Below, one piece after another: positions 1 to 64,000 of a stretch of 64,000 bases of DNA. Made by a program: the position numbers and the translations under genes. The notes under the pieces are model-generated. The model did not search any database, was not told the origin of the DNA, and saw only the letters and a list, made by a program, of their open reading frames with translations. The DNA comes from Allosphingosinicella indica (GTDB lineage Bacteria; Pseudomonadota; Alphaproteobacteria; Sphingomonadales; Sphingomonadaceae): the NCBI RefSeq assembly GCF_900177405.1, contig NZ_LT840185.1:2533501-2597500 (forward strand), given 5' to 3'. How positions within the stretch are numbered: position 1 is the stretch's first letter; each line of letters begins with the position of its first letter.

Positions 1-39
1 CCTCATCTGGGACTGTATCGAAGGAAAGATCGCAAACGC

Positions 40-648
40 ATGACGGACTGGGTTTTCCGCCTCCTCGACGAGGGCGGCTATTGGGGCGTCATGTTCCTGA
101 TGTTTATCGAGACCGTGTTTCCGCCGATCCCGTCGGAAGTCATCATGTCGCTCGCCGGGGTGCGCGCCGGCCAGGGCACGATGAGCCTTTGGGGCGTGAT
201 CGCTGCCGGAACCGCGGGCGCGATGTTCGGCAATTTCTTCTGGTATCTTCTTGCCCGCGTCATCGGCATCGAACGGTTTCGCCCGCTTATCGAGCGTTAC
301 GGCCGCTGGATCACCGTCGACTGGCCCGATGTCGAAAAGGCGGAGCGGTTGTTCGGCCGTTACGGCGGCCTCATCGTCGGCCTCGGCCGGATGATGCCGA
401 CGATACGCTCGGTCATCTCCATCCCCGCCGGGCTTCTTCACATGCGGCTCAAGACGTTCCTGCTCTGGTCTACCGTCGGCACTGCCGGCTGGAGCGCGGG
501 ACTTGCGATCGCGGGATATTTCCTCGGCCAGCGATTCGCCGAAGTCGACAAGATCTTGGGTCCATTGTCCATCATCGTCATCGCTGCAATCCTTCTCCTC
601 TACGTCTGGCGACAACTGACTTGGCGTAAAAGACATCCCAACAAATAA
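40..648 (+). CDS. DedA family membrane protein
   Basis: This 202-residue polytopic protein belongs to the DedA/Tvp38 (SNARE-associated) family, inner-membrane proteins implicated in undecaprenyl-phosphate or phospholipid flipping and envelope homeostasis. The family signature FPPIPSE lies at residues 27-33 in the first amphipathic segment. The conserved arginine motif GRMMPTIR is at 116-123, followed by a re-entrant hydrophobic stretch. A last membrane helix spans about 173-192 with a basic tail. Length is typical. It starts with ATG and stands alone, with a 160 nt gap before the next gene. Family assignment is secure; the substrate is unknown. Confidence 0.92.
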   Translation: MTDWVFRLLDEGGYWGVMFLMFIETVFPPIPSEVIMSLAGVRAGQGTMSLWGVIAAGTAGAMFGNFFWYLLARVIGIERFRPLIERYGRWITVDWPDVEKAERLFGRYGGLIVGLGRMMPTIRSVISIPAGLLHMRLKTFLLWSTVGTAGWSAGLAIAGYFLGQRFAEVDKILGPLSIIVIAAILLLYVWRQLTWRKRHPNK

Positions 649-808
649 ATTTGCGATGACTTACTCGCCGGTGAGTCCCTAGAGAAAGGCCGATCGTTTC
701 CATTTCGGATCGATTATTCGGCGGAAGTTCTCGTTCCAAGGTTAGCACTTCGTTTACCGCTTTGACCAGAAATGGATGGCGTTGCACCGCAAGGGATCGG
801 TAAACGCC

Positions 809-1282
809 ATGTCGTCCAAATCATTGCTCTTTTCCGCGCCACTTGCGGCTGCGGCGTCTCTTCTGCTCGTCTCGCCCGCGGCTGCGGCGGACGTCACGTT
901 CACGACGTCGCTGATCAACAGTTGCGTGCTGACGATCGATACCACCGGGCGCCTCGCCGCTTCGTCGGACGGCACGACGCTCGGCTCGGAAATCTCGGGC
1001 GGCAGCGCCGCGACGATGGCAGTGGTGGCGATCGGCGCCGCGCCGCGCATCACCTTCTCCGCGCCCACCCTCTCCGGGCCTTCGGGCTGGGGCGGCGGTG
1101 CGACCACGCAGATCCGCTACACGTCGAGCCGCGGCACGCCCCAGCCCTATACGTCGGCCAGCTCGACGCAGACGCTTTCGGGCCTGCTCGATCTCTTCAC
1201 CGTCAACGCCCGCGTGCAGAGCGCCAATGGCTTCGACGGCGGTAGCTACACCGTCACCACGATCGCGACCTGCCAGCAATGA
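809..1282 (+). CDS. secreted fimbrial-subunit-like (spore coat U-like) protein
   Basis: This is a predicted 157-residue exported protein. The ATG at 809 is preferred because it begins a good signal peptide (about 27 residues ending at AAAAD); an in-frame ATG at 776 would add an atypical leader. The mature part is rich in Ser, Thr and Gly, with one Cys early (INSCVLT) and one near the C-terminus (TIATCQQ). This suits a beta-sandwich of the chaperone-usher or SCPU pilin type held by one disulfide. The next gene encodes a chaperone-like protein whose start overlaps this stop by 4 nt. The subunit role is inferred from fold type and context. Confidence 0.6.
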   Translation: MSSKSLLFSAPLAAAASLLLVSPAAAADVTFTTSLINSCVLTIDTTGRLAASSDGTTLGSEISGGSAATMAVVAIGAAPRITFSAPTLSGPSGWGGGATTQIRYTSSRGTPQPYTSASSTQTLSGLLDLFTVNARVQSANGFDGGSYTVTTIATCQQ

Positions 1283-1671
1283 AGCGCCTCGCCGCCCTGC
1301 TGCTGATCGCCGCGGTGGCCGCGCCCGCTGCCGCGGTCGGGCTCGGCCCGCTTGCCAAGCAGGGCATCACCGACGGCGACGGCAAGGCCTTCTACCTCAC
1401 CGTCATGAACCCCTACGATCGCCCGGCGGAGTTTTTCGCCTATCCTGTCGGCCTCGACGACGAGGCGCGGCAGGAGCGCGTTGCCATCGTCCCCGATCGC
1501 GTCCGGTTGGGGTCGAAGCAGAACCGCTCAATCCTCGTCATCGCCCGCGGCCTCGCGCCCGGCGAAACCTATCAGTTCCGCGTCTGCGCGGAGCGCGAGA
1601 TGCCCGAACAAGGAACCGTCCATGCGCGCGTTTGCTCGAAGCTTTCTGCCCGTCGCATTGCTGCTCGCTGA
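1279..1671 (+). CDS. periplasmic pilus-chaperone-like protein, single N-terminal-type domain
   Basis: This 130-residue protein has a signal peptide (about residues 1-19). Its mature part resembles only the N-terminal Ig-like domain of PapD-type chaperones: a strand pattern ending in PDRVRLGSKQNRSILV, with a basic patch where such chaperones bind subunit C-termini. Full chaperones have two domains and about 230 residues, so this one is short. Its ATG overlaps the upstream stop (ATGA), and its 3' end overlaps the next gene by 50 nt, which implies translational coupling. No usher gene is visible in the window. Function is inferred. Confidence 0.5.
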   Translation: MKRLAALLLIAAVAAPAAAVGLGPLAKQGITDGDGKAFYLTVMNPYDRPAEFFAYPVGLDDEARQERVAIVPDRVRLGSKQNRSILVIARGLAPGETYQFRVCAEREMPEQGTVHARVCSKLSARRIAAR

Positions 1672-2014
1672 CGCTTCGGCGGGGCTGGCGGCGGAGGGCG
1701 TCTATTTGCCCCCCGCGCCCGGCGGCCCCGGCGGCGAGGATTCGATCGAGACGGCGAGCGGCACCCGCTGCCGCCAGAGCATGAACAGCAACGGCGCCTA
1801 TCTCGATCTCGGCATGGCCGGCACCGCCGCCAAGCCGGTCGACAACGCCCGCGCGATCATCTCCGATCAGCGCGACCAGTCCGCGCTCGCCTATGCACGG
1901 GTCACCATCCCGCTTGGCCGCAAGCCGCAGCGGATCGATTGCGGCACGGTCTATGATCTGGAAATCCAGCGCCTCCGCCGCGAGGTCGAGTTGCTGCGCC
2001 TCGCCGCCGAATGA
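1622..2014 (+). CDS. small secreted protein of the fimbria-like cluster, function unknown
   Basis: This is a 130-residue predicted secreted protein whose ATG lies inside the end of the preceding gene in another frame. A signal peptide covers about residues 1-24 (ends LAAEG). A Pro/Gly-rich linker follows, then a compact segment with two cysteines (TRCRQS and RIDCGT), and a charged C-terminal helix (about residues 110-130) that could form a coiled coil. The signal peptide and cysteine pair argue that the overlapping frame is really coded. I do not recognise a named family. Context suggests assembly or anchoring of the fimbria-like structure. Confidence 0.6.
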   Translation: MRAFARSFLPVALLLADASAGLAAEGVYLPPAPGGPGGEDSIETASGTRCRQSMNSNGAYLDLGMAGTAAKPVDNARAIISDQRDQSALAYARVTIPLGRKPQRIDCGTVYDLEIQRLRREVELLRLAAE

Positions 2015-2938
2015 TCAGGCGCGCGGGTGGGCGTTGCGATAGACGTCCATCAGATGCGCGGCATCGACCGCCGTGTAGATTTGCGTCGAGGACAGGCTGG
2101 CGTGGCCGAGCAGTTCCTGCAGCGACCTGAGGTCGGCGCCGCGCCCCAGCAGATGCGTCGCGAAGCTGTGGCGCAGCGCATGCGGCGTCGTCCGCTCCGA
2201 AAGCCCCAGCCGCGCCCGAGCGCCCCGCACCGCCCGCCGGACGATCTCGCCCCTGAGCGGTCCACCCCGCGCGCCGCGGAACAGCGGCGCCCCCCGCTCC
2301 ACCGGCCACGGCGATAACTGCAGATAGCTTTCGATCGCCTCGCGCACCGGACCCAGCAGCGGCACGATCCGCGTCTTGGCGCGCTTGCCGGTGACGCTCA
2401 GCGTCTCGCCCAGCGGCAGCGCCGCGCCAATCAGCGCCAGCGCCTCCGCAACACGCAATCCGCAGCCGTAGAGCAGCAGCAGCACCGCCTGGTCGCGCGC
2501 CGCGATCCACGGCTCGGACGCATCCTCCGCCGCATCTTCCGCCAGCGCGACCGCCTCGTCGGGCGAGATCGGCCGCGGTACGCTCCGCGCCCGTTTCGGC
2601 CCTTTGAGCCGGGGGAGATCGGCGGCGGCGCCCTGCGCCTGCGCCGCGAACGCCAGGAAGCCGCGCACCGCGGAAAGCTCGCGCGCCGCCGAGGCGTTGC
2701 CCAGCCCCTCCTGCCGCCGCGCGCCGAGGTAAGCGCGCAGGTCCGCGGCGGTGAGCGTGGTCAGCGCCGCCCCATCGACGGCGCCACCGCGATGCTGTCC
2801 CAGAAATAGGATCAGCCGGTGCGCGGTCGCCACATAAGCGCGGACGGTATGCTCGGACCGTCGCCGGCCCTCCGCCAGATGCGCGCCCCATGCCGCGACG
2901 AGATCGCGGGCGGGGTGATCGATCAGGGCATCAACCAC
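2015..2938 (-). CDS. xerC: tyrosine recombinase XerC
   Basis: XerC acts with XerD to resolve chromosome dimers at dif. With the GTG at 2938 the protein has 307 residues, close to the family norm of about 300; longer in-frame ATG starts would lie inside the upstream DUF484 gene. An N-terminal SAM-like core-binding domain (about 1-110) precedes the catalytic domain. All catalytic residues are visible: R162 (GCGLRV), K185 (VTGKR), H253 and R256 (TPHALRH), H279 (LLGHAS) and nucleophile Y288 (TQIYT). It overlaps the DUF484 stop by 16 nt, a coupling often seen for xerC. It is a housekeeping recombinase rather than a phage integrase. Confidence 0.93.
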   Translation of the reverse strand: MVDALIDHPARDLVAAWGAHLAEGRRRSEHTVRAYVATAHRLILFLGQHRGGAVDGAALTTLTAADLRAYLGARRQEGLGNASAARELSAVRGFLAFAAQAQGAAADLPRLKGPKRARSVPRPISPDEAVALAEDAAEDASEPWIAARDQAVLLLLYGCGLRVAEALALIGAALPLGETLSVTGKRAKTRIVPLLGPVREAIESYLQLSPWPVERGAPLFRGARGGPLRGEIVRRAVRGARARLGLSERTTPHALRHSFATHLLGRGADLRSLQELLGHASLSSTQIYTAVDAAHLMDVYRNAHPRA

Positions 2939-3483
2939 CGGGCCATGCTGCGCGTCAGCACGCGCCCCAGGAAGAGGAGAAGTTCGGAGCCCTGCCGCGT
3001 CTCGAAGCCCTGCGCGGCGCGCTGGCCGAGCGCGAGCAGCCCGCGCGGCAAAGGCGGCTCGCTGTCGAGCGCGATCAGTGCTTCGGCGCGGATCAGCTCG
3101 CACGCCGGGCCGAACAGCGGATGGCCGCGATCGACGCTGCGCAGCACCACGCCGTCGAACGGCGCGATCGCCCGATCGATCAGCCGCGGATCGACGAATT
3201 GCATCCCCGACGCATCGGCGCGCAGCCCCTTGTCGCCGGCATGGAGGCCGACCGCGACGGCGTCGAGCCCCAATATCTGCGGCCAGTCCTGCGTCACGAC
3301 ATGGATCAAATGATCGAACCCCTCGGCCTCGATCGCCGCGAGCACCGCTTCATGGATCGAGGCGACCGCGCCCGAATGGCCGCGCGCGAAGGCGATGAGG
3401 TCCTGATTGGCCTCCTCCGCCGCCGCGACCCGCGCGCGCAGGCTCGCCAGCGCACCATTCTCGAAGCTGATCACCCTGCCCAT
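2923..3483 (-). CDS. DUF484 family protein
   Basis: This 186-residue cytoplasmic protein matches the DUF484 family, a GAF-like fold commonly encoded immediately upstream of xerC. The N-terminus (about 10-35) is a helical heptad-rich region, followed by an alpha/beta GAF-like body containing MQFVDPRLID and a C-terminal helix. The sequence ends SMARWLMP, and the stop overlaps the xerC GTG by 16 nt, so the two are co-transcribed and probably translationally coupled. No catalytic motif is known for the family. The neighbourhood supports the call. Confidence 0.85.
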   Translation of the reverse strand: MGRVISFENGALASLRARVAAAEEANQDLIAFARGHSGAVASIHEAVLAAIEAEGFDHLIHVVTQDWPQILGLDAVAVGLHAGDKGLRADASGMQFVDPRLIDRAIAPFDGVVLRSVDRGHPLFGPACELIRAEALIALDSEPPLPRGLLALGQRAAQGFETRQGSELLLFLGRVLTRSMARWLMP

Positions 3484-3606
3484 GAAGGGAGGCTAACCCG
3501 AATATGGTTAAGAAGCGATGGGGAAAGGACGCTTTGATGGAGGGGCTTAGTTGGCACTGAACAACAATTTTTTGACCCTTTCGCAGCGTCCTTGTAAGCC
3601 AGCCTA

Positions 3607-4206
3607 ATGAATGCCTTAACGATCCTCTGGGCCGCGCTGCTGCAAGTGGAAGCTGCCCTTCCATCTGGCGGCGAGGCCGGATGGAGAGTTATCGAGATTG
3701 GAGGTAATCAATACCGGTTTCCTCAGTCGAACGACACCCTTATCAATCAGTGGGATGACGCCGCAGAAGTCCAGATGCCAAGCTGGTTTTGGCAATCTAT
3801 TCTCGGCCAGGTCGACAAGGTAACGGGGTGGCAACTCGGCGCATCGTGGAGTTTGGCCTATATCACAAAGCCCAACGATATATTTCAGTGGATTCCCTCC
3901 TCACTACCTCTGCATCCACCCGTTACGGAGGCCGTAGAACTTGAGGAAACACGAGAGTCTATGCGCCTGTGGCGGTCTCAAGGCCGTTATAAGAAACAGA
4001 ATTTAGTCTACGTAACTTATGAAAAACATCCGGACATCTACGTTAAATGTGACCGCAAAGCATTGGATAATTGGATGCAGAGTTGCGAATTAAATTGGCT
4101 TGATGGAGAGGTAATGCACAAACTTTCCTTAGCCGGCGATTGGGTGGACAAGGCTCCCATTGTTGTTGAGCGCTATCGCGCCACTATCAAGAGCCCGCAA
4201 CCCTAG
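3607..4206 (+). CDS. orphan hypothetical protein, AT-rich compared with its neighbours
   Basis: This 199-residue reading frame has clearly lower GC than all flanking genes (codons such as AAT, ATA, TTA, AAA are frequent). A short hydrophobic N-terminus (about residues 3-18) could be a signal peptide. The body is Trp-rich (PSWFWQS, FQWIPSS, NWMQSCELNW) and ends in a Lys/Arg-rich segment. I recognise no family. It is not part of an operon: it lies between the divergently oriented DUF484 gene and the convergent transaldolase. Composition suggests recent acquisition. The long open frame in AT-richer DNA makes it more likely to be a real gene than a high-GC shadow. Confidence 0.65.
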   Translation: MNALTILWAALLQVEAALPSGGEAGWRVIEIGGNQYRFPQSNDTLINQWDDAAEVQMPSWFWQSILGQVDKVTGWQLGASWSLAYITKPNDIFQWIPSSLPLHPPVTEAVELEETRESMRLWRSQGRYKKQNLVYVTYEKHPDIYVKCDRKALDNWMQSCELNWLDGEVMHKLSLAGDWVDKAPIVVERYRATIKSPQP

Positions 4207-4258
4207 TTTATGCTTTCATGCTCCTGAACCGACCGTCAAAAGCAAGCCCCCTCTCAAA

Positions 4259-4912
4259 TCAGCCGATCTTCTGTCCCGTCTTTTCCCAGTCCGCGAGGAA
4301 AGCCTTGAGGCCGTTGTCGGTGAGTGGGTGCTTGACGAGCTGGCGGATCACGCTCGGCGGCGCGGTCATCACGTCGGCACCGAGCTTGGCGGCATCGTGG
4401 ACGTGGATCGGGTTGCGCACGCTCGCGACCAGGATCTCAGTGCGGAAATCGTAATTGTCGTAGACGAGGCGGATGTCGGCGATCAGCTCCATGCCGGGAT
4501 AGCCGACGTCGTCGTGACGGCCGACGAAGGGCGAGACGAAGGTCGCTCCCGCCTTGGCCGCGAGCAGCGCCTGGTTCGCCGAGAAGCAGAGCGTGACGTT
4601 CACCATCGTCCCGTCCGATGTCAGCTTGCGGCAGGTCTTGAGGCCGTCGATCGTCAGCGGCACCTTCACCGCGATATTGTCGGCGATCTTCCGCAGGATT
4701 TCCGCCTCGCGCATCATCGCGTCATGGTCGGTCGCAACCACTTCGGCAGAGACCGGCCCCTTCACGATCCCGCAGATTTCGCGCGTCACTTCCATGAAAT
4801 CGCGGCCCGATTTGTGGATCAGCGACGGGTTGGTGGTGACGCCATCGACGAGACCCGCCTCGGCAAGCTCGCGGATGTCGGCGATGTCGGCGGTGTCGGC
4901 GAAGAATTTCAT
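4259..4912 (-). CDS. tal: transaldolase (TalC/MipB type)
   Basis: Transaldolase transfers a dihydroxyacetone unit from sedoheptulose-7-P to glyceraldehyde-3-P in the non-oxidative pentose phosphate pathway. The 217-residue length is that of the small TalC/MipB (fructose-6-P aldolase-like) subfamily. The N-terminal [10 protein letters not shown] and GVTTNPSL motifs are diagnostic. The Schiff-base lysine is K83 in the AVKVPLT strand. The later SPFVGRHDD segment is also typical. The start is ATG with no nearby operon partner; the tail-to-tail neighbour is the AT-rich orphan. Transaldolase versus F6P aldolase activity cannot be separated with certainty by eye. Confidence 0.93.
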
Positions 4913-5058
4913 GGGTGCGATCCTGCAGGAAAATGAGTCGCCGCACCCTATAGCGCCCCCGCCCCGCGCGTCACCCCGCCGCGAGCCCGCGTACCGCGGG
5001 GCTTCCCTTTCCCGACACGGCGACTACAGATGTGGTTGAGATCGGAAGCGAGGTGGCG

Positions 5059-6318
5059 ATGCGGTGGATAGCTCTGGGATGTGCGGTGCTTGCGGCCTGT
5101 CCCGCGCTCGCGGCCGATCAATGGGTGGTGCGCACCGATCGGTGGGGCAACACCTTCAGCCAGTCGCTGCTGATCGAGCCCGGCGCATCCGAAGGCACGC
5201 TGGACGGTGCGCCCGCGCGCGTGACGCGCAACGGGAAGTCGATCCTGATCGAGACCGGCGATGCCCGCTTCGAAGGGCGCGTCGATGGCGCAACAATAAA
5301 TGGCACCGCAACCCTTCCCGACACGCAGGACCGAACCAAGCGCGTCCGCCATGCCTTTACCGCCCGCCGCATCGCCTCCGCCGATGGCCCGCCCCGCACG
5401 CACCGCTACACGCCCGCGGATTTCTCCAACCTCTTCTCCGCCGATCGCGCGCCCGTGCTCGTCATCCGCTCGGGCGACACGGTGCAGACCGAGACGATCG
5501 ATTCCGGCGGCGTCGACAGCGCCGGCAAGACGCGCGCGCTCTACGGCAATCCGCAGACTGGCCCCTTCTTCGTCGCCGGCGCCGAAGCCGGCGACACGCT
5601 CGCCATCCGTATCGATGCGCTGACGCCCAATCGCGACTGGGCCGACAGCCTCGACATGCTCGTCGGCCGTGCCCAGACCCGCGCCACCGCGGCCCGGGCC
5701 GGCGATCTCGGCAAGCCTGTCCGCTGGACGGTCGATCGCGCGCGCGGCGTCGCGCGGCCGGAGGGGCGGCTCGCGGGCTATGAGATCCCGCTGAAGCCCA
5801 TGCTCGGCGGCATCGCGCTCGCCCCGCCGTTCGGCTTCGCGCCGCCCTCGACCGGCGACACGGGCCGCTTCGGCGGCAACATGGATTTCAACGAGATCGG
5901 CGCCGGCGCGACCGTCGATCTCCCCGTCGAGCAGCCCGGCGGCCTGCTCTACATCGGCGACGCCCATGCCGCGCAGGGCGACGGCGAGACCAGCCAGTTC
6001 GCGCTCGAAACCTCGATGGACGTCACCTTCACCGCGACACTCGTCAAGAAAAGCCGCATCGCGACACCGCGCGTCGAGACGGCGACGCACCTCTGGGCGA
6101 TCGGCCAGTCGGGAACCACCGAAGATGCGATCAAGCTTGCGACCGCCGGCCTCACCCAATGGCTGGAGCAGACCTACGGCCTCACGCTCTCCGACGCCGC
6201 GGTCATCCTCGGCAGCGCCGCCGAATATCGCGTCGCCACCCTCGCCGGCCAGAATGTCGGCATGGCCGCCGGCATCGCCAAGGCGCGGCTGGCGGGACTT
6301 GCGGCAGCCGCGCCTTGA
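5059..6318 (+). CDS. acetamidase/formamidase family protein, exported
   Basis: This 419-residue protein has a signal peptide from the ATG at 5059 (MRWIALGCAVLAACPALA), so the upstream in-frame ATG at 5032 is less likely. A roughly 100-residue beta-rich N-terminal extension is followed by the FmdA_AmdA-type fold. Signatures include the NPQTGPFFVAGAEAGDTL segment, the AIRIDALTPNRDW strand, the GGNMDFNEI motif and GLLYIGDAHAAQGDGE. Cytoplasmic relatives hydrolyse formamide or acetamide; this exported version probably acts on another amide in the periplasm. It converges on the serine hydrolase gene. Substrate unknown. Confidence 0.82.
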   Translation: MRWIALGCAVLAACPALAADQWVVRTDRWGNTFSQSLLIEPGASEGTLDGAPARVTRNGKSILIETGDARFEGRVDGATINGTATLPDTQDRTKRVRHAFTARRIASADGPPRTHRYTPADFSNLFSADRAPVLVIRSGDTVQTETIDSGGVDSAGKTRALYGNPQTGPFFVAGAEAGDTLAIRIDALTPNRDWADSLDMLVGRAQTRATAARAGDLGKPVRWTVDRARGVARPEGRLAGYEIPLKPMLGGIALAPPFGFAPPSTGDTGRFGGNMDFNEIGAGATVDLPVEQPGGLLYIGDAHAAQGDGETSQFALETSMDVTFTATLVKKSRIATPRVETATHLWAIGQSGTTEDAIKLATAGLTQWLEQTYGLTLSDAAVILGSAAEYRVATLAGQNVGMAAGIAKARLAGLAAAAP

Positions 6319-6328
6319 CCGGCTCGGC

Positions 6329-7523
6329 TCAGCTATCCGGCGCGCGCGGGGTCGGCGGCGCCGAAGTGTCGTCCCAGCCATAGGCCCCGGCCACCGTGCG
6401 CTGGATCGCCGCCGCCAGCGCGCCGCCATTGTCGCCGTTGGTCATCACCACCAGGCCCTGGCGCGATCCGTCGAGGAGGGCGGTGAAGCGGCACTGGAAC
6501 CCCGCGTTGCTGCCGCCGTGGGTAATGATGCGCCGCCCGCCCCGGTCGAGCGCGATCACGCCGAGGCCATAGTCGCCGAGCACTGGCGTCGCCATCGCCT
6601 GCGCGCTCGATCGGCTCAGCAACGCTCCTTGTTCACCTGCCCAGGATTTCTGGATCGCGATGAGGAAGCGGCCATAGTCCGACGGCGTCGTCCAAAGCCC
6701 CGCCGCGGCGAGCTCGGAATAGCGATGGCTGCCGCCCCAGATCTGCGCGCCGGTCTCGTCATGGCCCACCGCGGTCTCGCGATCGGAGAAGCGCGCGAAC
6801 GCGGAATGCGCCATCCCCGCCGGCTTCAGCACGCGATCGCGCATCAGCAATGCGAAATCGCGCCGTGCCGCCTCGCTCATCGCAAGCTGCGCCACGCTGT
6901 AGCCACCGCCCGAATAAGCGAGCTTGGCACCCGGCGGCGCGAAGGCGCGGACGGCGGGCGTGTTCGAAGGCACCGCGCCAGACAGGCTCTCGACAATGGT
7001 CGGCACCGGCTCGCCTGCCGCATAGCCCGGATAACCGCCGAGGGTCAGCCCGGCGGTATGGCTGAGCAGCCGGCGCAGCGTCACGCTTTCGCCCTTGCCG
7101 GGATCGGCGACCGGCAGCCGCCAGCCCCGCAGGCGCGGCGCCACGTCGGCATCCAGATCGATCACCCCGCGCTCGGCCATGCGCAGCGCGCCCGCCGCGG
7201 CCACCGCCTTGCTCAGCGACGCCGCCTGGAAGCGCGTTCGCGTCGTCACTCGCCGGCCGGCCGCGGCCTGCCCGTAAGCCCGCGCCCATTTGACGCGCCC
7301 GTCCTCGATGAACGCGATGCTGACCGCGGGCACCTTGGTTTCCGCCATCCGGCGCAGCAGCGGCGCGGGCGGCTCCGCCTGCCGGTGCGCGCGGCAGCGC
7401 GACGATGCGCTGCTCCATCGCCTCGATCGCCGCCCGGTCGCGCGCATCGAGCCCCGCCGCAGCCGCTGCGGTCGTGCCCAACAATCCGATCATCATGCCG
7501 CTGATTATTCGCGGTAGAACCAT
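6329..7523 (-). pseudogene. beta-lactamase-family serine hydrolase, apparent frameshift near 7382
   Basis: The N-terminal part (7523 down to about 7383) encodes a clear signal peptide and the start of a mature protein (GLDARDRAAIEAMEQ). The remaining penicillin-binding domain lies in another frame from about 7381 to 6329. One extra base near 7382 (or two missing bases) accounts for the shift. The catalytic domain is otherwise intact: SLSK nucleophile box near 7219, Y-S-G in place of Y-x-N, and an HGGSN motif near the C-terminus, as in class C-like esterases and peptidases (beta-lactamase/transpeptidase-like fold). It could be a genuine pseudogene or a sequencing error; no other inactivating change is seen. 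Confidence 0.75.
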
Positions 7524-7648
7524 CCCCCATCCCTTCGCGCGCCCCCGCGCCGGGAGCCCTTGTTACCGTGCTTACCGCTGCGACCGGTTGTCCGTTCTTG
7601 CGAATCCGGCGCGCGGCGAAGTTGGACCGGACGCCAAGCGCATCCTAG

Positions 7649-9823
7649 ATGGGCGCCATGTCCCGCGTCCGCGTCATCGTTCTCAACTCCGCGCTCGGCC
7701 CGCTCGATTACCGTCCGCCCAAGGATGCCGCCGTGGCGCCGGGGTCGATCGTCGTCGCGCCCTTGGGGCCGCGCCAGCTTGTCGGCGTGGTGTGGGAAGC
7801 CGAGCGCCTGCCCGCCGAGGAGGTCGAGGCCAAGCGCCTCCGCCCGCTGCTCCACGCCTATGACGTGCCGCCCATCGCCGCGCCGCTCCGCCGCCTCGTC
7901 GAATGGACCGCCGATTATTACCTCGCGCCGCTCGCTTCGGTGCTGCGCATGACCTTGCCCTCGTCGAGCGCGCTCGACGGCGCGCGCACCGTCATCGAAT
8001 ATCGCGCGACCGGCGAGGTGCCCGGTCGCATGACCCCGCAGCGCGAACAGGCGCTGGAGCGGATCGCCGGGCGGCAGGGACTGGTGCGCGAACTCGCCCT
8101 CGCCGCCGACGTATCGGACGGCGTGATCCGCGGCCTCGTCAAGGCGGGCGCGATCGCGGCGGTCGAAGTGTCGGTGGAAGACCCCTTCCCCGTCCCCGAT
8201 CCTGCTTACGCCCCGCCCGACCTTTCGGAAGCCCAGGACACTGCCGCCACCGAACTCCGTGCCGCGGTCGCCGACGGCGGCTTCGCGCCCTTCCTGCTCG
8301 ACGGCGTCACTGGCTCAGGCAAGACCGAAGTCTATTTCGAGGCAGTCGCCGAGGCACTGCGCCAGGGCCGCCAGTGCCTCGTCCTCCTCCCCGAGATCGC
8401 GCTCACCGAGCCCTTCCTCAAGCGCTTCTCGGCGCGCTTCGGCACCGAGCCCGTCGCCTGGCATTCGGGCCTCCGTCAATCGCAGCGCCGCCGCGCGTGG
8501 CGCGCCATCGCCAGCGGCGATGCCCGCGTTGTCGTCGGCGCGCGCTCGTCGCTGTTCCTCCCCTATCGCGATCTCGGGCTCATCGTCGTTGACGAGGCGC
8601 ACGAGACCAGCTTCAAGCAGGAGGACGGCGTCCAGTATCACGCCCGCGACGTCGCGGTGATGCGCGCCAAGCTGGAGGCCATTCCCGTAATCCTCGCCTC
8701 CGCCACCCCGGCGATCGAGAGCCGCCAGATGGCCGAGGCAGGCGTCTACCGCGAGTTGAAACTTCCCGCGCGCTACGGCTGCGCGACCCTCCCCGATATC
8801 GCCGCGGTCGATCTCATCGCCGATCCGCCGCCGCGCGGGCGCTGGCTCGCGCCCTCGCTCGTCGCAGCGATCGACGAGACGCTGGAGCGGGACGAGCAGG
8901 CCCTGCTCTTCCTCAACCGCCGCGGCTACGCCCCGCTCACCCTCTGCCGCGCCTGCGGGCATCGCTTCCAATGCCCCAATTGCACCGCCTGGATGGTCGA
9001 GCACCGGCTGACCGCGCGGCTCGCCTGCCACCATTGCGGCCATGTCATGCCCCCGCCGCGCGCCTGCCCCGAATGCAATGAGGAGAACAGCCTCGTCCCC
9101 TGCGGCCCCGGCGTCGAGCGGATCGCCGACGAGGTCGCCGCGCTCTTCCCCGATGCGCGCACCGCGATCGTCACTTCGGACACGATCTGGTCGCCCGCCA
9201 AGGCCGCCGAGTTCGTCGGTCGGATGGAGGCGGGCGATATCGACATCGTCATCGGCACCCAGCTCGTCACCAAGGGCTATCATTTCCCCAATCTCACGCT
9301 GGTCGGCGTGGTCGATGCCGATCTCGGCCTTTCGGGGGGAGACCTGCGCGCCGCCGAGCGCAGCTTCCAGCAGATCAGCCAGGTCTCGGGGCGCGCCGGC
9401 CGCGGCGAGAAGCTGGGCCGCGTCTTCGTCCAGACCCACGAACCCAAGGCGCCCGTCATCGCCGCGCTCGTGTCGGGCGATGCCGAGGGCTTCTACGCCG
9501 CCGAGACCGAGGCGCGCCGCGACGCCGCGATGCCGCCGTTCGGCCGCCTCGCCGGCATCATCGTCTCGTCGGAGGATCTGAATGCCGCCACCGAGACCGC
9601 GCGCCTCATCGGCCGCACCGCGCCCAGCGTCGATCAGATGGCGGTCTTCGGCCCTGCCCCCGCCCCGCTCGCGATGCTGCGCGGCCGCCACCGCCAGCGC
9701 CTCCTCGTCCACGCCGCGCGCAGCCTCGACGTGCAGGACGTGATCCGCGACTGGCTCGGCAAGCTCGACTGGCCCCGCACCGTCCGCGTCGCCGTGGACG
9801 TAGATCCCTACAGCTTCCTGTAG
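7649..9823 (+). CDS. priA: primosomal protein N' (replication restart helicase PriA)
   Basis: PriA recognises stalled forks and loads the replisome. The 724-residue protein has the N-terminal 3'-binding domain (about 1-110), a winged helix, then the superfamily 2 helicase core with Walker A GVTGSGKT at 219-226 and the Walker B DEAH box near 315. A zinc-binding insertion with eight cysteines runs from about 433 to 480 (CRACGHRF, CPNC, CHHCGH, CPEC). The RGEKLGRVFVQT region belongs to helicase motif VI. A second ATG at 7658 is also possible as start. The photolyase-like gene follows by 11 nt. Confidence 0.96.
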   Translation: MGAMSRVRVIVLNSALGPLDYRPPKDAAVAPGSIVVAPLGPRQLVGVVWEAERLPAEEVEAKRLRPLLHAYDVPPIAAPLRRLVEWTADYYLAPLASVLRMTLPSSSALDGARTVIEYRATGEVPGRMTPQREQALERIAGRQGLVRELALAADVSDGVIRGLVKAGAIAAVEVSVEDPFPVPDPAYAPPDLSEAQDTAATELRAAVADGGFAPFLLDGVTGSGKTEVYFEAVAEALRQGRQCLVLLPEIALTEPFLKRFSARFGTEPVAWHSGLRQSQRRRAWRAIASGDARVVVGARSSLFLPYRDLGLIVVDEAHETSFKQEDGVQYHARDVAVMRAKLEAIPVILASATPAIESRQMAEAGVYRELKLPARYGCATLPDIAAVDLIADPPPRGRWLAPSLVAAIDETLERDEQALLFLNRRGYAPLTLCRACGHRFQCPNCTAWMVEHRLTARLACHHCGHVMPPPRACPECNEENSLVPCGPGVERIADEVAALFPDARTAIVTSDTIWSPAKAAEFVGRMEAGDIDIVIGTQLVTKGYHFPNLTLVGVVDADLGLSGGDLRAAERSFQQISQVSGRAGRGEKLGRVFVQTHEPKAPVIAALVSGDAEGFYAAETEARRDAAMPPFGRLAGIIVSSEDLNAATETARLIGRTAPSVDQMAVFGPAPAPLAMLRGRHRQRLLVHAARSLDVQDVIRDWLGKLDWPRTVRVAVDVDPYSFL

Positions 9824-9834
9824 CGGCGCCGGGC

Positions 9835-11385
9835 GTGAACACTCTCGTCCCGATCCTCGGCGATCAGCTAAGCCCATACATCGCCTCGCTCCGCGATCTG
9901 CGCCGCGAGGATGTCGTGGTGCTGATGATGGAGGTCGCCGACGAGACGACCTACGTCCGCCACCACAAGCAGAAGATCGCGCTCATCCTCGCTGCGATGC
10001 GCCATTTCGCCGCATCGCTCGCCAAGGCCGGCTGGACGGTGGACTACGTCCGTCTCGACGAGCCCGGCAACAGCGGCAGCTTCACTGGCGAAGTCGCCCG
10101 CGCGATCACCCGCCACCGCCCCGCGTCCATCCGTATCGTCGAGGCCGGCGAATGGCGCGTGCAGCGCATGATCGAGGGCTGGAGCGCTGCCTTCGGCCTG
10201 CCCGTCGACATATTGCCCGACGACCGCTTCCTTCGCCCGCTCCCCGATTTCTTCGCTTGGGCGGCCAGTCGCCGCGAGCTGGTGATGGAGCATTTCTACC
10301 GGCTGATGCGCCGCCGCACCGGGCTTCTCATGCAGGCGGACGGCGCGCCCGTCGGCGGCCGCTGGAACTTCGATACCGACAATCGCAAGCCGCCACCCGC
10401 AGACCTCACCGCGCCGCAGCCGATGCGCTTCCCGCCCGATGCCGTCACCCGCGAGGTGCTCGCCCTCGTCGAGCGCCGCTTCTCCGGCCATTTCGGCAGC
10501 CTCGATACTTTCGCCTGGCCGGTCACCCGCGCTCAGGCGAAGCGCGCGCTCGGCCATTTCGTCCGCACCGCGCTGCCCTCGTTCGGCGCCTATCAGGATG
10601 CGATGGTGGCGGGCGAGGATCATCTCTTCCACTCGGTCCTATCGCCTGCGATCAATCTCGGCCTTCTCGATCCGCGCGAAGTCTGCGAGGCCGCGGTGGC
10701 GGCGTTTGAAACGGGCGCCGCGCCGCTCAATTCGGTCGAGGGGTTTGTCCGCCAGATCATCGGCTGGCGCGAATATATGCGCGGCCTCTACTGGCTCGAG
10801 ATGCCCGAGTTCGCTGACGCCAATGCGCTCGGCGCGGACCGGCCGCTCCCCGAATTCTACTGGACCGGCGAGACCGACATGCGCTGCCTCGCCGAATGCG
10901 TCCGCGCGACGCGCGACAACGCCCATGCGCATCACATCCAGCGCCTCATGGTGCTCGGCAATTTCGCGATGCTCGCCGGCGTCGCGCCGCGCGCGATCCA
11001 CGACTGGTTTCTCGTCGTCTATGCCGATGCCTATGAGTGGGTGGAGCTGCCCAACGTCATCGGCATGAGCCAGTTCGCCGACGGCGGCCGGCTCGGATCG
11101 AAACCCTATGCGGCGGGCGGCGCCTATATCGACCGCATGTCGGATTATTGCAGCGGCTGCCGTTACGACGTGAAGGCCAAGACCGGGCCGGACGCCTGCC
11201 CGTTCAACGCGCTCTACTGGGATTTCCTCGTCCGCAACGAAGCCAAGCTCCGCCCCAACCGCCGCCTCGCCTTTCCCTACGCCAATTGGGACAAGATGGA
11301 CGAGGAAACCCGCCTCGCCTACCGCCGCAGCGCCACCGATTTCCTCACAACTCTGGAGCCCGCGGCGCCCGGCTGGGCGCGCTGA
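9835..11385 (+). CDS. FeS-type cryptochrome/(6-4) photolyase-related protein
   Basis: This 516-residue protein matches the iron-sulfur bacterial cryptochrome/photolyase (FeS-BCP, PhrB-like) group, which repair (6-4) photoproducts using FAD and carry a 4Fe-4S cluster. The four expected cluster ligands are visible: C351 (MRCLAEC), C439 and C442 (DYCSGC), and C455 (DACPFN), with spacing like that of the Agrobacterium protein. The opening LVPILGDQLS and HHKQKIALILAAMRHF motifs are typical. The start is GTG at 9835, 11 nt after priA, so it is probably co-transcribed. Together with ada downstream it forms a DNA-repair neighbourhood. Repair versus signalling role is uncertain. Confidence 0.9.
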   Translation: MNTLVPILGDQLSPYIASLRDLRREDVVVLMMEVADETTYVRHHKQKIALILAAMRHFAASLAKAGWTVDYVRLDEPGNSGSFTGEVARAITRHRPASIRIVEAGEWRVQRMIEGWSAAFGLPVDILPDDRFLRPLPDFFAWAASRRELVMEHFYRLMRRRTGLLMQADGAPVGGRWNFDTDNRKPPPADLTAPQPMRFPPDAVTREVLALVERRFSGHFGSLDTFAWPVTRAQAKRALGHFVRTALPSFGAYQDAMVAGEDHLFHSVLSPAINLGLLDPREVCEAAVAAFETGAAPLNSVEGFVRQIIGWREYMRGLYWLEMPEFADANALGADRPLPEFYWTGETDMRCLAECVRATRDNAHAHHIQRLMVLGNFAMLAGVAPRAIHDWFLVVYADAYEWVELPNVIGMSQFADGGRLGSKPYAAGGAYIDRMSDYCSGCRYDVKAKTGPDACPFNALYWDFLVRNEAKLRPNRRLAFPYANWDKMDEETRLAYRRSATDFLTTLEPAAPGWAR

Positions 11386-11392
11386 CCAACCA

Positions 11393-11872
11393 TCAGGCGT
11401 CGGCCTCATCCCCGCCTTCGCTGCACTCCGCCGCTACCCAGCGCCCGGCGCGGTTGGAGCGCAGCGTTTCGATCTTGCCCTGCACCGGCAGCTCCAGCGT
11501 CGTCGCGAGGTTGAAGCCGGTTTCGGTATAGGTGCCGCGGATGGTCATCGAGTGGCGGGCGCTGCCGCATTGCGCGGCGACCTCGATCACCCCCGCAGAC
11601 ATCCGGTCGCGCGAGACGGTGCAGTCGCGGTCCTCGAGCGAGCGCCCGGCGAAGCTGTCGGCGGCGATCTGCTCGGGCGTGATGCACATCGAATCGCTGC
11701 CCGCGACGTCGCCGGTCGAGATCACCTGCCACTGCCCCGCGCGGATCGGACCCATATAGCCGCCCGATGCCATGATCACCGATCGGCCGTTCGGATTTTC
11801 GGCCTTGCCATCGCCCGAGCCGCAGCCCGTCAAAATCAGCAGCGGCGCCAGATAGGCGGCAGTCTTGATCAT
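11393..11872 (-). CDS. DUF3617-like lipoprotein
   Basis: A 159-residue predicted lipoprotein with lipobox LTGC at residues 15-18. The mature domain fits the DUF3617 pattern: a segment IRAGQWQVIST, a MCITPEQI motif, and paired cysteines (DRDC, AAQC, AAEC) in a small beta-rich fold. It is probably anchored in the outer or inner membrane facing the periplasm. It converges with the photolyase-like gene, only 7 nt apart, and lies 106 nt downstream of ada on the same strand. Function of the family is unknown. Confidence 0.72.
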   Translation of the reverse strand: MIKTAAYLAPLLILTGCGSGDGKAENPNGRSVIMASGGYMGPIRAGQWQVISTGDVAGSDSMCITPEQIAADSFAGRSLEDRDCTVSRDRMSAGVIEVAAQCGSARHSMTIRGTYTETGFNLATTLELPVQGKIETLRSNRAGRWVAAECSEGGDEADA

Positions 11873-11978
11873 TCGCTTGTCCCCGTCCCCATGATGTGGA
11901 AGGTCCGGCTAGAAAAGCCGCAGGGCGTCGCGGCACCGCTTCGCGACGAAGCCGCCGGGTGCCGCGACGAAGCTGCGG

Positions 11979-13100
11979 TCAGCCGAGCGGCAGCTCGCGC
12001 TCGCCACCGACGCCTTCCTTGGCGAGCAGCTTGCGCTTGCGCTCCAGCCCATAGGCATAGCCGCCGAGGCTGCCGTCGGCGCGGATCACGCGGTGGCAGG
12101 GGATGAGCACCGCGACGCCATTGTCGCCGTTCGCCGTCCCCGTCGCGCGCACCGCAGCCGGCTTGCCGACCGCCGCGGCGACTTCGGCATAGCTCCGCGT
12201 CTCGCCCGCCGGAATGCGGCGCAGCTCGCGCCATACCGCCTCCTGGAATGCGGTTCCGCGCACATCAAGCGGCAGGTCGTGCGGCTTCTCCGGCGCGTTC
12301 ACCGCCGCGATCGTCCGCTCGAGCAGCGCCGCCATAGCCGCGCCGCCGCGCTGGATTTCGGCCTTGGGGAAACGGCGGCGGAGATCCGCCTCGCCTTCGT
12401 CGAACGACAGGCGGCAGATCCCCTTGTCGGTCGCCGCGAGCAGCATCGTGCCGATGTCGGTCTCGGCCATTTCCCAGCGGATCGTCTCGCCACGTCCGCC
12501 GTCGCGCCAGGTGGAGGGCGTCATGCCGAGCCGCGCCTTGGCGTCGGCATAGAAGCGCCCCGGCCCCGAATAACCGGCATCATATATGGCGTCGGTCACG
12601 CGGTCGCTGGCTTCGAGGCTCTGCGTCATCGTCTTGGCTCTCCGGGCGCGCGCATATTCGGCCGGGGTGATCCCGGTCGCGCGCTTGAACAGGCGGTGGA
12701 AATGGTGCGGCGAATAGCCGGCCGCGGCGGCCAGCGCCTCCAGCGTCGGCGGCGATTCGGCGCCGGCGATCATCGCATAGGCGCGCTCCAGCGCTTCCTC
12801 CTCGCGGCTGAGATCGTCGGGCTTGCAGCGGAGGCAGGCTCGGAGGCCCGCCTCGCGAGCGCCCGCGCCACTGGCGAAGAAGCGGACGTTCTCGCGCTTG
12901 GGGTGGCGCGCCGCGCAAGACGGGCGGCAATAAATGCCGGTGGTCAGCACACCGGTGACGAACCGTCCGTCCGCCGTCCGGTCGCGCGCCAGCACCGCGC
13001 GCCACGCGGCATCGTCCGATGGCATGGGCTCGAGGACAGGCGGGCGCTCGTTCATGGCTGCCGGTGTAAGTTTGTCGATCCGCGTTGCAAGCTCGGCCAT
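11979..13100 (-). CDS. ada: bifunctional methylphosphotriester/O6-methylguanine methyltransferase and activator Ada
   Basis: Ada repairs alkylated DNA and, once methylated on its N-terminal zinc cysteine, activates the adaptive response. The ATG at 13100 gives 373 residues. Zinc ligands C58, C62, C89 and C92 (YCRPSC, CLRC) match E. coli C38/C42/C69/C72. An AraC-type HTH follows (about 115-200, PHHFHRLFKRATG). The C-terminal O6-alkylguanine transferase has the acceptor C335 in IPCHRVI. The ATG lies just downstream of the DUF1203 stop (13105), preceded by an AAAGGGG ribosome site inside that gene, so the two are probably co-translated. Confidence 0.94.
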   Translation of the reverse strand: MAELATRIDKLTPAAMNERPPVLEPMPSDDAAWRAVLARDRTADGRFVTGVLTTGIYCRPSCAARHPKRENVRFFASGAGAREAGLRACLRCKPDDLSREEEALERAYAMIAGAESPPTLEALAAAAGYSPHHFHRLFKRATGITPAEYARARRAKTMTQSLEASDRVTDAIYDAGYSGPGRFYADAKARLGMTPSTWRDGGRGETIRWEMAETDIGTMLLAATDKGICRLSFDEGEADLRRRFPKAEIQRGGAAMAALLERTIAAVNAPEKPHDLPLDVRGTAFQEAVWRELRRIPAGETRSYAEVAAAVGKPAAVRATGTANGDNGVAVLIPCHRVIRADGSLGGYAYGLERKRKLLAKEGVGGERELPLG

Positions 13101-13104
13101 CGGC

Positions 13105-13572
13105 TCAACCCCTTTCGATTTTCGCGAGGAAGCAGCCGTGGGCCGCGTTGTGGGCGTGGATCGATGCGATTTCCGGGTCGCCCAGCAGTTCGCGGATTTT
13201 CGCGTCTGCCTCGCCGGGCAGGGCAAGCGCGGCGGCTCTCAGCATTCCGCCTGAATCGAAAGCACGCAGCCCGAGCGTGCGTCGCGCCAGGATCGGCGGC
13301 ACCTCATCCTCGAAGCACGGCGCAAGTTCGGCATCCTCGCGAACATAAATTGCGTAGGCCGTGCGGAACGGACCGGCGCAATCGTGTGAAATATAGTTGA
13401 AGAGGATGAGGTGATCGCCCGGCGCGGCTTCGGCGAGGGATATGCGGCACGGATAGCCGGTCGGCGAATCCGATATCACGCGCATCGCGCCGCGCTCCGA
13501 CAGCGCGGCTTCGGTCATGGCGAACAGCGGCAGGAATTGCTCCCGGCTCAGTCCCTCGATTCGGTACGTCAC
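13105..13572 (-). CDS. DUF1203 family protein
   Basis: This 155-residue soluble protein matches the DUF1203 family. Typical segments are MTYRIEGLSREQF at the start, TGYPCRISL, the GDHLILFNY strand and RTAYAIYVRE, ending with the HAHNAAHGCFLAKIE motif. No signal peptide is present. It sits directly upstream of ada with a gap of only 4 nt, which suggests co-transcription, and is divergent from the atp operon. The family has no assigned biochemical role; association with ada here is positional only. Confidence 0.83.
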   Translation of the reverse strand: MTYRIEGLSREQFLPLFAMTEAALSERGAMRVISDSPTGYPCRISLAEAAPGDHLILFNYISHDCAGPFRTAYAIYVREDAELAPCFEDEVPPILARRTLGLRAFDSGGMLRAAALALPGEADAKIRELLGDPEIASIHAHNAAHGCFLAKIERG

Positions 13573-13762
13573 GGATCGGATCTCCCTTGGTCGGCGACAT
13601 CATTGGCCGGTCGGGGGGCACTTCGCGTCCCGAGGCTTGCTTTCAAAGCACGCCGCCTTGCATCCCCGTGAGGCCCCTGCTAGGGCGCCCGCGACCCATG
13701 GGGCCGCTTCGGGATAACACCCACGGCTGGCCCCCTTTTCGTATGGGCCGACATTCCGATCC

Positions 13763-13767
13763 GGAGG
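13763..13767 (+). promoter_or_regulatory. ribosome binding site deciding the GTG start of atpH
   Basis: A GGAGG motif lies 11 nt before the GTG at 13779. It supports that start over the upstream in-frame ATG at 13743, which would place the motif inside the gene. Confidence 0.7.
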
Positions 13768-13778
13768 TTACGGCGCGC

Positions 13779-15874
<2,096 letters not shown>

Positions 15875-15880
15875 CCACTT

Positions 15881-15934
15881 GTCATTCCCGCGAAAGCGGG
15901 AACCCAGATGGACCCCCGCTTTCGCGGGGGTGAC
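15881..15934. repeat. intergenic palindromic element between atpA and atpG
   Basis: A 54-base dyad begins GTCATTCCCG and ends GGGGGTGAC. It contains two hairpins, TTCCCGC/GCGGGAA and CCCCCGC/GCGGGGG, with loops of 4 nt or fewer, joined by a short linker; the outer ends are also complementary. It fills most of the 83-base atpA-atpG gap. It resembles the dispersed REP-like palindromes of sphingomonads and could stabilise or attenuate the operon mRNA. It has no T-tract, so it is not an obvious intrinsic terminator. Confidence 0.75.
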
Positions 15935-15957
15935 ACAAAGGCAGAAACGCAGCACCA

Positions 15958-16845
15958 ATGGCCAGCCTCAAGGCACTCAAGGTCCGCATCGGCTCGGTGA
16001 AGTCGACGCAGAAGATCACCAAGGCGATGAAGATGGTCGCCGCCGCGAAGCTGCGCCGTGCGCAGCAGGCCGCCGAGGCCGGGCGTCCCTATGCCCAGCG
16101 GCTCGACGCGGTGATGGCGAGCCTCGCTTCCAAGGTGGTGATCGGGCCGGAAAGCCCCAAGCTCCTCGCCGGCACCGGCAAGGATCAGGTCCACCTCATC
16201 GTCGTCGCGACTTCGGATCGCGGCCTCGCCGGCGCGTTCAACACCAACATCGTCCGCGCCGCGCGCAAGAAGGCCGATGCGCTCCAGGCGGAGGGCAAGA
16301 CCGTCCTCTTTTACCTGGTCGGCAAGAAGGGCCGCGCCGTCATCGGCCGCCTCTTCCCCAAGCAGATCATCCACCAGCACGATACCAGCGCCATCAAGCA
16401 GGTGAGCTTCGCCGATGCGCAGGCGATCGCCTCCGATCTCATCGAGATGTACGCCAACGGCCGCTTCGACGTCGCCCACCTCTTCTACGCGCGCTTCCAG
16501 TCCGCGCTGGTGCAGGAGCCGACCGAGCAGCAGATCATCCCGGTCAAGGTCGCCGAGAGCGCCGCAGCGCCCGCTTCGTCCGCCGCCGATGCCGCGGTCG
16601 AATACGAACCCGACGAGGAGGACATCCTCGCCGCGCTGTTGCCGCGCAACGTCGCCGTCCAGATTTTCCGCGCGATGCTGGAGAATGCCGCGTCCGAGCA
16701 GGGCAGCCGCATGACCGCGATGGACAATGCGACGCGCAATGCGGGCGACATGATCAACCGCCTCACCATCCAGTACAACCGCACCCGCCAGGCCGCGATC
16801 ACGACCGAGCTGGTGGAAATCATCTCCGGCGCCGAAGCGCTGTAA
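15958..16845 (+). CDS. atpG: F1F0 ATP synthase subunit gamma
   Basis: Gamma is the rotating central stalk. The 295-residue protein has the two long terminal helices, opening [20 protein letters not shown] and ending in the [15 protein letters not shown] helix. The body carries the [13 protein letters not shown] motif. An Ala- and acid-rich insertion at about residues 198-225 ([10 protein letters not shown]) is typical of alphaproteobacterial gamma subunits. It is separated from atpA by 83 bases occupied mainly by a palindrome, and from atpD by 27 bases. Confidence 0.97.
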
Positions 16846-16854
16846 TCCGACTAG

Positions 16855-18336
<1,482 letters not shown>

Positions 18337-18339
18337 GCC

Positions 18340-19038
18340 ATGCTCGCCTTCCTGCTCTTCGCCGCGCTGCAGTCGCAGCCTGCCGACGAGACGCCGCTGA
18401 CGCTCGATTCGTCGGTCGAGGCGGCGGCGGAGGCGGAAGGTCAGAGCGCGGACACGCCTGCGGCACCGGCTGCTGACGCCCCGGCCGCCGATGCGGCGCC
18501 CGCATCGGGCGTGCCCGAAGCCGATGTGAAGGCGGTCGCCGATGCGCTGGAGACGGGCTTCCGCGCCTGCGTCCAGCAGGTCGCGAACCGCAGCCACGTC
18601 AGCCGCGCGCGCGAGGAAGCGCTCAAGAAGGAAGGCGTCGATCTCGATCAGGTCGCGCCGGAGGAAGTCGCGACCTACGGCAAGGGCCGCCTTCCCGACG
18701 ACCGGCTGGTCGCCAAGGTGACGTCCAAGACCGGCAACGTCTGGCTGACCGCCTTCCCCGACCGTCCGCAATGCATCGTCACCGTCTCCGACACCGCCGC
18801 GGCCCCCGCCGCGCGCGAGGAGATCAACACGCGCATGGCGGGCAACAAGGACTGGTCGAGCGATTCCGCACGGTCGCACACGGCCAACGGCGTCGAGCGC
18901 AAGGCGTGGACCCAGGCCGCGGGCGTTCGCGATACGCGCCTCCTCATGCAGCTCGACGGGCCGGAGGAAGCCGTCGAAGGCGGCGCCGGCATCCAGGCGA
19001 TCATGACGATCGCCTTCATCGATACGAAGGCAAACTGA
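18340..19038 (+). CDS. hypothetical exported protein encoded inside the atp operon
   Basis: This 232-residue protein is not a known ATP synthase subunit. It has a short hydrophobic start ([13 protein letters not shown]) that may be a signal peptide or anchor, then an Ala/Pro/Asp-rich linker (about 20-60). A folded domain follows with two cysteines (FRACVQQ and RPQCIVT) and a [12 protein letters not shown] strand. Its ATG lies 3 nt after the atpD stop, and its TGA overlaps the atpC ATG (ATGA), so expression is tied to F1-ATPase. High GC and codon use match the neighbours. I recognise no family; a role in the ATPase is not shown. Confidence 0.8.
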
Positions 19039-19298
19039 TGGCCGATCTCAATTTCGAACTCGTCACTCCGGAAAAGCTCGTCCGCTCGGAGACCGCTTAC
19101 ATGGTCGTCGTTCCCGGCACCGAGGGCGATTTCGGTGTGCTCGCCGGCCACGCGCCCTTCATGTCAACCGTCCGCAACGGCGAGCTTGCCATCTACCGCA
19201 GCGAGAATGGCGAGCCCGAGCGGATCGCCATCGAAGGCGGCTTCGCCGAGGTCAGCGAAAAGGGGCTCACCGTTCTCGCCGAGAAGGCCGAAGCTTAA
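19038..19298 (+). CDS. atpC: F1F0 ATP synthase subunit epsilon, short form
   Basis: At 86 residues this contains only the N-terminal beta-sandwich of epsilon ([48 protein letters not shown]). The C-terminal two-helix domain, which in E. coli inhibits ATP hydrolysis and brings epsilon to about 135 residues, is missing; the reading frame ends cleanly with TAA. The ATG overlaps the stop of the inserted gene. Inhibition of hydrolysis in such lineages is probably done by the separate zeta protein, an inference from alphaproteobacterial work. Confidence 0.95.
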
Positions 19299-19340
19299 GG
19301 GTTAGCGTTCCGGAAACCATGTCCGTGCCAAGGCGCGGGC

Positions 19341-20936
19341 ATGGGACCAGCGTTTCAGCGATATTGGTGGCGCGACGGCGATAGCCTGCTGCGCGTCTAC
19401 GCATGGGCGGCGATGCTGCTCGCGTCGCTGCTCAACTTCCTCAACCACAATCAATATCCCGCGTGGCGCGCCGAAGTGACGCTCGCCGCGCTGGCGATGG
19501 TCGCGCTCGGCCTGGCGCTCGGCGTCGTCCACAGGCTGGCGATGCCGCGCCTATCCTTCCTTTTTACCGCGTTGCTCGCCGCGCTGGCCGTCGATCTCAA
19601 TGGCGATCGGCTCTGGCTAGTCCCGGCGGCTTTCGGCGCGACGCTGGTGGTCGCCTTCTTCGCCGATCGCGCCGCGGTCAAACTCATCGCTGCGGCCTTC
19701 ACGGGCGTCCTCGTCTTCCAGCTTGCCGGCCTGCATGGCGACCGGCCCGATCGTCCCGCCTTCGCGCGCAAGGCCGCGCCCGATCCGGCGGCAGGACCGC
19801 CCATCGTCCACCTCATTCTCGATGGCTATATGGGGCTCGGCGGCATGGCCGCCGATCCAGCGGCGTTCGGCGCCTTGCGCGATGCCAACACCGCTTTCTT
19901 CCGCCGCCACGGCTTCCGCCTCTACGGCAACGCTTATAGCGAGCATCGCAACACCACCAACAGCCTGCCGCACATCCTGTCTTTCGGTCAGGCGGCCCCA
20001 GCGACGACGCCGCAGCGGCTCCAGCACAGCGTCCCCGGCCCGCTCGCCTATTTCGGGCTGCTCCGCCGCGCCAGCTACAAGACCTATGTCCTTCAGACCG
20101 ACTATATCGATCTGTGCGCAAGGCAGGGCGTCGCGGGCTGTTCGACCTACCCCCGCTCCGATCTCGCGACGATGGATGCGGTCGCGATGCCGACTTCGGC
20201 CAAGGCGGAAACGATCCTGAGCTCGCTGGCCTCTCTTGCCGTCCTTCCCACCCTCCTCGATTCCGCGACGCTCGACGTTCGCAGCAGTCTGGCGGGCGAA
20301 GCGGTGCCACCGCTCGAACAGCGCGCCAAGCTATTCCCCATCGCATCGATGGCCGCGATGGACCGGCTCACCGCATCGCTCGCCGGCGCGCGGCGTGGCG
20401 AAGCCTATGTCGCGCACCTCCTGCTCCCCCACGACCCCTACCTCTACGACGCCGCCTGCAAGGTGAAGCCGCGCAGTGCGTGGACCTTCGAGGAGGCGGA
20501 GGGCGATCGCGTCCGGCGCGATGCGGATTATGCCGCGCAATCGCGCTGCCTCCTGACCCGGCTCGACGCGATGCTCGCCGTGCTCGCCAAGTCGCCTGAC
20601 GGCCGCGACGCCATCGTCATCCTTCATGGCGATCACGGCTCGCGCATCGTCGATATTGTGCCGGAGCTGGGCCAGCCTGGCGAGCCGTCGCCGCGCGATT
20701 ATGCGATGACCTATTCCACCCTCTTTGCAGTCCGCGGACCCGGCGTCGCGCCCGGAGAAGACGGCAGTGCCGCGCCGGTCGCATCGCTGCTCGGCGCCTT
20801 CGCAGCATTCGGCTTCGCCGCCACGCCCGACCCCGCCGGGGCCGCCGACGCCGAGCGTCACGTCCTGCTGACCGACGATCGCTGGACCCCGCGCCGCAAG
20901 GTGCCCCTCCCCGCCTTCGAACGCCCCGCGCTTTAA
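19341..20936 (+). CDS. membrane-bound sulfatase/phosphatase-superfamily protein
   Basis: This 531-residue protein has about four to five N-terminal membrane helices (residues 14-130) and a large periplasmic domain of the alkaline phosphatase/sulfatase superfamily. Metal-site motifs are visible: the first aspartate in LILDGYMG, a Thr/Ser-containing NTTNSLPHILSF segment at the nucleophile position, and HGDHG at 429-433. Architecture recalls lipoteichoic acid synthase-like phosphoglycerol transferases. It is followed 63 nt later by a tiny membrane protein and a methyltransferase on the same strand. Likely modifies a surface glycan or lipid; substrate unknown. Confidence 0.8.
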   Translation: MGPAFQRYWWRDGDSLLRVYAWAAMLLASLLNFLNHNQYPAWRAEVTLAALAMVALGLALGVVHRLAMPRLSFLFTALLAALAVDLNGDRLWLVPAAFGATLVVAFFADRAAVKLIAAAFTGVLVFQLAGLHGDRPDRPAFARKAAPDPAAGPPIVHLILDGYMGLGGMAADPAAFGALRDANTAFFRRHGFRLYGNAYSEHRNTTNSLPHILSFGQAAPATTPQRLQHSVPGPLAYFGLLRRASYKTYVLQTDYIDLCARQGVAGCSTYPRSDLATMDAVAMPTSAKAETILSSLASLAVLPTLLDSATLDVRSSLAGEAVPPLEQRAKLFPIASMAAMDRLTASLAGARRGEAYVAHLLLPHDPYLYDAACKVKPRSAWTFEEAEGDRVRRDADYAAQSRCLLTRLDAMLAVLAKSPDGRDAIVILHGDHGSRIVDIVPELGQPGEPSPRDYAMTYSTLFAVRGPGVAPGEDGSAAPVASLLGAFAAFGFAATPDPAGAADAERHVLLTDDRWTPRRKVPLPAFERPAL

Positions 20937-20999
20937 CGATTAATTATACATGATCCGCCTAGCTCCTGCGCCAAGAGACATGGGGTTCAGGAGGGTAGG

Positions 21000-21221
21000 A
21001 TGGGCATTTCCAAGGCAGCGATCTCCGCGGTCGGTTTCACCGCAATGCTGGGGCTCGCCGCGCCCGCACATGCCTATCTCGATCCCGCCACCGGCAGCAT
21101 CATCCTCCAGGCGCTGTTCGGCGCGATCGCGGGCGCGACCCTGTTCTTCCGCACCTCGCTCTACCGGCTGAAGGCGATCTTCCAGCCACGCCGCAAGGCG
21201 GACACCGAGCAGGACGTCTGA
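21000..21221 (+). CDS. small membrane protein with YLDPATGS motif
   Basis: A 73-residue protein with a signal peptide-like start (about 1-23, ends AHA). The motif YLDPATGSIILQ follows, then a membrane helix (about 34-50) and a basic cytoplasmic tail. A GGAGGGTAGG ribosome site precedes the ATG. Small proteins of this YLDPxTGS type accompany sulfatase-like and methyltransferase genes in other polysaccharide loci, as far as I recall. Its stop shares one base with the methyltransferase ATG, so the pair is translationally coupled. Function unknown. Confidence 0.8.
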   Translation: MGISKAAISAVGFTAMLGLAAPAHAYLDPATGSIILQALFGAIAGATLFFRTSLYRLKAIFQPRRKADTEQDV

Positions 21222-22618
21222 TGACGGCGATGATCGTCGAGCCGGGGTCGTTCCGCGATCCTGGCGGGCGCGTGTTCGACACGCCGGGCGCGATCCTCCG
21301 TTCGATCATGCCGTCCGCCGCGGACGGTTTCCGGCAGACGCGCGACAGCGGCTTTCTGGACCGCCTGGTCGGCGAGGGCCGCCTCGTTCCCTATCAGGAC
21401 GTCAGCGCCGCCGACCGGCCTGACGGCCTCGACGGCGCCGCGCATGTGCTCGAACATCCGCGCCTGCCGTTCATCAGCTATCCCTATGAATGGAGCTTCT
21501 CGCTCCACCGCGCGGCCGCGCTCTTCCATCTCGATCTGCATCTCGATGCGCTGGAGCGCGGCTTCACGCTCGCCGATGCCACCGCCTACAATGTGCAGTT
21601 CGACGGCGTCCGCCCGATCTTCATCGATCACCTCTCGCTCCGCCCCTATGTCGAGGGCGAGATCTGGGCCGGCCACCGCCAGTTCTGCATGCAGTTCCTC
21701 AACCCGCTGCTGCTCTGGTCGGCGCTCGAAGTGCAGCCCAACCACTGGTTCCGCGGCAATCTGGAGGGCATCTCGCCCGAGGACACCGCCAAGCTCCTCC
21801 CCTTCCGCAAGAAGCTGTCGTGGACGGTGGCGGTGCATGTCGCCGCGCAGGCCGCGATGCAGCGCCGCTCGGTGCGCACCAGCACCGGATCGGCAAGCTA
21901 CCGCCAGACCAAATTTCCGCTGGAGGGCGCCAAAGCGATGCTGCGCGGCCTGCGCCGCAAGATCGCCGGCCTCAAGCCGCCGTCGCACGCCACCGTCTGG
22001 GGCGATTATGCCGGCCGCAACAGCTATCAGACGCCGGACGCCGCCGCCAAGGCTGCCTTCGTCGCGGAGATGACCGCCGCGGTGCAGCCGCGCCTGCTCT
22101 ACGATCTCGGCTGCAACAGCGGCGACTATTCGGTGGTCGCGCTCGAATCCGGCGCCGGGAAGGTCGTCGGCTTCGATTTCGATCATGGCGCGCTGGAGCT
22201 CGCTTATTCGCGCGCGGCGCAGCAAAAGCTCGATTTCCTGCCGCTCTGGCTCGACGCCGCCAACCCGAGCCCGTCGCAGGGCTGGGGCCAGGCCGAGCGC
22301 AAGGGTCTCGCCGGCCGCGCCGCGCCCGACGCCGTCGTCGCGCTCGCCTTCATCCACCACATCACCATCGGCAGGAACGTGCCGCTCGACATGGCGGTGC
22401 GCTGGATCGTCGACATGGCGCCCGCCGGCATCATCGAATTCCCCGACAAGGCGGACCCAATGGTGCAGAGCCTGCTCGCGCAGCGCCCCGACATCTTCCC
22501 CGATTACAGCGACGCCAACTTCGCCAAGCTGCTCGGCGATCAGGCTCGGATCGTGAAGACCGCCCAGGTCAACGACGGCACCCGCACGCTCTACTGGTTC
22601 GATCGCTCGGGCGGCTGA
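21221..22618 (+). CDS. two-domain class I SAM-dependent methyltransferase (NoeA-like)
   Basis: This 465-residue cytoplasmic protein has an N-terminal region of about 250 residues with conserved LADATAYNVQFDG and FIDHLSLRPY segments, recalling a degenerate kinase-like fold. A Rossmann methyltransferase domain follows, with motif I DLGCNSGDY at about 295-303 and the acidic strand VVGFDFDHGALE. This arrangement resembles nodulation protein NoeA-like methyltransferases. It overlaps the upstream small membrane protein stop by one base. The 3' end overlaps the convergent DMT transporter gene by 28 bases. It probably methylates a glycan precursor; this is inferred. Confidence 0.82.
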   Translation: MTAMIVEPGSFRDPGGRVFDTPGAILRSIMPSAADGFRQTRDSGFLDRLVGEGRLVPYQDVSAADRPDGLDGAAHVLEHPRLPFISYPYEWSFSLHRAAALFHLDLHLDALERGFTLADATAYNVQFDGVRPIFIDHLSLRPYVEGEIWAGHRQFCMQFLNPLLLWSALEVQPNHWFRGNLEGISPEDTAKLLPFRKKLSWTVAVHVAAQAAMQRRSVRTSTGSASYRQTKFPLEGAKAMLRGLRRKIAGLKPPSHATVWGDYAGRNSYQTPDAAAKAAFVAEMTAAVQPRLLYDLGCNSGDYSVVALESGAGKVVGFDFDHGALELAYSRAAQQKLDFLPLWLDAANPSPSQGWGQAERKGLAGRAAPDAVVALAFIHHITIGRNVPLDMAVRWIVDMAPAGIIEFPDKADPMVQSLLAQRPDIFPDYSDANFAKLLGDQARIVKTAQVNDGTRTLYWFDRSGG

Positions 22619-23526
22619 GGCGCGCGCTGCGCCCGCCACAGCCATAGCCCGCCGGCAATGATCAGCGCCGCGCCGCCAATCAACGGCAGCGTCGGCGGGT
22701 TGCCGAAGACAGCCACGCCCGCCGCGCTCGCCACCAGCAATTGCACATAGGTCATCGGCGCCACCGTCGCGGCGGAGGCAAGCTCGGTCGCGCGGAAGAT
22801 GCACCAGTGGCCGAGCGTCGCGGTCAGCGCGACCGTCGCGCAGCGCAGCACCACGCTCGTCTCCGGCATCGTCACCCGCATCGCGTCGACGTCGCTCCAA
22901 TGGCCGATCGCCGCCGCGCCGACGAGCAGCGGCACCGCCATCACCGCGACCAGCAATTGCATCACGATCACCGGCGCCAGCCCCGCCGCGCGGCGGTTGA
23001 GCAGGAACAGCGCCGCCATCCCCATCGCGGCGATCAGCGGCAGGAACGCCTCGGCGCCGAACGCCAGCACGTTGGGCTCCAGGATCACCATCACGCCGAC
23101 AAAGGCGAGCAGGATAGAGACGAGCACCGCGCCCGACGGCCGCTCGCCGAGGAACAGCGCGGAGAGGATCACCGTCCAGACCGGCGCGGTGAAGACGATC
23201 GCGGTCGCGTCCGCCAGCGGCATCACCATCACGCCCATGAAGAAGCCCATCGTCGCGACCGCCACCGCCGCGCCGCGGCCGAGCTGCAGCCAGGGCCGCG
23301 GAAAGACGAAGCCCGCGCGCCCGAATTTCGCCGCCACCAGCGCGGCCAGCCCCACCGTCCCGAAGCAATAGCGCAGCGCCGCGATCGCGCTTCCCGGCCA
23401 CAGCCCCGCCATCGTCTTCACCACCGCATCGCCCACCGACAGCATCGTGAAGCCGGCAAGCGCGATGAGCAAGGCGGAGCGCGGTGCGTGGTGCATCGCG
23501 GCCGCCCATCGGGCCGGGTTAGGCAA
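22591..23526 (-). CDS. EamA/DMT family transporter
   Basis: A 311-residue protein with about ten hydrophobic helices in two five-helix repeats, the arrangement of the drug/metabolite transporter superfamily. The first repeat has the YCFGTVGLAAL segment, and the ATAIVFTAPVWTVILSALFLGE motif ends repeat one as in EamA domains; PMTYVQLLVASAAGVAVFG is the repeat-two equivalent. The start could also be the internal ATG at 23496 (MHHAPRS). It is monocistronic, overlaps tail-to-tail with the methyltransferase gene, and is divergent from cpaF. Substrate unknown. Confidence 0.87.
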   Translation of the reverse strand: MPNPARWAAAMHHAPRSALLIALAGFTMLSVGDAVVKTMAGLWPGSAIAALRYCFGTVGLAALVAAKFGRAGFVFPRPWLQLGRGAAVAVATMGFFMGVMVMPLADATAIVFTAPVWTVILSALFLGERPSGAVLVSILLAFVGVMVILEPNVLAFGAEAFLPLIAAMGMAALFLLNRRAAGLAPVIVMQLLVAVMAVPLLVGAAAIGHWSDVDAMRVTMPETSVVLRCATVALTATLGHWCIFRATELASAATVAPMTYVQLLVASAAGVAVFGNPPTLPLIGGAALIIAGGLWLWRAQRAPQPPERSNQ

Positions 23527-23598
23527 TTGTCAAAGTTTCCGGCCTATTCACCCAGTTCCGCACGTATCTGCGGGAAGGCAGTGAAGGAAGCGTAGGGC

Positions 23599-25119
23599 AT
23601 GAGCGCATTCGGACGGCGCAGCGGCGCAGGCATGGCCGGGCAGCGGCCGTCGTTCGGCGTCGCACGGCCGATGAAGGGCGGCGGCACCACCCCGCCGGGC
23701 CCGATGCCGGTCGAGGGCGGCGAGCAATTCCCGCCGCTCGAAGCGCTGCCGATGGACGAGGAGATGAGCTTCGAGCCGGCCGCCGGCGACGCGATGTCGC
23801 GGCTGCACGAGCGGATGAGCTCGGCGACCGAGAATGCCTCCTCGCGCAACGAAGGTTTCGAAGCCTCGATCCACCGCATCAAGGAGCAGGTGCTGCCGCG
23901 CCTCCTCGAGCGCGTCGATCCCGAGGCCGCCGCGACGCTCAGCAAGGACGAGCTCGCCGAGGAGTTCCGCCCGATCATCGGCGAGGTGCTCGCTGAGCTC
24001 AAGATCAACCTCAACCGCCGCGAGCAGTTCGCGCTGGAGAAGGTGCTGGTCGACGAGCTGCTCGGCCTCGGGCCGTTGGAAGAATTGCTCAACGACGCGC
24101 TCGTCACCGACATCATGGTCAACGGGCCGGATCAGACCTTCATCGAAAAGAAGGGCAAGCTCCAGCTCGCGCAGATCCAGTTCCGCGACGAGGAGCATCT
24201 GTTCCAGATCGCCCAGCGCATCGTCAACAAGGTCGGCCGCCGCATCGACCAGACGACCCCGCTCGCCGACGCCCGCCTCTCGGACGGCAGCCGCGTCAAC
24301 GTCATCATCCCGCCCTTGAGCCTCAAGGGCACCGCCATCTCGATCCGTAAGTTCTCGGAAAAGCCGATCACGCTCGACATGATGAAGAACTTCGGTTCGA
24401 TGTCGGACAAGATGGCGACCGTGCTCAAGATCGCCGGCGCCAGCCGCATGAACATCGTCGTTTCGGGCGGCACCGGCTCGGGCAAGACGACGATGCTCAA
24501 CGCCATGTCGAAGCTGATCGATCCGGGCGAGCGCGTCATCACCATCGAGGACGCGGCCGAGCTCCGGCTCCAGCAGCCGCACTGGCTGCCGCTCGAAACC
24601 CGCCCGCCGAACCTCGAGGGTCAGGGCGCGATCACGATCCGCGATCTCGTCATCAACGCGCTGCGTATGCGGCCCGATCGCATCATCCTGGGCGAGATCC
24701 GCGGCGCGGAATGTTTCGATCTCCTCGCCGCGATGAACACCGGCCACGACGGCTCGATGGCGACGCTCCACTCCAACTCCCCGCGCGAATGCCTCGCGCG
24801 TATGGAGAATATGGTGATGATGAGCGACATCAAGGTGCCGAAGGAGGCGATCAGCCGCCAGATCGCGGACTCGGTCGATCTCATCGTCCAGGTCAAACGC
24901 CTCCGCGACGGCTCGCGCCGCACCACCAACATCACCGAAGTGATCGGCATGGAAGGCGACGTCATCGTCACCCAGGAGCTGTTCAAGTTCGAATATCTCG
25001 ACGAAACCGCCGACGGAAAGATCATCGGCGAATATCGCTGCATGGGGCTCCGGCCGTACACGCTGGAAAAGGCCAAGCAGTTCGGGTTCGATAAGCCCTA
25101 CCTCGAAGCCTGCCTCTAA
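23599..25119 (+). CDS. cpaF: CpaF-type secretion ATPase
   Basis: CpaF (TadA) powers Flp/Tad pilus assembly. The 506-residue protein has a Gly/Pro-rich N-terminal tail (about 1-75), a helical linker, then the type II/IV secretion ATPase domain. Walker A GGTGSGKT is at 290-297; ITIEDAAELRL is the Asp box, ILGEIRGAE the Walker B region, and GHDGSMATLHSNSPRECL the His box. The rest of the tad locus (cpaA-E, flp, tadB/C) is not in the window, so this gene appears isolated. A palindrome-rich gap follows. Confidence 0.92.
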   Translation: MSAFGRRSGAGMAGQRPSFGVARPMKGGGTTPPGPMPVEGGEQFPPLEALPMDEEMSFEPAAGDAMSRLHERMSSATENASSRNEGFEASIHRIKEQVLPRLLERVDPEAAATLSKDELAEEFRPIIGEVLAELKINLNRREQFALEKVLVDELLGLGPLEELLNDALVTDIMVNGPDQTFIEKKGKLQLAQIQFRDEEHLFQIAQRIVNKVGRRIDQTTPLADARLSDGSRVNVIIPPLSLKGTAISIRKFSEKPITLDMMKNFGSMSDKMATVLKIAGASRMNIVVSGGTGSGKTTMLNAMSKLIDPGERVITIEDAAELRLQQPHWLPLETRPPNLEGQGAITIRDLVINALRMRPDRIILGEIRGAECFDLLAAMNTGHDGSMATLHSNSPRECLARMENMVMMSDIKVPKEAISRQIADSVDLIVQVKRLRDGSRRTTNITEVIGMEGDVIVTQELFKFEYLDETADGKIIGEYRCMGLRPYTLEKAKQFGFDKPYLEACL

Positions 25120-25162
25120 CGCCGAGCGCGACAGGACCGACGTAAGCATGAGCGCCCGAGAG

Positions 25163-25195
25163 CAGGCGCGGAATTGCGCAGCGATTCCGCGCCTG
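25163..25195. terminator. strong hairpin after cpaF
   Basis: Perfect 12-base inverted arms (CAGGCGCGGAAT / ATTCCGCGCCTG) enclose a 9-base loop, 43 bases after the cpaF stop. There is no T-run, so termination or mRNA 3' protection is an inference. Confidence 0.45.
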
Positions 25196-25285
25196 GTCGA
25201 GAGAGCGCGAATGCCGGACGGCCTGCGCCGCAGGCGACAGGACCGACGTCACGGGATTAACTCCCGTGACGGCCCACCCCCATCA

Positions 25286-25371
25286 CCGTCACCCTGAACT
25301 CGTTTCAGGGTCCATCGCGGAGACCCCCGCAACCGTCCCCACCCTGGATGCTGAAACAAGTTCAGCATGAC
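25286..25371. repeat. composite palindromic repeat, copy 1
   Basis: An 86-base unit containing two stem-loops: ACCCTGAA/TTCAGGGT at the left and CTGAA/TTCAG extended by ATG/CAT at the right. The near-identical second copy lies 41 bases downstream in the same orientation. A unit of the same architecture but different stem sequence lies at 54301-54391. It resembles dispersed intergenic palindromes of sphingomonads. Confidence 0.8.
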
Positions 25372-25412
25372 AGCGTAGTAGCGCGCCATACCAAGCGCCC
25401 CCACCCCCCAAA

Positions 25413-25497
25413 CCGTCACCCTGAACTCGTTTCAGGGTCCATCTGCGAGACCCCGCAACCGTCCCCACCCTGGATGCTGAACCAAGTTCAGCATGAC
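25413..25497. repeat. composite palindromic repeat, copy 2
   Basis: This is the second copy of the unit at 25286-25371. The few differences are a missing base in the middle spacer and a C for A in the right-hand loop. The tandem arrangement suggests local duplication. Confidence 0.8.
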
Positions 25498-25508
25498 GAC
25501 GTCCGCCC

Positions 25509-25742
25509 CTACCCCCGCATAGCCAGCACCGCGCAGATCACCGCCGCGAACAGCGCCACCACCGACACCCCCGCCCACGGCACCCATCCCGGATTGTCCA
25601 CATTCCGCCGCGTCTGCCGCCGCCGCTCGGCCACCGTCGCGATCAGGCACAACGCCAGCGCCGCCGCGGCCGCGATCCACAGCGGCGGCGTGTCCGCCAG
25701 GCTCTCGGTGATGCCCACGCCCATCGCCACGCCCGCCTCCAT
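25509..25742 (-). CDS. small two-helix membrane protein, hypothetical
   Basis: A 77-residue frame with two hydrophobic segments (about 22-39 and 53-74) separated by an Arg-rich turn (ERRRQTRRN). Positive charges between the helices suggest both ends face the periplasm. It starts with ATG and is divergent from the HTH-like gene 37 bases away. No family is recognised. The clear hydrophobic pattern supports coding, but the small size keeps confidence moderate. Confidence 0.5.
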   Translation of the reverse strand: MEAGVAMGVGITESLADTPPLWIAAAAALALCLIATVAERRRQTRRNVDNPGWVPWAGVSVVALFAAVICAVLAMRG

Positions 25743-25779
25743 ATGTCCTACAGCGCGGCGGCTCCTGTATCCTCACCCC

Positions 25780-26487
25780 ATGAGCAAGGACAGCCCCCGC
25801 GATTGCGACCAGCACGATCACACGCCCGAGGGCGTCCCCATCCCCCGCTTCACGCCGTGGCGCGGGCGCAACCACGATCCGCGCGGCTGGACGGCGGAGC
25901 GGCAGCGCCTCTTCATCCGCGCGCTCGCCCGCTGCGGCAGCGCGCGCATGGCGGCGGCGATGGTCGGCAAGACGGTGCGCAGCGCCTATCTCCTGCGCAA
26001 CAAGCCCGGCGCGGCGAGCTTCGCCTGCGCGTGGGATCAGGCGGTGATGATGGGCTATGAGGACATCACCGGCAACGCCATCGAGCGCGCGATCAACGGA
26101 GAGGTGCGGCCCACCTTCCGCAACGGCCGCTTCAAGGGTGTGCGCAAGGTCTTCAACGATCGGCTGATGCTAGGCCTCACCCACGCGCGGCGGCACCGGT
26201 TCAGCGACGAGTTCCAGATGGAGGCGAGCGACATCTTCTGGCGACTCCACCGCTGGAGCGACGAGCTCAACCGCACCCAGCTCGATCGCGTCGACGACGT
26301 CGCCTACGTCGTCACTTCCGAAAACGCCGCCGAGATCGAACACGCCCACCGCATCCTCGAACGCGAGATCAAGCGCCGCAAGAAGCTGGAGGAAGCGAAA
26401 CGGATGCGCGCGCTGCTGAGGACCGGCGAGGAGAATGAGCGGCAGCGGAAGCGGGACAAGCGCGCGCCGTCGGTGCGGGGGCTGTAA
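25780..26487 (+). CDS. HTH-like (terminase small subunit-type) hypothetical protein
   Basis: A 235-residue basic protein. The ATG at 25780 (MSKDSPRDCDQHDH) is preferred over upstream starts that run through repeats. The segment WTAERQRLFIRALARCGSARMAAAMVGKTVRSAYLLR (given in parts: WTAERQRLF, GSARMAAAMVG, RSAYLLRNKPGA) looks like a helix-turn-helix related to small terminase or transposase-type DNA-binding domains common in sphingomonads. A C-terminal Lys/Arg/Glu-rich helix (about 185-225) may form a coiled coil. There is no other phage gene nearby. DNA binding is inferred. Confidence 0.65.
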   Translation: MSKDSPRDCDQHDHTPEGVPIPRFTPWRGRNHDPRGWTAERQRLFIRALARCGSARMAAAMVGKTVRSAYLLRNKPGAASFACAWDQAVMMGYEDITGNAIERAINGEVRPTFRNGRFKGVRKVFNDRLMLGLTHARRHRFSDEFQMEASDIFWRLHRWSDELNRTQLDRVDDVAYVVTSENAAEIEHAHRILEREIKRRKKLEEAKRMRALLRTGEENERQRKRDKRAPSVRGL

Positions 26488-26539
26488 GTCGAAAAGAGCA
26501 GCTCTGTCCTCGGTTGCTCAAGTGGTGCGAGCAGTTTTG

Positions 26540-27637
26540 ATGCGCGGTGGTGATCGCGAGCATGAAAATGCAACTACAAGCGTCGCGGAAATAAACAGAC
26601 TCCTCAAGAGAAGCGCAACGGCGCAGTACTGTCTGATGCTCGTCTGGCTTAGAAAGATTCTCACGTGGGTTTTGGTCAGTTGCATCGGCGCCATTGTTGT
26701 GGCCGTCGTTAGCGAGTTTTTCATTGAGGCCGCTCGTCAGAAAGGCTGGTATCTTGATGCCGGTCAGAAGTGGGACCGTGTGGCGGCGAGCACGGTAGCC
26801 ATCCTTACTTCCTCTTACGTGCTGTACCCACTGACAGCCTTGGGCGGCCTAGTCGCGGGAGCGTGGCTCGATACGTGGCTCGCTAAGGTCGATCGCTCTA
26901 ACTCGGATAGGGAAAAGACTGGCGCTGACGCACTAGAGCATCACTTGACGCAGACGTTCAGTGCGATTGGGCAGGCGTTGGGATCACACGACGCAATGAC
27001 GTACGAATTGGCGGTCTCTCAATCCGAAACGCTTCTTATGGGCCTGAACAAATGGAATGACTTTGCAATTCCAAATTTGAGGACCGATGGAGCTGAGGCA
27101 GGCACCCTCAGAGCCTTCTTATATCTAAATACGATACTTGCGCCGCTAAGATTGGGTGATGATAGCGAAGTTCGTGCGAGGGCTATTCGAGCTGTGCCGC
27201 TGCTCAACGCAAAATCAGCAACTGAGCTACGTCGAGAAATGGAGCTTTCTCCGCGCGACGAGGCAGAAGTTCCTTGGTGGCATGGCATCCAGTCGTTTTC
27301 GATCAAGCGGGCAGCCTGTCTTGTGGCGGGAATATCAGAAGACGCATTCCATGGATCGGTGCGCGCAAATGCCGTAGCTGACGAAATTGTCCACCTCGTC
27401 AATGAGGGCCATATGCCATTAGCCTTTGAGGAAAAGCCTCTAGCGCTGAATGTTAGGCTTCCCGGCGACCCGCCGACTTATCCGCGTAAGAACGTAGCTC
27501 TTAACGCCGCAATCAGTAAGCGCACGCTAGACAAGATTGCCCATGGACGCGGTTGGACGTTGCCGTGGTCGGTCGTTGAATCTGAAGAGGTGGCCACATC
27601 TCAATCGCAAGATCAGAGCGGGCTCTTAAATCGCTAA
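26540..27637 (+). CDS. orphan membrane protein, AT-richer than its surroundings
   Basis: From the ATG at 26540 this encodes 365 residues; an ATG at 26636 (MLVWLRKIL) would give 333. Two membrane helices are predicted near the N-terminus (VLVSCIGAIVVAVVSEFFI and YPLTALGGLVAGAWL) with the rest soluble and cytoplasmic-type, ending in a polar tail. GC content is visibly lower than in flanking genes and codon use is mixed, like the orphan at 3607. I recognise no family. It lies directly after the HTH-like gene in the same orientation. Likely horizontally acquired. Confidence 0.65.
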   Translation: MRGGDREHENATTSVAEINRLLKRSATAQYCLMLVWLRKILTWVLVSCIGAIVVAVVSEFFIEAARQKGWYLDAGQKWDRVAASTVAILTSSYVLYPLTALGGLVAGAWLDTWLAKVDRSNSDREKTGADALEHHLTQTFSAIGQALGSHDAMTYELAVSQSETLLMGLNKWNDFAIPNLRTDGAEAGTLRAFLYLNTILAPLRLGDDSEVRARAIRAVPLLNAKSATELRREMELSPRDEAEVPWWHGIQSFSIKRAACLVAGISEDAFHGSVRANAVADEIVHLVNEGHMPLAFEEKPLALNVRLPGDPPTYPRKNVALNAAISKRTLDKIAHGRGWTLPWSVVESEEVATSQSQDQSGLLNR

Positions 27638-27934
27638 GTGTATTTGACGCATCTGTCCTACACCCCCACCTCACTGCTACCTTCACCGCTCGCTCGCCAC
27701 GACCTCAGATCGGCGGGAGGGAGGGAAAGTGCACCACCCTGTGAAGCAAGCGAATCAAATGCGCGCAAAGCCGCGGAAATGCGTGGGTCAGGTGTCGCTG
27801 CGGAGGCCGGAATCCGCGCCCCAATGCCGTGGAAAGCGCGAATATACGCACGCCTTTCGCCAACGACTCGCGAACTTGCACGCGCGTTCGGCTTCGGCCA
27901 TCACCGGCCAAGACCCATCGAGGAGAGAAGCAGG
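27638..27934. other. gap without a supported gene
   Basis: These 297 bases lie between the AT-richer orphan and the exported methyltransferase. Open frames cross the region but none shows a ribosome site or recognisable protein. GC rises from left to right, marking the right-hand edge of the AT-richer segment. The promoter of the methyltransferase gene should lie here. Confidence 0.5.
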
Positions 27935-28783
27935 ATGTCGAAGCTTTTGATCACCGCCGCGGGCGCGGCCCTGATCGCCGCCGGGCCGGCGCTGGCGCAG
28001 GCCGCCGATCCGCACGCCGCGCATAACCAGGCCGGCCATAGCGCCGGTGGCCATGCCGAGCATGCCGCGCTGCAGGCCGCGATCGATGCGCCGACGCGCA
28101 CCGCGGCCAACAAGGCGCGCGACAACTGGCGGCACCCGATGGAGACGCTCGCCTTCTTCGGCGTGAAGCCCAACGACACGGTGGTCGAGCTGTGGCCGGG
28201 CGGCGGTTGGTATACCGAGATCCTCGCCCCCTATCTCGCCCAGCGCGGTTCGCTCTACGTCGTGCCGCCCACGGGCCGCTACGAGGAAGGCATCCGCAAG
28301 AAGATCGCCACCGATGCCAAGGCCTATGCCAAGGTCCAGGTCGCGACGATCACGCCGGGCACCGACACCAGCATTCCCGCCGGCTCCGCCGACGTCGTGC
28401 TCACCTTCCGCAACATCCACAATTGGGCGATGGGCGATGCGCCAATCGCCGATGCGGTGATGAAGGAAGCCTATCGCGTGCTGAAGCCGGGCGGCGTGCT
28501 CGGCGTCGTCGAGCACCGCCTGCCCGAAGCGCGCGACGCGGCGGCCGAGAAGTCGAGCGGCTATATGAAGGTGTCGAGCGTCCGCCGCCTCGCCGAAGCG
28601 GCCGGCTTCCAGCTCGCCGAGGAATCGGAGATCAACGCCAATCCCAAGGACACGGCGGATCACCCCAAGGGCGTCTGGACGCTGCCGCCGACGCTGACCA
28701 TGGGCGACGCCGACCGCGCCAAATATCAGGCGATCGGCGAAAGCGACCGCATGACGCTGAAATTTGTGAAGCCGCGTGCGTAG
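27935..28783 (+). CDS. predicted exported class I SAM methyltransferase-like protein
   Basis: A 282-residue protein starting at the ATG at 27935, preceded by an AGGAGAGAAG ribosome site. Residues 1-22 form a convincing signal peptide ending in ALAQA. The mature N-terminus is His-rich (DPHAAHNQAGHSAGGHAEHA). The remainder is a class I methyltransferase fold with a variant motif I (VELWPGGGWYTEIL), the ADVVLTFRNIHNW segment and LKPGGVLGVVEHR. Because SAM is cytosolic, secretion of such an enzyme is unexpected. Similar signal-bearing proteins are annotated in related bacteria as far as I recall. Catalytic activity is not assured. Confidence 0.82.
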   Translation: MSKLLITAAGAALIAAGPALAQAADPHAAHNQAGHSAGGHAEHAALQAAIDAPTRTAANKARDNWRHPMETLAFFGVKPNDTVVELWPGGGWYTEILAPYLAQRGSLYVVPPTGRYEEGIRKKIATDAKAYAKVQVATITPGTDTSIPAGSADVVLTFRNIHNWAMGDAPIADAVMKEAYRVLKPGGVLGVVEHRLPEARDAAAEKSSGYMKVSSVRRLAEAAGFQLAEESEINANPKDTADHPKGVWTLPPTLTMGDADRAKYQAIGESDRMTLKFVKPRA

Positions 28784-28788
28784 CACGC

Positions 28789-28808
28789 GCCCCCGCGCAC
28801 GCGGGGGC
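28789..28808. terminator. bidirectional hairpin between convergent genes
   Basis: The perfect stem GCCCCCGC/GCGGGGGC with a 4-base loop lies 5 bases after the methyltransferase stop and 20 bases from the phaR stop on the other strand. A T-tract is absent. The position between convergent genes suggests shared termination. Confidence 0.5.
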
Positions 28809-28827
28809 CCAGGCTAAAGGGTCGCCC

Positions 28828-29376
28828 CTACCCCCCCAGCTTGTCGATCTTCTTCTGGAGCTCGGCGAGCTGGGCTTTGAGATCGGCGACGTCGCTGTTG
28901 GGCTTGGCGGCATCGCGCGGCGGCATTCCCGGCGCAGTGCCGCCCGCCGCGGCGGCGGTGAACAGCTCCATGTTGCGCTTGGTGATCTCGGCGAAGGGCC
29001 CTGTGTTGAACGCCCCCGCCATCGCGTCGCGGAACTGGGACTGGTTGCGCTGGAACGCCTCCAGCGAGGCTTCGAGATAGCCGGGGATCATCGCCTGCAT
29101 CGAATCGCCGTAGAGCTGGATGAGCTGGCGCAGGAAATTGACCGGCAGCATCGCCTTGCCGCGCGCTTCCTCGTCCATGATGATCTGGGTCAGGACGTTG
29201 TGGGTGATGTCCTCGCCGCTCTTGGCGTCGATGACTTTGAACTCGCGCTTCTGGCGCACCATCTCGGCGAGATGCTCCAGCGTGATGTAGGTCGAAGTCT
29301 CGGTATTATACAGCCGCCGGTTGGCGTATTTCTTGATGATGAGACCCTCATCACCCGTGGATGCCGAAGCGGCCAT
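28828..29376 (-). CDS. phaR: polyhydroxyalkanoate synthesis repressor PhaR
   Basis: PhaR binds nascent PHB granules and represses phasin and PHA genes when PHA is absent. The 182-residue protein has the diagnostic N-terminal DNA-binding domain (IIKKYANRRLYNTETSTYITLEHL, quoted in part: KYANRRLYNT, STYITLEHL) and the PHB-accumulation domain with LTQIIMDEE. A C-terminal Lys/Leu helix (VADLKAQLAELQKKIDKL region) ends the protein. Its ATG overlaps the ATG of the divergent hydrolase gene. A strong AGGAGGTGA site (29389-29381) precedes the start. Confidence 0.95.
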   Translation of the reverse strand: MAASASTGDEGLIIKKYANRRLYNTETSTYITLEHLAEMVRQKREFKVIDAKSGEDITHNVLTQIIMDEEARGKAMLPVNFLRQLIQLYGDSMQAMIPGYLEASLEAFQRNQSQFRDAMAGAFNTGPFAEITKRNMELFTAAAAGGTAPGMPPRDAAKPNSDVADLKAQLAELQKKIDKLGG

Positions 29377-30433
29377 GCCTTCACCTCCTGAAGCCCCGAC
29401 CGAGGGCGTAGCACCGCCGCTTGCGGCACCGCAACAAAGACCGCGCCCGCTGCCGCTTTTCCTGGAGATGTTGCGCAGCGAGACCGCAGCAAATCCGGCG
29501 CGGATGGCGAAGGCGCTGGCGGGGGTGAAACGCTATCAGCAGGCCCCCCGCCCCGCCCCGCCGGCGCCGATGCCGGTGGTCGCCGCAGCGCATGGCGCCT
29601 GTGTCCGCGATTATGGCGGCAGCGGCCCGGCGGTGCTGTTCGTCCCCTCGCTCATCAATCCGCCCGCGGTGCTCGACATGCCGGGCGATCGCTCGCTGCT
29701 CGGCTGGCTCGCCGGCCAGGGCGCCCGCGTGCTGCTGCTCGACTGGGGCGAGGATGCCGCACGGCGCAGCGGCATGGACGTCGCCGCCCACGCCGCCGAC
29801 ATCGCCGCCCCGCTCGCGCGCGAGACCGGGGTGGCGGCGCTGGTCGGCTATTGCCTCGGCGGCACCATCGCCACCGGCGCCGCCGCGCTTCTCCCCGGCG
29901 CCCGCCTCGCGACCATCGCCGCACCCTGGCATTTCGCCGGCTATCCCGATGCCGACCGCGATCGATTGCTGACGCTCTGGACGCAGGCCCGGCCGCTCGC
30001 CGAACGGCTCGGCGTATTGCCGATGGAGGTATTGCAATCCGCCTTCTGGAGCCTCGACCCCGCGCGCACCGTCGCCAAGTTCGAAGCCTTCGCCGATCTC
30101 GATCCCGCCAGCAGCGAAGCCGCGGGCTTCGTCGCGCTCGAGGATTGGGCCAATGACGGCCCGCCCATCCCCTTCGCCGCCGCGCGCGAATTGTTCGAGG
30201 ATTTCCTCCAGCGCGACGTGACCGGCACAGGCGCCTGGCAAGTGGGCGGCGCTCCGGTCGATCGCGCCGCGGACCTCGCCATCCTCTCGACCAGCGACCG
30301 CATCGTCCCCGCCGCCACCGCCGGTCCCGCCGTTGCCAGCATCGCGCTTTCGCAGGGCCATGTCGGCATGGTCGTCGGCAGCCGCGCGCGGGCGGCGCTG
30401 TGGGAGCCGCTGGCGGCGTGGCTCCGGGGCTGA
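29375..30433 (+). CDS. PhaC-like alpha/beta hydrolase
   Basis: This roughly 352-residue protein has the alpha/beta hydrolase fold of PHA synthases. Residues [16 protein letters not shown] and VLLLDWGED match the synthase core, the nucleophile box is GYCLGGT (Cys, not Ser), and SDRIVPAA and QGHVGMVVG supply the Asp and His. It is shorter than class I PhaC (about 580) and close to class III PhaC size. The start codon is uncertain: the ATG at 29375 overlaps the phaR start, and a later ATG at 29468 is possible. The next gene is a thiolase, supporting a PHA-related role. Confidence 0.8.
29381..29389 (-). promoter_or_regulatory. ribosome binding site of phaR inside the divergent coding region
   Basis: On the minus strand an AGGAGGTGA motif lies 4 bases before the phaR ATG at 29376. 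It is unusually complementary to 16S rRNA, and sits within the first codons of the divergent hydrolase gene if that gene starts at 29375. Confidence 0.7.
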
Positions 30434-30483
30434 TAGAACGCGGCCAGGACTTTCACCCGCATCTGCAAAGAGGACATGCCCGC

Positions 30484-31659
30484 ATGACCGAAGTCGTCAT
30501 CACCGCCGCCAAGCGCACCCCCGTCGGTTCCTTCCTCGGCGCCTTCGCGGCCACACCCGCGCACGAGCTCGGCCGCGTCGCGATCGAAGCGGCGCTGGCG
30601 CAGGCCAAGGTCGCGCCGGAGGACGTGTCGGAGGTGATCCTCGGCCAGGTGCTGACCGCCGGCCAGGGCCAGAACCCGGCGCGCCAGGCGTCGATGGCGG
30701 CGGGGCTTCCCAAGGAGGTGCCCGCGTGGGGGATCAACCAGGTCTGCGGATCGGGCCTCCGCGCCGTCGCGCTCGGCGCGCAGGCGATCCAGACCGGAGA
30801 CGCCAGCATCGTCGTCGCCGGCGGGCAGGAGAATATGTCGCTCTCGCAGCATGCGCAGAACGTGCGCGGCGGCACCAAGATGGGCGACCTCGGCCTCGTC
30901 GATACGATGATCAAGGACGGGCTGACCGACGTATTCAACGGCTATCACATGGGCATCACCGCAGAGAATCTCGCCGAGCAATATCAGGTGACGCGCGGCG
31001 ATCAGGACGCGTTCGCCGTCGCCTCGCAGAACAAGGCGGAGAAGGCGCGCGCCGAGGGCCGCTTCAAGGACGAGATCGCGCCGGTGACGGTCAAGGGCCG
31101 CAAGGGCGATACGGTGGTCGAGGATGACGAATATATCCGCGCCGGCGTCACCAGCGACAGCATCGCCGGCGTCCGTCCCGCGTTCAAGAAAGACGGCACG
31201 GTGACTGCCGCCAATGCCTCCGGCCTCAACGACGGCGCCGCGGCGCTGGTGCTGATGAGCCGCGAGGAGGCCGAGAAGCGCGGCGCCCCCGTGCTCGCCA
31301 CGATCAAGAGCTGGGCGACCGCGGGCGTCGATCCCTCGGTAATGGGCATCGGCCCCGTCCTCGCCAGCAAGAAGGCGCTGGAGAAGGCCGGCTGGACGGT
31401 CGGCGATCTCGATCTCATCGAGGCGAACGAGGCGTTCGCGGCGCAAGCGCTGTCGGTAGGCAAGGAGCTCGGGCTCGATCCCGCCAAGGTCAACGTCAAC
31501 GGCGGCGCGATCGCCATCGGCCACCCGATCGGCGCGTCGGGCGCGCGCGTGCTCACCACGCTGCTCTATGAGATGGAGAAGCGCGACGCGAAGAAGGGCC
31601 TCGCCACGCTCTGCATCGGCGGCGGCATGGGCATCGCGATGTGCGTGGAGCGCGGCTGA
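30484..31659 (+). CDS. phaA: acetyl-CoA C-acetyltransferase (thiolase)
   Basis: The enzyme condenses two acetyl-CoA to acetoacetyl-CoA, the first step of PHB synthesis, or acts in the reverse direction. With the ATG at 30484 the protein has 391 residues, the usual thiolase II size. Nucleophile C88 lies in [11 protein letters not shown]347 in [10 protein letters not shown] and the second catalytic cysteine C377 in TLCIGGGMG. It lies 50 bases after the PhaC-like hydrolase on the same strand. The symbol atoB would serve equally; the PHA assignment rests on neighbours. Confidence 0.93.
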
Positions 31660-31670
31660 CACCGACACCT

Positions 31671-31754
31671 GTCATTGCGAGGCGCGTAGCGCCGGGGCAA
31701 TCCAGCGGGCGCCGCTCCACTGCCGCTGGATTGCTTCACTACCCTCGCAATGAC
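31671..31754. repeat. long imperfect palindrome of the GTCATTGCGAG type
   Basis: An 84-base palindrome begins GTCATTGCGAGG and ends CCTCGCAATGAC, with inner arms GCAATCCAGC/GCTGGATTGC. It lies between the convergent ends of the thiolase and mlaF genes. A half-copy occurs at 54249-54288. This sequence type is widespread between genes in sphingomonads and other bacteria. Confidence 0.85.
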
Positions 31755-31765
31755 GAAATTGCTGG

Positions 31766-32524
31766 CTAGCGGATCGGCCCCTCGGCCTGCCCCTGGACGA
31801 ACTGGTCCACATAGGGGTTGCCGCTGTCGTAGAGCCGGTCGCGCGGGCCGCACCAGATGATGCGGCCGCGATAGAGCATCGCCACCCGGTGCGCGATCTT
31901 GCGCGCGCTCGCCATGTCGTGGGTGATGGTGAGCGCGGTGATGCCGAGATCGTCGACCAGGCTCATGATGAGATCGTTGATGACGTCGGCGCGGATCGGA
32001 TCGAGCCCGGTGGTCGGCTCGTCGAAGAACAATATCTCCGGCCGCGGCGCGACCGCGCGGGCGAGCGCCACGCGCTTCTGCATCCCGCCACTCAGCGCCG
32101 AGGGACGCAGATCGAGGATGTCGGCTCCGAGCCCGACGCGTTCCAGATTCTCCGCTGCGATATCGCGCATTTTCGCCGGGTTCTTGTAGGCGCCGCGGGT
32201 CAGCCCGAAGGTGACGTTGCGCCAGATCGGCAACGAGTCGAACAAGGCGCCGCCCTGGAACAGCATGCCGGTCTTTCGGCGGATGCGCTCCTGCTCGCGC
32301 TCGCTCGCGCCGACGACTTCCTGCCCGTCGATGCGGATCGATCCGGCATCGGGCGTGAGCAGCCCGAGGATGCATTTGATGAGCACCGACTTGCCAGTGC
32401 CGGACTGGCCGATGATCGCGAGCGACTCGCCGGTCTTCACGTCGAGACTGACGCCGTCGAGTACGACATTCTCGCCGAACGCCTTGGCAACATCCTTGAT
32501 CGCGATCTTCGCCGGCTTGCTCAT
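31766..32524 (-). CDS. mlaF: ABC transporter ATP-binding protein MlaF
   Basis: MlaF energises retrograde phospholipid transport that maintains outer-membrane asymmetry. The 252-residue ATPase has Walker A GQSGTGKS, the signature LSGGMQKR, Walker B ILFFDEP and the GLDPIRADVI D-loop that is typical of MlaF rather than of other ABC importers. Its ATG overlaps the permease stop by 4 bases. The MCE protein MlaD and periplasmic MlaB/C are not adjacent and must be encoded elsewhere if present. Confidence 0.92.
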   Translation of the reverse strand: MSKPAKIAIKDVAKAFGENVVLDGVSLDVKTGESLAIIGQSGTGKSVLIKCILGLLTPDAGSIRIDGQEVVGASEREQERIRRKTGMLFQGGALFDSLPIWRNVTFGLTRGAYKNPAKMRDIAAENLERVGLGADILDLRPSALSGGMQKRVALARAVAPRPEILFFDEPTTGLDPIRADVINDLIMSLVDDLGITALTITHDMASARKIAHRVAMLYRGRIIWCGPRDRLYDSGNPYVDQFVQGQAEGPIR

Positions 32525-33318
32525 CCGAACGCCCAGATCGTGATGATGAGATTGGAGAGCAGGATAAGGATGAACGCGGAGACGACCGCATTGGTGGTCG
32601 ATTTGCCGACACCGGCTGCGCCGCCCTTCGACTTGAAACCGTGGTAGCAGCCCATCAGCGCAATGAAGAAGCCGAACACCGCGGCCTTCACCATCGACAT
32701 GGCGAGATCGCTCGGCTCGAGGAAATCGCGGCTGGTGCGGATGTAGGTGCCCGCCGCAAAGCCGAGCTTGTGGACCGACAGCAGATAGCCGCCGAGCACG
32801 CCGATGACGTTGGCGGCGAGCGTCAGCAGCGGCAGCGCGATGACCGCGGCGAAGATGCGCGGCGCGATCAAAAAGCGGAAGGGATCGGTGCGCAACGTCG
32901 CCATCGCGTCGAGCTGTTCGGTGACGCGCATCGTGCCGATCTCCGCCGCCATCGACGAGGAGACGCGGCCGGCGACCATCAGCCCGACGAGCACCGGCCC
33001 CAGCTCGCGCACGATACCGATGACGACGATCGCGGGCACCGCCGATTGCGCGTTTAGCCGCGATCCGCCGGTGTAGATCTGCTGCGCCAGCGCCGCGCCG
33101 GTGAAGATCGCGGTAAGGCCGACGACGGGCAGCGAGAACCAGCCGATCTGGAGGAGCTGCTCGAACAGGCGGAGCGGATAATAAGGCGGCGTCAGCGCGC
33201 GCACGAGCGTGTGCCAGGCGAAAAGCGTGACGCGGCCTACCACCGCGAACAGGCCGATGACGGTGGATCCGATCGCCGCGAAGGCCGCCACGACCGGGTT
33301 GGAGGAGAGACTGGTCAT
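32521..33318 (-). CDS. mlaE: ABC transporter permease MlaE
   Basis: The 265-residue MlaE permease has the family's five-helix pattern with an amphipathic N-terminal interface helix. Typical segments are the FTGAALAQQIY stretch, IGIVRELGPVLVGLMVAGRVSS, and the cytoplasmic EIGTMRVTEQLDAMATL loop that couples to the ATPase. It overlaps alr by 4 bases upstream and mlaF by 4 bases downstream, so all three genes form one operon. Confidence 0.93.
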   Translation of the reverse strand: MTSLSSNPVVAAFAAIGSTVIGLFAVVGRVTLFAWHTLVRALTPPYYPLRLFEQLLQIGWFSLPVVGLTAIFTGAALAQQIYTGGSRLNAQSAVPAIVVIGIVRELGPVLVGLMVAGRVSSSMAAEIGTMRVTEQLDAMATLRTDPFRFLIAPRIFAAVIALPLLTLAANVIGVLGGYLLSVHKLGFAAGTYIRTSRDFLEPSDLAMSMVKAAVFGFFIALMGCYHGFKSKGGAAGVGKSTTNAVVSAFILILLSNLIITIWAFG

Positions 33319-34376
33319 GTCCAGCGCCGCTGATAGCGGCGGCCCAGCACCGTCAGCAACTCATATTGCGACAGGCCGGATTGGCGCGCGGCATCGGGCA
33401 GATCGAAGTCGAGCGCGATCCAGTCGCCTTCGCCCGCTTCCGGCGCGGCATCGACCGCGATTGCGGTGAGGTCCATTGAGACCCGGCCGACGACCGGCGC
33501 CTGCGCGCCGCCGATGCTGGCGCTGCCGCTGTTCGAGAAGCCGCGAAGATAGCCGTCGGCATAGCCGATGTTGAGGATCGCCAGCTCCATCGGCCGCTCG
33601 GCGATGAAGGTGGCGTTGTAGCCGACGCTGTCACCCGCTCCGATGCGGCGGCGCTGGACGACCTGCGCTTCGATCCGCGCGACCTGCGCGATATGCCCCG
33701 CCGCCTCGCCGCGCGGCACGCCGCCGTAGAGCGCGAGGCCGGGCCGGGTGAGATCGAAGGCGTAATCGGCGCCGAGGCAGATGCCCGCGCTGTTGGCGAG
33801 GCTGAGACGCTTGGCCCCCACCCGGCCGGCCGCATCGCGAAAGGCGGCAAGCTGACGGCCATTGAGCGGGTGATCCTCGTCCGCGCAGGCGAGATGGCTC
33901 ATCAGCGTGTCGATCGCGAGACCGTCGAGTAGCCCTCCGGCGACATCGGTCGCCGAGAGGCCGAGCCGGTTGATCCCGGTGTCGATCATCACGTCGCAGG
34001 GCCGCCCCTGCCCCGCCTCGCGCCACGCCTGCACCTGCCGCACCGTATTGAGCACTGGGCGTGCCGACGATGCCACGGCGCGCTGCAGATCTTCGGACGC
34101 GAAGCCGTGAAGAACCGAGAGCGACGCATCGCCGATGGCGGGCAGCACCTCCTCAGCCTCGGCCCAGGTGGCGACGAAGAAGTCGCGGCAGCCAGCCTCG
34201 TACAGCCGCTTCGCCGCCTCGACCGCCCCCAGACCATAGGCATTGGCCTTGACCGCCGCGCCGCACGCCGCCGAACCGCTCGCCCGCGCGAGCCAGCGCC
34301 AGTTGGCGGCGAGCGCCGCGGAATCGGCGGTCAAGCGGAGGGGGCTATGGGTCACCGGCGCCGCGATAGAGGCCAT
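33315..34376 (-). CDS. alr: alanine racemase
   Basis: Alr converts L-Ala to D-Ala for peptidoglycan using PLP. The 353-residue protein has the PLP lysine K43 in AVKANAYGLG and the catalytic tyrosine in GDSVGYNATF, with the C-terminal GRVSMDLTAI strand. It leads the alr-mlaE-mlaF operon with 4-base overlaps. A separate upstream promoter would have to lie in the 30-base gap after the receptor gene, or transcription reads through from that gene. Confidence 0.94.
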   Translation of the reverse strand: MASIAAPVTHSPLRLTADSAALAANWRWLARASGSAACGAAVKANAYGLGAVEAAKRLYEAGCRDFFVATWAEAEEVLPAIGDASLSVLHGFASEDLQRAVASSARPVLNTVRQVQAWREAGQGRPCDVMIDTGINRLGLSATDVAGGLLDGLAIDTLMSHLACADEDHPLNGRQLAAFRDAAGRVGAKRLSLANSAGICLGADYAFDLTRPGLALYGGVPRGEAAGHIAQVARIEAQVVQRRRIGAGDSVGYNATFIAERPMELAILNIGYADGYLRGFSNSGSASIGGAQAPVVGRVSMDLTAIAVDAAPEAGEGDWIALDFDLPDAARQSGLSQYELLTVLGRRYQRRWT

Positions 34377-34406
34377 CGCAGCGGCGAGGCAAGTCCAAGC
34401 GCCGCA

Positions 34407-36563
34407 CTAGAAGCTGACGCGCAGGCTCGCCCTGAGGTCGCGCCCACCGAGCGGCACGAAATCCTTGGTGAAGCTGGCGTGGCGGCGTGCCTCGACATCG
34501 AAGATGTTGTTGGCGGACAGGATGATCGACGTAGGATTCTCCCTGCCCCACGGCCGCCAGGCGACCGAGGCGTTGACCATCGTATAGCCATCGGTCGGAT
34601 TCTCGAAATCGGCGGTGCGCTTCTGGCTGTCCACCCATTCGACCTCGACGCGGCCGTCGATGTTGTCCGACTGCGCCTCGACCCCGCCGAGCAGGCGGAG
34701 CGGCGGAATGCGCGGCACCGGCCCCGCCTCGTCGACCGTGGCGCGGACGTAATCGGCAACGCCATCGGCCTGGATGCTGAACCTGCCCATGTCGAACAGC
34801 TTGGCCGATCCCTGCATCTCGAAGCCGTAATAGGTCGCGTCGCGCTGGAAATATTGGAAGACGGGAAGCTCGTCATCCTCCTCGCCGGTCGCAGCCTGAT
34901 AGATGTAATTGTCGAACCAGCTTGCGAAGGCGGCGGCGCTGAAGCTCCAGGTCGGGCGCTGGGCGCGGAGATAGATTTCGCCGCCCCAGCTCCGTTCGGT
35001 GCGCAGATTGGGATCGCCGACCTCGAAGCTCTGCGTCGCGACGTGCGGGCCGTTGGAGAACAATTCCTCGGCGGACGGCGCGCGGGCCGCGCGAGAGAGG
35101 TTGATGCCCGCCTTCACCTGCGGCGACAGCTCGTAGGAGCCGCCGATCGCGGCGGAAAAGGCGTTATAGTTGCGATCGACGCCAACCGACGACGCCGCAA
35201 CGTCGGTATGCTCGTAGCGCGCCGCCGCCTCGAGCCCGAAGGCGCCGAGATCGAACTCCTGCAGCGTGAACAGGCCGGTCTGCGAGGTCTGGTTGGGCGG
35301 CAGGAACGCCTCGGCGCCGGTGGCGCTGAAATCGCGCGAATAATATTGCGCGCCGGTGACGCCGCGCCAGCCGCCGCGATCCGCCTGCACCGCCTCGAAC
35401 CGGCCCTCGAACCCCTGGTTGCGGAAGACGGTGCCGACCTCGTCGCCTTCGAACTCGGTATGCTTGTAATCGGCGGCGCCGATGCGGACGCGCAGCTTGT
35501 CGACGAAGCCGCCGCCGACCTCCAGCTCGCCGCGCGCATCGAAGCGGAACTGCTTCATGCCGATCGAGACCGATTCCTCGCCGTGATCGTGGCCGTCCTC
35601 GTCCTCGCCTTCCTCCTCGCCATGATGGTGGCCGGCGCCGGGCCGCGAGGGCACGCCGTAATTGCTGTCGTAATAGCCCACCGAGAAGCCGAGGCTGCCG
35701 CGATCGCGGATGATGGCGATGCCGCCGCCGACCGTCGTGGTCTCGGTGGCGCTGTCGGGGAGCTTGCCGCGGAGGTTCGCGAGACGGGTCGCCTCCGCGG
35801 CTTCCTCGGCATGGCCCTCCTCCGCTTCCTCGGCGGCGATGGCGCGCTGCTCGGCGCGAAGCTCGGGCGAGAGGACGAAGCCGCCGACGCGCAGGTCGTC
35901 CGACTTGCGATAGCTGCCGTCGACATGCGCGACGACACCGCCGCCCAATGGGAAGTCCGCCGAGGCGCCAACCGAGCGCTCGTCCGCCGCCGAACCGTAG
36001 GAGGCGAGACCATCGACATGGGCGAACTCGTCTGGAACCTGCCGCGGGATGCGGCGATCGAGCACGTTGACCGCGCCGCCGATCGCCTGACTGCCGAACA
36101 GCAGCACCGCCGGGCCGTGCAGCACCTCGATCCGCTCGGCGGTGAGCGGGTCGATCGTCACCGCATGGTCCGCGGAGGTGTTGGAGACGTCGATCGAGCC
36201 GATGCCGTCGGTCAGCACGCGGATGCGCTCGCCCTGGAAGCCGCGCAGCACCGGGCGCGATGCACCCGGGCTGAACGAAGTCGCCGAGACGCCGGGGAGC
36301 TTGGCGAGCGTGTCGCCGATCTGGGGCCGGATATCGCGCACCAGATTTGCGCCGGTGAGGACGTTCGTGCCGGCGAGGAGATTGAGCTCCTTCACGAAAT
36401 CGGCGGTGACGACGATGTCGCCCGGGCGCGTATCGTGGAGGTGATCGCTGCCGCGGGTGGGCGCCGGCGCGGCGGTTTTCGCGGGCTCGCTCTCCACTTG
36501 AGCCAGTGCTGCGCCCGATCCGGTCGCAAGCGCGGTGGCGGCAAGAAGCGTGGCAAGTCGCAT
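34407..36563 (-). CDS. TonB-dependent receptor, ZnuD-like (probable zinc uptake)
   Basis: The 718-residue outer-membrane receptor has a signal peptide (1-22), a plug domain (DIVVTADFVKELN as TonB box region; LPGVSATSFSPGASRPVLRGF, quoted in part) and a beta-barrel ending in a terminal aromatic residue (LRVSF). A His/Glu-rich extracellular loop at about 309-328 (HHHGEEEGEDEDGHDHG) and a second acidic His-containing segment are hallmarks of zinc receptors of the ZnuD type. Candidate Zur sites lie upstream. Metal specificity is inferred from the loop; no adjacent ABC importer is present. Confidence 0.85.
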   Translation of the reverse strand: MRLATLLAATALATGSGAALAQVESEPAKTAAPAPTRGSDHLHDTRPGDIVVTADFVKELNLLAGTNVLTGANLVRDIRPQIGDTLAKLPGVSATSFSPGASRPVLRGFQGERIRVLTDGIGSIDVSNTSADHAVTIDPLTAERIEVLHGPAVLLFGSQAIGGAVNVLDRRIPRQVPDEFAHVDGLASYGSAADERSVGASADFPLGGGVVAHVDGSYRKSDDLRVGGFVLSPELRAEQRAIAAEEAEEGHAEEAAEATRLANLRGKLPDSATETTTVGGGIAIIRDRGSLGFSVGYYDSNYGVPSRPGAGHHHGEEEGEDEDGHDHGEESVSIGMKQFRFDARGELEVGGGFVDKLRVRIGAADYKHTEFEGDEVGTVFRNQGFEGRFEAVQADRGGWRGVTGAQYYSRDFSATGAEAFLPPNQTSQTGLFTLQEFDLGAFGLEAAARYEHTDVAASSVGVDRNYNAFSAAIGGSYELSPQVKAGINLSRAARAPSAEELFSNGPHVATQSFEVGDPNLRTERSWGGEIYLRAQRPTWSFSAAAFASWFDNYIYQAATGEEDDELPVFQYFQRDATYYGFEMQGSAKLFDMGRFSIQADGVADYVRATVDEAGPVPRIPPLRLLGGVEAQSDNIDGRVEVEWVDSQKRTADFENPTDGYTMVNASVAWRPWGRENPTSIILSANNIFDVEARRHASFTKDFVPLGGRDLRASLRVSF

Positions 36564-36604
36564 GAATCACTCCAGGTCAGGTTTCGCAACGCGACCTACG
36601 AGAG

Positions 36605-36622
36605 ATGTTACATTATCACAAC
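36605..36622. promoter_or_regulatory. possible Zur operator of the receptor gene
   Basis: An AT-rich imperfect dyad, ATGTTACATTATCACAAC, lies about 42-59 bases upstream of the receptor start and resembles alphaproteobacterial Zur boxes built on ATGTTATAACAT. The match is partial. Confidence 0.35.
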
Positions 36623-36776
36623 CTCGGTATTCGTGATGTTTGCATCGTTTGATCGCAGCCCAGTCACGGCCTGTCCCGCGCCGCAGAGAGACGCGAGGGC
36701 TTTGGGCTGACTCGATTCACCCCGTCGGGCACACGCCCTGCCCCTTCTGCCGTAGATTAAGCTGACAGCCAGACTC

Positions 36777-36790
36777 GTAATGTTATGAAC
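36777..36790. promoter_or_regulatory. second possible Zur half-site
   Basis: GTAATGTTATGAAC matches the left half of a Zur-like box better than the site at 36605, but the right half is poor. It lies 23 bases before the beta-lactamase-like start, so it could equally belong to that gene. Confidence 0.25.
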
Positions 36791-36812
36791 GCGATACCGG
36801 GGTAAAGTGAGT

Positions 36813-38087
36813 ATGGAGGGGCCAGTGGCTATCACCCAAGGAGCGTCCGCGCGGTCGGCGAAACGATCGGCGCGGTGCATGATTTTCGCGGCTTCCGCGA
36901 TCGTCGGCGCGATGGTGCCGCACGCTTATGCCACCTCCGCATCGCCGCCCAAATCCGCCACCGCGCAGAAGATCGAACAGGCCCTCCCCGCTTTCTCGCC
37001 CAGCCAGCAGGCGGCGCAGCGCATCCTCGAAGCGCGTGTTCAATCGATCGGCCGTGCGTTCAACGGCGATGTCGGCATTGCGGTTCGCGACGTCGCGACC
37101 GGCTGGACCACCGCCTATGACGGGGACACTTTCTTCCCGCAGCAGAGCGTCAGCAAATTCTGGGTGCAGCTCACCGCACTCGACCGCGCCGATCAGGGCA
37201 AGCTCAACCTCGCCAACAGCGTCACCGTCGGCCGCGACGATCTGACCCTCTTCCACCAGCCGATCCGCGCGATGGTGCTGAAGAACGGCGGGTTCACTAC
37301 CACGATGTCCGATCTGATGCACCGCGCGATCACGCAGAGCGACAATACGGCCAATGATTTCGTGCTGTGGAAGGCCGGCGGCCCCGATGCGGTGCGCGCC
37401 TTCCTGCACAAGAACGGCCTCGACGGCATCCGCTTCGGCCCGGGCGAGCGGCTGCTGCAGACCCGCATCGCCGGCATCGAATGGAACCAGTCCTGGGCGA
37501 CAAACAATGGCTTCTACACGGCGCGGAGCGCGCTGCCGACGGAAGTGCGCCGCGCGAACCTGGAACGCTACATCGCCGATCCGATGGACGGCGCGACGCC
37601 GCGCGCGGTGGTCGAGGCGCTGGCGCGGCTGAAGCGCGGCGAACTGCTCTCGCCCGCATCGACCAGCCGCATCCTCGGCATCATGTCCAACACCCGCACC
37701 GGTGCGCAGCGGCTGAAGGGCGGCCTCGCCCCCGGCTGGAACCTCGCGCACAAGACCGGCACCGGCCAGGTGCTGGGCGCGATGCAGGCGGGCTATAACG
37801 ACATCGGCCTGCTGACCGGCCCCGACGGGCGCAGCTATGCGGTCGCGGTGCTGATCCGCCGCACATCCGCGCCGCTGCCCCAGCGCATGGCGATGATGCA
37901 GGACGTGACTCGCGCGGTGATCGATTTCGATGCCAATATCGAGCATCCGCCGATCATGGCCAGCCGCCCGCTGCCCGATCGACCGCTGGAGCGCACGTTC
38001 GAGCAGCCGGTGCAGCGTGCGGTCGCCCAGCCGCAGCGCAGCCTCGCCGATGAGCTCGCACCGATCCTGAGCGCCGCGCACGATTGA
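36813..38087 (+). CDS. class A beta-lactamase-like serine hydrolase
   Basis: A 424-residue exported protein from the ATG at 36813 (a GTG at 36807 is possible). After a long N-terminus with a signal-type hydrophobic segment (about 22-42), the class A fold is evident: SVSK at 112-115, SDN at 176-178 and HKTGTG at 313-318. The usual omega-loop ExxLN is not seen; only E212 and an IEWN (222-225) lie in that region. A C-terminal extension of about 60 residues (RPLPDRPLERTFEQP) is rich in Pro and Arg. It could be a true beta-lactamase or a penicillin-recognising hydrolase. Confidence 0.8.
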   Translation: MEGPVAITQGASARSAKRSARCMIFAASAIVGAMVPHAYATSASPPKSATAQKIEQALPAFSPSQQAAQRILEARVQSIGRAFNGDVGIAVRDVATGWTTAYDGDTFFPQQSVSKFWVQLTALDRADQGKLNLANSVTVGRDDLTLFHQPIRAMVLKNGGFTTTMSDLMHRAITQSDNTANDFVLWKAGGPDAVRAFLHKNGLDGIRFGPGERLLQTRIAGIEWNQSWATNNGFYTARSALPTEVRRANLERYIADPMDGATPRAVVEALARLKRGELLSPASTSRILGIMSNTRTGAQRLKGGLAPGWNLAHKTGTGQVLGAMQAGYNDIGLLTGPDGRSYAVAVLIRRTSAPLPQRMAMMQDVTRAVIDFDANIEHPPIMASRPLPDRPLERTFEQPVQRAVAQPQRSLADELAPILSAAHD

Positions 38088-38119
38088 TCTTCGCGCAGCC
38101 GCGCGCGAAAGCGTGGGCG

Positions 38120-38686
38120 ATGGCGAGGCCGCAATCCCCCGATTACGACAAGCGCCGCGATGCGATCGTCGCGGCGGCGGCGCAGCTCTATGCGCGGCGC
38201 GGCTTCGACGGCACCTCGATCGCCGAGCTCGCCAAGGCGGGCGGCTTCTCCAAATCGCTCGTCTACCATTATTTCCCGTCGAAGGAGGATATCCTCGACG
38301 CGGTGATGGAAGAGCATCTCGACGCGCTGGTCGAAGAGGCGGAGACGGCGTCCAGGGCCGGCGGCGCGGACACGCAGCTCCGCGCGCTCGCCCGCGGCTT
38401 CCTGCGGCGCTACGTCGGTGCGGAAGACCGGCACAAGGTGCTCCTCAACGAGCTGGACAAGCTGGCGCCGGAGCGCCGCGCGGCGGTGGTCGCCAAACAG
38501 CGGCGCATCATCGCGACCGTCGAAGGCCTCATTGCGACGCTGAATCCGGAACGCGCCGCCGAGGCTCTGCCGCTCGCGATGCTGTTCTTCGGGATGATCA
38601 ACTGGACCCACACCTGGTTCCGCCCGAAAGGTCCGACCGACACCGACCGGCTTGCCGACATGGCGGTGGAGCGGATGCTGGCGTGA
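38120..38686 (+). CDS. TetR/AcrR family transcriptional regulator
   Basis: A 188-residue regulator with the N-terminal TetR HTH: DAIVAAAAQLYARRGFDGTSI, then ELAKAGGFSKSLVYHYFPSKEDIL (quoted in parts). The ligand domain is helical and ends VERMLA. The ATG at 38120 is preferred, as the upstream start at 38084 adds a nonconserved leader. It lies 32 bases after the beta-lactamase-like gene and may share its transcript; the following membrane protein starts 18 bases after its stop. Target genes are unknown; the flanking genes are candidates. Confidence 0.88.
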   Translation: MARPQSPDYDKRRDAIVAAAAQLYARRGFDGTSIAELAKAGGFSKSLVYHYFPSKEDILDAVMEEHLDALVEEAETASRAGGADTQLRALARGFLRRYVGAEDRHKVLLNELDKLAPERRAAVVAKQRRIIATVEGLIATLNPERAAEALPLAMLFFGMINWTHTWFRPKGPTDTDRLADMAVERMLA

Positions 38687-38704
38687 GGATGAGGGGGAAG
38701 CGCC

Positions 38705-39761
38705 ATGTATAGCGAGAGCGATCTGGACGATGCCGTGGCGGCGGGTGCGTTGAGCGCCGATCAGGCCGCGGCCTTCCGCGATCATGTCGCCGCGCGCCGC
38801 GCCGCGCCGGCGGTGGACGAAGAGCAATTCCGCCTGTTGAGCGGGTTCAACGACATCTTCGTCGCCATAGCGGCCGTGATCCTGCTGGTGGCGGTGGGAT
38901 GGATCGGCGGGCGGATCGCGCCGGGCATCGGCCCGATCGCCGTGGCCACTACAGGCTGGGGGCTAGCAGAGTATTTCACGCGCATCCGGCGCATGGCGCT
39001 GCCCAGCATCATCCTGTTTAGCGCCTTTGTCGGGGGCTTGTTCTTCGCGGCGGTTGAGCTGCTCCAGGCGAGCGGCCTGTTCGCAGCGGATAGCACAAAG
39101 GAATTCGATCGTCTTCGCTGCAGCCGCCGCGCTGACCGCCGTTGGCACGTGGCTACACTGGCGGCGGTTCCAGGTGCCGATCACCATCGCCGCCGGTGCC
39201 GCAGCGACCTCCCTTCTTATCCTCTCGGTTATTTCTGCGGCGATCGGCAATCCGCCGTGGGCGCGCGCCGTCATGCTCTGGGGGATCCTGGTGGCGGGTG
39301 TCGCCGTCTTCGCGTTCGCGATGCGCTGGGATGGATCGGACCCGCAGCGGCGCACACGCCGGTCCGATGTCGGCTTCTGGCTCCACCTGCTCGCCGCGCC
39401 GATGATCGTCCATCCGATCTTCAGCCTGCTGGGCGTGCTAGAGGGTCGAACCAGCGCCACCGCGGCCGCAATGGTCGTCTCGATCTACATCCTGCTCGGC
39501 ATTGCGGCGCTCGCGGTCGACCGGCGCGCGCTGCTGGTCTCCGCGCTTTTCTACGTCCTGTGGGCAATCGAGCGGCTGATCTCCGGCACCGGCGCTGTCG
39601 AACTCAGCTTCGCGCTTACGGCGCTGGTAATCGGATCCGCGCTGCTGCTGCTCTCCGCGTTCTGGCACACCGCGCGCTCGGCCATCGTGGGACGCCTGCC
39701 GCTGGATCTCGCCCGCCGGCTGCCGCCAGCGACGATCGATCCTAATCCCCGACAACCTTGA
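38705..39761 (+). pseudogene. multi-helix membrane protein, apparent frameshift near 39100
   Basis: The first 130 or so residues (MYSESDLDDAVAAGALSADQA, then two to three membrane helices) run from 38705, preceded by a GAGGGGGAAG ribosome site. After about 39100 the hydrophobic reading continues in the next frame (IVFAAAAALTAVGTWLHW onward, several more helices) to the stop at 39761, while the original frame becomes Arg-rich nonsense. One extra base near 39095-39110 explains this. The opening motif recalls DUF2157-like proteins. It may be a recent pseudogene or a sequencing error. It overlaps the convergent DUF2794 gene by 20 bases. Confidence 0.72.
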
Positions 39762-40086
39762 GCAGACGCCGCTCGACCTGGGCCAGCACCGGGCCAAGCT
39801 CGTGGCCGCGTTTCAGGACCATGCCATGCTCCCCGACGAGCGCCCACATGCCCTGGCGGTTGCTGAGCGCAGGGCGCTTCTCGATGCGATATTCGGCACG
39901 CTCGGCGGCGCGGCGGAAGGCGTGGAACACCGCAGCGTCGCGGCCGAATTCCATCGCATAATCCTTCCACAACCCGGCGGCGACCATGCGGCCGTAGAGA
40001 TCGACGATGCGCGAAAGCTCCACCCTGTCGAAGGCGACCTGCAAAGACGGCGATGACGAAGAAGGAAAAGGGTGGACGGTGCCCAT
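39742..40086 (-). CDS. DUF2794 family protein
   Basis: A 114-residue cytoplasmic protein matching the alphaproteobacterial DUF2794 family: FDRVELSRIVDLYGRMVAAG, then KDYAMEFGRDAAVFHAFRRA (shown in parts) and the IEKRPAL segment. It lies downstream of cysE, sharing one base with its stop, so both are in one operon. The family has no assigned function. The gene ends inside the 3' end of the convergent frameshifted membrane protein. Confidence 0.87.
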   Translation of the reverse strand: MGTVHPFPSSSSPSLQVAFDRVELSRIVDLYGRMVAAGLWKDYAMEFGRDAAVFHAFRRAAERAEYRIEKRPALSNRQGMWALVGEHGMVLKRGHELGPVLAQVERRLLKVVGD

Positions 40087-40790
40087 CAGGCCCGGTCACG
40101 CTCCCGGCGATCCCGGTCACCCGACGCGCGATCCCGTTCTTTGATCAGTTCGGCCACGCGCTTCCTCAACTGCTCGATCTCGCACTTGAGAATGTCCAGC
40201 TTTTGTGTCGCCGGGTCAAATGTTTCGTGGCAGGGCGTGCCATAGGGCACGAAATCGCGGGCATAATGTTCGGCGCCGACCAGGGTCGGCCGCGCCGGAA
40301 TACCGGTCATCGTCGCGCCTTCGGACACATCCTTGGTGACGACCGCATTGGCGCCGATCCGCGCGCGGGCGCCGACGGTGATCGGCCCCAGCACCTGCGC
40401 GCCCGATCCGATGATGACGCCATTCTGGATCGTCGGGTGGCGCTTGCCCGGCTCGCCGTTGGTCGGGTTGGTCCCGCCCAGGGTGACATTCTGGTAGATC
40501 GTCACGTCGTCGCCGATCACCGCGCTTTCGCCGATGACGGTGAAGCCGTGATCGATGAAGAAGTTGCGGCCGATGGTGGCGCCGGGGTGGATGTCGATCG
40601 CGGTGAGGAAGCGCGCCATATGGTTGACGAAGCGGGCCATGAAATAGAGCTCGCCGCGATACAGCCAGTGCGCGATGCGGTGGAGGCCGAGCGCGAGCAC
40701 GCCCGGATAGAGCAACACTTCCCAGCGCGAGCGCGGCGCGGGATCGCGCGCCTTTACCGATTCCAGATATTCGACCAATGCCGACAGCAT
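40086..40790 (-). CDS. cysE: serine O-acetyltransferase
   Basis: CysE acetylates serine with acetyl-CoA, the first step of cysteine synthesis. The 234-residue protein has an N-terminal helical part (RIAHWLYR, ARFVNHMARFLTAIDIHPGA) and a left-handed beta-helix of hexapeptide repeats containing DHGFTVIGE, VTLGGTNPTNG and GAQVLGPITVG. It is the shorter EpsC-like type. The last 50 residues (CEIEQLRKRVAELIKERD) form a charged, probably coiled tail. It heads the cysE-DUF2794 operon. Confidence 0.94.
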   Translation of the reverse strand: MLSALVEYLESVKARDPAPRSRWEVLLYPGVLALGLHRIAHWLYRGELYFMARFVNHMARFLTAIDIHPGATIGRNFFIDHGFTVIGESAVIGDDVTIYQNVTLGGTNPTNGEPGKRHPTIQNGVIIGSGAQVLGPITVGARARIGANAVVTKDVSEGATMTGIPARPTLVGAEHYARDFVPYGTPCHETFDPATQKLDILKCEIEQLRKRVAELIKERDRASGDRDRRERDRA

Positions 40791-40921
40791 TCCTGGTCCC
40801 TCAGACTGCCTGATCGAGGCAGATAATACTCGCCAGAGCGGATTTCCAGCACGGACGTTTCGCTTAGCGCCGGGGCGCGGGTGTGATAGACTGCGCCCAG
40901 CCTAGCAGAAAGGATAGGACG

Positions 40922-41188
40922 ATGTCCGCCCTCAGGATCGCAATGGCCGCCGCGGCTGCTTTCGCATTTCATGCCGCCGCCCCCGCGACGCAGACTCCCG
41001 CCGCCGAGAAAGCGAGCGCGAGCGCCGACGGCGACAAGCTCATCTGTCGCAAGCAGCAGCCGCCTTCCGGCACGCGCATCGGGCCGACGCGCGTCTGCGC
41101 CACTGCCACCGAATGGCAGATGCGCGACGAGATGACGCAGGAAACGCGCCGCAACATCGACAAGGTGCAGCAGCAGCGCGCCTACTGA
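40922..41188 (+). CDS. small secreted protein with two conserved cysteines
   Basis: An 88-residue protein with a signal peptide (about 1-22, ending in APA) from the ATG at 40922, preceded by a GAAAGGATAGG ribosome site. The mature segment has ICRKQQPPSGTRIGPTRVC, a pattern (I-C-R-x-x-x-x-T-G/S-S/T-R) common in small sphingomonad exported proteins. The C-terminal half is a helix with many charges. No biochemical role is known. Divergent from cysE. Confidence 0.75.
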   Translation: MSALRIAMAAAAAFAFHAAAPATQTPAAEKASASADGDKLICRKQQPPSGTRIGPTRVCATATEWQMRDEMTQETRRNIDKVQQQRAY

Positions 41189-41271
41189 GCGGTCGCGTAC
41201 CACGCCGTCACCCGCAGCACCGCGAGCGGGTTGCAAATCGATCAATCCTGCCCGATTGATCGAGCGAACCG

Positions 41272-42192
41272 ATGACGATCTATCTCCCGACGCTCAAGCA
41301 GCTCCAATATCTGGTGGCGCTGAAGGACCACGTCCATTTCGGCCGGGCGGCGGAGGCATGCTTCGTCAGCCAGTCAACGCTGTCGGCGGGGCTGCGTGAT
41401 CTGGAATCGCTGATCGACGTCACGCTGGTCGAGCGGACCCGCCGGGTGGTGCGTTTCACGCCGCTCGGCGATCGGATTGCGGAGAAAGCGCGGCGGATCT
41501 TGCGCGAGGCGGAGGAACTGGCCGACATGGCGCGCGCCGCCGGCAGTCCGCTCGCCGGCGATCTGCGCATGGGCGTCATCCCGACGATCGCGCCGTTCCT
41601 GCTGCCCGCGCTGCTGCCGGGACTGCGGCGCGAATGGCCCGAGCTGAAGCTCTTTCTCCGGGAAGAGACCAGCCACGCCGCGTGCGATTCGCTCCATCGC
41701 GGGCAGGTCGATTGCGTGCTGCTCGCCCTCCCTTATGCCTGCGGCGACGTTGAGGCGGCCGAGCTGTTCGAGGACCGGCTGTTTCTCGCCTTCCCCGCCG
41801 GGCCGGACGAGCCCCCTGCCCGCATCACGCCTGCCGCGATCGACGAGGACAAACTGCTGCTGCTCGAGGACGGCCATTGCCTGAAGGATCATGCGCTGGC
41901 GGCTTGCAACCGGCCAGAACTCAGGGCCGAAGCGACGATGCTCGGCACCTCGCTGCACACGCTGGTGCAGATGGTCGACAACGGGCTGGGCGTCACGCTG
42001 GTGCCAGAGATGGCCCTGTCGGCGGGGATCCTCAGCGGAACCGACGTGCTTGCGCGGCCGCTGCAGGCCGATCATGCCGCCCGGCGCATCGCGTTGGTGT
42101 GGCGCAGAGGATCGCCGCGCGAGAAGGAGTTTCGCCTGCTTGCCGATGCGCTGCGAGTTGCGCATGGCGACCGGCAGGCCCGCGCTGCCTGA
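41272..42192 (+). CDS. oxyR: LysR-type peroxide sensor OxyR
   Basis: A 306-residue LysR regulator. The N-terminal winged HTH (LKQLQYLVALKDHVHFGRAAEACFVSQSTLS, read in parts) is followed by an effector domain with the two redox cysteines C203 and C212 in EDGHCLKDHALAACN, the same nine-residue spacing as OxyR C199/C208. It therefore probably senses hydrogen peroxide by disulfide formation. No katG or ahpC lies next to it in the window. A fasciclin lipoprotein gene follows by 48 bases. Confidence 0.92.
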   Translation: MTIYLPTLKQLQYLVALKDHVHFGRAAEACFVSQSTLSAGLRDLESLIDVTLVERTRRVVRFTPLGDRIAEKARRILREAEELADMARAAGSPLAGDLRMGVIPTIAPFLLPALLPGLRREWPELKLFLREETSHAACDSLHRGQVDCVLLALPYACGDVEAAELFEDRLFLAFPAGPDEPPARITPAAIDEDKLLLLEDGHCLKDHALAACNRPELRAEATMLGTSLHTLVQMVDNGLGVTLVPEMALSAGILSGTDVLARPLQADHAARRIALVWRRGSPREKEFRLLADALRVAHGDRQARAA

Positions 42193-42240
42193 AACCGATG
42201 CGCGCTCTCCCCCGTAGCTGAACGGACAAGGAGAGACGCC

Positions 42241-42858
42241 ATGAATCGCACTTTTATGATTGCAACAGGCTACGCGACGCTGCTCGCGACGGCAGCCTGC
42301 ACTTCGATGGGCGAGGACGGCAGCATGAGCCGCCCGGCATCGACCGCCGCGTCGAGCAACATGAGTTCGGCAAACGTGCCCACCGTCGGCGGGGCGCCCA
42401 TGTATCCGAACAAGACCATCGTCGAAAATGCGATGAACTCGAAGGATCACACGACGCTCGTCGCCGCGGTCAAGGCAGCGGGCCTGGTGGATACGCTGTC
42501 GGGGCCGGGGCCGTTCACCGTATTCGCGCCGACCAACAACGCCTTTGGCCGCTTGCCGCCCGGCACGGTCGATACGCTGATGCAGCCGGCAAACAAGGCG
42601 GCGCTCACGAAGGTGCTGACCTATCATGTCGTGCCCGGCACGAAGACCGCGGAGCAGATCATGGCCGACATACGGGCCGGTAGCGGCACCGCAACCTACA
42701 CCAGCGTGCAAGGCGGCCAGATCCGCGCGCAGATGGAAGGGCAGAATCTCATCCTGACCGACGCGAACGGCAACAAGAGCTACGTAACACAGGCGGACGT
42801 GATGCAGTCGAACGGCGTGATCCACGTCGTTAACGGCGTTCTTCTTCCGGCTAATTGA
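42241..42858 (+). CDS. fasciclin-domain lipoprotein
   Basis: A 205-residue predicted lipoprotein, with lipobox TAAC near residue 20, a Ser/Met-rich linker, and one fasciclin (FAS1) domain from about 62 to 203. The family motifs TLVAAVKAAGLVDTL, GPFTVFAPTNNAFGRLP and the YHVVPG segment followed by GVIHVVNGVLLP are all present. FAS1 proteins mediate adhesion or envelope stress functions. The gene ends 40 bases before the convergent pgsA, with a strong shared hairpin between them. Confidence 0.92.
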   Translation: MNRTFMIATGYATLLATAACTSMGEDGSMSRPASTAASSNMSSANVPTVGGAPMYPNKTIVENAMNSKDHTTLVAAVKAAGLVDTLSGPGPFTVFAPTNNAFGRLPPGTVDTLMQPANKAALTKVLTYHVVPGTKTAEQIMADIRAGSGTATYTSVQGGQIRAQMEGQNLILTDANGNKSYVTQADVMQSNGVIHVVNGVLLPAN

Positions 42859-42866
42859 TTGCCTGA

Positions 42867-42898
42867 ATCCTCCTTCGCCGCTTGCGGCGGAGGAGGAT
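42867..42898. terminator. bidirectional terminator-like hairpin
   Basis: A 15-base-pair stem (ATCCTCCTTCGCCG / CGGCGGAGGAGGAT, with one G-T pair) closes on a minimal loop. It lies between the convergent fasciclin and pgsA genes and touches the pgsA stop codon. There is no clear T-run. Confidence 0.6.
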
Positions 42899-43464
42899 CA
42901 ATCCATGTGCTTGAGGCCGACGCGGAGATAATCCCAGCCGGTCACCAAGGTCAGCGCCGCGGCCGCCCAGAGGCTGGCGAGGCCGACGCCCCCCACCCAC
43001 GACCATTGCGGCACTGCACCGGCGAGAATGAGCGCGCCAAGCGCGACGAGCTGCAGCGTCGTCTTCCACTTGGCGAGCTTGCTGACCGGCACCGATACCT
43101 GCAGGCTCGCGAGAAATTCGCGCAGGCCCGAGACGATGATCTCGCGCAGCAGGATCACCATCGCGGGGATGATGTGGAGGCCGTGGATGAGCGGATCGTT
43201 GACCGCGCTACGGGTCGAGACGAGCATGATGATGACGGCGCCGACCATGATCTTGTCGGCGATCGGATCGAGGAAGACGCCGAGCCGCGACACCGTGCCT
43301 TTAGCGCGGGCGAGATAGCCGTCGAAATAATCGGTAATTCCGACTAGGCAGTAGAGGCCGAAGGTGATGGCGTAATCGAACCAGTTCGGCCGCCAGAGCA
43401 GCATGACGAGCAACGGCACCGCGAAGATGCGCGAGAGCGTCAGGAGATTGGGAAGGGTCAGCAT
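42898..43464 (-). CDS. pgsA: CDP-diacylglycerol-glycerol-3-phosphate 3-phosphatidyltransferase
   Basis: PgsA makes phosphatidylglycerol phosphate at the inner membrane. The ATG at 43464 (MLTLPNLLTLSRI) gives 188 residues. The CDP-alcohol phosphotransferase signature D-G-x2-A-R-x8-G-x3-D-x3-D is complete in DYFDGYLARAKG to FLDPIADK. Five to six helices follow. A longer in-frame upstream extension would run into the divergent aminopeptidase and is not supported. The short 144-base gap to the divergent aminopeptidase must hold both promoters. Confidence 0.94.
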   Translation of the reverse strand: MLTLPNLLTLSRIFAVPLLVMLLWRPNWFDYAITFGLYCLVGITDYFDGYLARAKGTVSRLGVFLDPIADKIMVGAVIIMLVSTRSAVNDPLIHGLHIIPAMVILLREIIVSGLREFLASLQVSVPVSKLAKWKTTLQLVALGALILAGAVPQWSWVGGVGLASLWAAAALTLVTGWDYLRVGLKHMD

Positions 43465-43608
43465 CGCCGCCGTGGTTAGCGCGTCCGCGCGGATGCGCCA
43501 ACCATCGCTGGCATACGGACGCGCTTCGCGGTGCGCGGCCCTTGTGCCTGTGCGTGCCGCCCGCCTATGAAGGCGCTCCCATTCCCAGCCACGAGGCCCC
43601 GTCCCCCT

Positions 43609-45183
43609 ATGCGCCGTATCGCCGCCGCCCTCCTTGCTGCCGCCACCGCCCTCACGCCCGCCGTCGCCGCCCGCCCGGTGAGCTTCGCGAATGCGGCGCC
43701 GCAGGCCTCCGGCGCGCTGGTGCTGCCGCTCGGCAATGCGGAGGAGCTGGCTTCGCGGGGCGGGTCGCTGGATAGCGGCACGCGCGATGCGATCGGCCGC
43801 GCGCTCGCTTCGGCGGAATTCGATTACAAGGAGGGCAGCACGCTCTCGCTGCGCGGTATCGGCGGATGGTCGCAGATCGTGGTGATCGGCACGGGCAGCG
43901 CTCCGCTGACGGCGGCGAAACTTCAGGATATCGGCGGCACCGCCGCCACCGAGACGGCCAAGACCGACGGGCCGGTGACGCTGCTGGCCAATGGCCTTGC
44001 CGCGAACGTCCCCGACGCCGGCGCGCAGATCGGCATCGGGGCCGAGCTGGGGGGCTACACCTTCGACCGCTACAAGTATCGCGATGCCGCCAAGCCGCGC
44101 GCCGCTGGCCGCGATGCGCCGTTGACGATCGTCGGCGGTGCCGGCGGTGACGGCTATGCGGCGCAACCGGCGGCGCTCACCGAGGGCGTGCTGCTCGCGC
44201 GCAACCTCATCACCGAGCCTTCGAACGAAGTCTGGCCAGAGGAGTTCGTGACTCGCACCCGCGCTGCCTTCCGCGGCGTCGGCAACGTCACCATCGAGGC
44301 ACTCGACGAGACGCGGATGCGCGAGCTTGGCATGGGGTCGATCCTGTCGGTCGGCCAAGGCTCCAAGCGCCCGCCTCGGATGCTGATCGTCCATTACAAG
44401 GGCGGCTCGGGCGCGCCCGTGGTGCTGGCGGGCAAGGGCATCACCTTCGATTCCGGCGGCACCTCGCTGAAACCGGGCACCGGCATGTGGCGGATGAAGG
44501 GCGACATGGCAGGCGCCGCCGCCGTGGTCGGGACCGCGCTGTCGCTAGCCAAGTCGCGAGCGCCGGTCAACGTCGTCGCGATCGCCGCGCTGGCGGAGAA
44601 CATGCCCGATGGCGGCGCGACCCGGCCTGGCGACGTCGTCAAGGCGCACAACGGCAAGACGATCGAGATCATCAACACCGATGCCGAAGGGCGCCTCGTT
44701 CTCGCCGACGCAGTGTCCTACGGCGAGCGGCGCTTCAAGCCAGCCGCGATCGTCGACATCGCGACGCTGACCGGAGCAGTCGGCGGTGCACTCGGCAGCG
44801 ACTATGCGGGATTGTTCGCGAACAGCGATCCGCTTGCGCAGCAGCTCAGCGCGGCGGGCGAGGCGACGGGCGAGATACTGTGGCGCCTCCCGCTCCACGC
44901 CAATCACGCGAAATCGATGAAGTCGGACATCGCGGACATCAAGAATTCGGCCGAGGGCGGATCGCCGGGCGCGAGCCTCGGCGCGCATTTCATCGGCTAT
45001 TTCGTCGACGGCGGGACGCCCTGGGCGCATCTCGACATCGCCGCGGTGAGCTGGCGGACCGATGCCTTGCCGACCGTGCCCAAGGGCGCGGCGGGCTATG
45101 GCGTTCGTCTCCTCGATCGCTTCGTGCGCGACTTCCGGCCCGTGGCGGGCGTCGCGCCGGCCGCGTCCAGCGCCGCCAACTGA
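43609..45183 (+). CDS. exported leucyl aminopeptidase (M17 family)
   Basis: A 524-residue M17 metallopeptidase. The ATG at 43609 begins a signal peptide (MRRIAAALLAAATALTPAVAA), so this is a periplasmic version; an ATG at 43567 is an alternative. The N-terminal macro-like domain is followed by the catalytic domain with metal and active-site motifs: GKGITFDSGGTSLKPG, the K in MKGDMAGAA, and NTDAEGRLVLAD. Cytoplasmic PepA lacks a signal peptide. Next gene starts 21 bases later on the same strand. Confidence 0.92.
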   Translation: MRRIAAALLAAATALTPAVAARPVSFANAAPQASGALVLPLGNAEELASRGGSLDSGTRDAIGRALASAEFDYKEGSTLSLRGIGGWSQIVVIGTGSAPLTAAKLQDIGGTAATETAKTDGPVTLLANGLAANVPDAGAQIGIGAELGGYTFDRYKYRDAAKPRAAGRDAPLTIVGGAGGDGYAAQPAALTEGVLLARNLITEPSNEVWPEEFVTRTRAAFRGVGNVTIEALDETRMRELGMGSILSVGQGSKRPPRMLIVHYKGGSGAPVVLAGKGITFDSGGTSLKPGTGMWRMKGDMAGAAAVVGTALSLAKSRAPVNVVAIAALAENMPDGGATRPGDVVKAHNGKTIEIINTDAEGRLVLADAVSYGERRFKPAAIVDIATLTGAVGGALGSDYAGLFANSDPLAQQLSAAGEATGEILWRLPLHANHAKSMKSDIADIKNSAEGGSPGASLGAHFIGYFVDGGTPWAHLDIAAVSWRTDALPTVPKGAAGYGVRLLDRFVRDFRPVAGVAPAASSAAN

Positions 45184-45204
45184 TCGGCACGCGGCGCCAG
45201 CGCC

Positions 45205-46482
45205 ATGACCCCATCGCTCGCATTGCTCGGCAAACGGCGGTTCCTGCCGCTGTTTGCCACCCAGTTCCTGGGCGCCTTCAACGACAATCTGTTCAAGACG
45301 GCGATGGTGATCCTGGTCACCTATCACATCTATTCGGACCCGACGCAGGAAGCCTCGTTCAACGCCATCGCGGGCGGCGTCTTCATCCTGCCCTTCTTCG
45401 CTTTCTCGGCGCTGGCGGGGCAGCTTGCCGACAGTAACGACAAGGCGCGCATCATCCGCATCGTGAAGACGGCGGAGATCGCGATCATGGTGTTCGGCGC
45501 GGCGGGGCTGCTGCTCAGCAACATCCCGCTGATGCTGGTCGCGCTGTTCGCGATGGGCGTCCACTCCACCTTCTTCGGCCCGATCAAATATGCGATCCTG
45601 CCGCAGCATCTGGAGAAGGACGAGGTGCTGGGCGGCACCGGCCTCGTCGAGGCGGGCACCTATATCGCGATCCTGCTCGGCACTATCGTCGGCGGTCTCA
45701 TCCCAGCGCAGGTCGCGGCGGGTGCGGTACTAGCAACCGCCGCGATAGGACGGCTGGTCGGCGGCAAGGTCCCGCCTGCACCGCCCGAGGCGGACGCCCC
45801 CTGCCCCCGGATGGACTGGCACATCGTCCGCGCCTCCTTCACCCTCGTCTCAGCGACGCTGCACATCCCGCGGCTTTTCCTCGCGATCCTATCGATCAGC
45901 TTCTTCTGGGCGATGGGCGCGGTGCTGGCCGCGCAATTCCCGCCGCTGGTCAAGAACGTGCTGCAGGCGGACGAGCATGTCGCGACCGCCTTCCTCGCGA
46001 TCTTCTCGGTCGGCGTCGGCATCGGCTCGGTGCTCATCAATCGGCTGCTGGCCGGACGGGTGCTGGCAAAATACTCACCTGTCTCGGCGATCGTGATGGG
46101 GCTGTTCATCGTCCATCTCTACTGGAACGTCATCCACTGGCCGGACATCCTGCCGGGCGAGCAGTTGATGAACCTCACCCAGTTCATCCGCATCCCGCAG
46201 GCGGATTGGGTGATGTTCGATCTGTTCGGCATGGCGGTGGCGGGCGGCATGTTCGTCGTGCCACTCTACGCCTTCCTCACCACCACGGTCTCCAAGTCGG
46301 AAACGGCGCGCACGGTGGCGGCGAACAATATCGTCAACTCGGGCGCGATGGTGATCGCCGCGGTGCTGCTGTTCGCGCTGGTGCAGATGGGAGTCTCTGT
46401 CGCCGAGACGCTGCTGATGGTGGCGGTGGCGAGTCTCGGCGCCGCCTGGCTCGCGCAGAAGCTGCACCGCGCCTGCGACTGA
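45205..46482 (+). CDS. MFS transporter, LplT-like (lysophospholipid transporter type)
   Basis: A 425-residue protein with about twelve membrane helices. The opening FATQFLGAFNDNLFKTA is a strong signature of the LplT/Aas N-terminal family of lysophospholipid flippases, and GPIKYAILPQHL is also conserved there. No fused acyltransferase domain is present, unlike Aas-type fusions. It lies 21 bases after the aminopeptidase on the same strand. Transport of lysophospholipids is inferred from family. Confidence 0.86.
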   Translation: MTPSLALLGKRRFLPLFATQFLGAFNDNLFKTAMVILVTYHIYSDPTQEASFNAIAGGVFILPFFAFSALAGQLADSNDKARIIRIVKTAEIAIMVFGAAGLLLSNIPLMLVALFAMGVHSTFFGPIKYAILPQHLEKDEVLGGTGLVEAGTYIAILLGTIVGGLIPAQVAAGAVLATAAIGRLVGGKVPPAPPEADAPCPRMDWHIVRASFTLVSATLHIPRLFLAILSISFFWAMGAVLAAQFPPLVKNVLQADEHVATAFLAIFSVGVGIGSVLINRLLAGRVLAKYSPVSAIVMGLFIVHLYWNVIHWPDILPGEQLMNLTQFIRIPQADWVMFDLFGMAVAGGMFVVPLYAFLTTTVSKSETARTVAANNIVNSGAMVIAAVLLFALVQMGVSVAETLLMVAVASLGAAWLAQKLHRACD

Positions 46483-46492
46483 GCGCGCGGGC

Positions 46493-46669
46493 TCAGCTCA
46501 AGAAGGTCAGGAAGAACACCATGCCGCCGATCCAGGCGGTGAGGAATTGCTGCGCGTCCTCCTGCCATTCCGGCGCGAACTCCAACGCAGGCGGCATCGA
46601 CAGACCCATCGCCAGCGCCGGCGCGAAGCGGCCGGTCTTGCGAGTGATGAGCGGAGACAGGCGATTCAT
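46493..46669 (-). CDS. 58-residue conserved-looking hypothetical protein
   Basis: This short frame begins MNRLSPLITRKTG and ends GGMVFFLTFLS. The N-terminus is basic, the centre is acidic (PALEFAPEWQED) and the C-terminus is a short membrane-type helix with Trp at its start, so it reads as a designed small membrane-associated protein rather than a high-GC shadow. It converges with the LplT-like gene 10 bases away. I recall similar proteins in sphingomonads but cannot name a family. Confidence 0.6.
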   Translation of the reverse strand: MNRLSPLITRKTGRFAPALAMGLSMPPALEFAPEWQEDAQQFLTAWIGGMVFFLTFLS

Positions 46670-46901
46670 GGCCGAAAGTTAACGGCGCCTTCACCATGTT
46701 TGCAACGGCCCATCGCCGGGTTTCACGGCCTGTGCCGGGGCGGGACGAACCGCCCCCGCCATTTCGGCGCGTTTCGGTATGCAAAGCGGATTATTCTTCA
46801 AGATTGTCAGTAAGTTATGATTTACCGCTTTGATCGATCTTCCGAACGTGCGGCCAAACAGCCTCGAACGCTGACCGGCCGGAATATTCGGAGGCTCTGC
46901 C

Positions 46902-49283
46902 ATGCGTTCCGCATTCCGCTTCACCCTTCTCGCCACTGCCGTGGTTCTGCCCGCGACGATTGCGACGAGCCCAGCCGGCGCGCAGACGTCGCTGGTCGGC
47001 GCCTGCTCGGGGGTCAGCCTGCCGCGATCGGTCGTCACCGACATCATGCGCCCGGTCGTTACCGGCATCGCATCGCCGCTTGAGAATCGGATCAACTCCA
47101 TTCTCAACGTCGTTGCGGTGATCCCGATCGTCGGGCAGGTGCTGCCCCCGCTCAATCTGAACGCGACCGGGCTGCTCAACGATGCCGCCACCGGCGCGCC
47201 AATCACGCTCAGCGTGCTCGACCGGAACGGCAATATTGTGGGGCCGAATGATCGCTGCGATCTCGAAGCGGACTCGCTGTCGCTCGCCGATCCCGCGGGC
47301 ATCGCGATCGGCGGCAACCGCATTTCCGGGCTCGGCGCCAACGGCGCAGCCGCGTTCGCGGCCGACATCGACGCGATCGCCTTCGGTAACGGCGCTCGCG
47401 CCGAAGCGGGTGCCGTCGCCGCGATCGCGCTGGGCCAGGGCGCCTCGGTAACCGCGGCGAACAGCGTCGCGATCGGCGCCGGCTCCGAAGCCGGGCGCGG
47501 AGCGCAGCTCGGCTATACCGCGTTCGGGCTGGCGGCCGCGCAGGATTCGGCAGGCGAATTCTCGGTTGGCGCCGTCGGCGCGGAACGCCAGATCACCAAC
47601 GTCGCCGCCGGATCAGCAGACAGCGATGCGGTCAATGTCGCCCAGCTTCGCGGCGTAGCGGCCATGGTCGGCGCGCTCGGCGATGAGGCGGTGACCTATG
47701 ACGATGCTACGCGCGGGCGCGTTACGCTCGCCGGAGTCGGCGGCACCATCGTAACCAACGTCGCCGCGGGCTCCCTTTCCGCTTCCTCGAGTGATGCGGT
47801 CAATGGTTCACAGCTCTTCGCCACCAACCAACAGGTCGGCGCCAATACGACGGCGATTGCAATCAACACCACCGCCATCACCAACGTTCAGGGCGATGTG
47901 ACCAACCTCACCACTATCGTGAACGATCAAGGCGATCGCATCACGACGATCCAGGGCGATGTCACCAACCTCACCAATGTCGTTACCAACCAGGGCGACC
48001 GCATCGTCAACGTCGAGGGTGACATCGTCGATCTCTCGACGCAGGTGACCAACAATACGACCGCCATCGCCAATCTGTCGCTGACGATTGGCGGCGGCGG
48101 CAACGCTCCCCCGTCGCCGGCGCGCTATTCGGACCCGGCGACGCCCACCGTCCCGAATGCGGGCACCGTCACCGACGAAGTGACGCTTGCTGGTGCCAGC
48201 GGCGGGGCGGTGGGACTCCATAACGTGCGCGCCGGGACGCTCGCGACCGGATCGACCGATGCGGTCAACGGCGGCCAGCTCCATGCCACCAACCAAGAGG
48301 TGGCGCGGCTGAGCGTCGATCTCGACGCACTTTCGATCGAGGTCGAGAACAACCGCATCGCGATCACCAACATCACCAACAACATGGGCAACGCCGGCCC
48401 CTCCCCCGTCCGCTATTCGGACGCAGCGAGCCCGACGACGCCCAATGGTGGCCAGGTCACCGACGACGTGACGCTCGCCGGCGCAAGCGGCGGGCCGGTC
48501 GGGCTCCACAACGTCCGCGATGGCGTGGTCGCGGCTGGATCCACCGACGCGGTCAACGGCGGGCAGCTTCATGCCGTGTCACAGCAGGCTGCGGATGCAG
48601 CGGCGGCCGCCGGGCAAAGCGTGCGCTACGATTATGACGCGTCGGGCAACCGCACGAATCGCGTCACGCTGGCCGGTGGCGATGCCGATGCGTCGGTGAC
48701 GGTGGCCAATGTCGCCGCCGGCACGGTCGCTGCGGGATCGACCGAGGCGGTCAACGGCGGCCAGCTCTTCTCGACCAATCAGGCCGTCTCGGTCGCGCTC
48801 GCCACGGCGGAGGACGCCTTGGCGCTCGGCAGCAATTCCGTTCAATATGATCCGGGCCGCGGCTCGGTGACCTTCGCCGGCGGCGGCACTCCGGTAGTCC
48901 TGCAAAATGTCGCCGCCGGCGTCGCGACCACCGATGCGGTGAACGTGGGCCAGCTCAACGCGGGGCTCGCGCAGGCCGTAGCCGACGCCAATGCCTATAC
49001 CGATCTGCGGCTCGAGAACCTCGGCCGCGATATGGTCGGGCTGCGCCGCGACGCCAACGGCGGGACTGCGGGCGCGCTCGCCGCGGCGGCGCTGCCGCAG
49101 GCGTTCGATCCGGGCGGCGGGATGATCGCGATGGGCTTCGGCACCTTCCAGGGCCAGTCCGCCTTCGCGCTCGGCGCCTCTGCAGCGCTCAACGACGCGA
49201 AAACGGTGGTGAAGGTGGGCGTGACCTACGACACGCGCGGCCGCGGCGGTGCCAATGCCGGGGTGGGCTTCAGCTTCCGCTAG
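46902..49283 (+). CDS. YadA-type trimeric autotransporter adhesin
   Basis: A 793-residue type Vc secreted adhesin. A signal peptide (about 1-28) and a unique N-domain precede YadA head repeats (AIALGQGAS, NSVAIGAGSEA; about 165-190). Several neck motifs follow (DAVNVAQL, DAVNGSQLFATNQ, DAVNGGQLHATNQ, DAVNGGQLHAVSQ, EAVNGGQLFSTNQ). Three 21-residue coiled-coil repeats lie at 329-391. A duplicated YSD/neck module occupies about 48119-48300 and 48408-48589. The last 95 residues form the trimeric barrel anchor ending GVGFSFR. It needs only BamA for secretion. It likely mediates attachment. Confidence 0.95.
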   Translation: MRSAFRFTLLATAVVLPATIATSPAGAQTSLVGACSGVSLPRSVVTDIMRPVVTGIASPLENRINSILNVVAVIPIVGQVLPPLNLNATGLLNDAATGAPITLSVLDRNGNIVGPNDRCDLEADSLSLADPAGIAIGGNRISGLGANGAAAFAADIDAIAFGNGARAEAGAVAAIALGQGASVTAANSVAIGAGSEAGRGAQLGYTAFGLAAAQDSAGEFSVGAVGAERQITNVAAGSADSDAVNVAQLRGVAAMVGALGDEAVTYDDATRGRVTLAGVGGTIVTNVAAGSLSASSSDAVNGSQLFATNQQVGANTTAIAINTTAITNVQGDVTNLTTIVNDQGDRITTIQGDVTNLTNVVTNQGDRIVNVEGDIVDLSTQVTNNTTAIANLSLTIGGGGNAPPSPARYSDPATPTVPNAGTVTDEVTLAGASGGAVGLHNVRAGTLATGSTDAVNGGQLHATNQEVARLSVDLDALSIEVENNRIAITNITNNMGNAGPSPVRYSDAASPTTPNGGQVTDDVTLAGASGGPVGLHNVRDGVVAAGSTDAVNGGQLHAVSQQAADAAAAAGQSVRYDYDASGNRTNRVTLAGGDADASVTVANVAAGTVAAGSTEAVNGGQLFSTNQAVSVALATAEDALALGSNSVQYDPGRGSVTFAGGGTPVVLQNVAAGVATTDAVNVGQLNAGLAQAVADANAYTDLRLENLGRDMVGLRRDANGGTAGALAAAALPQAFDPGGGMIAMGFGTFQGQSAFALGASAALNDAKTVVKVGVTYDTRGRGGANAGVGFSFR

Positions 49284-50307
49284 GTGCGTTGTCGATTTCG
49301 TGGCCGAGCGCGTCGCGCACGTAGAGCTCGCGCGTCAGGACATAGAAGACGACGGCAAGCGGGCCACCGAGCAGCACGCCCACCGGCCCGAAGATCGCGC
49401 CGATCGCGAACAACGCGAAGAGCGTCATCGCAGGCGGCAGCTTGACGGTATGCTGCATGATGAGCGGCTCGATCACCGATCCAGCGAGCTGCTGGACGAC
49501 GAAGTAGAGCAGGATCGTCAGCAGCAGCGTATCGGTGCCAAGCGTCAGCGCGACCAGCACGCCCGGCAGCGCGCCGAGCAGCGGACCGATCATCGGCACG
49601 AAGCCCATCAGCCCGGCGATGAGGCCGAGCGCGAGCGGCGACGGCACGCCGATCCAGATGAGACCGACCGCGATGGCGATGCCGGTGATGCTCATCGAGA
49701 TGAGCTGGCCGAGCAGCCAGGCACGGAGCGACACGCCCGTCGCGTCGATCGCGCGCTCCGCTTGCGCGGCGCGTGGCTTCGGCGTCATCAACAGGGTACC
49801 GCGGCGATAGATATGCGGCTGCGCGGCGAGATAGACGCCGCCGAGCAGCGCCAGCGCGACACCCGAGAGGACGCTGCCGAACCCGCCGAGCACGAAGCGG
49901 ATGGCGTTGAGCACGGTGCCGCTGTCCGGCATGGCGCGGCCCATCTGCTCGCGGAACTCGTCCTCAATTCCCGCGGCGCCGATCTCGCGCTGCAGTGCAA
50001 TCCACGCATCGGGCAGTCGCGCGAGTAGTTCGCCGAGCTGCCGCGTCACCTCCTGGCCGAACAGCCAGACCGCGCCGCCGAGCAGCGCGAGGATCAGGAT
50101 CGAAGCGATGGTGAGCGCCAGCCAGCGCGGCATCGGCGCGATGCGCTGGATGCCGCCGGTCGCGGCGCTGAGTACGATCGAAAAGAGCACGCCGGCGAAG
50201 ACGAGCAACAGCACGTCGCGGAGCTGCCACAGCAGCCAGGCGGATGCCGCGAGCGCGATGACGATCAGCACCCGCCCCGCGAAACGCGCCGTATCGGATC
50301 CGGTCAT
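49270..50307 (-). CDS. AI-2E family transporter/permease
   Basis: A 345-residue membrane protein of the AI-2E (YhhQ/PerM-like) family, with about eight helices and a central amphipathic region. The characteristic segments are LLVFAGVLFSIVLSAATGG near the start and the C-terminal GPLLGALPGVLVALTLG and IFGPVGVLLGGPLAVVFYVL blocks. The name comes from TqsA; actual substrates vary. It overlaps the adhesin gene tail-to-tail by 14 bases. No regulatory link is visible. Confidence 0.9.
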   Translation of the reverse strand: MTGSDTARFAGRVLIVIALAASAWLLWQLRDVLLLVFAGVLFSIVLSAATGGIQRIAPMPRWLALTIASILILALLGGAVWLFGQEVTRQLGELLARLPDAWIALQREIGAAGIEDEFREQMGRAMPDSGTVLNAIRFVLGGFGSVLSGVALALLGGVYLAAQPHIYRRGTLLMTPKPRAAQAERAIDATGVSLRAWLLGQLISMSITGIAIAVGLIWIGVPSPLALGLIAGLMGFVPMIGPLLGALPGVLVALTLGTDTLLLTILLYFVVQQLAGSVIEPLIMQHTVKLPPAMTLFALFAIGAIFGPVGVLLGGPLAVVFYVLTRELYVRDALGHEIDNAPSGS

Positions 50308-50382
50308 GCGATGCCCCTCTTTGTGTGTGGGCAGAATAGAGACGCTGAGGCGATTGGAAAAGCAGCATCACCCGCACGATCG

Positions 50383-50535
50383 CCCCCTCTCCCGCCTGCG
50401 GGGGAGGGCCGGGGTGAGGATGCGAGCCGCAGCGAGCATGCGGCGTCGCCACCCATCCTCACCGCTGCCACTAGGGCGCTCCCTCGCGGGACCACCCAAG
50501 GCTCGCTCCTCTCCCGCCAGGGGGCGAGGATCCTT
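50383..50535. repeat. imperfect inverted repeat upstream of the permease
   Basis: The segment starts with a GC-rich hairpin (CCCTCTCCCGC/GCGGGGGAGGG, 50385-50408) and contains complementary GGTGAGGATG / CATCCTCACC arms, followed by a second CTCTCCCGCCAGGGGGCGAG region. This CTCTCCCGC-type palindrome resembles dispersed intergenic repeats in GC-rich bacteria. It sits between the permease start and tRNA-Ala. Confidence 0.6.
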
Positions 50536-50551
50536 TTAGTTTTTAAGGGGA

Positions 50552-50627
50552 TGGTGGAGCCGAGGGGGATCGAACCCCTGACCTTCGCAATGCCATTGCG
50601 ACGCTCTCCCAGCTGAGCTACGGCCCC
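50552..50627 (-). tRNA. tRNA-Ala (anticodon GGC)
   Basis: A complete 76-base cloverleaf on the minus strand. The acceptor stem is GGGGCCG/CGGCTCC with one G-T pair, the D-arm contains AGCTCAGCTGGGAGAGC, the anticodon stem TCGCA/TGCGA encloses ATGGCAT with anticodon GGC, and the T-loop is GGTTCGATC. The CCA end is encoded. It reads GCC and GCU codons. Confidence 0.97.
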
Positions 50628-50710
50628 CGATCCGGGTGGCGCGAACGGCCCTCAAGGCCACCCGCGTCCTGGGCGCCGCCGCCTTTATGCGAAGCGGCGG
50701 CGGCTGGCAA

Positions 50711-51034
50711 TCAGCTTTCTTCGTCCTCGTCGCCCGATTTGGCGACACCGATATCATCGTCGCCGCCCAGATCGACCTCGTCGTCCGGATTTTCTTCGGC
50801 GTCCTCATCGATGTCCAGATCGTCCTCGGCGAGGTCCGAATCCGGCTTCGCGTCCTTCTCCTGCTCGGGCTTGGGGGCGTCGAACGGCAGCGGTTGCTTG
50901 GACTTGAGCACCGCCTCCGGCTCCCACGAGACGCCGCATTCGATGCACGTCACGGGATCTTCCTTGCCGAGATCGTAGAAGCGGGTGCCGCACTTGGGGC
51001 AAGTGCGCTTGGTGCCCCATTCCGCCTTCACCAT
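50711..51034 (-). CDS. TIGR02300 family protein (zinc-ribbon with acidic tail)
   Basis: A 107-residue protein of the TIGR02300/FYDLN-acid family. The N-terminal zinc ribbon has CPKCG and CIECG pairs around the FYDLGKEDP motif. The C-terminal half is extremely acidic (many Asp/Glu runs, ending GDEDEES). The ATG at 51034 (MVKAEWGTKRTC) is the standard start; longer upstream frames are not supported. It is usually encoded next to cmk/rpsA in alphaproteobacteria and is here divergent from cmk. Role unknown. Confidence 0.92.
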   Translation of the reverse strand: MVKAEWGTKRTCPKCGTRFYDLGKEDPVTCIECGVSWEPEAVLKSKQPLPFDAPKPEQEKDAKPDSDLAEDDLDIDEDAEENPDDEVDLGGDDDIGVAKSGDEDEES

Positions 51035-51212
51035 GGGTGGAAAAGCCTTTCGAATGATTGGAGAGACGGCCGGGCCGCGTCGCAGCCCCGCCGTATGCGG
51101 GGCGCGCATTGCCACATGGGGGGGCGGCTGTCAAAAGCCAAGCCGGGCGTTTGGCCGGGCGCTGCCCAAGCGGCTCTGGCATCCCGCCGCGCCGGTCTGT
51201 AGGGCTGGGCCG

Positions 51213-51857
51213 ATGACATCCTCCGCCCCCATCATCGCAGTCGACGGACCCGCCGCGAGCGGCAAGGGGACGGTCGCGAAGGCCCTCGCCCGCCACTTCG
51301 GCCTGCCGCATCTCGACACCGGCCTTCTCTATCGCGCGGTGGCGCTCAACCTGCTGCGCTGGGGCGGCGATCCGGACAGCGAGTTCGCTGCAGTACGCGC
51401 ATGCGACTTCAGCCAGATCGACTTCGACGATCCCGAGCTCCGCAGCGAGATGACCGGCGGCGTCGCCTCGCGCGTTTCGGTCTATCCCGCCGTCCGCGAA
51501 GCTTTGGTCCAGCGCCAGCGCGACTTCGCCGGGCAGCCCGGCGGCGCCGTCCTCGACGGGCGCGACATCGGCACGGTGATCGCGCCCGATGCGGACGCCA
51601 AGCTGTTCGTCACCGCCTCGCCCGAAATCCGCGCGGAGCGGCGGCATGCGGAGCTCACAGGCCTCGGCTTGGCGGCCCATTACGAGGACGTGCTGATCGA
51701 CATCCGCGCCCGCGACGAGCGCGATTCCGGCCGCGCCGCCGCGCCCCTCGTCCAGGCCGAGGATGCCGACTTGCTGGATACCAGTGAAATGACTATAGAC
51801 GCCGCCGTCCGGCGGGCGATCGCGCTCGTGGAAGCTCGGCTCAAGCGGAGCGCGTAG
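51213..51857 (+). CDS. cmk: cytidylate kinase
   Basis: Cmk phosphorylates CMP and dCMP. The 214-residue protein has the P-loop in VDGPAASGKGTVAKAL (about 10-25), the LDTGLLYRAVAL segment that binds CMP, and the VLDGRDIGTVIAPDADAKLFVTAS core of the nucleoside kinase fold. A lid region with RAERRHAEL follows. The ATG at 51213 is the standard start. It precedes rpsA, a conserved pairing, with a 191-base gap. Confidence 0.95.
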   Translation: MTSSAPIIAVDGPAASGKGTVAKALARHFGLPHLDTGLLYRAVALNLLRWGGDPDSEFAAVRACDFSQIDFDDPELRSEMTGGVASRVSVYPAVREALVQRQRDFAGQPGGAVLDGRDIGTVIAPDADAKLFVTASPEIRAERRHAELTGLGLAAHYEDVLIDIRARDERDSGRAAAPLVQAEDADLLDTSEMTIDAAVRRAIALVEARLKRSA

Positions 51858-52048
51858 AGGACCGGCGGAACGGCCGGCTCCCTCCACGCGCCTTTTTGCT
51901 TTTTGCAGCACCCTTTCAGGCGAGCCTTCCGCGATGCGCGCTTTTCGTCGGGCGCCGCGCACGGCATGGGGCCGCCGCGGCAGTCGGGTCAAAAGACCGT
52001 GGGAGACAACCCGCGGCCGGCAAAGAACCAAGAAGGACTCTCATTTCT

Positions 52049-53752
52049 ATGGCCACTTCGGCAAACCCCACGCGCGACGATTTCGCCGCGCTTCTCAATG
52101 AATCCCTGGGCGGCGAGAGCGAAGGCTTCGAAGGCCGCGTCGTCAAGGGCACCGTCACCGCGATCGAGAACGACATGGCCGTCATCGACGTCGGCCTGAA
52201 GTCGGAAGGGCGCGTCGCGCTGCGCGAATTCGCCGCCCCCGGCCAGAAGGCCGAGCTCAACGTCGGCGACGAGGTCGAAGTCTATGTCGACCGCGTCGAG
52301 AACCACCAGGGCGAAGCGATGCTGTCGCGCGACCGTGCGCGCCGCGAAGCCGCCTGGGACCGTCTCGAGCAGGAATTCACCGACACCGCCCGCGTCGAAG
52401 GCGTGATCTTCGGCCGCGTGAAGGGCGGCTTCACCGTCGATCTCGGCGGCGCCGTGGCCTTCCTTCCGGGCAGCCAGGTCGACATCCGGCCGGTGCGCGA
52501 CGTCGCGCCGCTGATGGATATCCCCCAGCCCTTCCAGATCCTCAAGATGGATCGCCGCCGCGGCAACATCGTCGTGTCGCGCCGCGCCATCCTGGAAGAG
52601 ACCCGCGCCGAGCAGCGTTCGGGCCTGATCCAGAGCCTGACCGAAGGCCAGGTGGTTGACGGCGTCGTCAAGAACATCACCGATTACGGTGCGTTCGTGG
52701 ACCTGGGCGGCATCGACGGTCTGCTCCACGTCACCGACATCAGCTACAAGCGCGTCAACCACCCCTCCGAGGTGATCAACATCGGCGACACGGTGAAGGT
52801 GCAGATCATCCGCATCAACCGCGAGACGCAACGCATCAGCCTCGGCATGAAGCAGCTCGAAGCCGATCCGTGGGAAGGCGCGAGCGCGAAATACCCGATC
52901 GACGGCGTGTTCCAGGGCCGCGTCACCAACATCACCGAATATGGCGCCTTCGTGGAGCTGGAGCCGGGGATCGAGGGTCTCGTCCACGTCTCCGAGATGA
53001 GCTGGACCAAGAAGAACGTCCATCCGGGCAAGATCGTCTCGACCAGCCAGGAGGTCGATGTCGCGATCCTCGAGGTAGACGAAGAGAAGCGCCGCATCTC
53101 GCTGGGCCTCAAGCAGGCGCAGTCGAACCCGTGGACCGCGTTCGCCGAGAAGCATCCGGTGGGCAGCGAAGTCGAGGGCGAAGTCAAGAACGCCACCGAG
53201 TTCGGCCTGTTCGTCGGCCTCGAGGGCGACGTCGACGGCATGGTCCACATGTCAGACATCGCCTGGGGCGTGTCGGGCGAGGAAGCCCTGGCGCTGCATC
53301 ACAAGGGCGAGACCGTTAAGGCGGTCGTGCTCGACGTGGATATCGAGAAGGAGCGCATCAGCCTCGGCATGAAGCAGCTCGAGCGCGGCGGCGTCGCGAC
53401 GGGCGGCGGCTCCAGTGCCGGCGTCAACAAGAACGAGGTCGTCACCGTCACCGTTCTCGAAGTGCGCGACGGCGGGCTCGAAGTGCAGGTCGGCGACGAT
53501 GGCGCGACGGGCTTCATCCGCCGCACCGATCTCGGCCGCGACCGCGACGAGCAGCGTCCGGAGCGCTTCCAGGTCGGCCAGAAGTTCGACGCGATGGTGT
53601 CGGGCTTCGACCGTTCCAAGAAGCCGACCTTCTCGATCAAGGCGATGCAGCTCGCCGAAGAGAAGCAGGCCGTGGCGCAGTATGGCTCGTCCGATTCGGG
53701 TGCATCGCTCGGCGACATCCTCGGCGAGGCGCTCAAGCAGCGTAACAATTGA
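52049..53752 (+). CDS. rpsA: 30S ribosomal protein S1
   Basis: The 567-residue S1 contains six S1 RNA-binding domains. Recurrent motifs of the S1 fold are visible: TDYGAFVDLGGIDGLLHVTDISYK and TEYGAFVELEPGIEGLVHVSEMSW in the middle, and TGFIRRTDLG near the end. S1 recruits mRNA to the 30S subunit. The ATG at 52049 follows an AAGAAGGA ribosome site. A strong intrinsic terminator follows the stop. S1 is often regulated by its own 5' leader, which here spans part of the 191-base gap after cmk. Confidence 0.97.
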   Translation: MATSANPTRDDFAALLNESLGGESEGFEGRVVKGTVTAIENDMAVIDVGLKSEGRVALREFAAPGQKAELNVGDEVEVYVDRVENHQGEAMLSRDRARREAAWDRLEQEFTDTARVEGVIFGRVKGGFTVDLGGAVAFLPGSQVDIRPVRDVAPLMDIPQPFQILKMDRRRGNIVVSRRAILEETRAEQRSGLIQSLTEGQVVDGVVKNITDYGAFVDLGGIDGLLHVTDISYKRVNHPSEVINIGDTVKVQIIRINRETQRISLGMKQLEADPWEGASAKYPIDGVFQGRVTNITEYGAFVELEPGIEGLVHVSEMSWTKKNVHPGKIVSTSQEVDVAILEVDEEKRRISLGLKQAQSNPWTAFAEKHPVGSEVEGEVKNATEFGLFVGLEGDVDGMVHMSDIAWGVSGEEALALHHKGETVKAVVLDVDIEKERISLGMKQLERGGVATGGGSSAGVNKNEVVTVTVLEVRDGGLEVQVGDDGATGFIRRTDLGRDRDEQRPERFQVGQKFDAMVSGFDRSKKPTFSIKAMQLAEEKQAVAQYGSSDSGASLGDILGEALKQRNN

Positions 53753-53759
53753 TGCCTTC

Positions 53760-53797
53760 GGGGCGCGCCGGAAACGGCGCGCCCCGTTTCTCTTTCC
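53760..53797 (+). terminator. intrinsic terminator of rpsA
   Basis: The perfect stem CGGGGCGCGCCG/CGGCGCGCCCCG with a GAAA loop begins 7 bases after the rpsA stop and is followed by TTTCTCTTT. It is the best intrinsic terminator in the window. Confidence 0.85.
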
Positions 53798-53958
53798 CTC
53801 TCAATACCAACGGGTCCGGTTACCGTAGCGTCCGCAATCCGGGCGGTTTTTGGCGGATATCCGTTGCCTTTCCCCGATTCGGATGCGATTGATCTGAGTT
53901 AGCCCGTCGCGCAACACACGCGATTCGTAGGGCCCGGTGAACTTGGGGAAAGCAGACC

Positions 53959-54237
53959 GTGATCCGCTCCGAACTCGTCCAGAAGCTCAGTGCCGACCAT
54001 CCCGATCTCACCACCAAGGAGATCGAGCGCGTGGTAACGGCGGTTTTCGACGCCATCACCGCACAGCTTCAAAACGGCGGCCGCGTAGAGCTTCGCGGCT
54101 TCGGCGCCTTCTCGACGCGCGAGCGTGATGCACGCAAGGGCCGCAACCCGCGCACCGGCGAGGCGGTGGACGTCGCCGCCAAGCGCGTCCCCTATTTCAA
54201 GCCCGGCAAGGAAATGCGCGAGCGCCTCAACGTCTGA
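53959..54237 (+). CDS. ihfB: integration host factor subunit beta
   Basis: IHF-beta bends DNA with IHF-alpha. The GTG start gives 92 residues. The HU/IHF fold is evident: [17 protein letters not shown], the [24 protein letters not shown] arm region (read in parts), and the RNPRTGEAV beta-arm with the intercalating proline, then [13 protein letters not shown]. The gene follows rpsA, as in many bacteria, but has its own promoter region after the terminator. Confidence 0.93.
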
Positions 54238-54248
54238 GGCCTGCTTTC

Positions 54249-54288
54249 GTCATTGCGAGGCGCGCAGCGCCGCGGCAATCCGGCGCGT
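54249..54288. repeat. half copy of the GTCATTGCGAG palindrome
   Basis: This sequence matches the left arm of the element at 31671-31754 (GTCATTGCGAGGCGCG, then AGCGCCG and GGCAATCC) but lacks the right arm. It lies right after ihfB and immediately before another composite palindrome. Confidence 0.7.
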
Positions 54289-54300
54289 TGCATCACCTAT

Positions 54301-54391
54301 CCGTCACCCCGGACTTGATCCGGGGTCCATCTTCTCCCGCACCCCGCTTCGTCGAAAGAAGGTGGGTGCCGGATCAAGTCCGGCATGACGA
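54301..54391. repeat. composite palindromic repeat, GC-rich variant
   Basis: A unit with two stem-loops, CACCCCGGACTTGATCCGGGGT and TGCCGGATCAAGTCCGGCA, separated by a spacer with a small hairpin (CTTCGTCGAAAGAAG). The plan is that of the units at 25286 and 25413. It fills the ihfB-ABC permease gap. Confidence 0.75.
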
Positions 54392-54418
54392 CAAGACTTA
54401 TGGCTGGCAGGCAGCTCC

Positions 54419-55185
54419 TCAGCTCTTAAGCCGGTAGCCCGTCTTGAACATCCAGGCGATCACCGTCAGGCAGACCGTCAGGAAGCCGACCATCGCGATC
54501 ATGCTGACACCAATGCCGACATCGCCCTTGCCGAAGAAGGTCCAGCGGAAGCCGCTGATCAGATAGACGATCGGGTTGAACAACGTGACCGTGCGCCACG
54601 CGGCCGGCAGCATGTCGATCGAATAAAAGGCACCGCCCAGGAACGTCATCGGCATCACCACGAGCAGCGGGATCACCTGCAACTGCTCAAAGCTTTGCGC
54701 CCAGATGCCGAGGATGAAGCCGAACAGGCAGAAGGTGATGGCGATCAGCGCCATGAAGCCGATCATCAGCAGCGGATGCGCCACCTGCACGTCGACGAAG
54801 AGGTGCGCGGTTGCGAAGATGACGAGACCGATCAGCATCGACTTCGTCGCGGCCGCGCCGACATAGGCCAGCACCGTCTCGAACGCCGATACCGGCGCCG
54901 AGAGCAGCTCGTAGATCGTCCCCGACCATTTGGGCATGTAGATGCCGAAGCTGGCGTTGAAGATGCTCTCGGTGAACATCGACAGCATGATGAGACCCGG
55001 CACGATGAACGCGCCATAGGGAATGCCGCCGATTTCCGTCATCCGCGAACCGATCGCCGATCCGAAGACGATGAAATAGAGCGAGGTAGTGATCACCGGC
55101 ACGAGCAGGCTGGTGAGGATGGTACGGCCGAAGCGCGCCACTTCGAAGCGATAGATGGCGAGGACGCCGTGGCGGTTGAATGCCA

Positions 55186-55186
<1 letters not shown>
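54419..55186 (-). CDS. ABC-2 type transporter permease
   Basis: A 255-residue permease with six membrane helices, of the ABC-2 exporter family. The segments [20 protein letters not shown] and YAFIVPGLI-like [17 protein letters not shown] are typical of the DrrB/NodJ/YadH group. It is the second gene of an operon: its ATG overlaps the ATPase stop (TGATG). The YadG/YadH-type pair is thought to export a lipid, drug or glycan; no substrate gene is adjacent. Confidence 0.9.
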
Positions 55187-56121
<935 letters not shown>

Positions 56122-56216
56122 CGCCGGTGGAGATAGTGCGGATCGAACGCCGGCGCTACTGCCGTGATGCACCGCGCTTGACGCACCCCGGCGAAGCGGC
56201 CTTTACCGGCAGGCGT

Positions 56217-56303
56217 GCGGACGTGGCGGAACAGGTAGACGCCGGAGACTTAAAATCTTCTGCCCTCCGGGGCGTGCGGGTTCGAGTCCCGCCGTCCGCA
56301 CCA
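56217..56303 (+). tRNA. tRNA-Leu (anticodon TAA)
   Basis: An 87-base class II tRNA. The acceptor stem is GCGGACG/CGTCCGC, the anticodon stem GGAGA/TCTTC holds the loop CTTAAAA with anticodon TAA, a long variable arm (TGCCCTCCGGGGCGT) follows, and the T-loop is GGTTCGAGTCC. CCA is encoded. It reads UUA/UUG. Confidence 0.97.
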
Positions 56304-56308
56304 GTGGC

Positions 56309-56629
56309 TCAGGCAGCCTTCGCGCGGATCGCGACCCACTCGCATTGATCGAGGCTGATCGGATCAAGGAACATGCCGCCCATCCGCGGGCCGAGTTGCC
56401 AGCGGACCTGCGCGCGGACGAGGCCGACCCCGGGCACTTCCAAGGAGACGAAGCTGCCGATGCCGATCGCACCGTCGCATTCGGCGAGGAAGCCGGTGGT
56501 CGACACGTCGCGGATGCGGACCTCGACATCATATTCGCTCGGTGAGGTCAGCCGCGTGCTCGAATCGACGGGCACTCGTTCGGCATTGCGGGCCGAATAG
56601 GAGGATCTGTCATGCTCCGAGCGCGTCAT
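56309..56629 (-). CDS. PilZ domain protein (putative c-di-GMP receptor)
   Basis: A 106-residue protein consisting of one PilZ domain. The c-di-GMP motifs are present: RNAER (RxxxR) near residues 14-18 and DVSTTG (D/NxSxxG) near 41-46. Downstream strands carry VRWQLGPRMGGMFLD. The ATG at 56629 is supported by GAGG in the upstream sequence. It converges with the tRNA-Leu gene 5 bases away. It could link second-messenger levels to surface functions. Confidence 0.88.
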   Translation of the reverse strand: MTRSEHDRSSYSARNAERVPVDSSTRLTSPSEYDVEVRIRDVSTTGFLAECDGAIGIGSFVSLEVPGVGLVRAQVRWQLGPRMGGMFLDPISLDQCEWVAIRAKAA

Positions 56630-56788
56630 CGCCAAGCCTCTTTGGAATGGGACGCGGATAGCATGACATAGGTTGAAGATGCGTAAATGGGGCGTAAACG
56701 CATTGCCGCGGAAAACCGCGCGGCGATCGTCGGGCTTCGGCAACTTGCCCCATCACAAAGCCATCTCTCTGCGCTATCGTGCCGGCAG

Positions 56789-58237
56789 ATGCAGAGTTCG
56801 CGTTTCCTCGGGATGATCGTCGTGACGGCCGCGCTGCTGCTCGCCGGCTGCCGCGACCAGGGGAGCGGGCCGCTGGCGATCAGCGCGATCGGCGGGCCGC
56901 CGGAGCTGGCCAACCCGAACCTCCGCCCGCTTGCCCCACCGTCCACCTTCCTGCTCGAAGCCACGGCGCAAGGCCTAGTGCGCTTCGACGCCACCGGGCA
57001 GGTCGAGCCCGCGCTCGCGCAGAGCTGGATCGTCTCCGACGACGGGCTCCGTTACACCTTCCGTCTGTCACGCGTCACCTGGTCGGACGGCAGCGCGGTC
57101 ACCGCCGAGCAGGTGGTGGAGCGGCTGCGCGCAAGCTTCAGCCGCGCCAGCCGCAACCCGCTGAAGCCGGTGCTGGGCGCGATCGCCGACATCGAGCCGA
57201 TGACCGACGACGTGCTCGAGATCAGCCTGCGCGCGCCGCGGCCCAATTTCCTCCAACTCCTCGCCGCGCCCGAAATGGCGATCCTGCGCGCGGGCCGCGG
57301 CACCGGCCCCTATCGTGCGGCGCGCAGCGACGGTGCGATCACGCTGCGCTTGCCCGACGAGGAGGATGCCGAGCCGGACGAAGCCGCCGCGCCGCAGATC
57401 GTGCTGCGCGGCGAGCGGGCGGCGCGCGCCGTCGCCCGGTTCGCTTCGGGCAGCGCGGACGCGGTAATCGGCGGGACGCTCGGCGACCTTCCCATCGCCG
57501 CCGCGGCCGAGCCGCGCGGCAATGCGCTGCGCTTCGATCCTGTGGCAGGATTGTTCGGCCTCGTACCCGTGCGCGATGACGGACCGGTCGCTGACCCCCT
57601 CGTCCGCCGCGCGCTGTCGATGGCAATCGACCGCGAGGCGATCGTCGCCGCGATCGGCGTCCCCGATCTTCAGCCGCGCGCGACGATCGTGCCGCTCGGC
57701 GTTGCCGAACTCCCAGCCCCCGCGACGCCCGACTGGAGCGCAAGCCCGCTGCCGATGCGTCGCACGCTCGCCGCGCAGGTAATCGCTGCGCAGGACGGCG
57801 GACGGCCACGCATCCGCATCGAGATGCCGGACGGCTTCGGCTACCGCGTGCTCTTCGCGCATATCCGCCGCGATTGGCGCGCGATCGGGGTCGAGGCCGA
57901 GCGCGTCGCGCCGGGCAATGCCGCGGACCTTCGCCTGATCGATCGCGTCGCGCCCGCGTCGCTTGCGAGCTGGTACGTCCGCGCCTTCCGCTGCGGTGAG
58001 GTTCCCATCTGCCAGCCGGAGGCCGATGCGATGATGGACGCCGCGCGCACTACGCAGGATATGAACGAGCGCGCCAGCCTGCTTGCCGGTGCCGACCGTA
58101 TGCTGACCGACGCCAGCCTGTTCATCCCGGTCACCGCGCCGGTGCGCTGGTCGCTGGTGTCGCCGCGCCTCACCGGCTTCCAGCCCAACCCCTTCGCGAT
58201 CCGCGCCGCCGGGTCGCTCCTCGCCAACCAGCCCTGA
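56789..58237 (+). CDS. ABC-type peptide-binding lipoprotein (SBP family 5)
   Basis: A 482-residue predicted lipoprotein with lipobox LAGC after a short hydrophobic leader from the ATG at 56789. The domain fits solute-binding family 5 (peptide, nickel or oligopeptide binding): TFLLEATAQGLVRFD, the LAQSWIVSDDGLRYTFRLS stretch (read in parts), and VRRALSMAIDREAIV. No permease or ATPase gene accompanies it, so the transporter partner is unknown; some such proteins work as chaperones. A DUF4112 gene starts 12 bases after its stop. Confidence 0.85.
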   Translation: MQSSRFLGMIVVTAALLLAGCRDQGSGPLAISAIGGPPELANPNLRPLAPPSTFLLEATAQGLVRFDATGQVEPALAQSWIVSDDGLRYTFRLSRVTWSDGSAVTAEQVVERLRASFSRASRNPLKPVLGAIADIEPMTDDVLEISLRAPRPNFLQLLAAPEMAILRAGRGTGPYRAARSDGAITLRLPDEEDAEPDEAAAPQIVLRGERAARAVARFASGSADAVIGGTLGDLPIAAAAEPRGNALRFDPVAGLFGLVPVRDDGPVADPLVRRALSMAIDREAIVAAIGVPDLQPRATIVPLGVAELPAPATPDWSASPLPMRRTLAAQVIAAQDGGRPRIRIEMPDGFGYRVLFAHIRRDWRAIGVEAERVAPGNAADLRLIDRVAPASLASWYVRAFRCGEVPICQPEADAMMDAARTTQDMNERASLLAGADRMLTDASLFIPVTAPVRWSLVSPRLTGFQPNPFAIRAAGSLLANQP

Positions 58238-58249
58238 AGGCGGACCGCC

Positions 58250-58690
58250 ATGCCGAGCCCGCAAGACCATTTCGATCGCATCGCCGGCCAGCTTCCCGTC
58301 GGACGCGACCCCGCGTCGGTGCGGCGGCGGCTCGAAGCGATGGAGGCGGTGCTGGAGCGCGCCTTCATCGTACCCGGCATCAACCGCCCTGTCGGGCTCG
58401 ATGCGATCGTCGGCCTCGTCCCGGTTGTGGGCGACGTGATCACCGCCGCGATGGGCGCCTGGATGGTGTGGGAGGCGCGCAACCTCGGCATGTCGAAGTT
58501 CCACCTCATGCGCATGGCGGGCAATGTCGGGGTGGACACGGCGCTGGGCGCGATCCCGCTGGTCGGCGACATCTTCGACTTCGCCTTCCGCTCGAACACG
58601 CGCAACCTGCGCATCCTCAAGAAGTGGCTCGACAAGCATCACCCGCACACGATGATCGTCGAGGGCGAGGTGGTGGAGCGGCGCCCCTAG
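58250..58690 (+). CDS. DUF4112 domain protein
   Basis: A 146-residue protein matching DUF4112: an N-terminal helix with AMEAVLERAF, then two membrane helices bounded by GLDAIVGLVPVVGDVITAA and GVDTALGAIPLVGDIFDFAF. Both helices carry the paired G-x-x-P-x-x-G-D motif of the family. Likely an inner-membrane protein of unknown role. It follows the solute-binding lipoprotein by 12 bases and overlaps the convergent nadC end by 4 bases. Confidence 0.88.
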   Translation: MPSPQDHFDRIAGQLPVGRDPASVRRRLEAMEAVLERAFIVPGINRPVGLDAIVGLVPVVGDVITAAMGAWMVWEARNLGMSKFHLMRMAGNVGVDTALGAIPLVGDIFDFAFRSNTRNLRILKKWLDKHHPHTMIVEGEVVERRP

Positions 58691-59535
58691 ACTGAGGCGA
58701 AGTCCAAGCCGATGTCGGCGGCAGGCGCGGACTGGGTTATGCGGCCCACCGAGATGTAGGTGACACCGGTCTCCGCCTTGGCGCGGATCGTTTCCAGCGT
58801 GACCCCGCCGCTCGCTTCGGTGGGCACTCGGCCCGCGACCAGCGCGACGGCCTGGCGCAGCATAGGCGCATCCATATTGTCGAGCAGCAGATGCGTCGCC
58901 CCGGCAGCGATCGCCGGCTCGATCTGATCGAGCCGATCGACCTCCACGATAATCCGATCGACCCCGGCATCGACCGCGCGGCGCACCGCCTCGCCGACGC
59001 CGCTCGCCACGGCGACATGATTGTCTTTGATCATCGCCGCATCCCACAGCCCCATGCGGTGGTTCTGTGCGCCGCCCATGCGCGTCGCATATTTCTCGAG
59101 GATGCGAAGGCCGGGGATGGTCTTGCGCGTATCGAGCAGGATCGCGCCGGTCCCCGCGATGGCATCGACATAGGCGCGGGTCAGCGTCGCGATACCGGAG
59201 AGATGCTGAAGTGTGTTGAGCGCCGACCTCTCGGCGGTCAGCAAGGCCCGCGCGTTGCCGGTGAGGCGGAGAAGATCGGTCCCCGCCGGCACCGCGTCGC
59301 CTTCCGCCACTAGCGGCTCGATCGCTACATCGGGATCGAGCGCGCGGAAGAAGGTCTCCGCGATCGGCAGCCCCGCGACGACGATCGCATCGCGACTGTC
59401 CATCACGCCGCGGAACCGCGCATCGGCGGGGATCACCGCCTCCGACGTCACATCGCGGCCGGTTGGCCCCAGGTCTTCCGCCAACGTCGCGCGAACGAAG
59501 GCATCGAGATCGAAGCCTTCGAGATCGAGCCTCAC
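58687..59535 (-). CDS. nadC: nicotinate-nucleotide (quinolinate) phosphoribosyltransferase
   Basis: NadC converts quinolinate and PRPP to nicotinate mononucleotide in de novo NAD synthesis. The GTG start at 59535 overlaps the oligopeptidase stop (GTGA) and gives 282 residues, the normal size. Key motifs are LTAERSALNTLQHLSGIAT, the TRKTIPGLRILEKYA substrate-binding segment (K, R and R) and MIKDNHV, with LLDNMD and EASGGV at the C-terminal barrel end. It forms a run with the oligopeptidase gene. Confidence 0.95.
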   Translation of the reverse strand: MRLDLEGFDLDAFVRATLAEDLGPTGRDVTSEAVIPADARFRGVMDSRDAIVVAGLPIAETFFRALDPDVAIEPLVAEGDAVPAGTDLLRLTGNARALLTAERSALNTLQHLSGIATLTRAYVDAIAGTGAILLDTRKTIPGLRILEKYATRMGGAQNHRMGLWDAAMIKDNHVAVASGVGEAVRRAVDAGVDRIIVEVDRLDQIEPAIAAGATHLLLDNMDAPMLRQAVALVAGRVPTEASGGVTLETIRAKAETGVTYISVGRITQSAPAADIGLDFASV

Positions 59536-61652
59536 TTCCCCTCCCCGCTTAGCTCCCGCTGGAGGAAGGCGTGGAGCAGCGCGGCGCGGACCGCATCCTC
59601 GGCATGGTCGGCGCCGACCGAGTGACCGCCCTCCAGATACTCGTGATAATAGACGGCGTTGCCATAGTCGCCGAGCCGCGCGGCCATCTTGCGCGCGTGG
59701 CCGGGATGGACGCGATCGTCCTTGGTCGAGAGATAGAAGAAGACCGGCGGGTATTTCACGCCCTTCTTCACGTTCTGATAGGGCGAATATTTCGACATGA
59801 ACGCCCAATCCTCGGGCTTGTCGGGATCACCATATTCGGCCGCCCACGATGCACCGGCGAGCAGCTTGGTGTAGCGCTTCATGTCGTGGAGCGGCGATCC
59901 CGAGATCACCGCGCCATAGAGATCGGGACGCTGGACGAGCGCCGCACCGACCAGCACACCGCCGTTGGAACGGCCCGAAATCGCGATCTTGCCCTTGGCG
60001 CTGACGCCCGTCTTGACCAGATCCTCGGCGACGGCGTGGAGATCGTCGAAGCTGTTCTGCCGCTTCTCGCGTAGCGCCGCCTCGTGCCAGGCGGGGCCAT
60101 ATTCGCCCCCGCCCCGGATGTTGGCGAGGACATAGGCGTTGCCGTCCTCCACCCAGACCATGCCGAGCGGGCCGGAGCGATAAGGCTGGCCAGTGAGATA
60201 GGTCGGCGTCTGCGCCGCGCGAAAGCCGCCATAGGCGTGGATCAGCGCGGGCACCGGCCCCTTCACGCCCTTCTTGCGGACGAGGAAATAAGGCACGCGC
60301 GTACCGTCCTTCGAGGTGGCGAAGCGCTGCTCGACCTCCATCGCCGCGGCGTCGAACTTGGCGGGAAGGCTCTGCACGGCCGCCGCCTTGCCGTCCGCGC
60401 CGACCGCATAGAGCGTCGGCGGGGTCAGCATGCCCTCGACAGTCGCGAAGGCCATGTTGCGCTCGCCCGCCACGCCGGCGATCTGGACGGTGCTGTTGCC
60501 CGCCAGCGGCACTGCGGTCGCGGCCCAGCGCCCGTCGCCCCCGCGGCGCAGCGCGAAGAGCTTGCCCGACACGTCATCGAGCGCCTTGACCCAGAGGATC
60601 GAGTCGGATGACGAGACCTCTTCGATCGCCTGGCTCTTGCTCGGCGCCATCACCAACTCTGGCGTCACCGCGCGGCCCGCCGCGACGTCGGCGAGCGGTA
60701 TGGCGACGATCGATCCCGCCTTCAACGCGTCCCAATCACGGTTGAGCTTGTAAATCAGCCGCCCGCCGATCACGTCCTGATAGGAGGCGGTGTCGGGAAC
60801 CGGCACAGGGACGAACTTGCCGTTTGCCGTGCCGACGAACATCTCGTCGGTGTAGAATGTCTTGCCGCGGTTGAGGATTGGCCAGATGCGGCCGCCGTCG
60901 CGCTGCGAGAAGGCCTGCAGGCTGACGTCGCTCGCCTCGCCTTCCTTGACCGTCGTCGCCGTGGTGATCGGCGTGCCGCGCTTCCAGAGCTTGGCGATGC
61001 GCGGATAGCCCGATGCGGTGAGCGACCCCTCGCCCCAGTCGGTCGCGATCAGCAACGTGTTCTTGTCGACCCAGGCGGCGCTGCTCTTGGCCTCGGGCAG
61101 CATGAAGCCACCTTCGACGAATTTGCCGGTGGAGACATCGAACTCGCGCACCACGTCGGCATCGGTGCCGCCGGGGCTCAGCGAGACGAGGCAGCGCACA
61201 TATTCGGGCGCCAGGCAATTGGCGCCGTGCCACACCCAGCTCTTGCCCTCCGCCTTGCCGAGTGCATCGACGTCGATCAGCGTCCGCCATTGCGGCTTGC
61301 CTGCGGCATAGCTGTCGAGGCTGGCGACGCGCCACAGTCCGCGCGGGTTCTTCGCGTCGCGCCAGATGTTGGTGACATTGGCACCGATCACATCCTCGGG
61401 CAGCGCGATCTGCTGCTCGTCGTCGAGGATGGCGCGGGCGCGGGTCCGATCCTGCTCGTAACCGGGCGATTTGGTCAGCAGTGCCTCGGTCGCCGCATTC
61501 CACGTCTTGACCTGATCGAGCGCCTTCGCACCCTCGATCTCTTCCAGCCAGAGATAGGGATCATCGCTCGACGCGGCCGGCGCGGCGGCGGCAAGCGCGA
61601 GGATGGCGGCAAGGGCGAGCGCGGGACGGTGCACATCAATCTCCAGCAGCAA
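59532..61652 (-). CDS. exported prolyl oligopeptidase family protein
   Basis: A 706-residue serine peptidase (S9A). A signal peptide lies near the N-terminus (residues 8-29, ALALAAILALAAAAP), then a beta-propeller (about 60-410) and an alpha/beta hydrolase domain with nucleophile GRSNGG, catalytic Asp in STKDDRVHPGH and His in LEGGHSVG. The start may be ATG 61652 or GTG 61634. It lies between nadA and nadC, and its stop is within the nadC start (GTGA). Substrate is probably short proline-containing peptides. Confidence 0.92.
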   Translation of the reverse strand: MLLEIDVHRPALALAAILALAAAAPAASSDDPYLWLEEIEGAKALDQVKTWNAATEALLTKSPGYEQDRTRARAILDDEQQIALPEDVIGANVTNIWRDAKNPRGLWRVASLDSYAAGKPQWRTLIDVDALGKAEGKSWVWHGANCLAPEYVRCLVSLSPGGTDADVVREFDVSTGKFVEGGFMLPEAKSSAAWVDKNTLLIATDWGEGSLTASGYPRIAKLWKRGTPITTATTVKEGEASDVSLQAFSQRDGGRIWPILNRGKTFYTDEMFVGTANGKFVPVPVPDTASYQDVIGGRLIYKLNRDWDALKAGSIVAIPLADVAAGRAVTPELVMAPSKSQAIEEVSSSDSILWVKALDDVSGKLFALRRGGDGRWAATAVPLAGNSTVQIAGVAGERNMAFATVEGMLTPPTLYAVGADGKAAAVQSLPAKFDAAAMEVEQRFATSKDGTRVPYFLVRKKGVKGPVPALIHAYGGFRAAQTPTYLTGQPYRSGPLGMVWVEDGNAYVLANIRGGGEYGPAWHEAALREKRQNSFDDLHAVAEDLVKTGVSAKGKIAISGRSNGGVLVGAALVQRPDLYGAVISGSPLHDMKRYTKLLAGASWAAEYGDPDKPEDWAFMSKYSPYQNVKKGVKYPPVFFYLSTKDDRVHPGHARKMAARLGDYGNAVYYHEYLEGGHSVGADHAEDAVRAALLHAFLQRELSGEGK

Positions 61653-61708
61653 GATAACTGCCGGGATTGCTAGGTGATCTGCGCCGCTACGTCACCCCCG
61701 CTTGCGCA

Positions 61709-62710
61709 TCAGTCGCCGGAAATCACGGGCTTGCCGACATCGCCCTGCCCCACCGTGCGCCCCGCCATTTCCAGCATCCGCTCGAGCGGCTTCTGCGCGG
61801 CGGCGCGCAGATCCTCGTCGAGCTCGATGCGCGGCTGAAGATTGCGCAGCGCCACGTAGAGCTTCTCCATCGTGTTGAGCGCCATATAGGGGCACATGTT
61901 GCAGTTGCAGTTGCCGTCCGCGCCCGGCGCGCCGATGAACTTCTTGTGCGGCGCCGCCTTTTCCATCTGGTGGATGATGTGCGGCTCGGTCGCGACCAGC
62001 AGAGTCTCCGCATCGCTCGCCAGCGCGTAATCGAGGATGCTCTTCGTCGATCCGACGTGATCCGCATGGTCGATGATGTGCGGCGGGCATTCCGGGTGCG
62101 CGAGGACCGGCGCGCCGGGATGCTGTGCCTTGAGCTTCAGAAGCTCCGTTTCCGAAAACGCCTCGTGGACGATGCAGACGCCGGGCCACAGCAGCATGTC
62201 GCGCCCGGTCTTGCGCGCCAGATAGCCGCCGAGATGCTTGTCCGGCCCGAAGATGATCTTCTGGTCGGCCGGGATCTGGCTCAGGATGATTTCGGCCGAC
62301 GACGAGGTGACGATGATGTCGCTCAGCGCCTTCACCGCCGCCGAACAGTTGATGTAGCTGAGCGCGATATGATCCGGATGCCGCTCGCGGAACGCGCGGA
62401 ACTGGTCCGGCGGGCAAGAATCCTCGAGGCTGCAGCCCGCATCCATGTCGGGCAGGACAACGATCTTATCGGGGCTCAATATCTTCGCCGTCTCGGCCAT
62501 GAAACGGACGCCGCAGAAGGCGATCACCTCGGCGTCCGTCGCCGCGGCCTTGCGGCTGAGGTCGAGACTGTCGCCGACGAAATCGGCCAGGTCCTGGATG
62601 TCCGGCGTCTGGTAATAATGCGCGAGGATCACCGCGTTGCGCTCCTTGCGCAGCCGGTCGATCTCGGCGCGGAGGTCCAGGCCCTTCAGGCTGACGTTCG
62701 GTGCGTTCAT
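61709..62710 (-). CDS. nadA: quinolinate synthase
   Basis: NadA is a 4Fe-4S enzyme that condenses iminoaspartate with dihydroxyacetone phosphate to give quinolinate. The 333-residue protein has cluster cysteines in AFCGVRFM, HPECPPH and the CNMCPYM segment; AHYYQTPDIQDLADFVGDS is characteristic near the N-terminus. Its ATG at 62710 overlaps the DUF4230 stop (ATGA). The 56-base gap before the downstream oligopeptidase gene contains no visible terminator. L-aspartate oxidase (nadB) is not in the window. Confidence 0.95.
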   Translation of the reverse strand: MNAPNVSLKGLDLRAEIDRLRKERNAVILAHYYQTPDIQDLADFVGDSLDLSRKAAATDAEVIAFCGVRFMAETAKILSPDKIVVLPDMDAGCSLEDSCPPDQFRAFRERHPDHIALSYINCSAAVKALSDIIVTSSSAEIILSQIPADQKIIFGPDKHLGGYLARKTGRDMLLWPGVCIVHEAFSETELLKLKAQHPGAPVLAHPECPPHIIDHADHVGSTKSILDYALASDAETLLVATEPHIIHQMEKAAPHKKFIGAPGADGNCNCNMCPYMALNTMEKLYVALRNLQPRIELDEDLRAAAQKPLERMLEMAGRTVGQGDVGKPVISGD

Positions 62711-63399
62711 TGCTTCGCGGTCTCCTCGGCCAGCACATCCTCCATCCGGCGCGACCTGTCGAGCCATGACGGATCGTCGGCGCCGGCCTCGTCGGCAAAG
62801 CGCGCGACCACGGTCGCTTCGATGCCCGCTGCGCCCAGCGGCAGCGCGAAGCTGCGCGCGACTGCCTTGCGCGCTGCGTCGCGCGCCATCCTCATCGGCA
62901 CCGGCCCGCGCGCCTGATCGAGCAGGCTCTTCTGCGCGGCGCGGCGGTTGGCGGTGTCGAGCGCGGCCTCCGCGTCGGTGAGCCGCATCAGCACGCCGCC
63001 GCCCGAATATTCCTGCACCGCGCCGAGATCGATCTCGGGTCCGGCGAGCTCGATCGGCGGCAGCGTGACGGTTAGCCGCTTCGCCGCGGCATCCCAGGCG
63101 AGATCGTCATCGCCCAGTTTCGCGAGGTCGATGTCATAGCGAACAGTGCCCGGCATGATGATCGTCTTCTGCGCACTAAGGCCATAGCGGCGCTGCGTCG
63201 CGGTCACGACGGCGACATAGCGCGCGACGAACGGGGTCAGCCGCGCCTGCTCGCGCACCGATTGCAGGCTCGCGCTCGCCACTGCTTCGGCATCGGGGCC
63301 GGAGCGGAACCATTTCGCCCCGCCGACGAGCGCCAAGAGCAGCCCGCCGACGAGCAGTCCCGCGACGATTGCGATGACGAGCGGACCACGGCGGATCAT
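62707..63399 (-). CDS. DUF4230 family membrane-anchored protein
   Basis: A 230-residue protein with one N-terminal membrane helix (VIAIVAGLLVGGLLLALVGG) and an extracytoplasmic beta-rich domain, matching the DUF4230 pattern (ARYVAVVTATQRRYGLSAQKTIIMPGTVRYDIDLAKL read in parts). The ATG at 63399 overlaps the metallo-hydrolase stop; the alternative upstream ATG at 63414 is less likely. It is translationally coupled on both sides. The family is uncharacterised. Confidence 0.85.
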   Translation of the reverse strand: MIRRGPLVIAIVAGLLVGGLLLALVGGAKWFRSGPDAEAVASASLQSVREQARLTPFVARYVAVVTATQRRYGLSAQKTIIMPGTVRYDIDLAKLGDDDLAWDAAAKRLTVTLPPIELAGPEIDLGAVQEYSGGGVLMRLTDAEAALDTANRRAAQKSLLDQARGPVPMRMARDAARKAVARSFALPLGAAGIEATVVARFADEAGADDPSWLDRSRRMEDVLAEETAKQ

Positions 63400-64000
63400 G
63401 CCGCCAGCCTCCATTCTGCGCCGTCGCCCATGACGAGCCCGCGCGCGCGAAGATCGATGAGGTGGGCGAGCACCGAACGTTCCGCCGCGGGGTGCAGCCG
63501 CGGATCGACGCCCCGGTACATCGCCTTGACCATTTCCGGCACACTTCCTTCGCCCTGTTCGAGCTGACGCAATATCTGCCGCTCGCGCTGGCGGCGGTGC
63601 ATCAGCATGCCGCGGACCAGCTTGCGAGGATTTTCGATCGCGGGGCCGTGCGCGGGGAGGTAGAGCGCTTCCTCACGCGCCAGCAGCTTGTCGAGGCTCG
63701 CCATATAGGCGGCCATGTCACCATCGGGCGGCGAGACGATGCTGGTCGACCAGCCCATCACGTGATCGCCGCTGAACAAGATGTCGGCTTCCGGCAGCGC
63801 GAAGCAGAGGTGGTTGGAAGTATGTCCGGGCGTCTCCACCGCTTCCAGCGTCCAGTCGTCCCCGGCGATCCATTCGCCATCGGCAAGGATGCGATCGGGC
63901 GTGTAGTCGAAATCGAAAGCCGCGTCGGCGCGAGGACCCAAATCTTCGATGGCCAGCGGCGCGCAGCCGACGATCGGAGCGCCGGTCTTCTCCGCGAGCG
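63396..64000 (-). CDS. MBL-fold metallo-hydrolase, 5' end outside the window
   Basis: The C-terminal 200 or so residues of a metallo-beta-lactamase-fold protein are present; the gene continues beyond 64000, so the N-terminal HxHxDH site is not seen. Visible motifs are VETPGHTSNHLCFALP (third histidine), LFSGDHVMGW (Asp ligand) and YLPAHGPAIENP (last His). A winged-helix-like C-terminal tail with VLAHLIDLRARG is typical of the LACTB2/RNase-like group. It leads the run into DUF4230 and nadA. Confidence 0.88.
   Translation of the reverse strand, partial: LAEKTGAPIVGCAPLAIEDLGPRADAAFDFDYTPDRILADGEWIAGDDWTLEAVETPGHTSNHLCFALPEADILFSGDHVMGWSTSIVSPPDGDMAAYMASLDKLLAREEALYLPAHGPAIENPRKLVRGMLMHRRQRERQILRQLEQGEGSVPEMVKAMYRGVDPRLHPAAERSVLAHLIDLRARGLVMGDGAEWRLAA

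What the first reader, a model, noticed from the sequence alone, without database searches (positions are those of the whole stretch)
19341..22618. Sulfatase-like/small YLDP protein/NoeA-like methyltransferase trio
Three coupled genes combine a membrane sulfatase-phosphatase superfamily enzyme, a 73-residue membrane protein with a YLDPATGS motif, and a two-domain methyltransferase. I recall similar combinations in surface-polysaccharide regions, but no described pathway. The small protein may be a scaffold or membrane adaptor.
Basis: partly seen in the sequence, partly recalled or inferred. Interest (0 to 1): 0.75.

Follow-up and report, generated by a model that had tools for sequence, protein, structure and literature searches.

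The report
Membrane-docked kinase-methyltransferase gene trio
Three neighbouring bacterial genes form a widely conserved set, related to the nodulation genes noeA and noeB, that may add methylated phosphate groups to a cell-surface molecule, and its tiny third protein looks like an overlooked membrane dock that also sits, unnamed, beside noeA in the alfalfa symbiont.

Summary
The trio is real, exactly placed and conserved. The "methyltransferase" is a NoeA homologue (48% to S. meliloti NoeA) whose N-terminal domain is kinase-like according to a published survey of the family. The "sulfatase" is a NoeB homologue: an alkaline-phosphatase-superfamily membrane protein with a Thr/Ser nucleophile. 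The 73-residue YLDPATGS protein is the near-constant partner: beside NoeA in 77 of 80 related loci by profile; in 367 alphaproteobacterial genomes NoeA-like and YLDP co-occur in 21 of 23 (Fisher p 1e-24), within 500 bp in 19 of 21. It is also an unnamed ORF between nodL and noeA on S. meliloti pSymA. In three genomes the YLDP segment is the N-terminus of a protein with a PF04464 (glycerophosphotransferase) domain; in two more a PF04464-like gene lies beside it (one just under cut-off). This supports a membrane-dock role. A weak alignment places an invariant NoeA His-His pair on the pair WbdD needs to methylate a sugar phosphate. Best reading: YLDP tethers NoeA, which phosphorylates a glycan or glycolipid and methylates that phosphate; NoeB acts on the phosphodiester outside. 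Substrate, order and NoeB reaction are inferred. New variant of a known kind.

The parts
19341..20936 (+). NoeB-like membrane protein: N-terminal hydrophobic helices, then an alkaline-phosphatase-superfamily domain; D161, T205 (nucleophile by homology), H359, H364, D431, H432.
   Evidence: 28% identity to S. meliloti NoeB over 486 positions; Pfam Sulfatase 15.4 bits, below the cut-off of 25; AF2 pLDDT 91.8; Foldseek to choline sulfatase, EptA, PbgA, LtaS; residues counted over 39 rows.
21000..21221 (+). YLDP small membrane protein, 73 aa: signal-peptide-like N-terminus ending AHA, then YLDPATGS, one hydrophobic helix, basic C-terminal tail.
   Evidence: No Pfam or NCBIfam family above cut-off; 72-row alignment, residue counts; beside NoeA in 77 of 80 loci by profile.
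21075..21098 (+). The YLDPATGS motif, directly after the AHA that would be a signal-peptidase site.
   Evidence: In 72 rows: Ala at -1 in 65, Ala at -3 in 61, Tyr in 71, Asp in 72. Coordinates are residues 26-33 of P0002.
21221..22618 (+). NoeA-like protein: kinase-like domain (about residues 1-220) and class I SAM methyltransferase domain (about 250-465).
   Evidence: 48% identity to NoeA; R27, D119, N124, D136, D295, G297, N299, G301, H379, H380, R455 invariant in 76 rows; AF2 pLDDT 94.1; profile matches to methyltransferases, WbdD among them.

Best explanation
The trio is a noeB-like / YLDP / noeA-like module that decorates a cell-envelope glycan or glycolipid with a methylated phosphate. 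SHOWN by sequence: the three families are genetically linked across phyla; NoeA-like proteins keep D, N and D in a kinase-type spacing and a SAM site; NoeB-like proteins have a Thr/Ser-nucleophile alkaline-phosphatase-type active site behind membrane helices; YLDP has a signal-peptide-like N-terminus, one hydrophobic helix and a basic tail, and occurs as the N-terminus of proteins with a PF04464 transferase domain. INFERRED: after signal cleavage the YLDPxTGS tail sits at the outer face and the basic tail at the cytosolic face, docking NoeA at the membrane. There NoeA phosphorylates a sugar of a lipid-linked or nascent glycan and then methylates that phosphate, as WbdD does. NoeB, facing the periplasm, moves or trims the phosphodiester after the product has crossed the membrane.
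For: YLDP beside NoeA in 77 of 80 NoeA-centred loci, same strand in all 77. Draw of 367 alphaproteobacterial genomes: NoeA-like in 23, YLDP in 31, NoeB-like in 27; NoeA+YLDP 21 of 23 (p 1.3e-24), within 500 bp in 19 of 21; NoeA+NoeB 15 of 23; of 10 genomes with YLDP but no NoeA, 5 hold NoeB-like (p 4.7e-6), adjacent in 3. Draw of 299 Pseudomonadota: full-length NoeA in 5, each with YLDP and a NoeB-like gene in the same cluster. S. meliloti pSymA: nodL - 71-aa YLDPGTGS ORF - noeA - noeB. YLDP fused to PF04464 in 3 genomes, a PF04464-like gene beside it in 2 more. The profile alignment to WbdD puts H379/H380 on H132/H133, which WbdD needs for methylation but not for phosphorylation (PMC3482155 section 6). 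Thr/Ser nucleophile in 39 of 39 NoeB-like rows.
Against: The stretch of the WbdD alignment that holds His-His scores only 5.3-5.7 bits and is not significant alone (independent E above 100); METTL5 outranks WbdD in both searches; NodS and RebM, similar folds, have two His or two Tyr there. WbdD R203 and Y16 equivalents were not aligned. The kinase fold was not confirmed here: no PDB kinase by profile apart from a single-sequence hit to uridylate kinase at E 0.54, one of 76 members at E 0.069 to RIO1, 3.4% and 1.5% probability against two kinase families that match each other at 86.6%; the 50 Foldseek rows shown are methyltransferase-fold entries, WbdD at rank 25. WbdD works without a periplasmic partner. 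17 of 80 loci show no NoeB-like gene in the stretch held, 11 of them acidobacterial. Two of 23 NoeA genomes lack a detected YLDP. No substrate is known.
Confidence: 0.45

Rival explanations
1. The kinase-like domain is a binding or pseudo-enzymatic domain; NoeA is a plain O-methyltransferase of a glycan hydroxyl, and NoeB is a phosphatase or phosphodiesterase of the same pathway.
For: The position of the usual kinase Lys is Arg (stated for the family; R27 invariant); no firm kinase match by sequence here; a His-His pair is not exclusive to phosphate methyltransferases.
Against: D119, N124 and D136 are invariant in 76 of 76 rows, more than mere binding would need; the published analysis calls the active site conserved; NoeB residues and the PF04464 partners of YLDP point to phosphodiesters.
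Confidence: 0.25
2. The YLDP protein is not a dock but the substrate or carrier: its conserved tail is phosphorylated or methylated in the cytosol by NoeA before export and then processed by NoeB.
For: The motif Asp is invariant in 72 of 72 rows, Tyr and Gln in 71, Ser in 66; in the window the gene overlaps noeA by one base.
Against: YLDP also occurs with NoeB-like and PF04464 proteins without NoeA, and as part of PF04464 proteins, which fits an anchor better than a NoeA substrate.
Confidence: 0.1
3. The module modifies a secreted signal molecule, as proposed for noeA/noeB and Nod factors, rather than an envelope polymer.
For: [quoted passage not shown] the 1995 source paper is not held).
Against: The module occurs in many phyla, in some loci beside glycosyltransferases, Wzt_C and Wzy_C genes. 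I did not search those genomes for nodulation genes.
Confidence: 0.12
4. The genes are neighbours without shared function.
For: The window copy starts 42 bp after an ORF that I take for an ATP synthase gene, with no recognised pathway genes directly around it.
Against: Association and adjacency far above chance in drawn genomes and across phyla with changed gene order.
Confidence: 0.02

Closest known systems
NoeA / Lani_1194 kinase-methyltransferase family (pan-kinome of Legionella, PMC9758233)
   Same: Same two domains in the same order; 48% identity to NoeA over 457 positions.
   Different: That paper names the neighbours Lani_1193 (65% of 816 neighbourhoods) and Lani_1195 (38%, alkaline-phosphatase fold, NoeB homologue). 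The section I read describes no YLDP motif, topology or fusion.
nodL-noeA-noeB operon of Sinorhizobium meliloti
   Same: NoeA-like and NoeB-like genes with a YLDPGTGS ORF before noeA.
   Different: No nodL-like gene was seen beside the window trio; the papers seen name three genes only.
WbdD (E. coli O9a chain terminator)
   Same: Kinase-type and class I methyltransferase domains in one protein; SAM motif aligned, His-His pair in a weak second stretch.
   Different: Opposite domain order, no coiled-coil tail; the kinase-like part does not match it by profile.
Membrane alkaline-phosphatase-superfamily proteins EptA, LtaS, PbgA
   Same: Membrane helices, then a Thr-nucleophile domain.
   Different: 10-14% identity in Foldseek; choline sulfatases rank higher there; donor and acceptor unknown.
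PF04464 CDP-glycerol:poly(glycerophosphate) glycerophosphotransferases
   Same: Fused to, or beside, the YLDP segment in genomes without NoeA.
   Different: Not in the window; an alternative partner of the same small protein.

Membership tests
NoeA / Lani_1194 family | Full-length homology over both domains | tested here: met
   48% identity over 457 positions, E 1e-142
NoeA / Lani_1194 family | Conserved D, N, D of the kinase-type active site | tested here: met
   D119, N124, D136 invariant in 76 of 76 rows
NoeA / Lani_1194 family | Protein-kinase-like fold of the N-terminal domain | tested here: inconclusive
   AF2 model confident, but no kinase among the 50 Foldseek rows shown except WbdD; sequence and profile tests weak
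WbdD chain terminators | Order methyltransferase - kinase - coiled coil | tested here: not met
   Methyltransferase domain is C-terminal here and ends the protein; WbdD order from the abstract
WbdD chain terminators | His-His pair needed for phosphate methylation | tested here: inconclusive
   H379/H380 invariant in 76 rows and aligned with H132/H133, but in a stretch of 5.3-5.7 bits, not significant alone (residues named)
WbdD chain terminators | Phosphorylation then methylation of a terminal sugar | not testable with these tools
   Needs an enzyme assay
Formylglycine sulfatases | Cys nucleophile in CxPxR | tested here: not met
   Thr in 36 and Ser in 3 of 39 rows at the nucleophile; no CxPxR in any of the 39
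NoeB | Homology over most of the length, and position beside noeA | tested here: met
   28% over 486 positions, E 2e-38; S. meliloti order nodL-YLDP-noeA-noeB
EptA/LtaS-type membrane transferases | Thr nucleophile and metal ligands | tested here: met
   D161 39/39, T or S at 205 39/39, D431 39/39, H432 32/39; which residues bind metal is recalled from the superfamily
EptA/LtaS-type membrane transferases | Catalytic domain outside the membrane | tested here: inconclusive
   Four long N-terminal helices in the AF2 model, 3-36, 44-66, 69-87, 93-130; five hydrophobic segments by my own reading, which would put the domain outside
EptA/LtaS-type membrane transferases | Transfer of a phospho group from a lipid donor | not testable with these tools
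   Needs an enzyme assay

The most novel reading that the evidence does not exclude
YLDPxTGS proteins are a so far undescribed class of membrane docks for cytosolic enzymes that build phosphate or phosphonate diesters on envelope glycans. One kind of client is the NoeA kinase-methyltransferase (methyl phosphate), another the PF04464 transferases (glycerol phosphate or a phosphonate), and each is paired with an extracytoplasmic NoeB-like enzyme. The noe operon of rhizobia then holds an overlooked fourth gene that its host-range function needs.
Probability: 0.38. Interest if true: 0.78.

Novelty: new variant of a known kind. Interest (0 to 1): 0.6.

Why it matters
The papers seen treat noeA and noeB as host-range genes whose chemistry is only hypothesised; WbdD-like kinase-then-methylase chemistry is a testable prediction, and an unnamed 71-residue ORF inside the operon should be included in any test. 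A small-protein family found from Alphaproteobacteria to Bacteroidetes and Firmicutes, for whose window member no Pfam or NCBIfam model reaches its cut-off, would be a general part of how bacteria put phosphate groups on their surface.

Tried and rejected
Sulfatase activity: rejected on the nucleophile. Anti-phage defence: only one match, 21 bits over residues 259-342 to a MADS model, taken as generic methyltransferase likeness; no NoeA relative at E 1e-5 in 50,697 phage records. Promoter and terminator patterns: one of each in the region, against shuffle means of 0.4 and 1.5; no use made of them. Kinase test against Kdo (PF06293) and fructosamine (PF03881) kinases: weak, 3.4% and 1.5%, controls 0.1-0.6%; the D..N..D stretch fell in register with the fructosamine kinases. 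One search picked wrong strands and is discarded; I used 9 of 10 chosen Kdo loci and 22 of 23 chosen fructosamine-kinase loci, one of each dropped by length, and not the weaker hits. Six weak YLDP hits: with the pattern only G197 shows the motif; the other five I take for chance. G197 has a NoeB-like gene beside it. Of the ten YLDP-only genomes in the class draw, G564 and G589 carry YLGP/YIGP instead and may be another family; they are kept in the counts. Shared neighbours in the 80 loci (BLAST clusters): reading-frame shadows of noeA aside, the largest was a further sulfatase-like group in 11 loci; no other exceeded 8. Literature searches; the search for YLDPGTGS, YIDPGTGS or DPGTGS found one unrelated paper. 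Papers: PMC9758233 (section 8 whole, other passages), PMC3482155 (abstract, sections 6 and 7), PMC10945364 and PMC9048898 (passages); the rest were seen as listings only. On re-checking I lowered the best explanation from 0.5 to 0.45 and the novel case from 0.4 to 0.38, because the His-His stretch of the WbdD alignment is not significant alone, and raised the first rival from 0.22 to 0.25.
Full report
WHAT IS THERE. The three ORFs are at the stated coordinates with coding-type base composition. Genes two and three overlap by one base. The first gene starts 42 bp after an ORF that I recognise, without a tool test, as the ATP synthase epsilon subunit. Downstream lie an EamA transporter on the other strand and a T2SSE (CpaF-like) gene. 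The genome is one contig of 2.8 Mb; the named relatives closest to the query are mostly Sphingomonadales. None of the three proteins reaches a Pfam or NCBIfam cut-off.

FAMILY OF THE THIRD GENE. It is 48% identical to NoeA of S. meliloti over 457 positions. Of 99 genomes of its order, three gave a full-length match (the window's included), a fourth a match in two pieces, and two only weak methyltransferase hits, so the gene is patchy. These 80 are the closest to the query and not a random sample. In 76 aligned rows, the window's included, R27, SYPYEW (86-91), D119, N124, D136, D295, G297, N299, G301, H379, H380 and R455 are invariant. The kinase reading of the first domain comes from the published analysis of Lani_1194 (PMC9758233 section 8), which reports the D, N, D residues and an Arg in place of the usual Lys. 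My own tests of the fold were weak.

METHYLTRANSFERASE CHEMISTRY. A profile of the family finds WbdD among its matches (E 0.002-0.003; 1.3e-4 to 1.7e-4 with the methyltransferase domain alone) and the 7SK methylphosphate capping enzyme (E 0.01 and 0.004-0.005). METTL5 and others rank near or above them, so this is not specific. The alignment to WbdD has two stretches; the first (17 bits) covers the SAM motif, the second (5.3-5.7 bits, not significant alone) puts H379/H380 on H132/H133 in the numbering of chain 4uw0. In WbdD these, with R203 and Y16, are needed to methylate a sugar phosphate but not to make it (PMC3482155 section 6). The same section says that NodS and RebM have two His or two Tyr there. 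R455 is invariant here and lies between two C-terminal strands, as I infer for R203; they were not aligned.

THE FIRST GENE. It is 28% identical to NoeB over 486 positions. AF2 gives a confident model (pLDDT 91.8) that matches choline sulfatase best, then EptA, PbgA and LtaS among others. Over 39 rows the nucleophile position is Thr in 36 and Ser in 3, D161, H359, H364 and D431 are invariant, and none holds CxPxR. That fits phosphate chemistry, not formylglycine sulfatase action.

THE SMALL PROTEIN. By profile it lies beside noeA in 77 of 80 loci, and by motif in a 78th, L040; it was not found in L064 and L090. It is on the same strand in all 77. One search lists 67 upstream and 10 downstream; for seven of the ten the start of the noeA ORF was drawn too long (profile starts), so I count 74 upstream and 3 downstream (L070, L076, L085). 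In 72 aligned rows: Ala at -1 in 65 and at -3 in 61, Tyr 71, Asp 72, Ser 66, Gln 71; the most hydrophobic 18 residues begin 6-9 residues after the Tyr in all 72; a 20-residue stretch behind them has net positive charge in 69. Five rows lack a clear N-terminal hydrophobic part (L065, L066, L069, L074, L085), three of them starting 5-10 residues before the motif. This fits a cleaved signal peptide and a single helix with the motif outside; no signal-peptide program was on hand.

CO-OCCURRENCE WITHOUT CENTRING ON NOEA. In 299 Pseudomonadota genomes full-length NoeA-like proteins occur in 5; the same 5 hold YLDP at E of 2e-18 or less, and all five clusters hold a NoeB-like gene, in two of them between YLDP and noeA (E 2e-15 and 5e-15 in those two). 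In 367 Alphaproteobacteria: NoeA-like 23 (E 1e-30), YLDP 31 (E 1e-6), NoeB-like 27 (E 1e-20); pairs NoeA-YLDP 21, NoeA-NoeB 15, YLDP-NoeB 20; Fisher p 1.3e-24, 3.9e-14 and 1.3e-19; NoeA and YLDP within 500 bp in 19 of 21, NoeA and NoeB in 11 of 15. NoeA without YLDP: G494 and G506. In G671 the two are 7.7 kb apart. In G687 YLDP is 216 bp from a NoeB-like gene but 120 kb from NoeA. Seven genomes have NoeB-like proteins alone. Genomes were counted as independent, which related ones are not, and some probably contributed to the alignments (G242 has the contig length of L054).

OTHER PARTNERS. Of the ten YLDP-only genomes, three (G474, G547, G558) have the YLDP segment as the N-terminus of a 421-452 residue protein with a PF04464 domain (38-49 bits, cut-off 22.1), and two have a PF04464-like gene beside it (G545 39.4 bits; G553 20.8 bits, below the cut-off). 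G672 has PEP mutase-cytidylyltransferase, TPP enzyme and Fe-alcohol dehydrogenase genes just before YLDP, a set that I recall from phosphonate synthesis. G394 and G400 stay unexplained, G564 and G589 are doubtful members. The fusions place the enzyme domain on the side of the basic tail, hence my dock reading.

SYMBIOSIS LINK. Of 72,556 plasmid records 65 hold a NoeA-like gene: Sinorhizobium 57, Rhizobium 3, Ensifer 1 and four others. The small ORF was found in 61 records, Sinorhizobium 57, Rhizobium 3, Ensifer 1; the two lists were compared by these numbers, not record by record. In strain R14 it is annotated as a hypothetical protein between nodL and noeA. The papers seen call the operon nodL, noeA, noeB.

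NOEB-LIKE GENES IN THE 80 LOCI. 50 of 80 by a profile iterated five times, which by then also takes in broader sulfatase-like proteins. Ten more by sequence cluster (two of these, in L026 and L049, had no Pfam match) and L077 by Pfam give 61. L014 and L062 have partial BLAST matches at contig ends. The other 17 show none in the stretch held; 11 of them are acidobacterial.

CONTEXT. Of 118 neighbour genes scanned (of 135 listed) up to 7 match one glycosyltransferase family; no pathway dominates. Glycosyltransferases, an ABC ATPase with Wzt_C, and Wzy_C occur beside some copies.

VERDICT. A genuine module, partly in print. New here, as far as the searches in an open-access library show: the YLDP family as the constant partner (the 2022 paper may hold it under the name Lani_1193), its place in the noe operon, its fusions, and the possible WbdD-like phosphate site. 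The mechanism is a proposal.

Noticed in passing
L176:1086-4094 (-) and L180:2719-5457 (+): NoeB-like proteins of 1003 and 913 aa carry an N-terminal 60KD_IMP (YidC-like) domain before the sulfatase-like domain, beside the YLDP-PF04464 fusions.
   Followed up: partly
L183:1831-5579: PEP mutase-cytidylyltransferase, TPP enzyme and Fe-alcohol dehydrogenase genes run straight into a YLDP gene, which suggests phosphonate decoration.
   Followed up: partly
L029:4258-4473 and 5774-6001: Two YLDP ORFs in one locus, only the second directly before noeA.
   Followed up: no
L185 (G671): YLDP gene followed by two NoeB-like genes, with the NoeA-like gene 7.7 kb away on the other strand.
   Followed up: no
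window 23599-25119 and L011:7535-9058: A T2SSE (CpaF-like) gene lies downstream of the module both in the window and in a sphingomonad relative, so the insertion place may be shared.
   Followed up: no
L106 (G197): A YLDP gene without NoeA between a sulfatase-superfamily gene and a sulfotransferase-family gene.
   Followed up: partly
window about 25250-25500: Overlapping ORFs share repeated peptides such as HAELVSAS and WTLKRVQGD, which looks like short interspersed repeats between genes.
   Followed up: no
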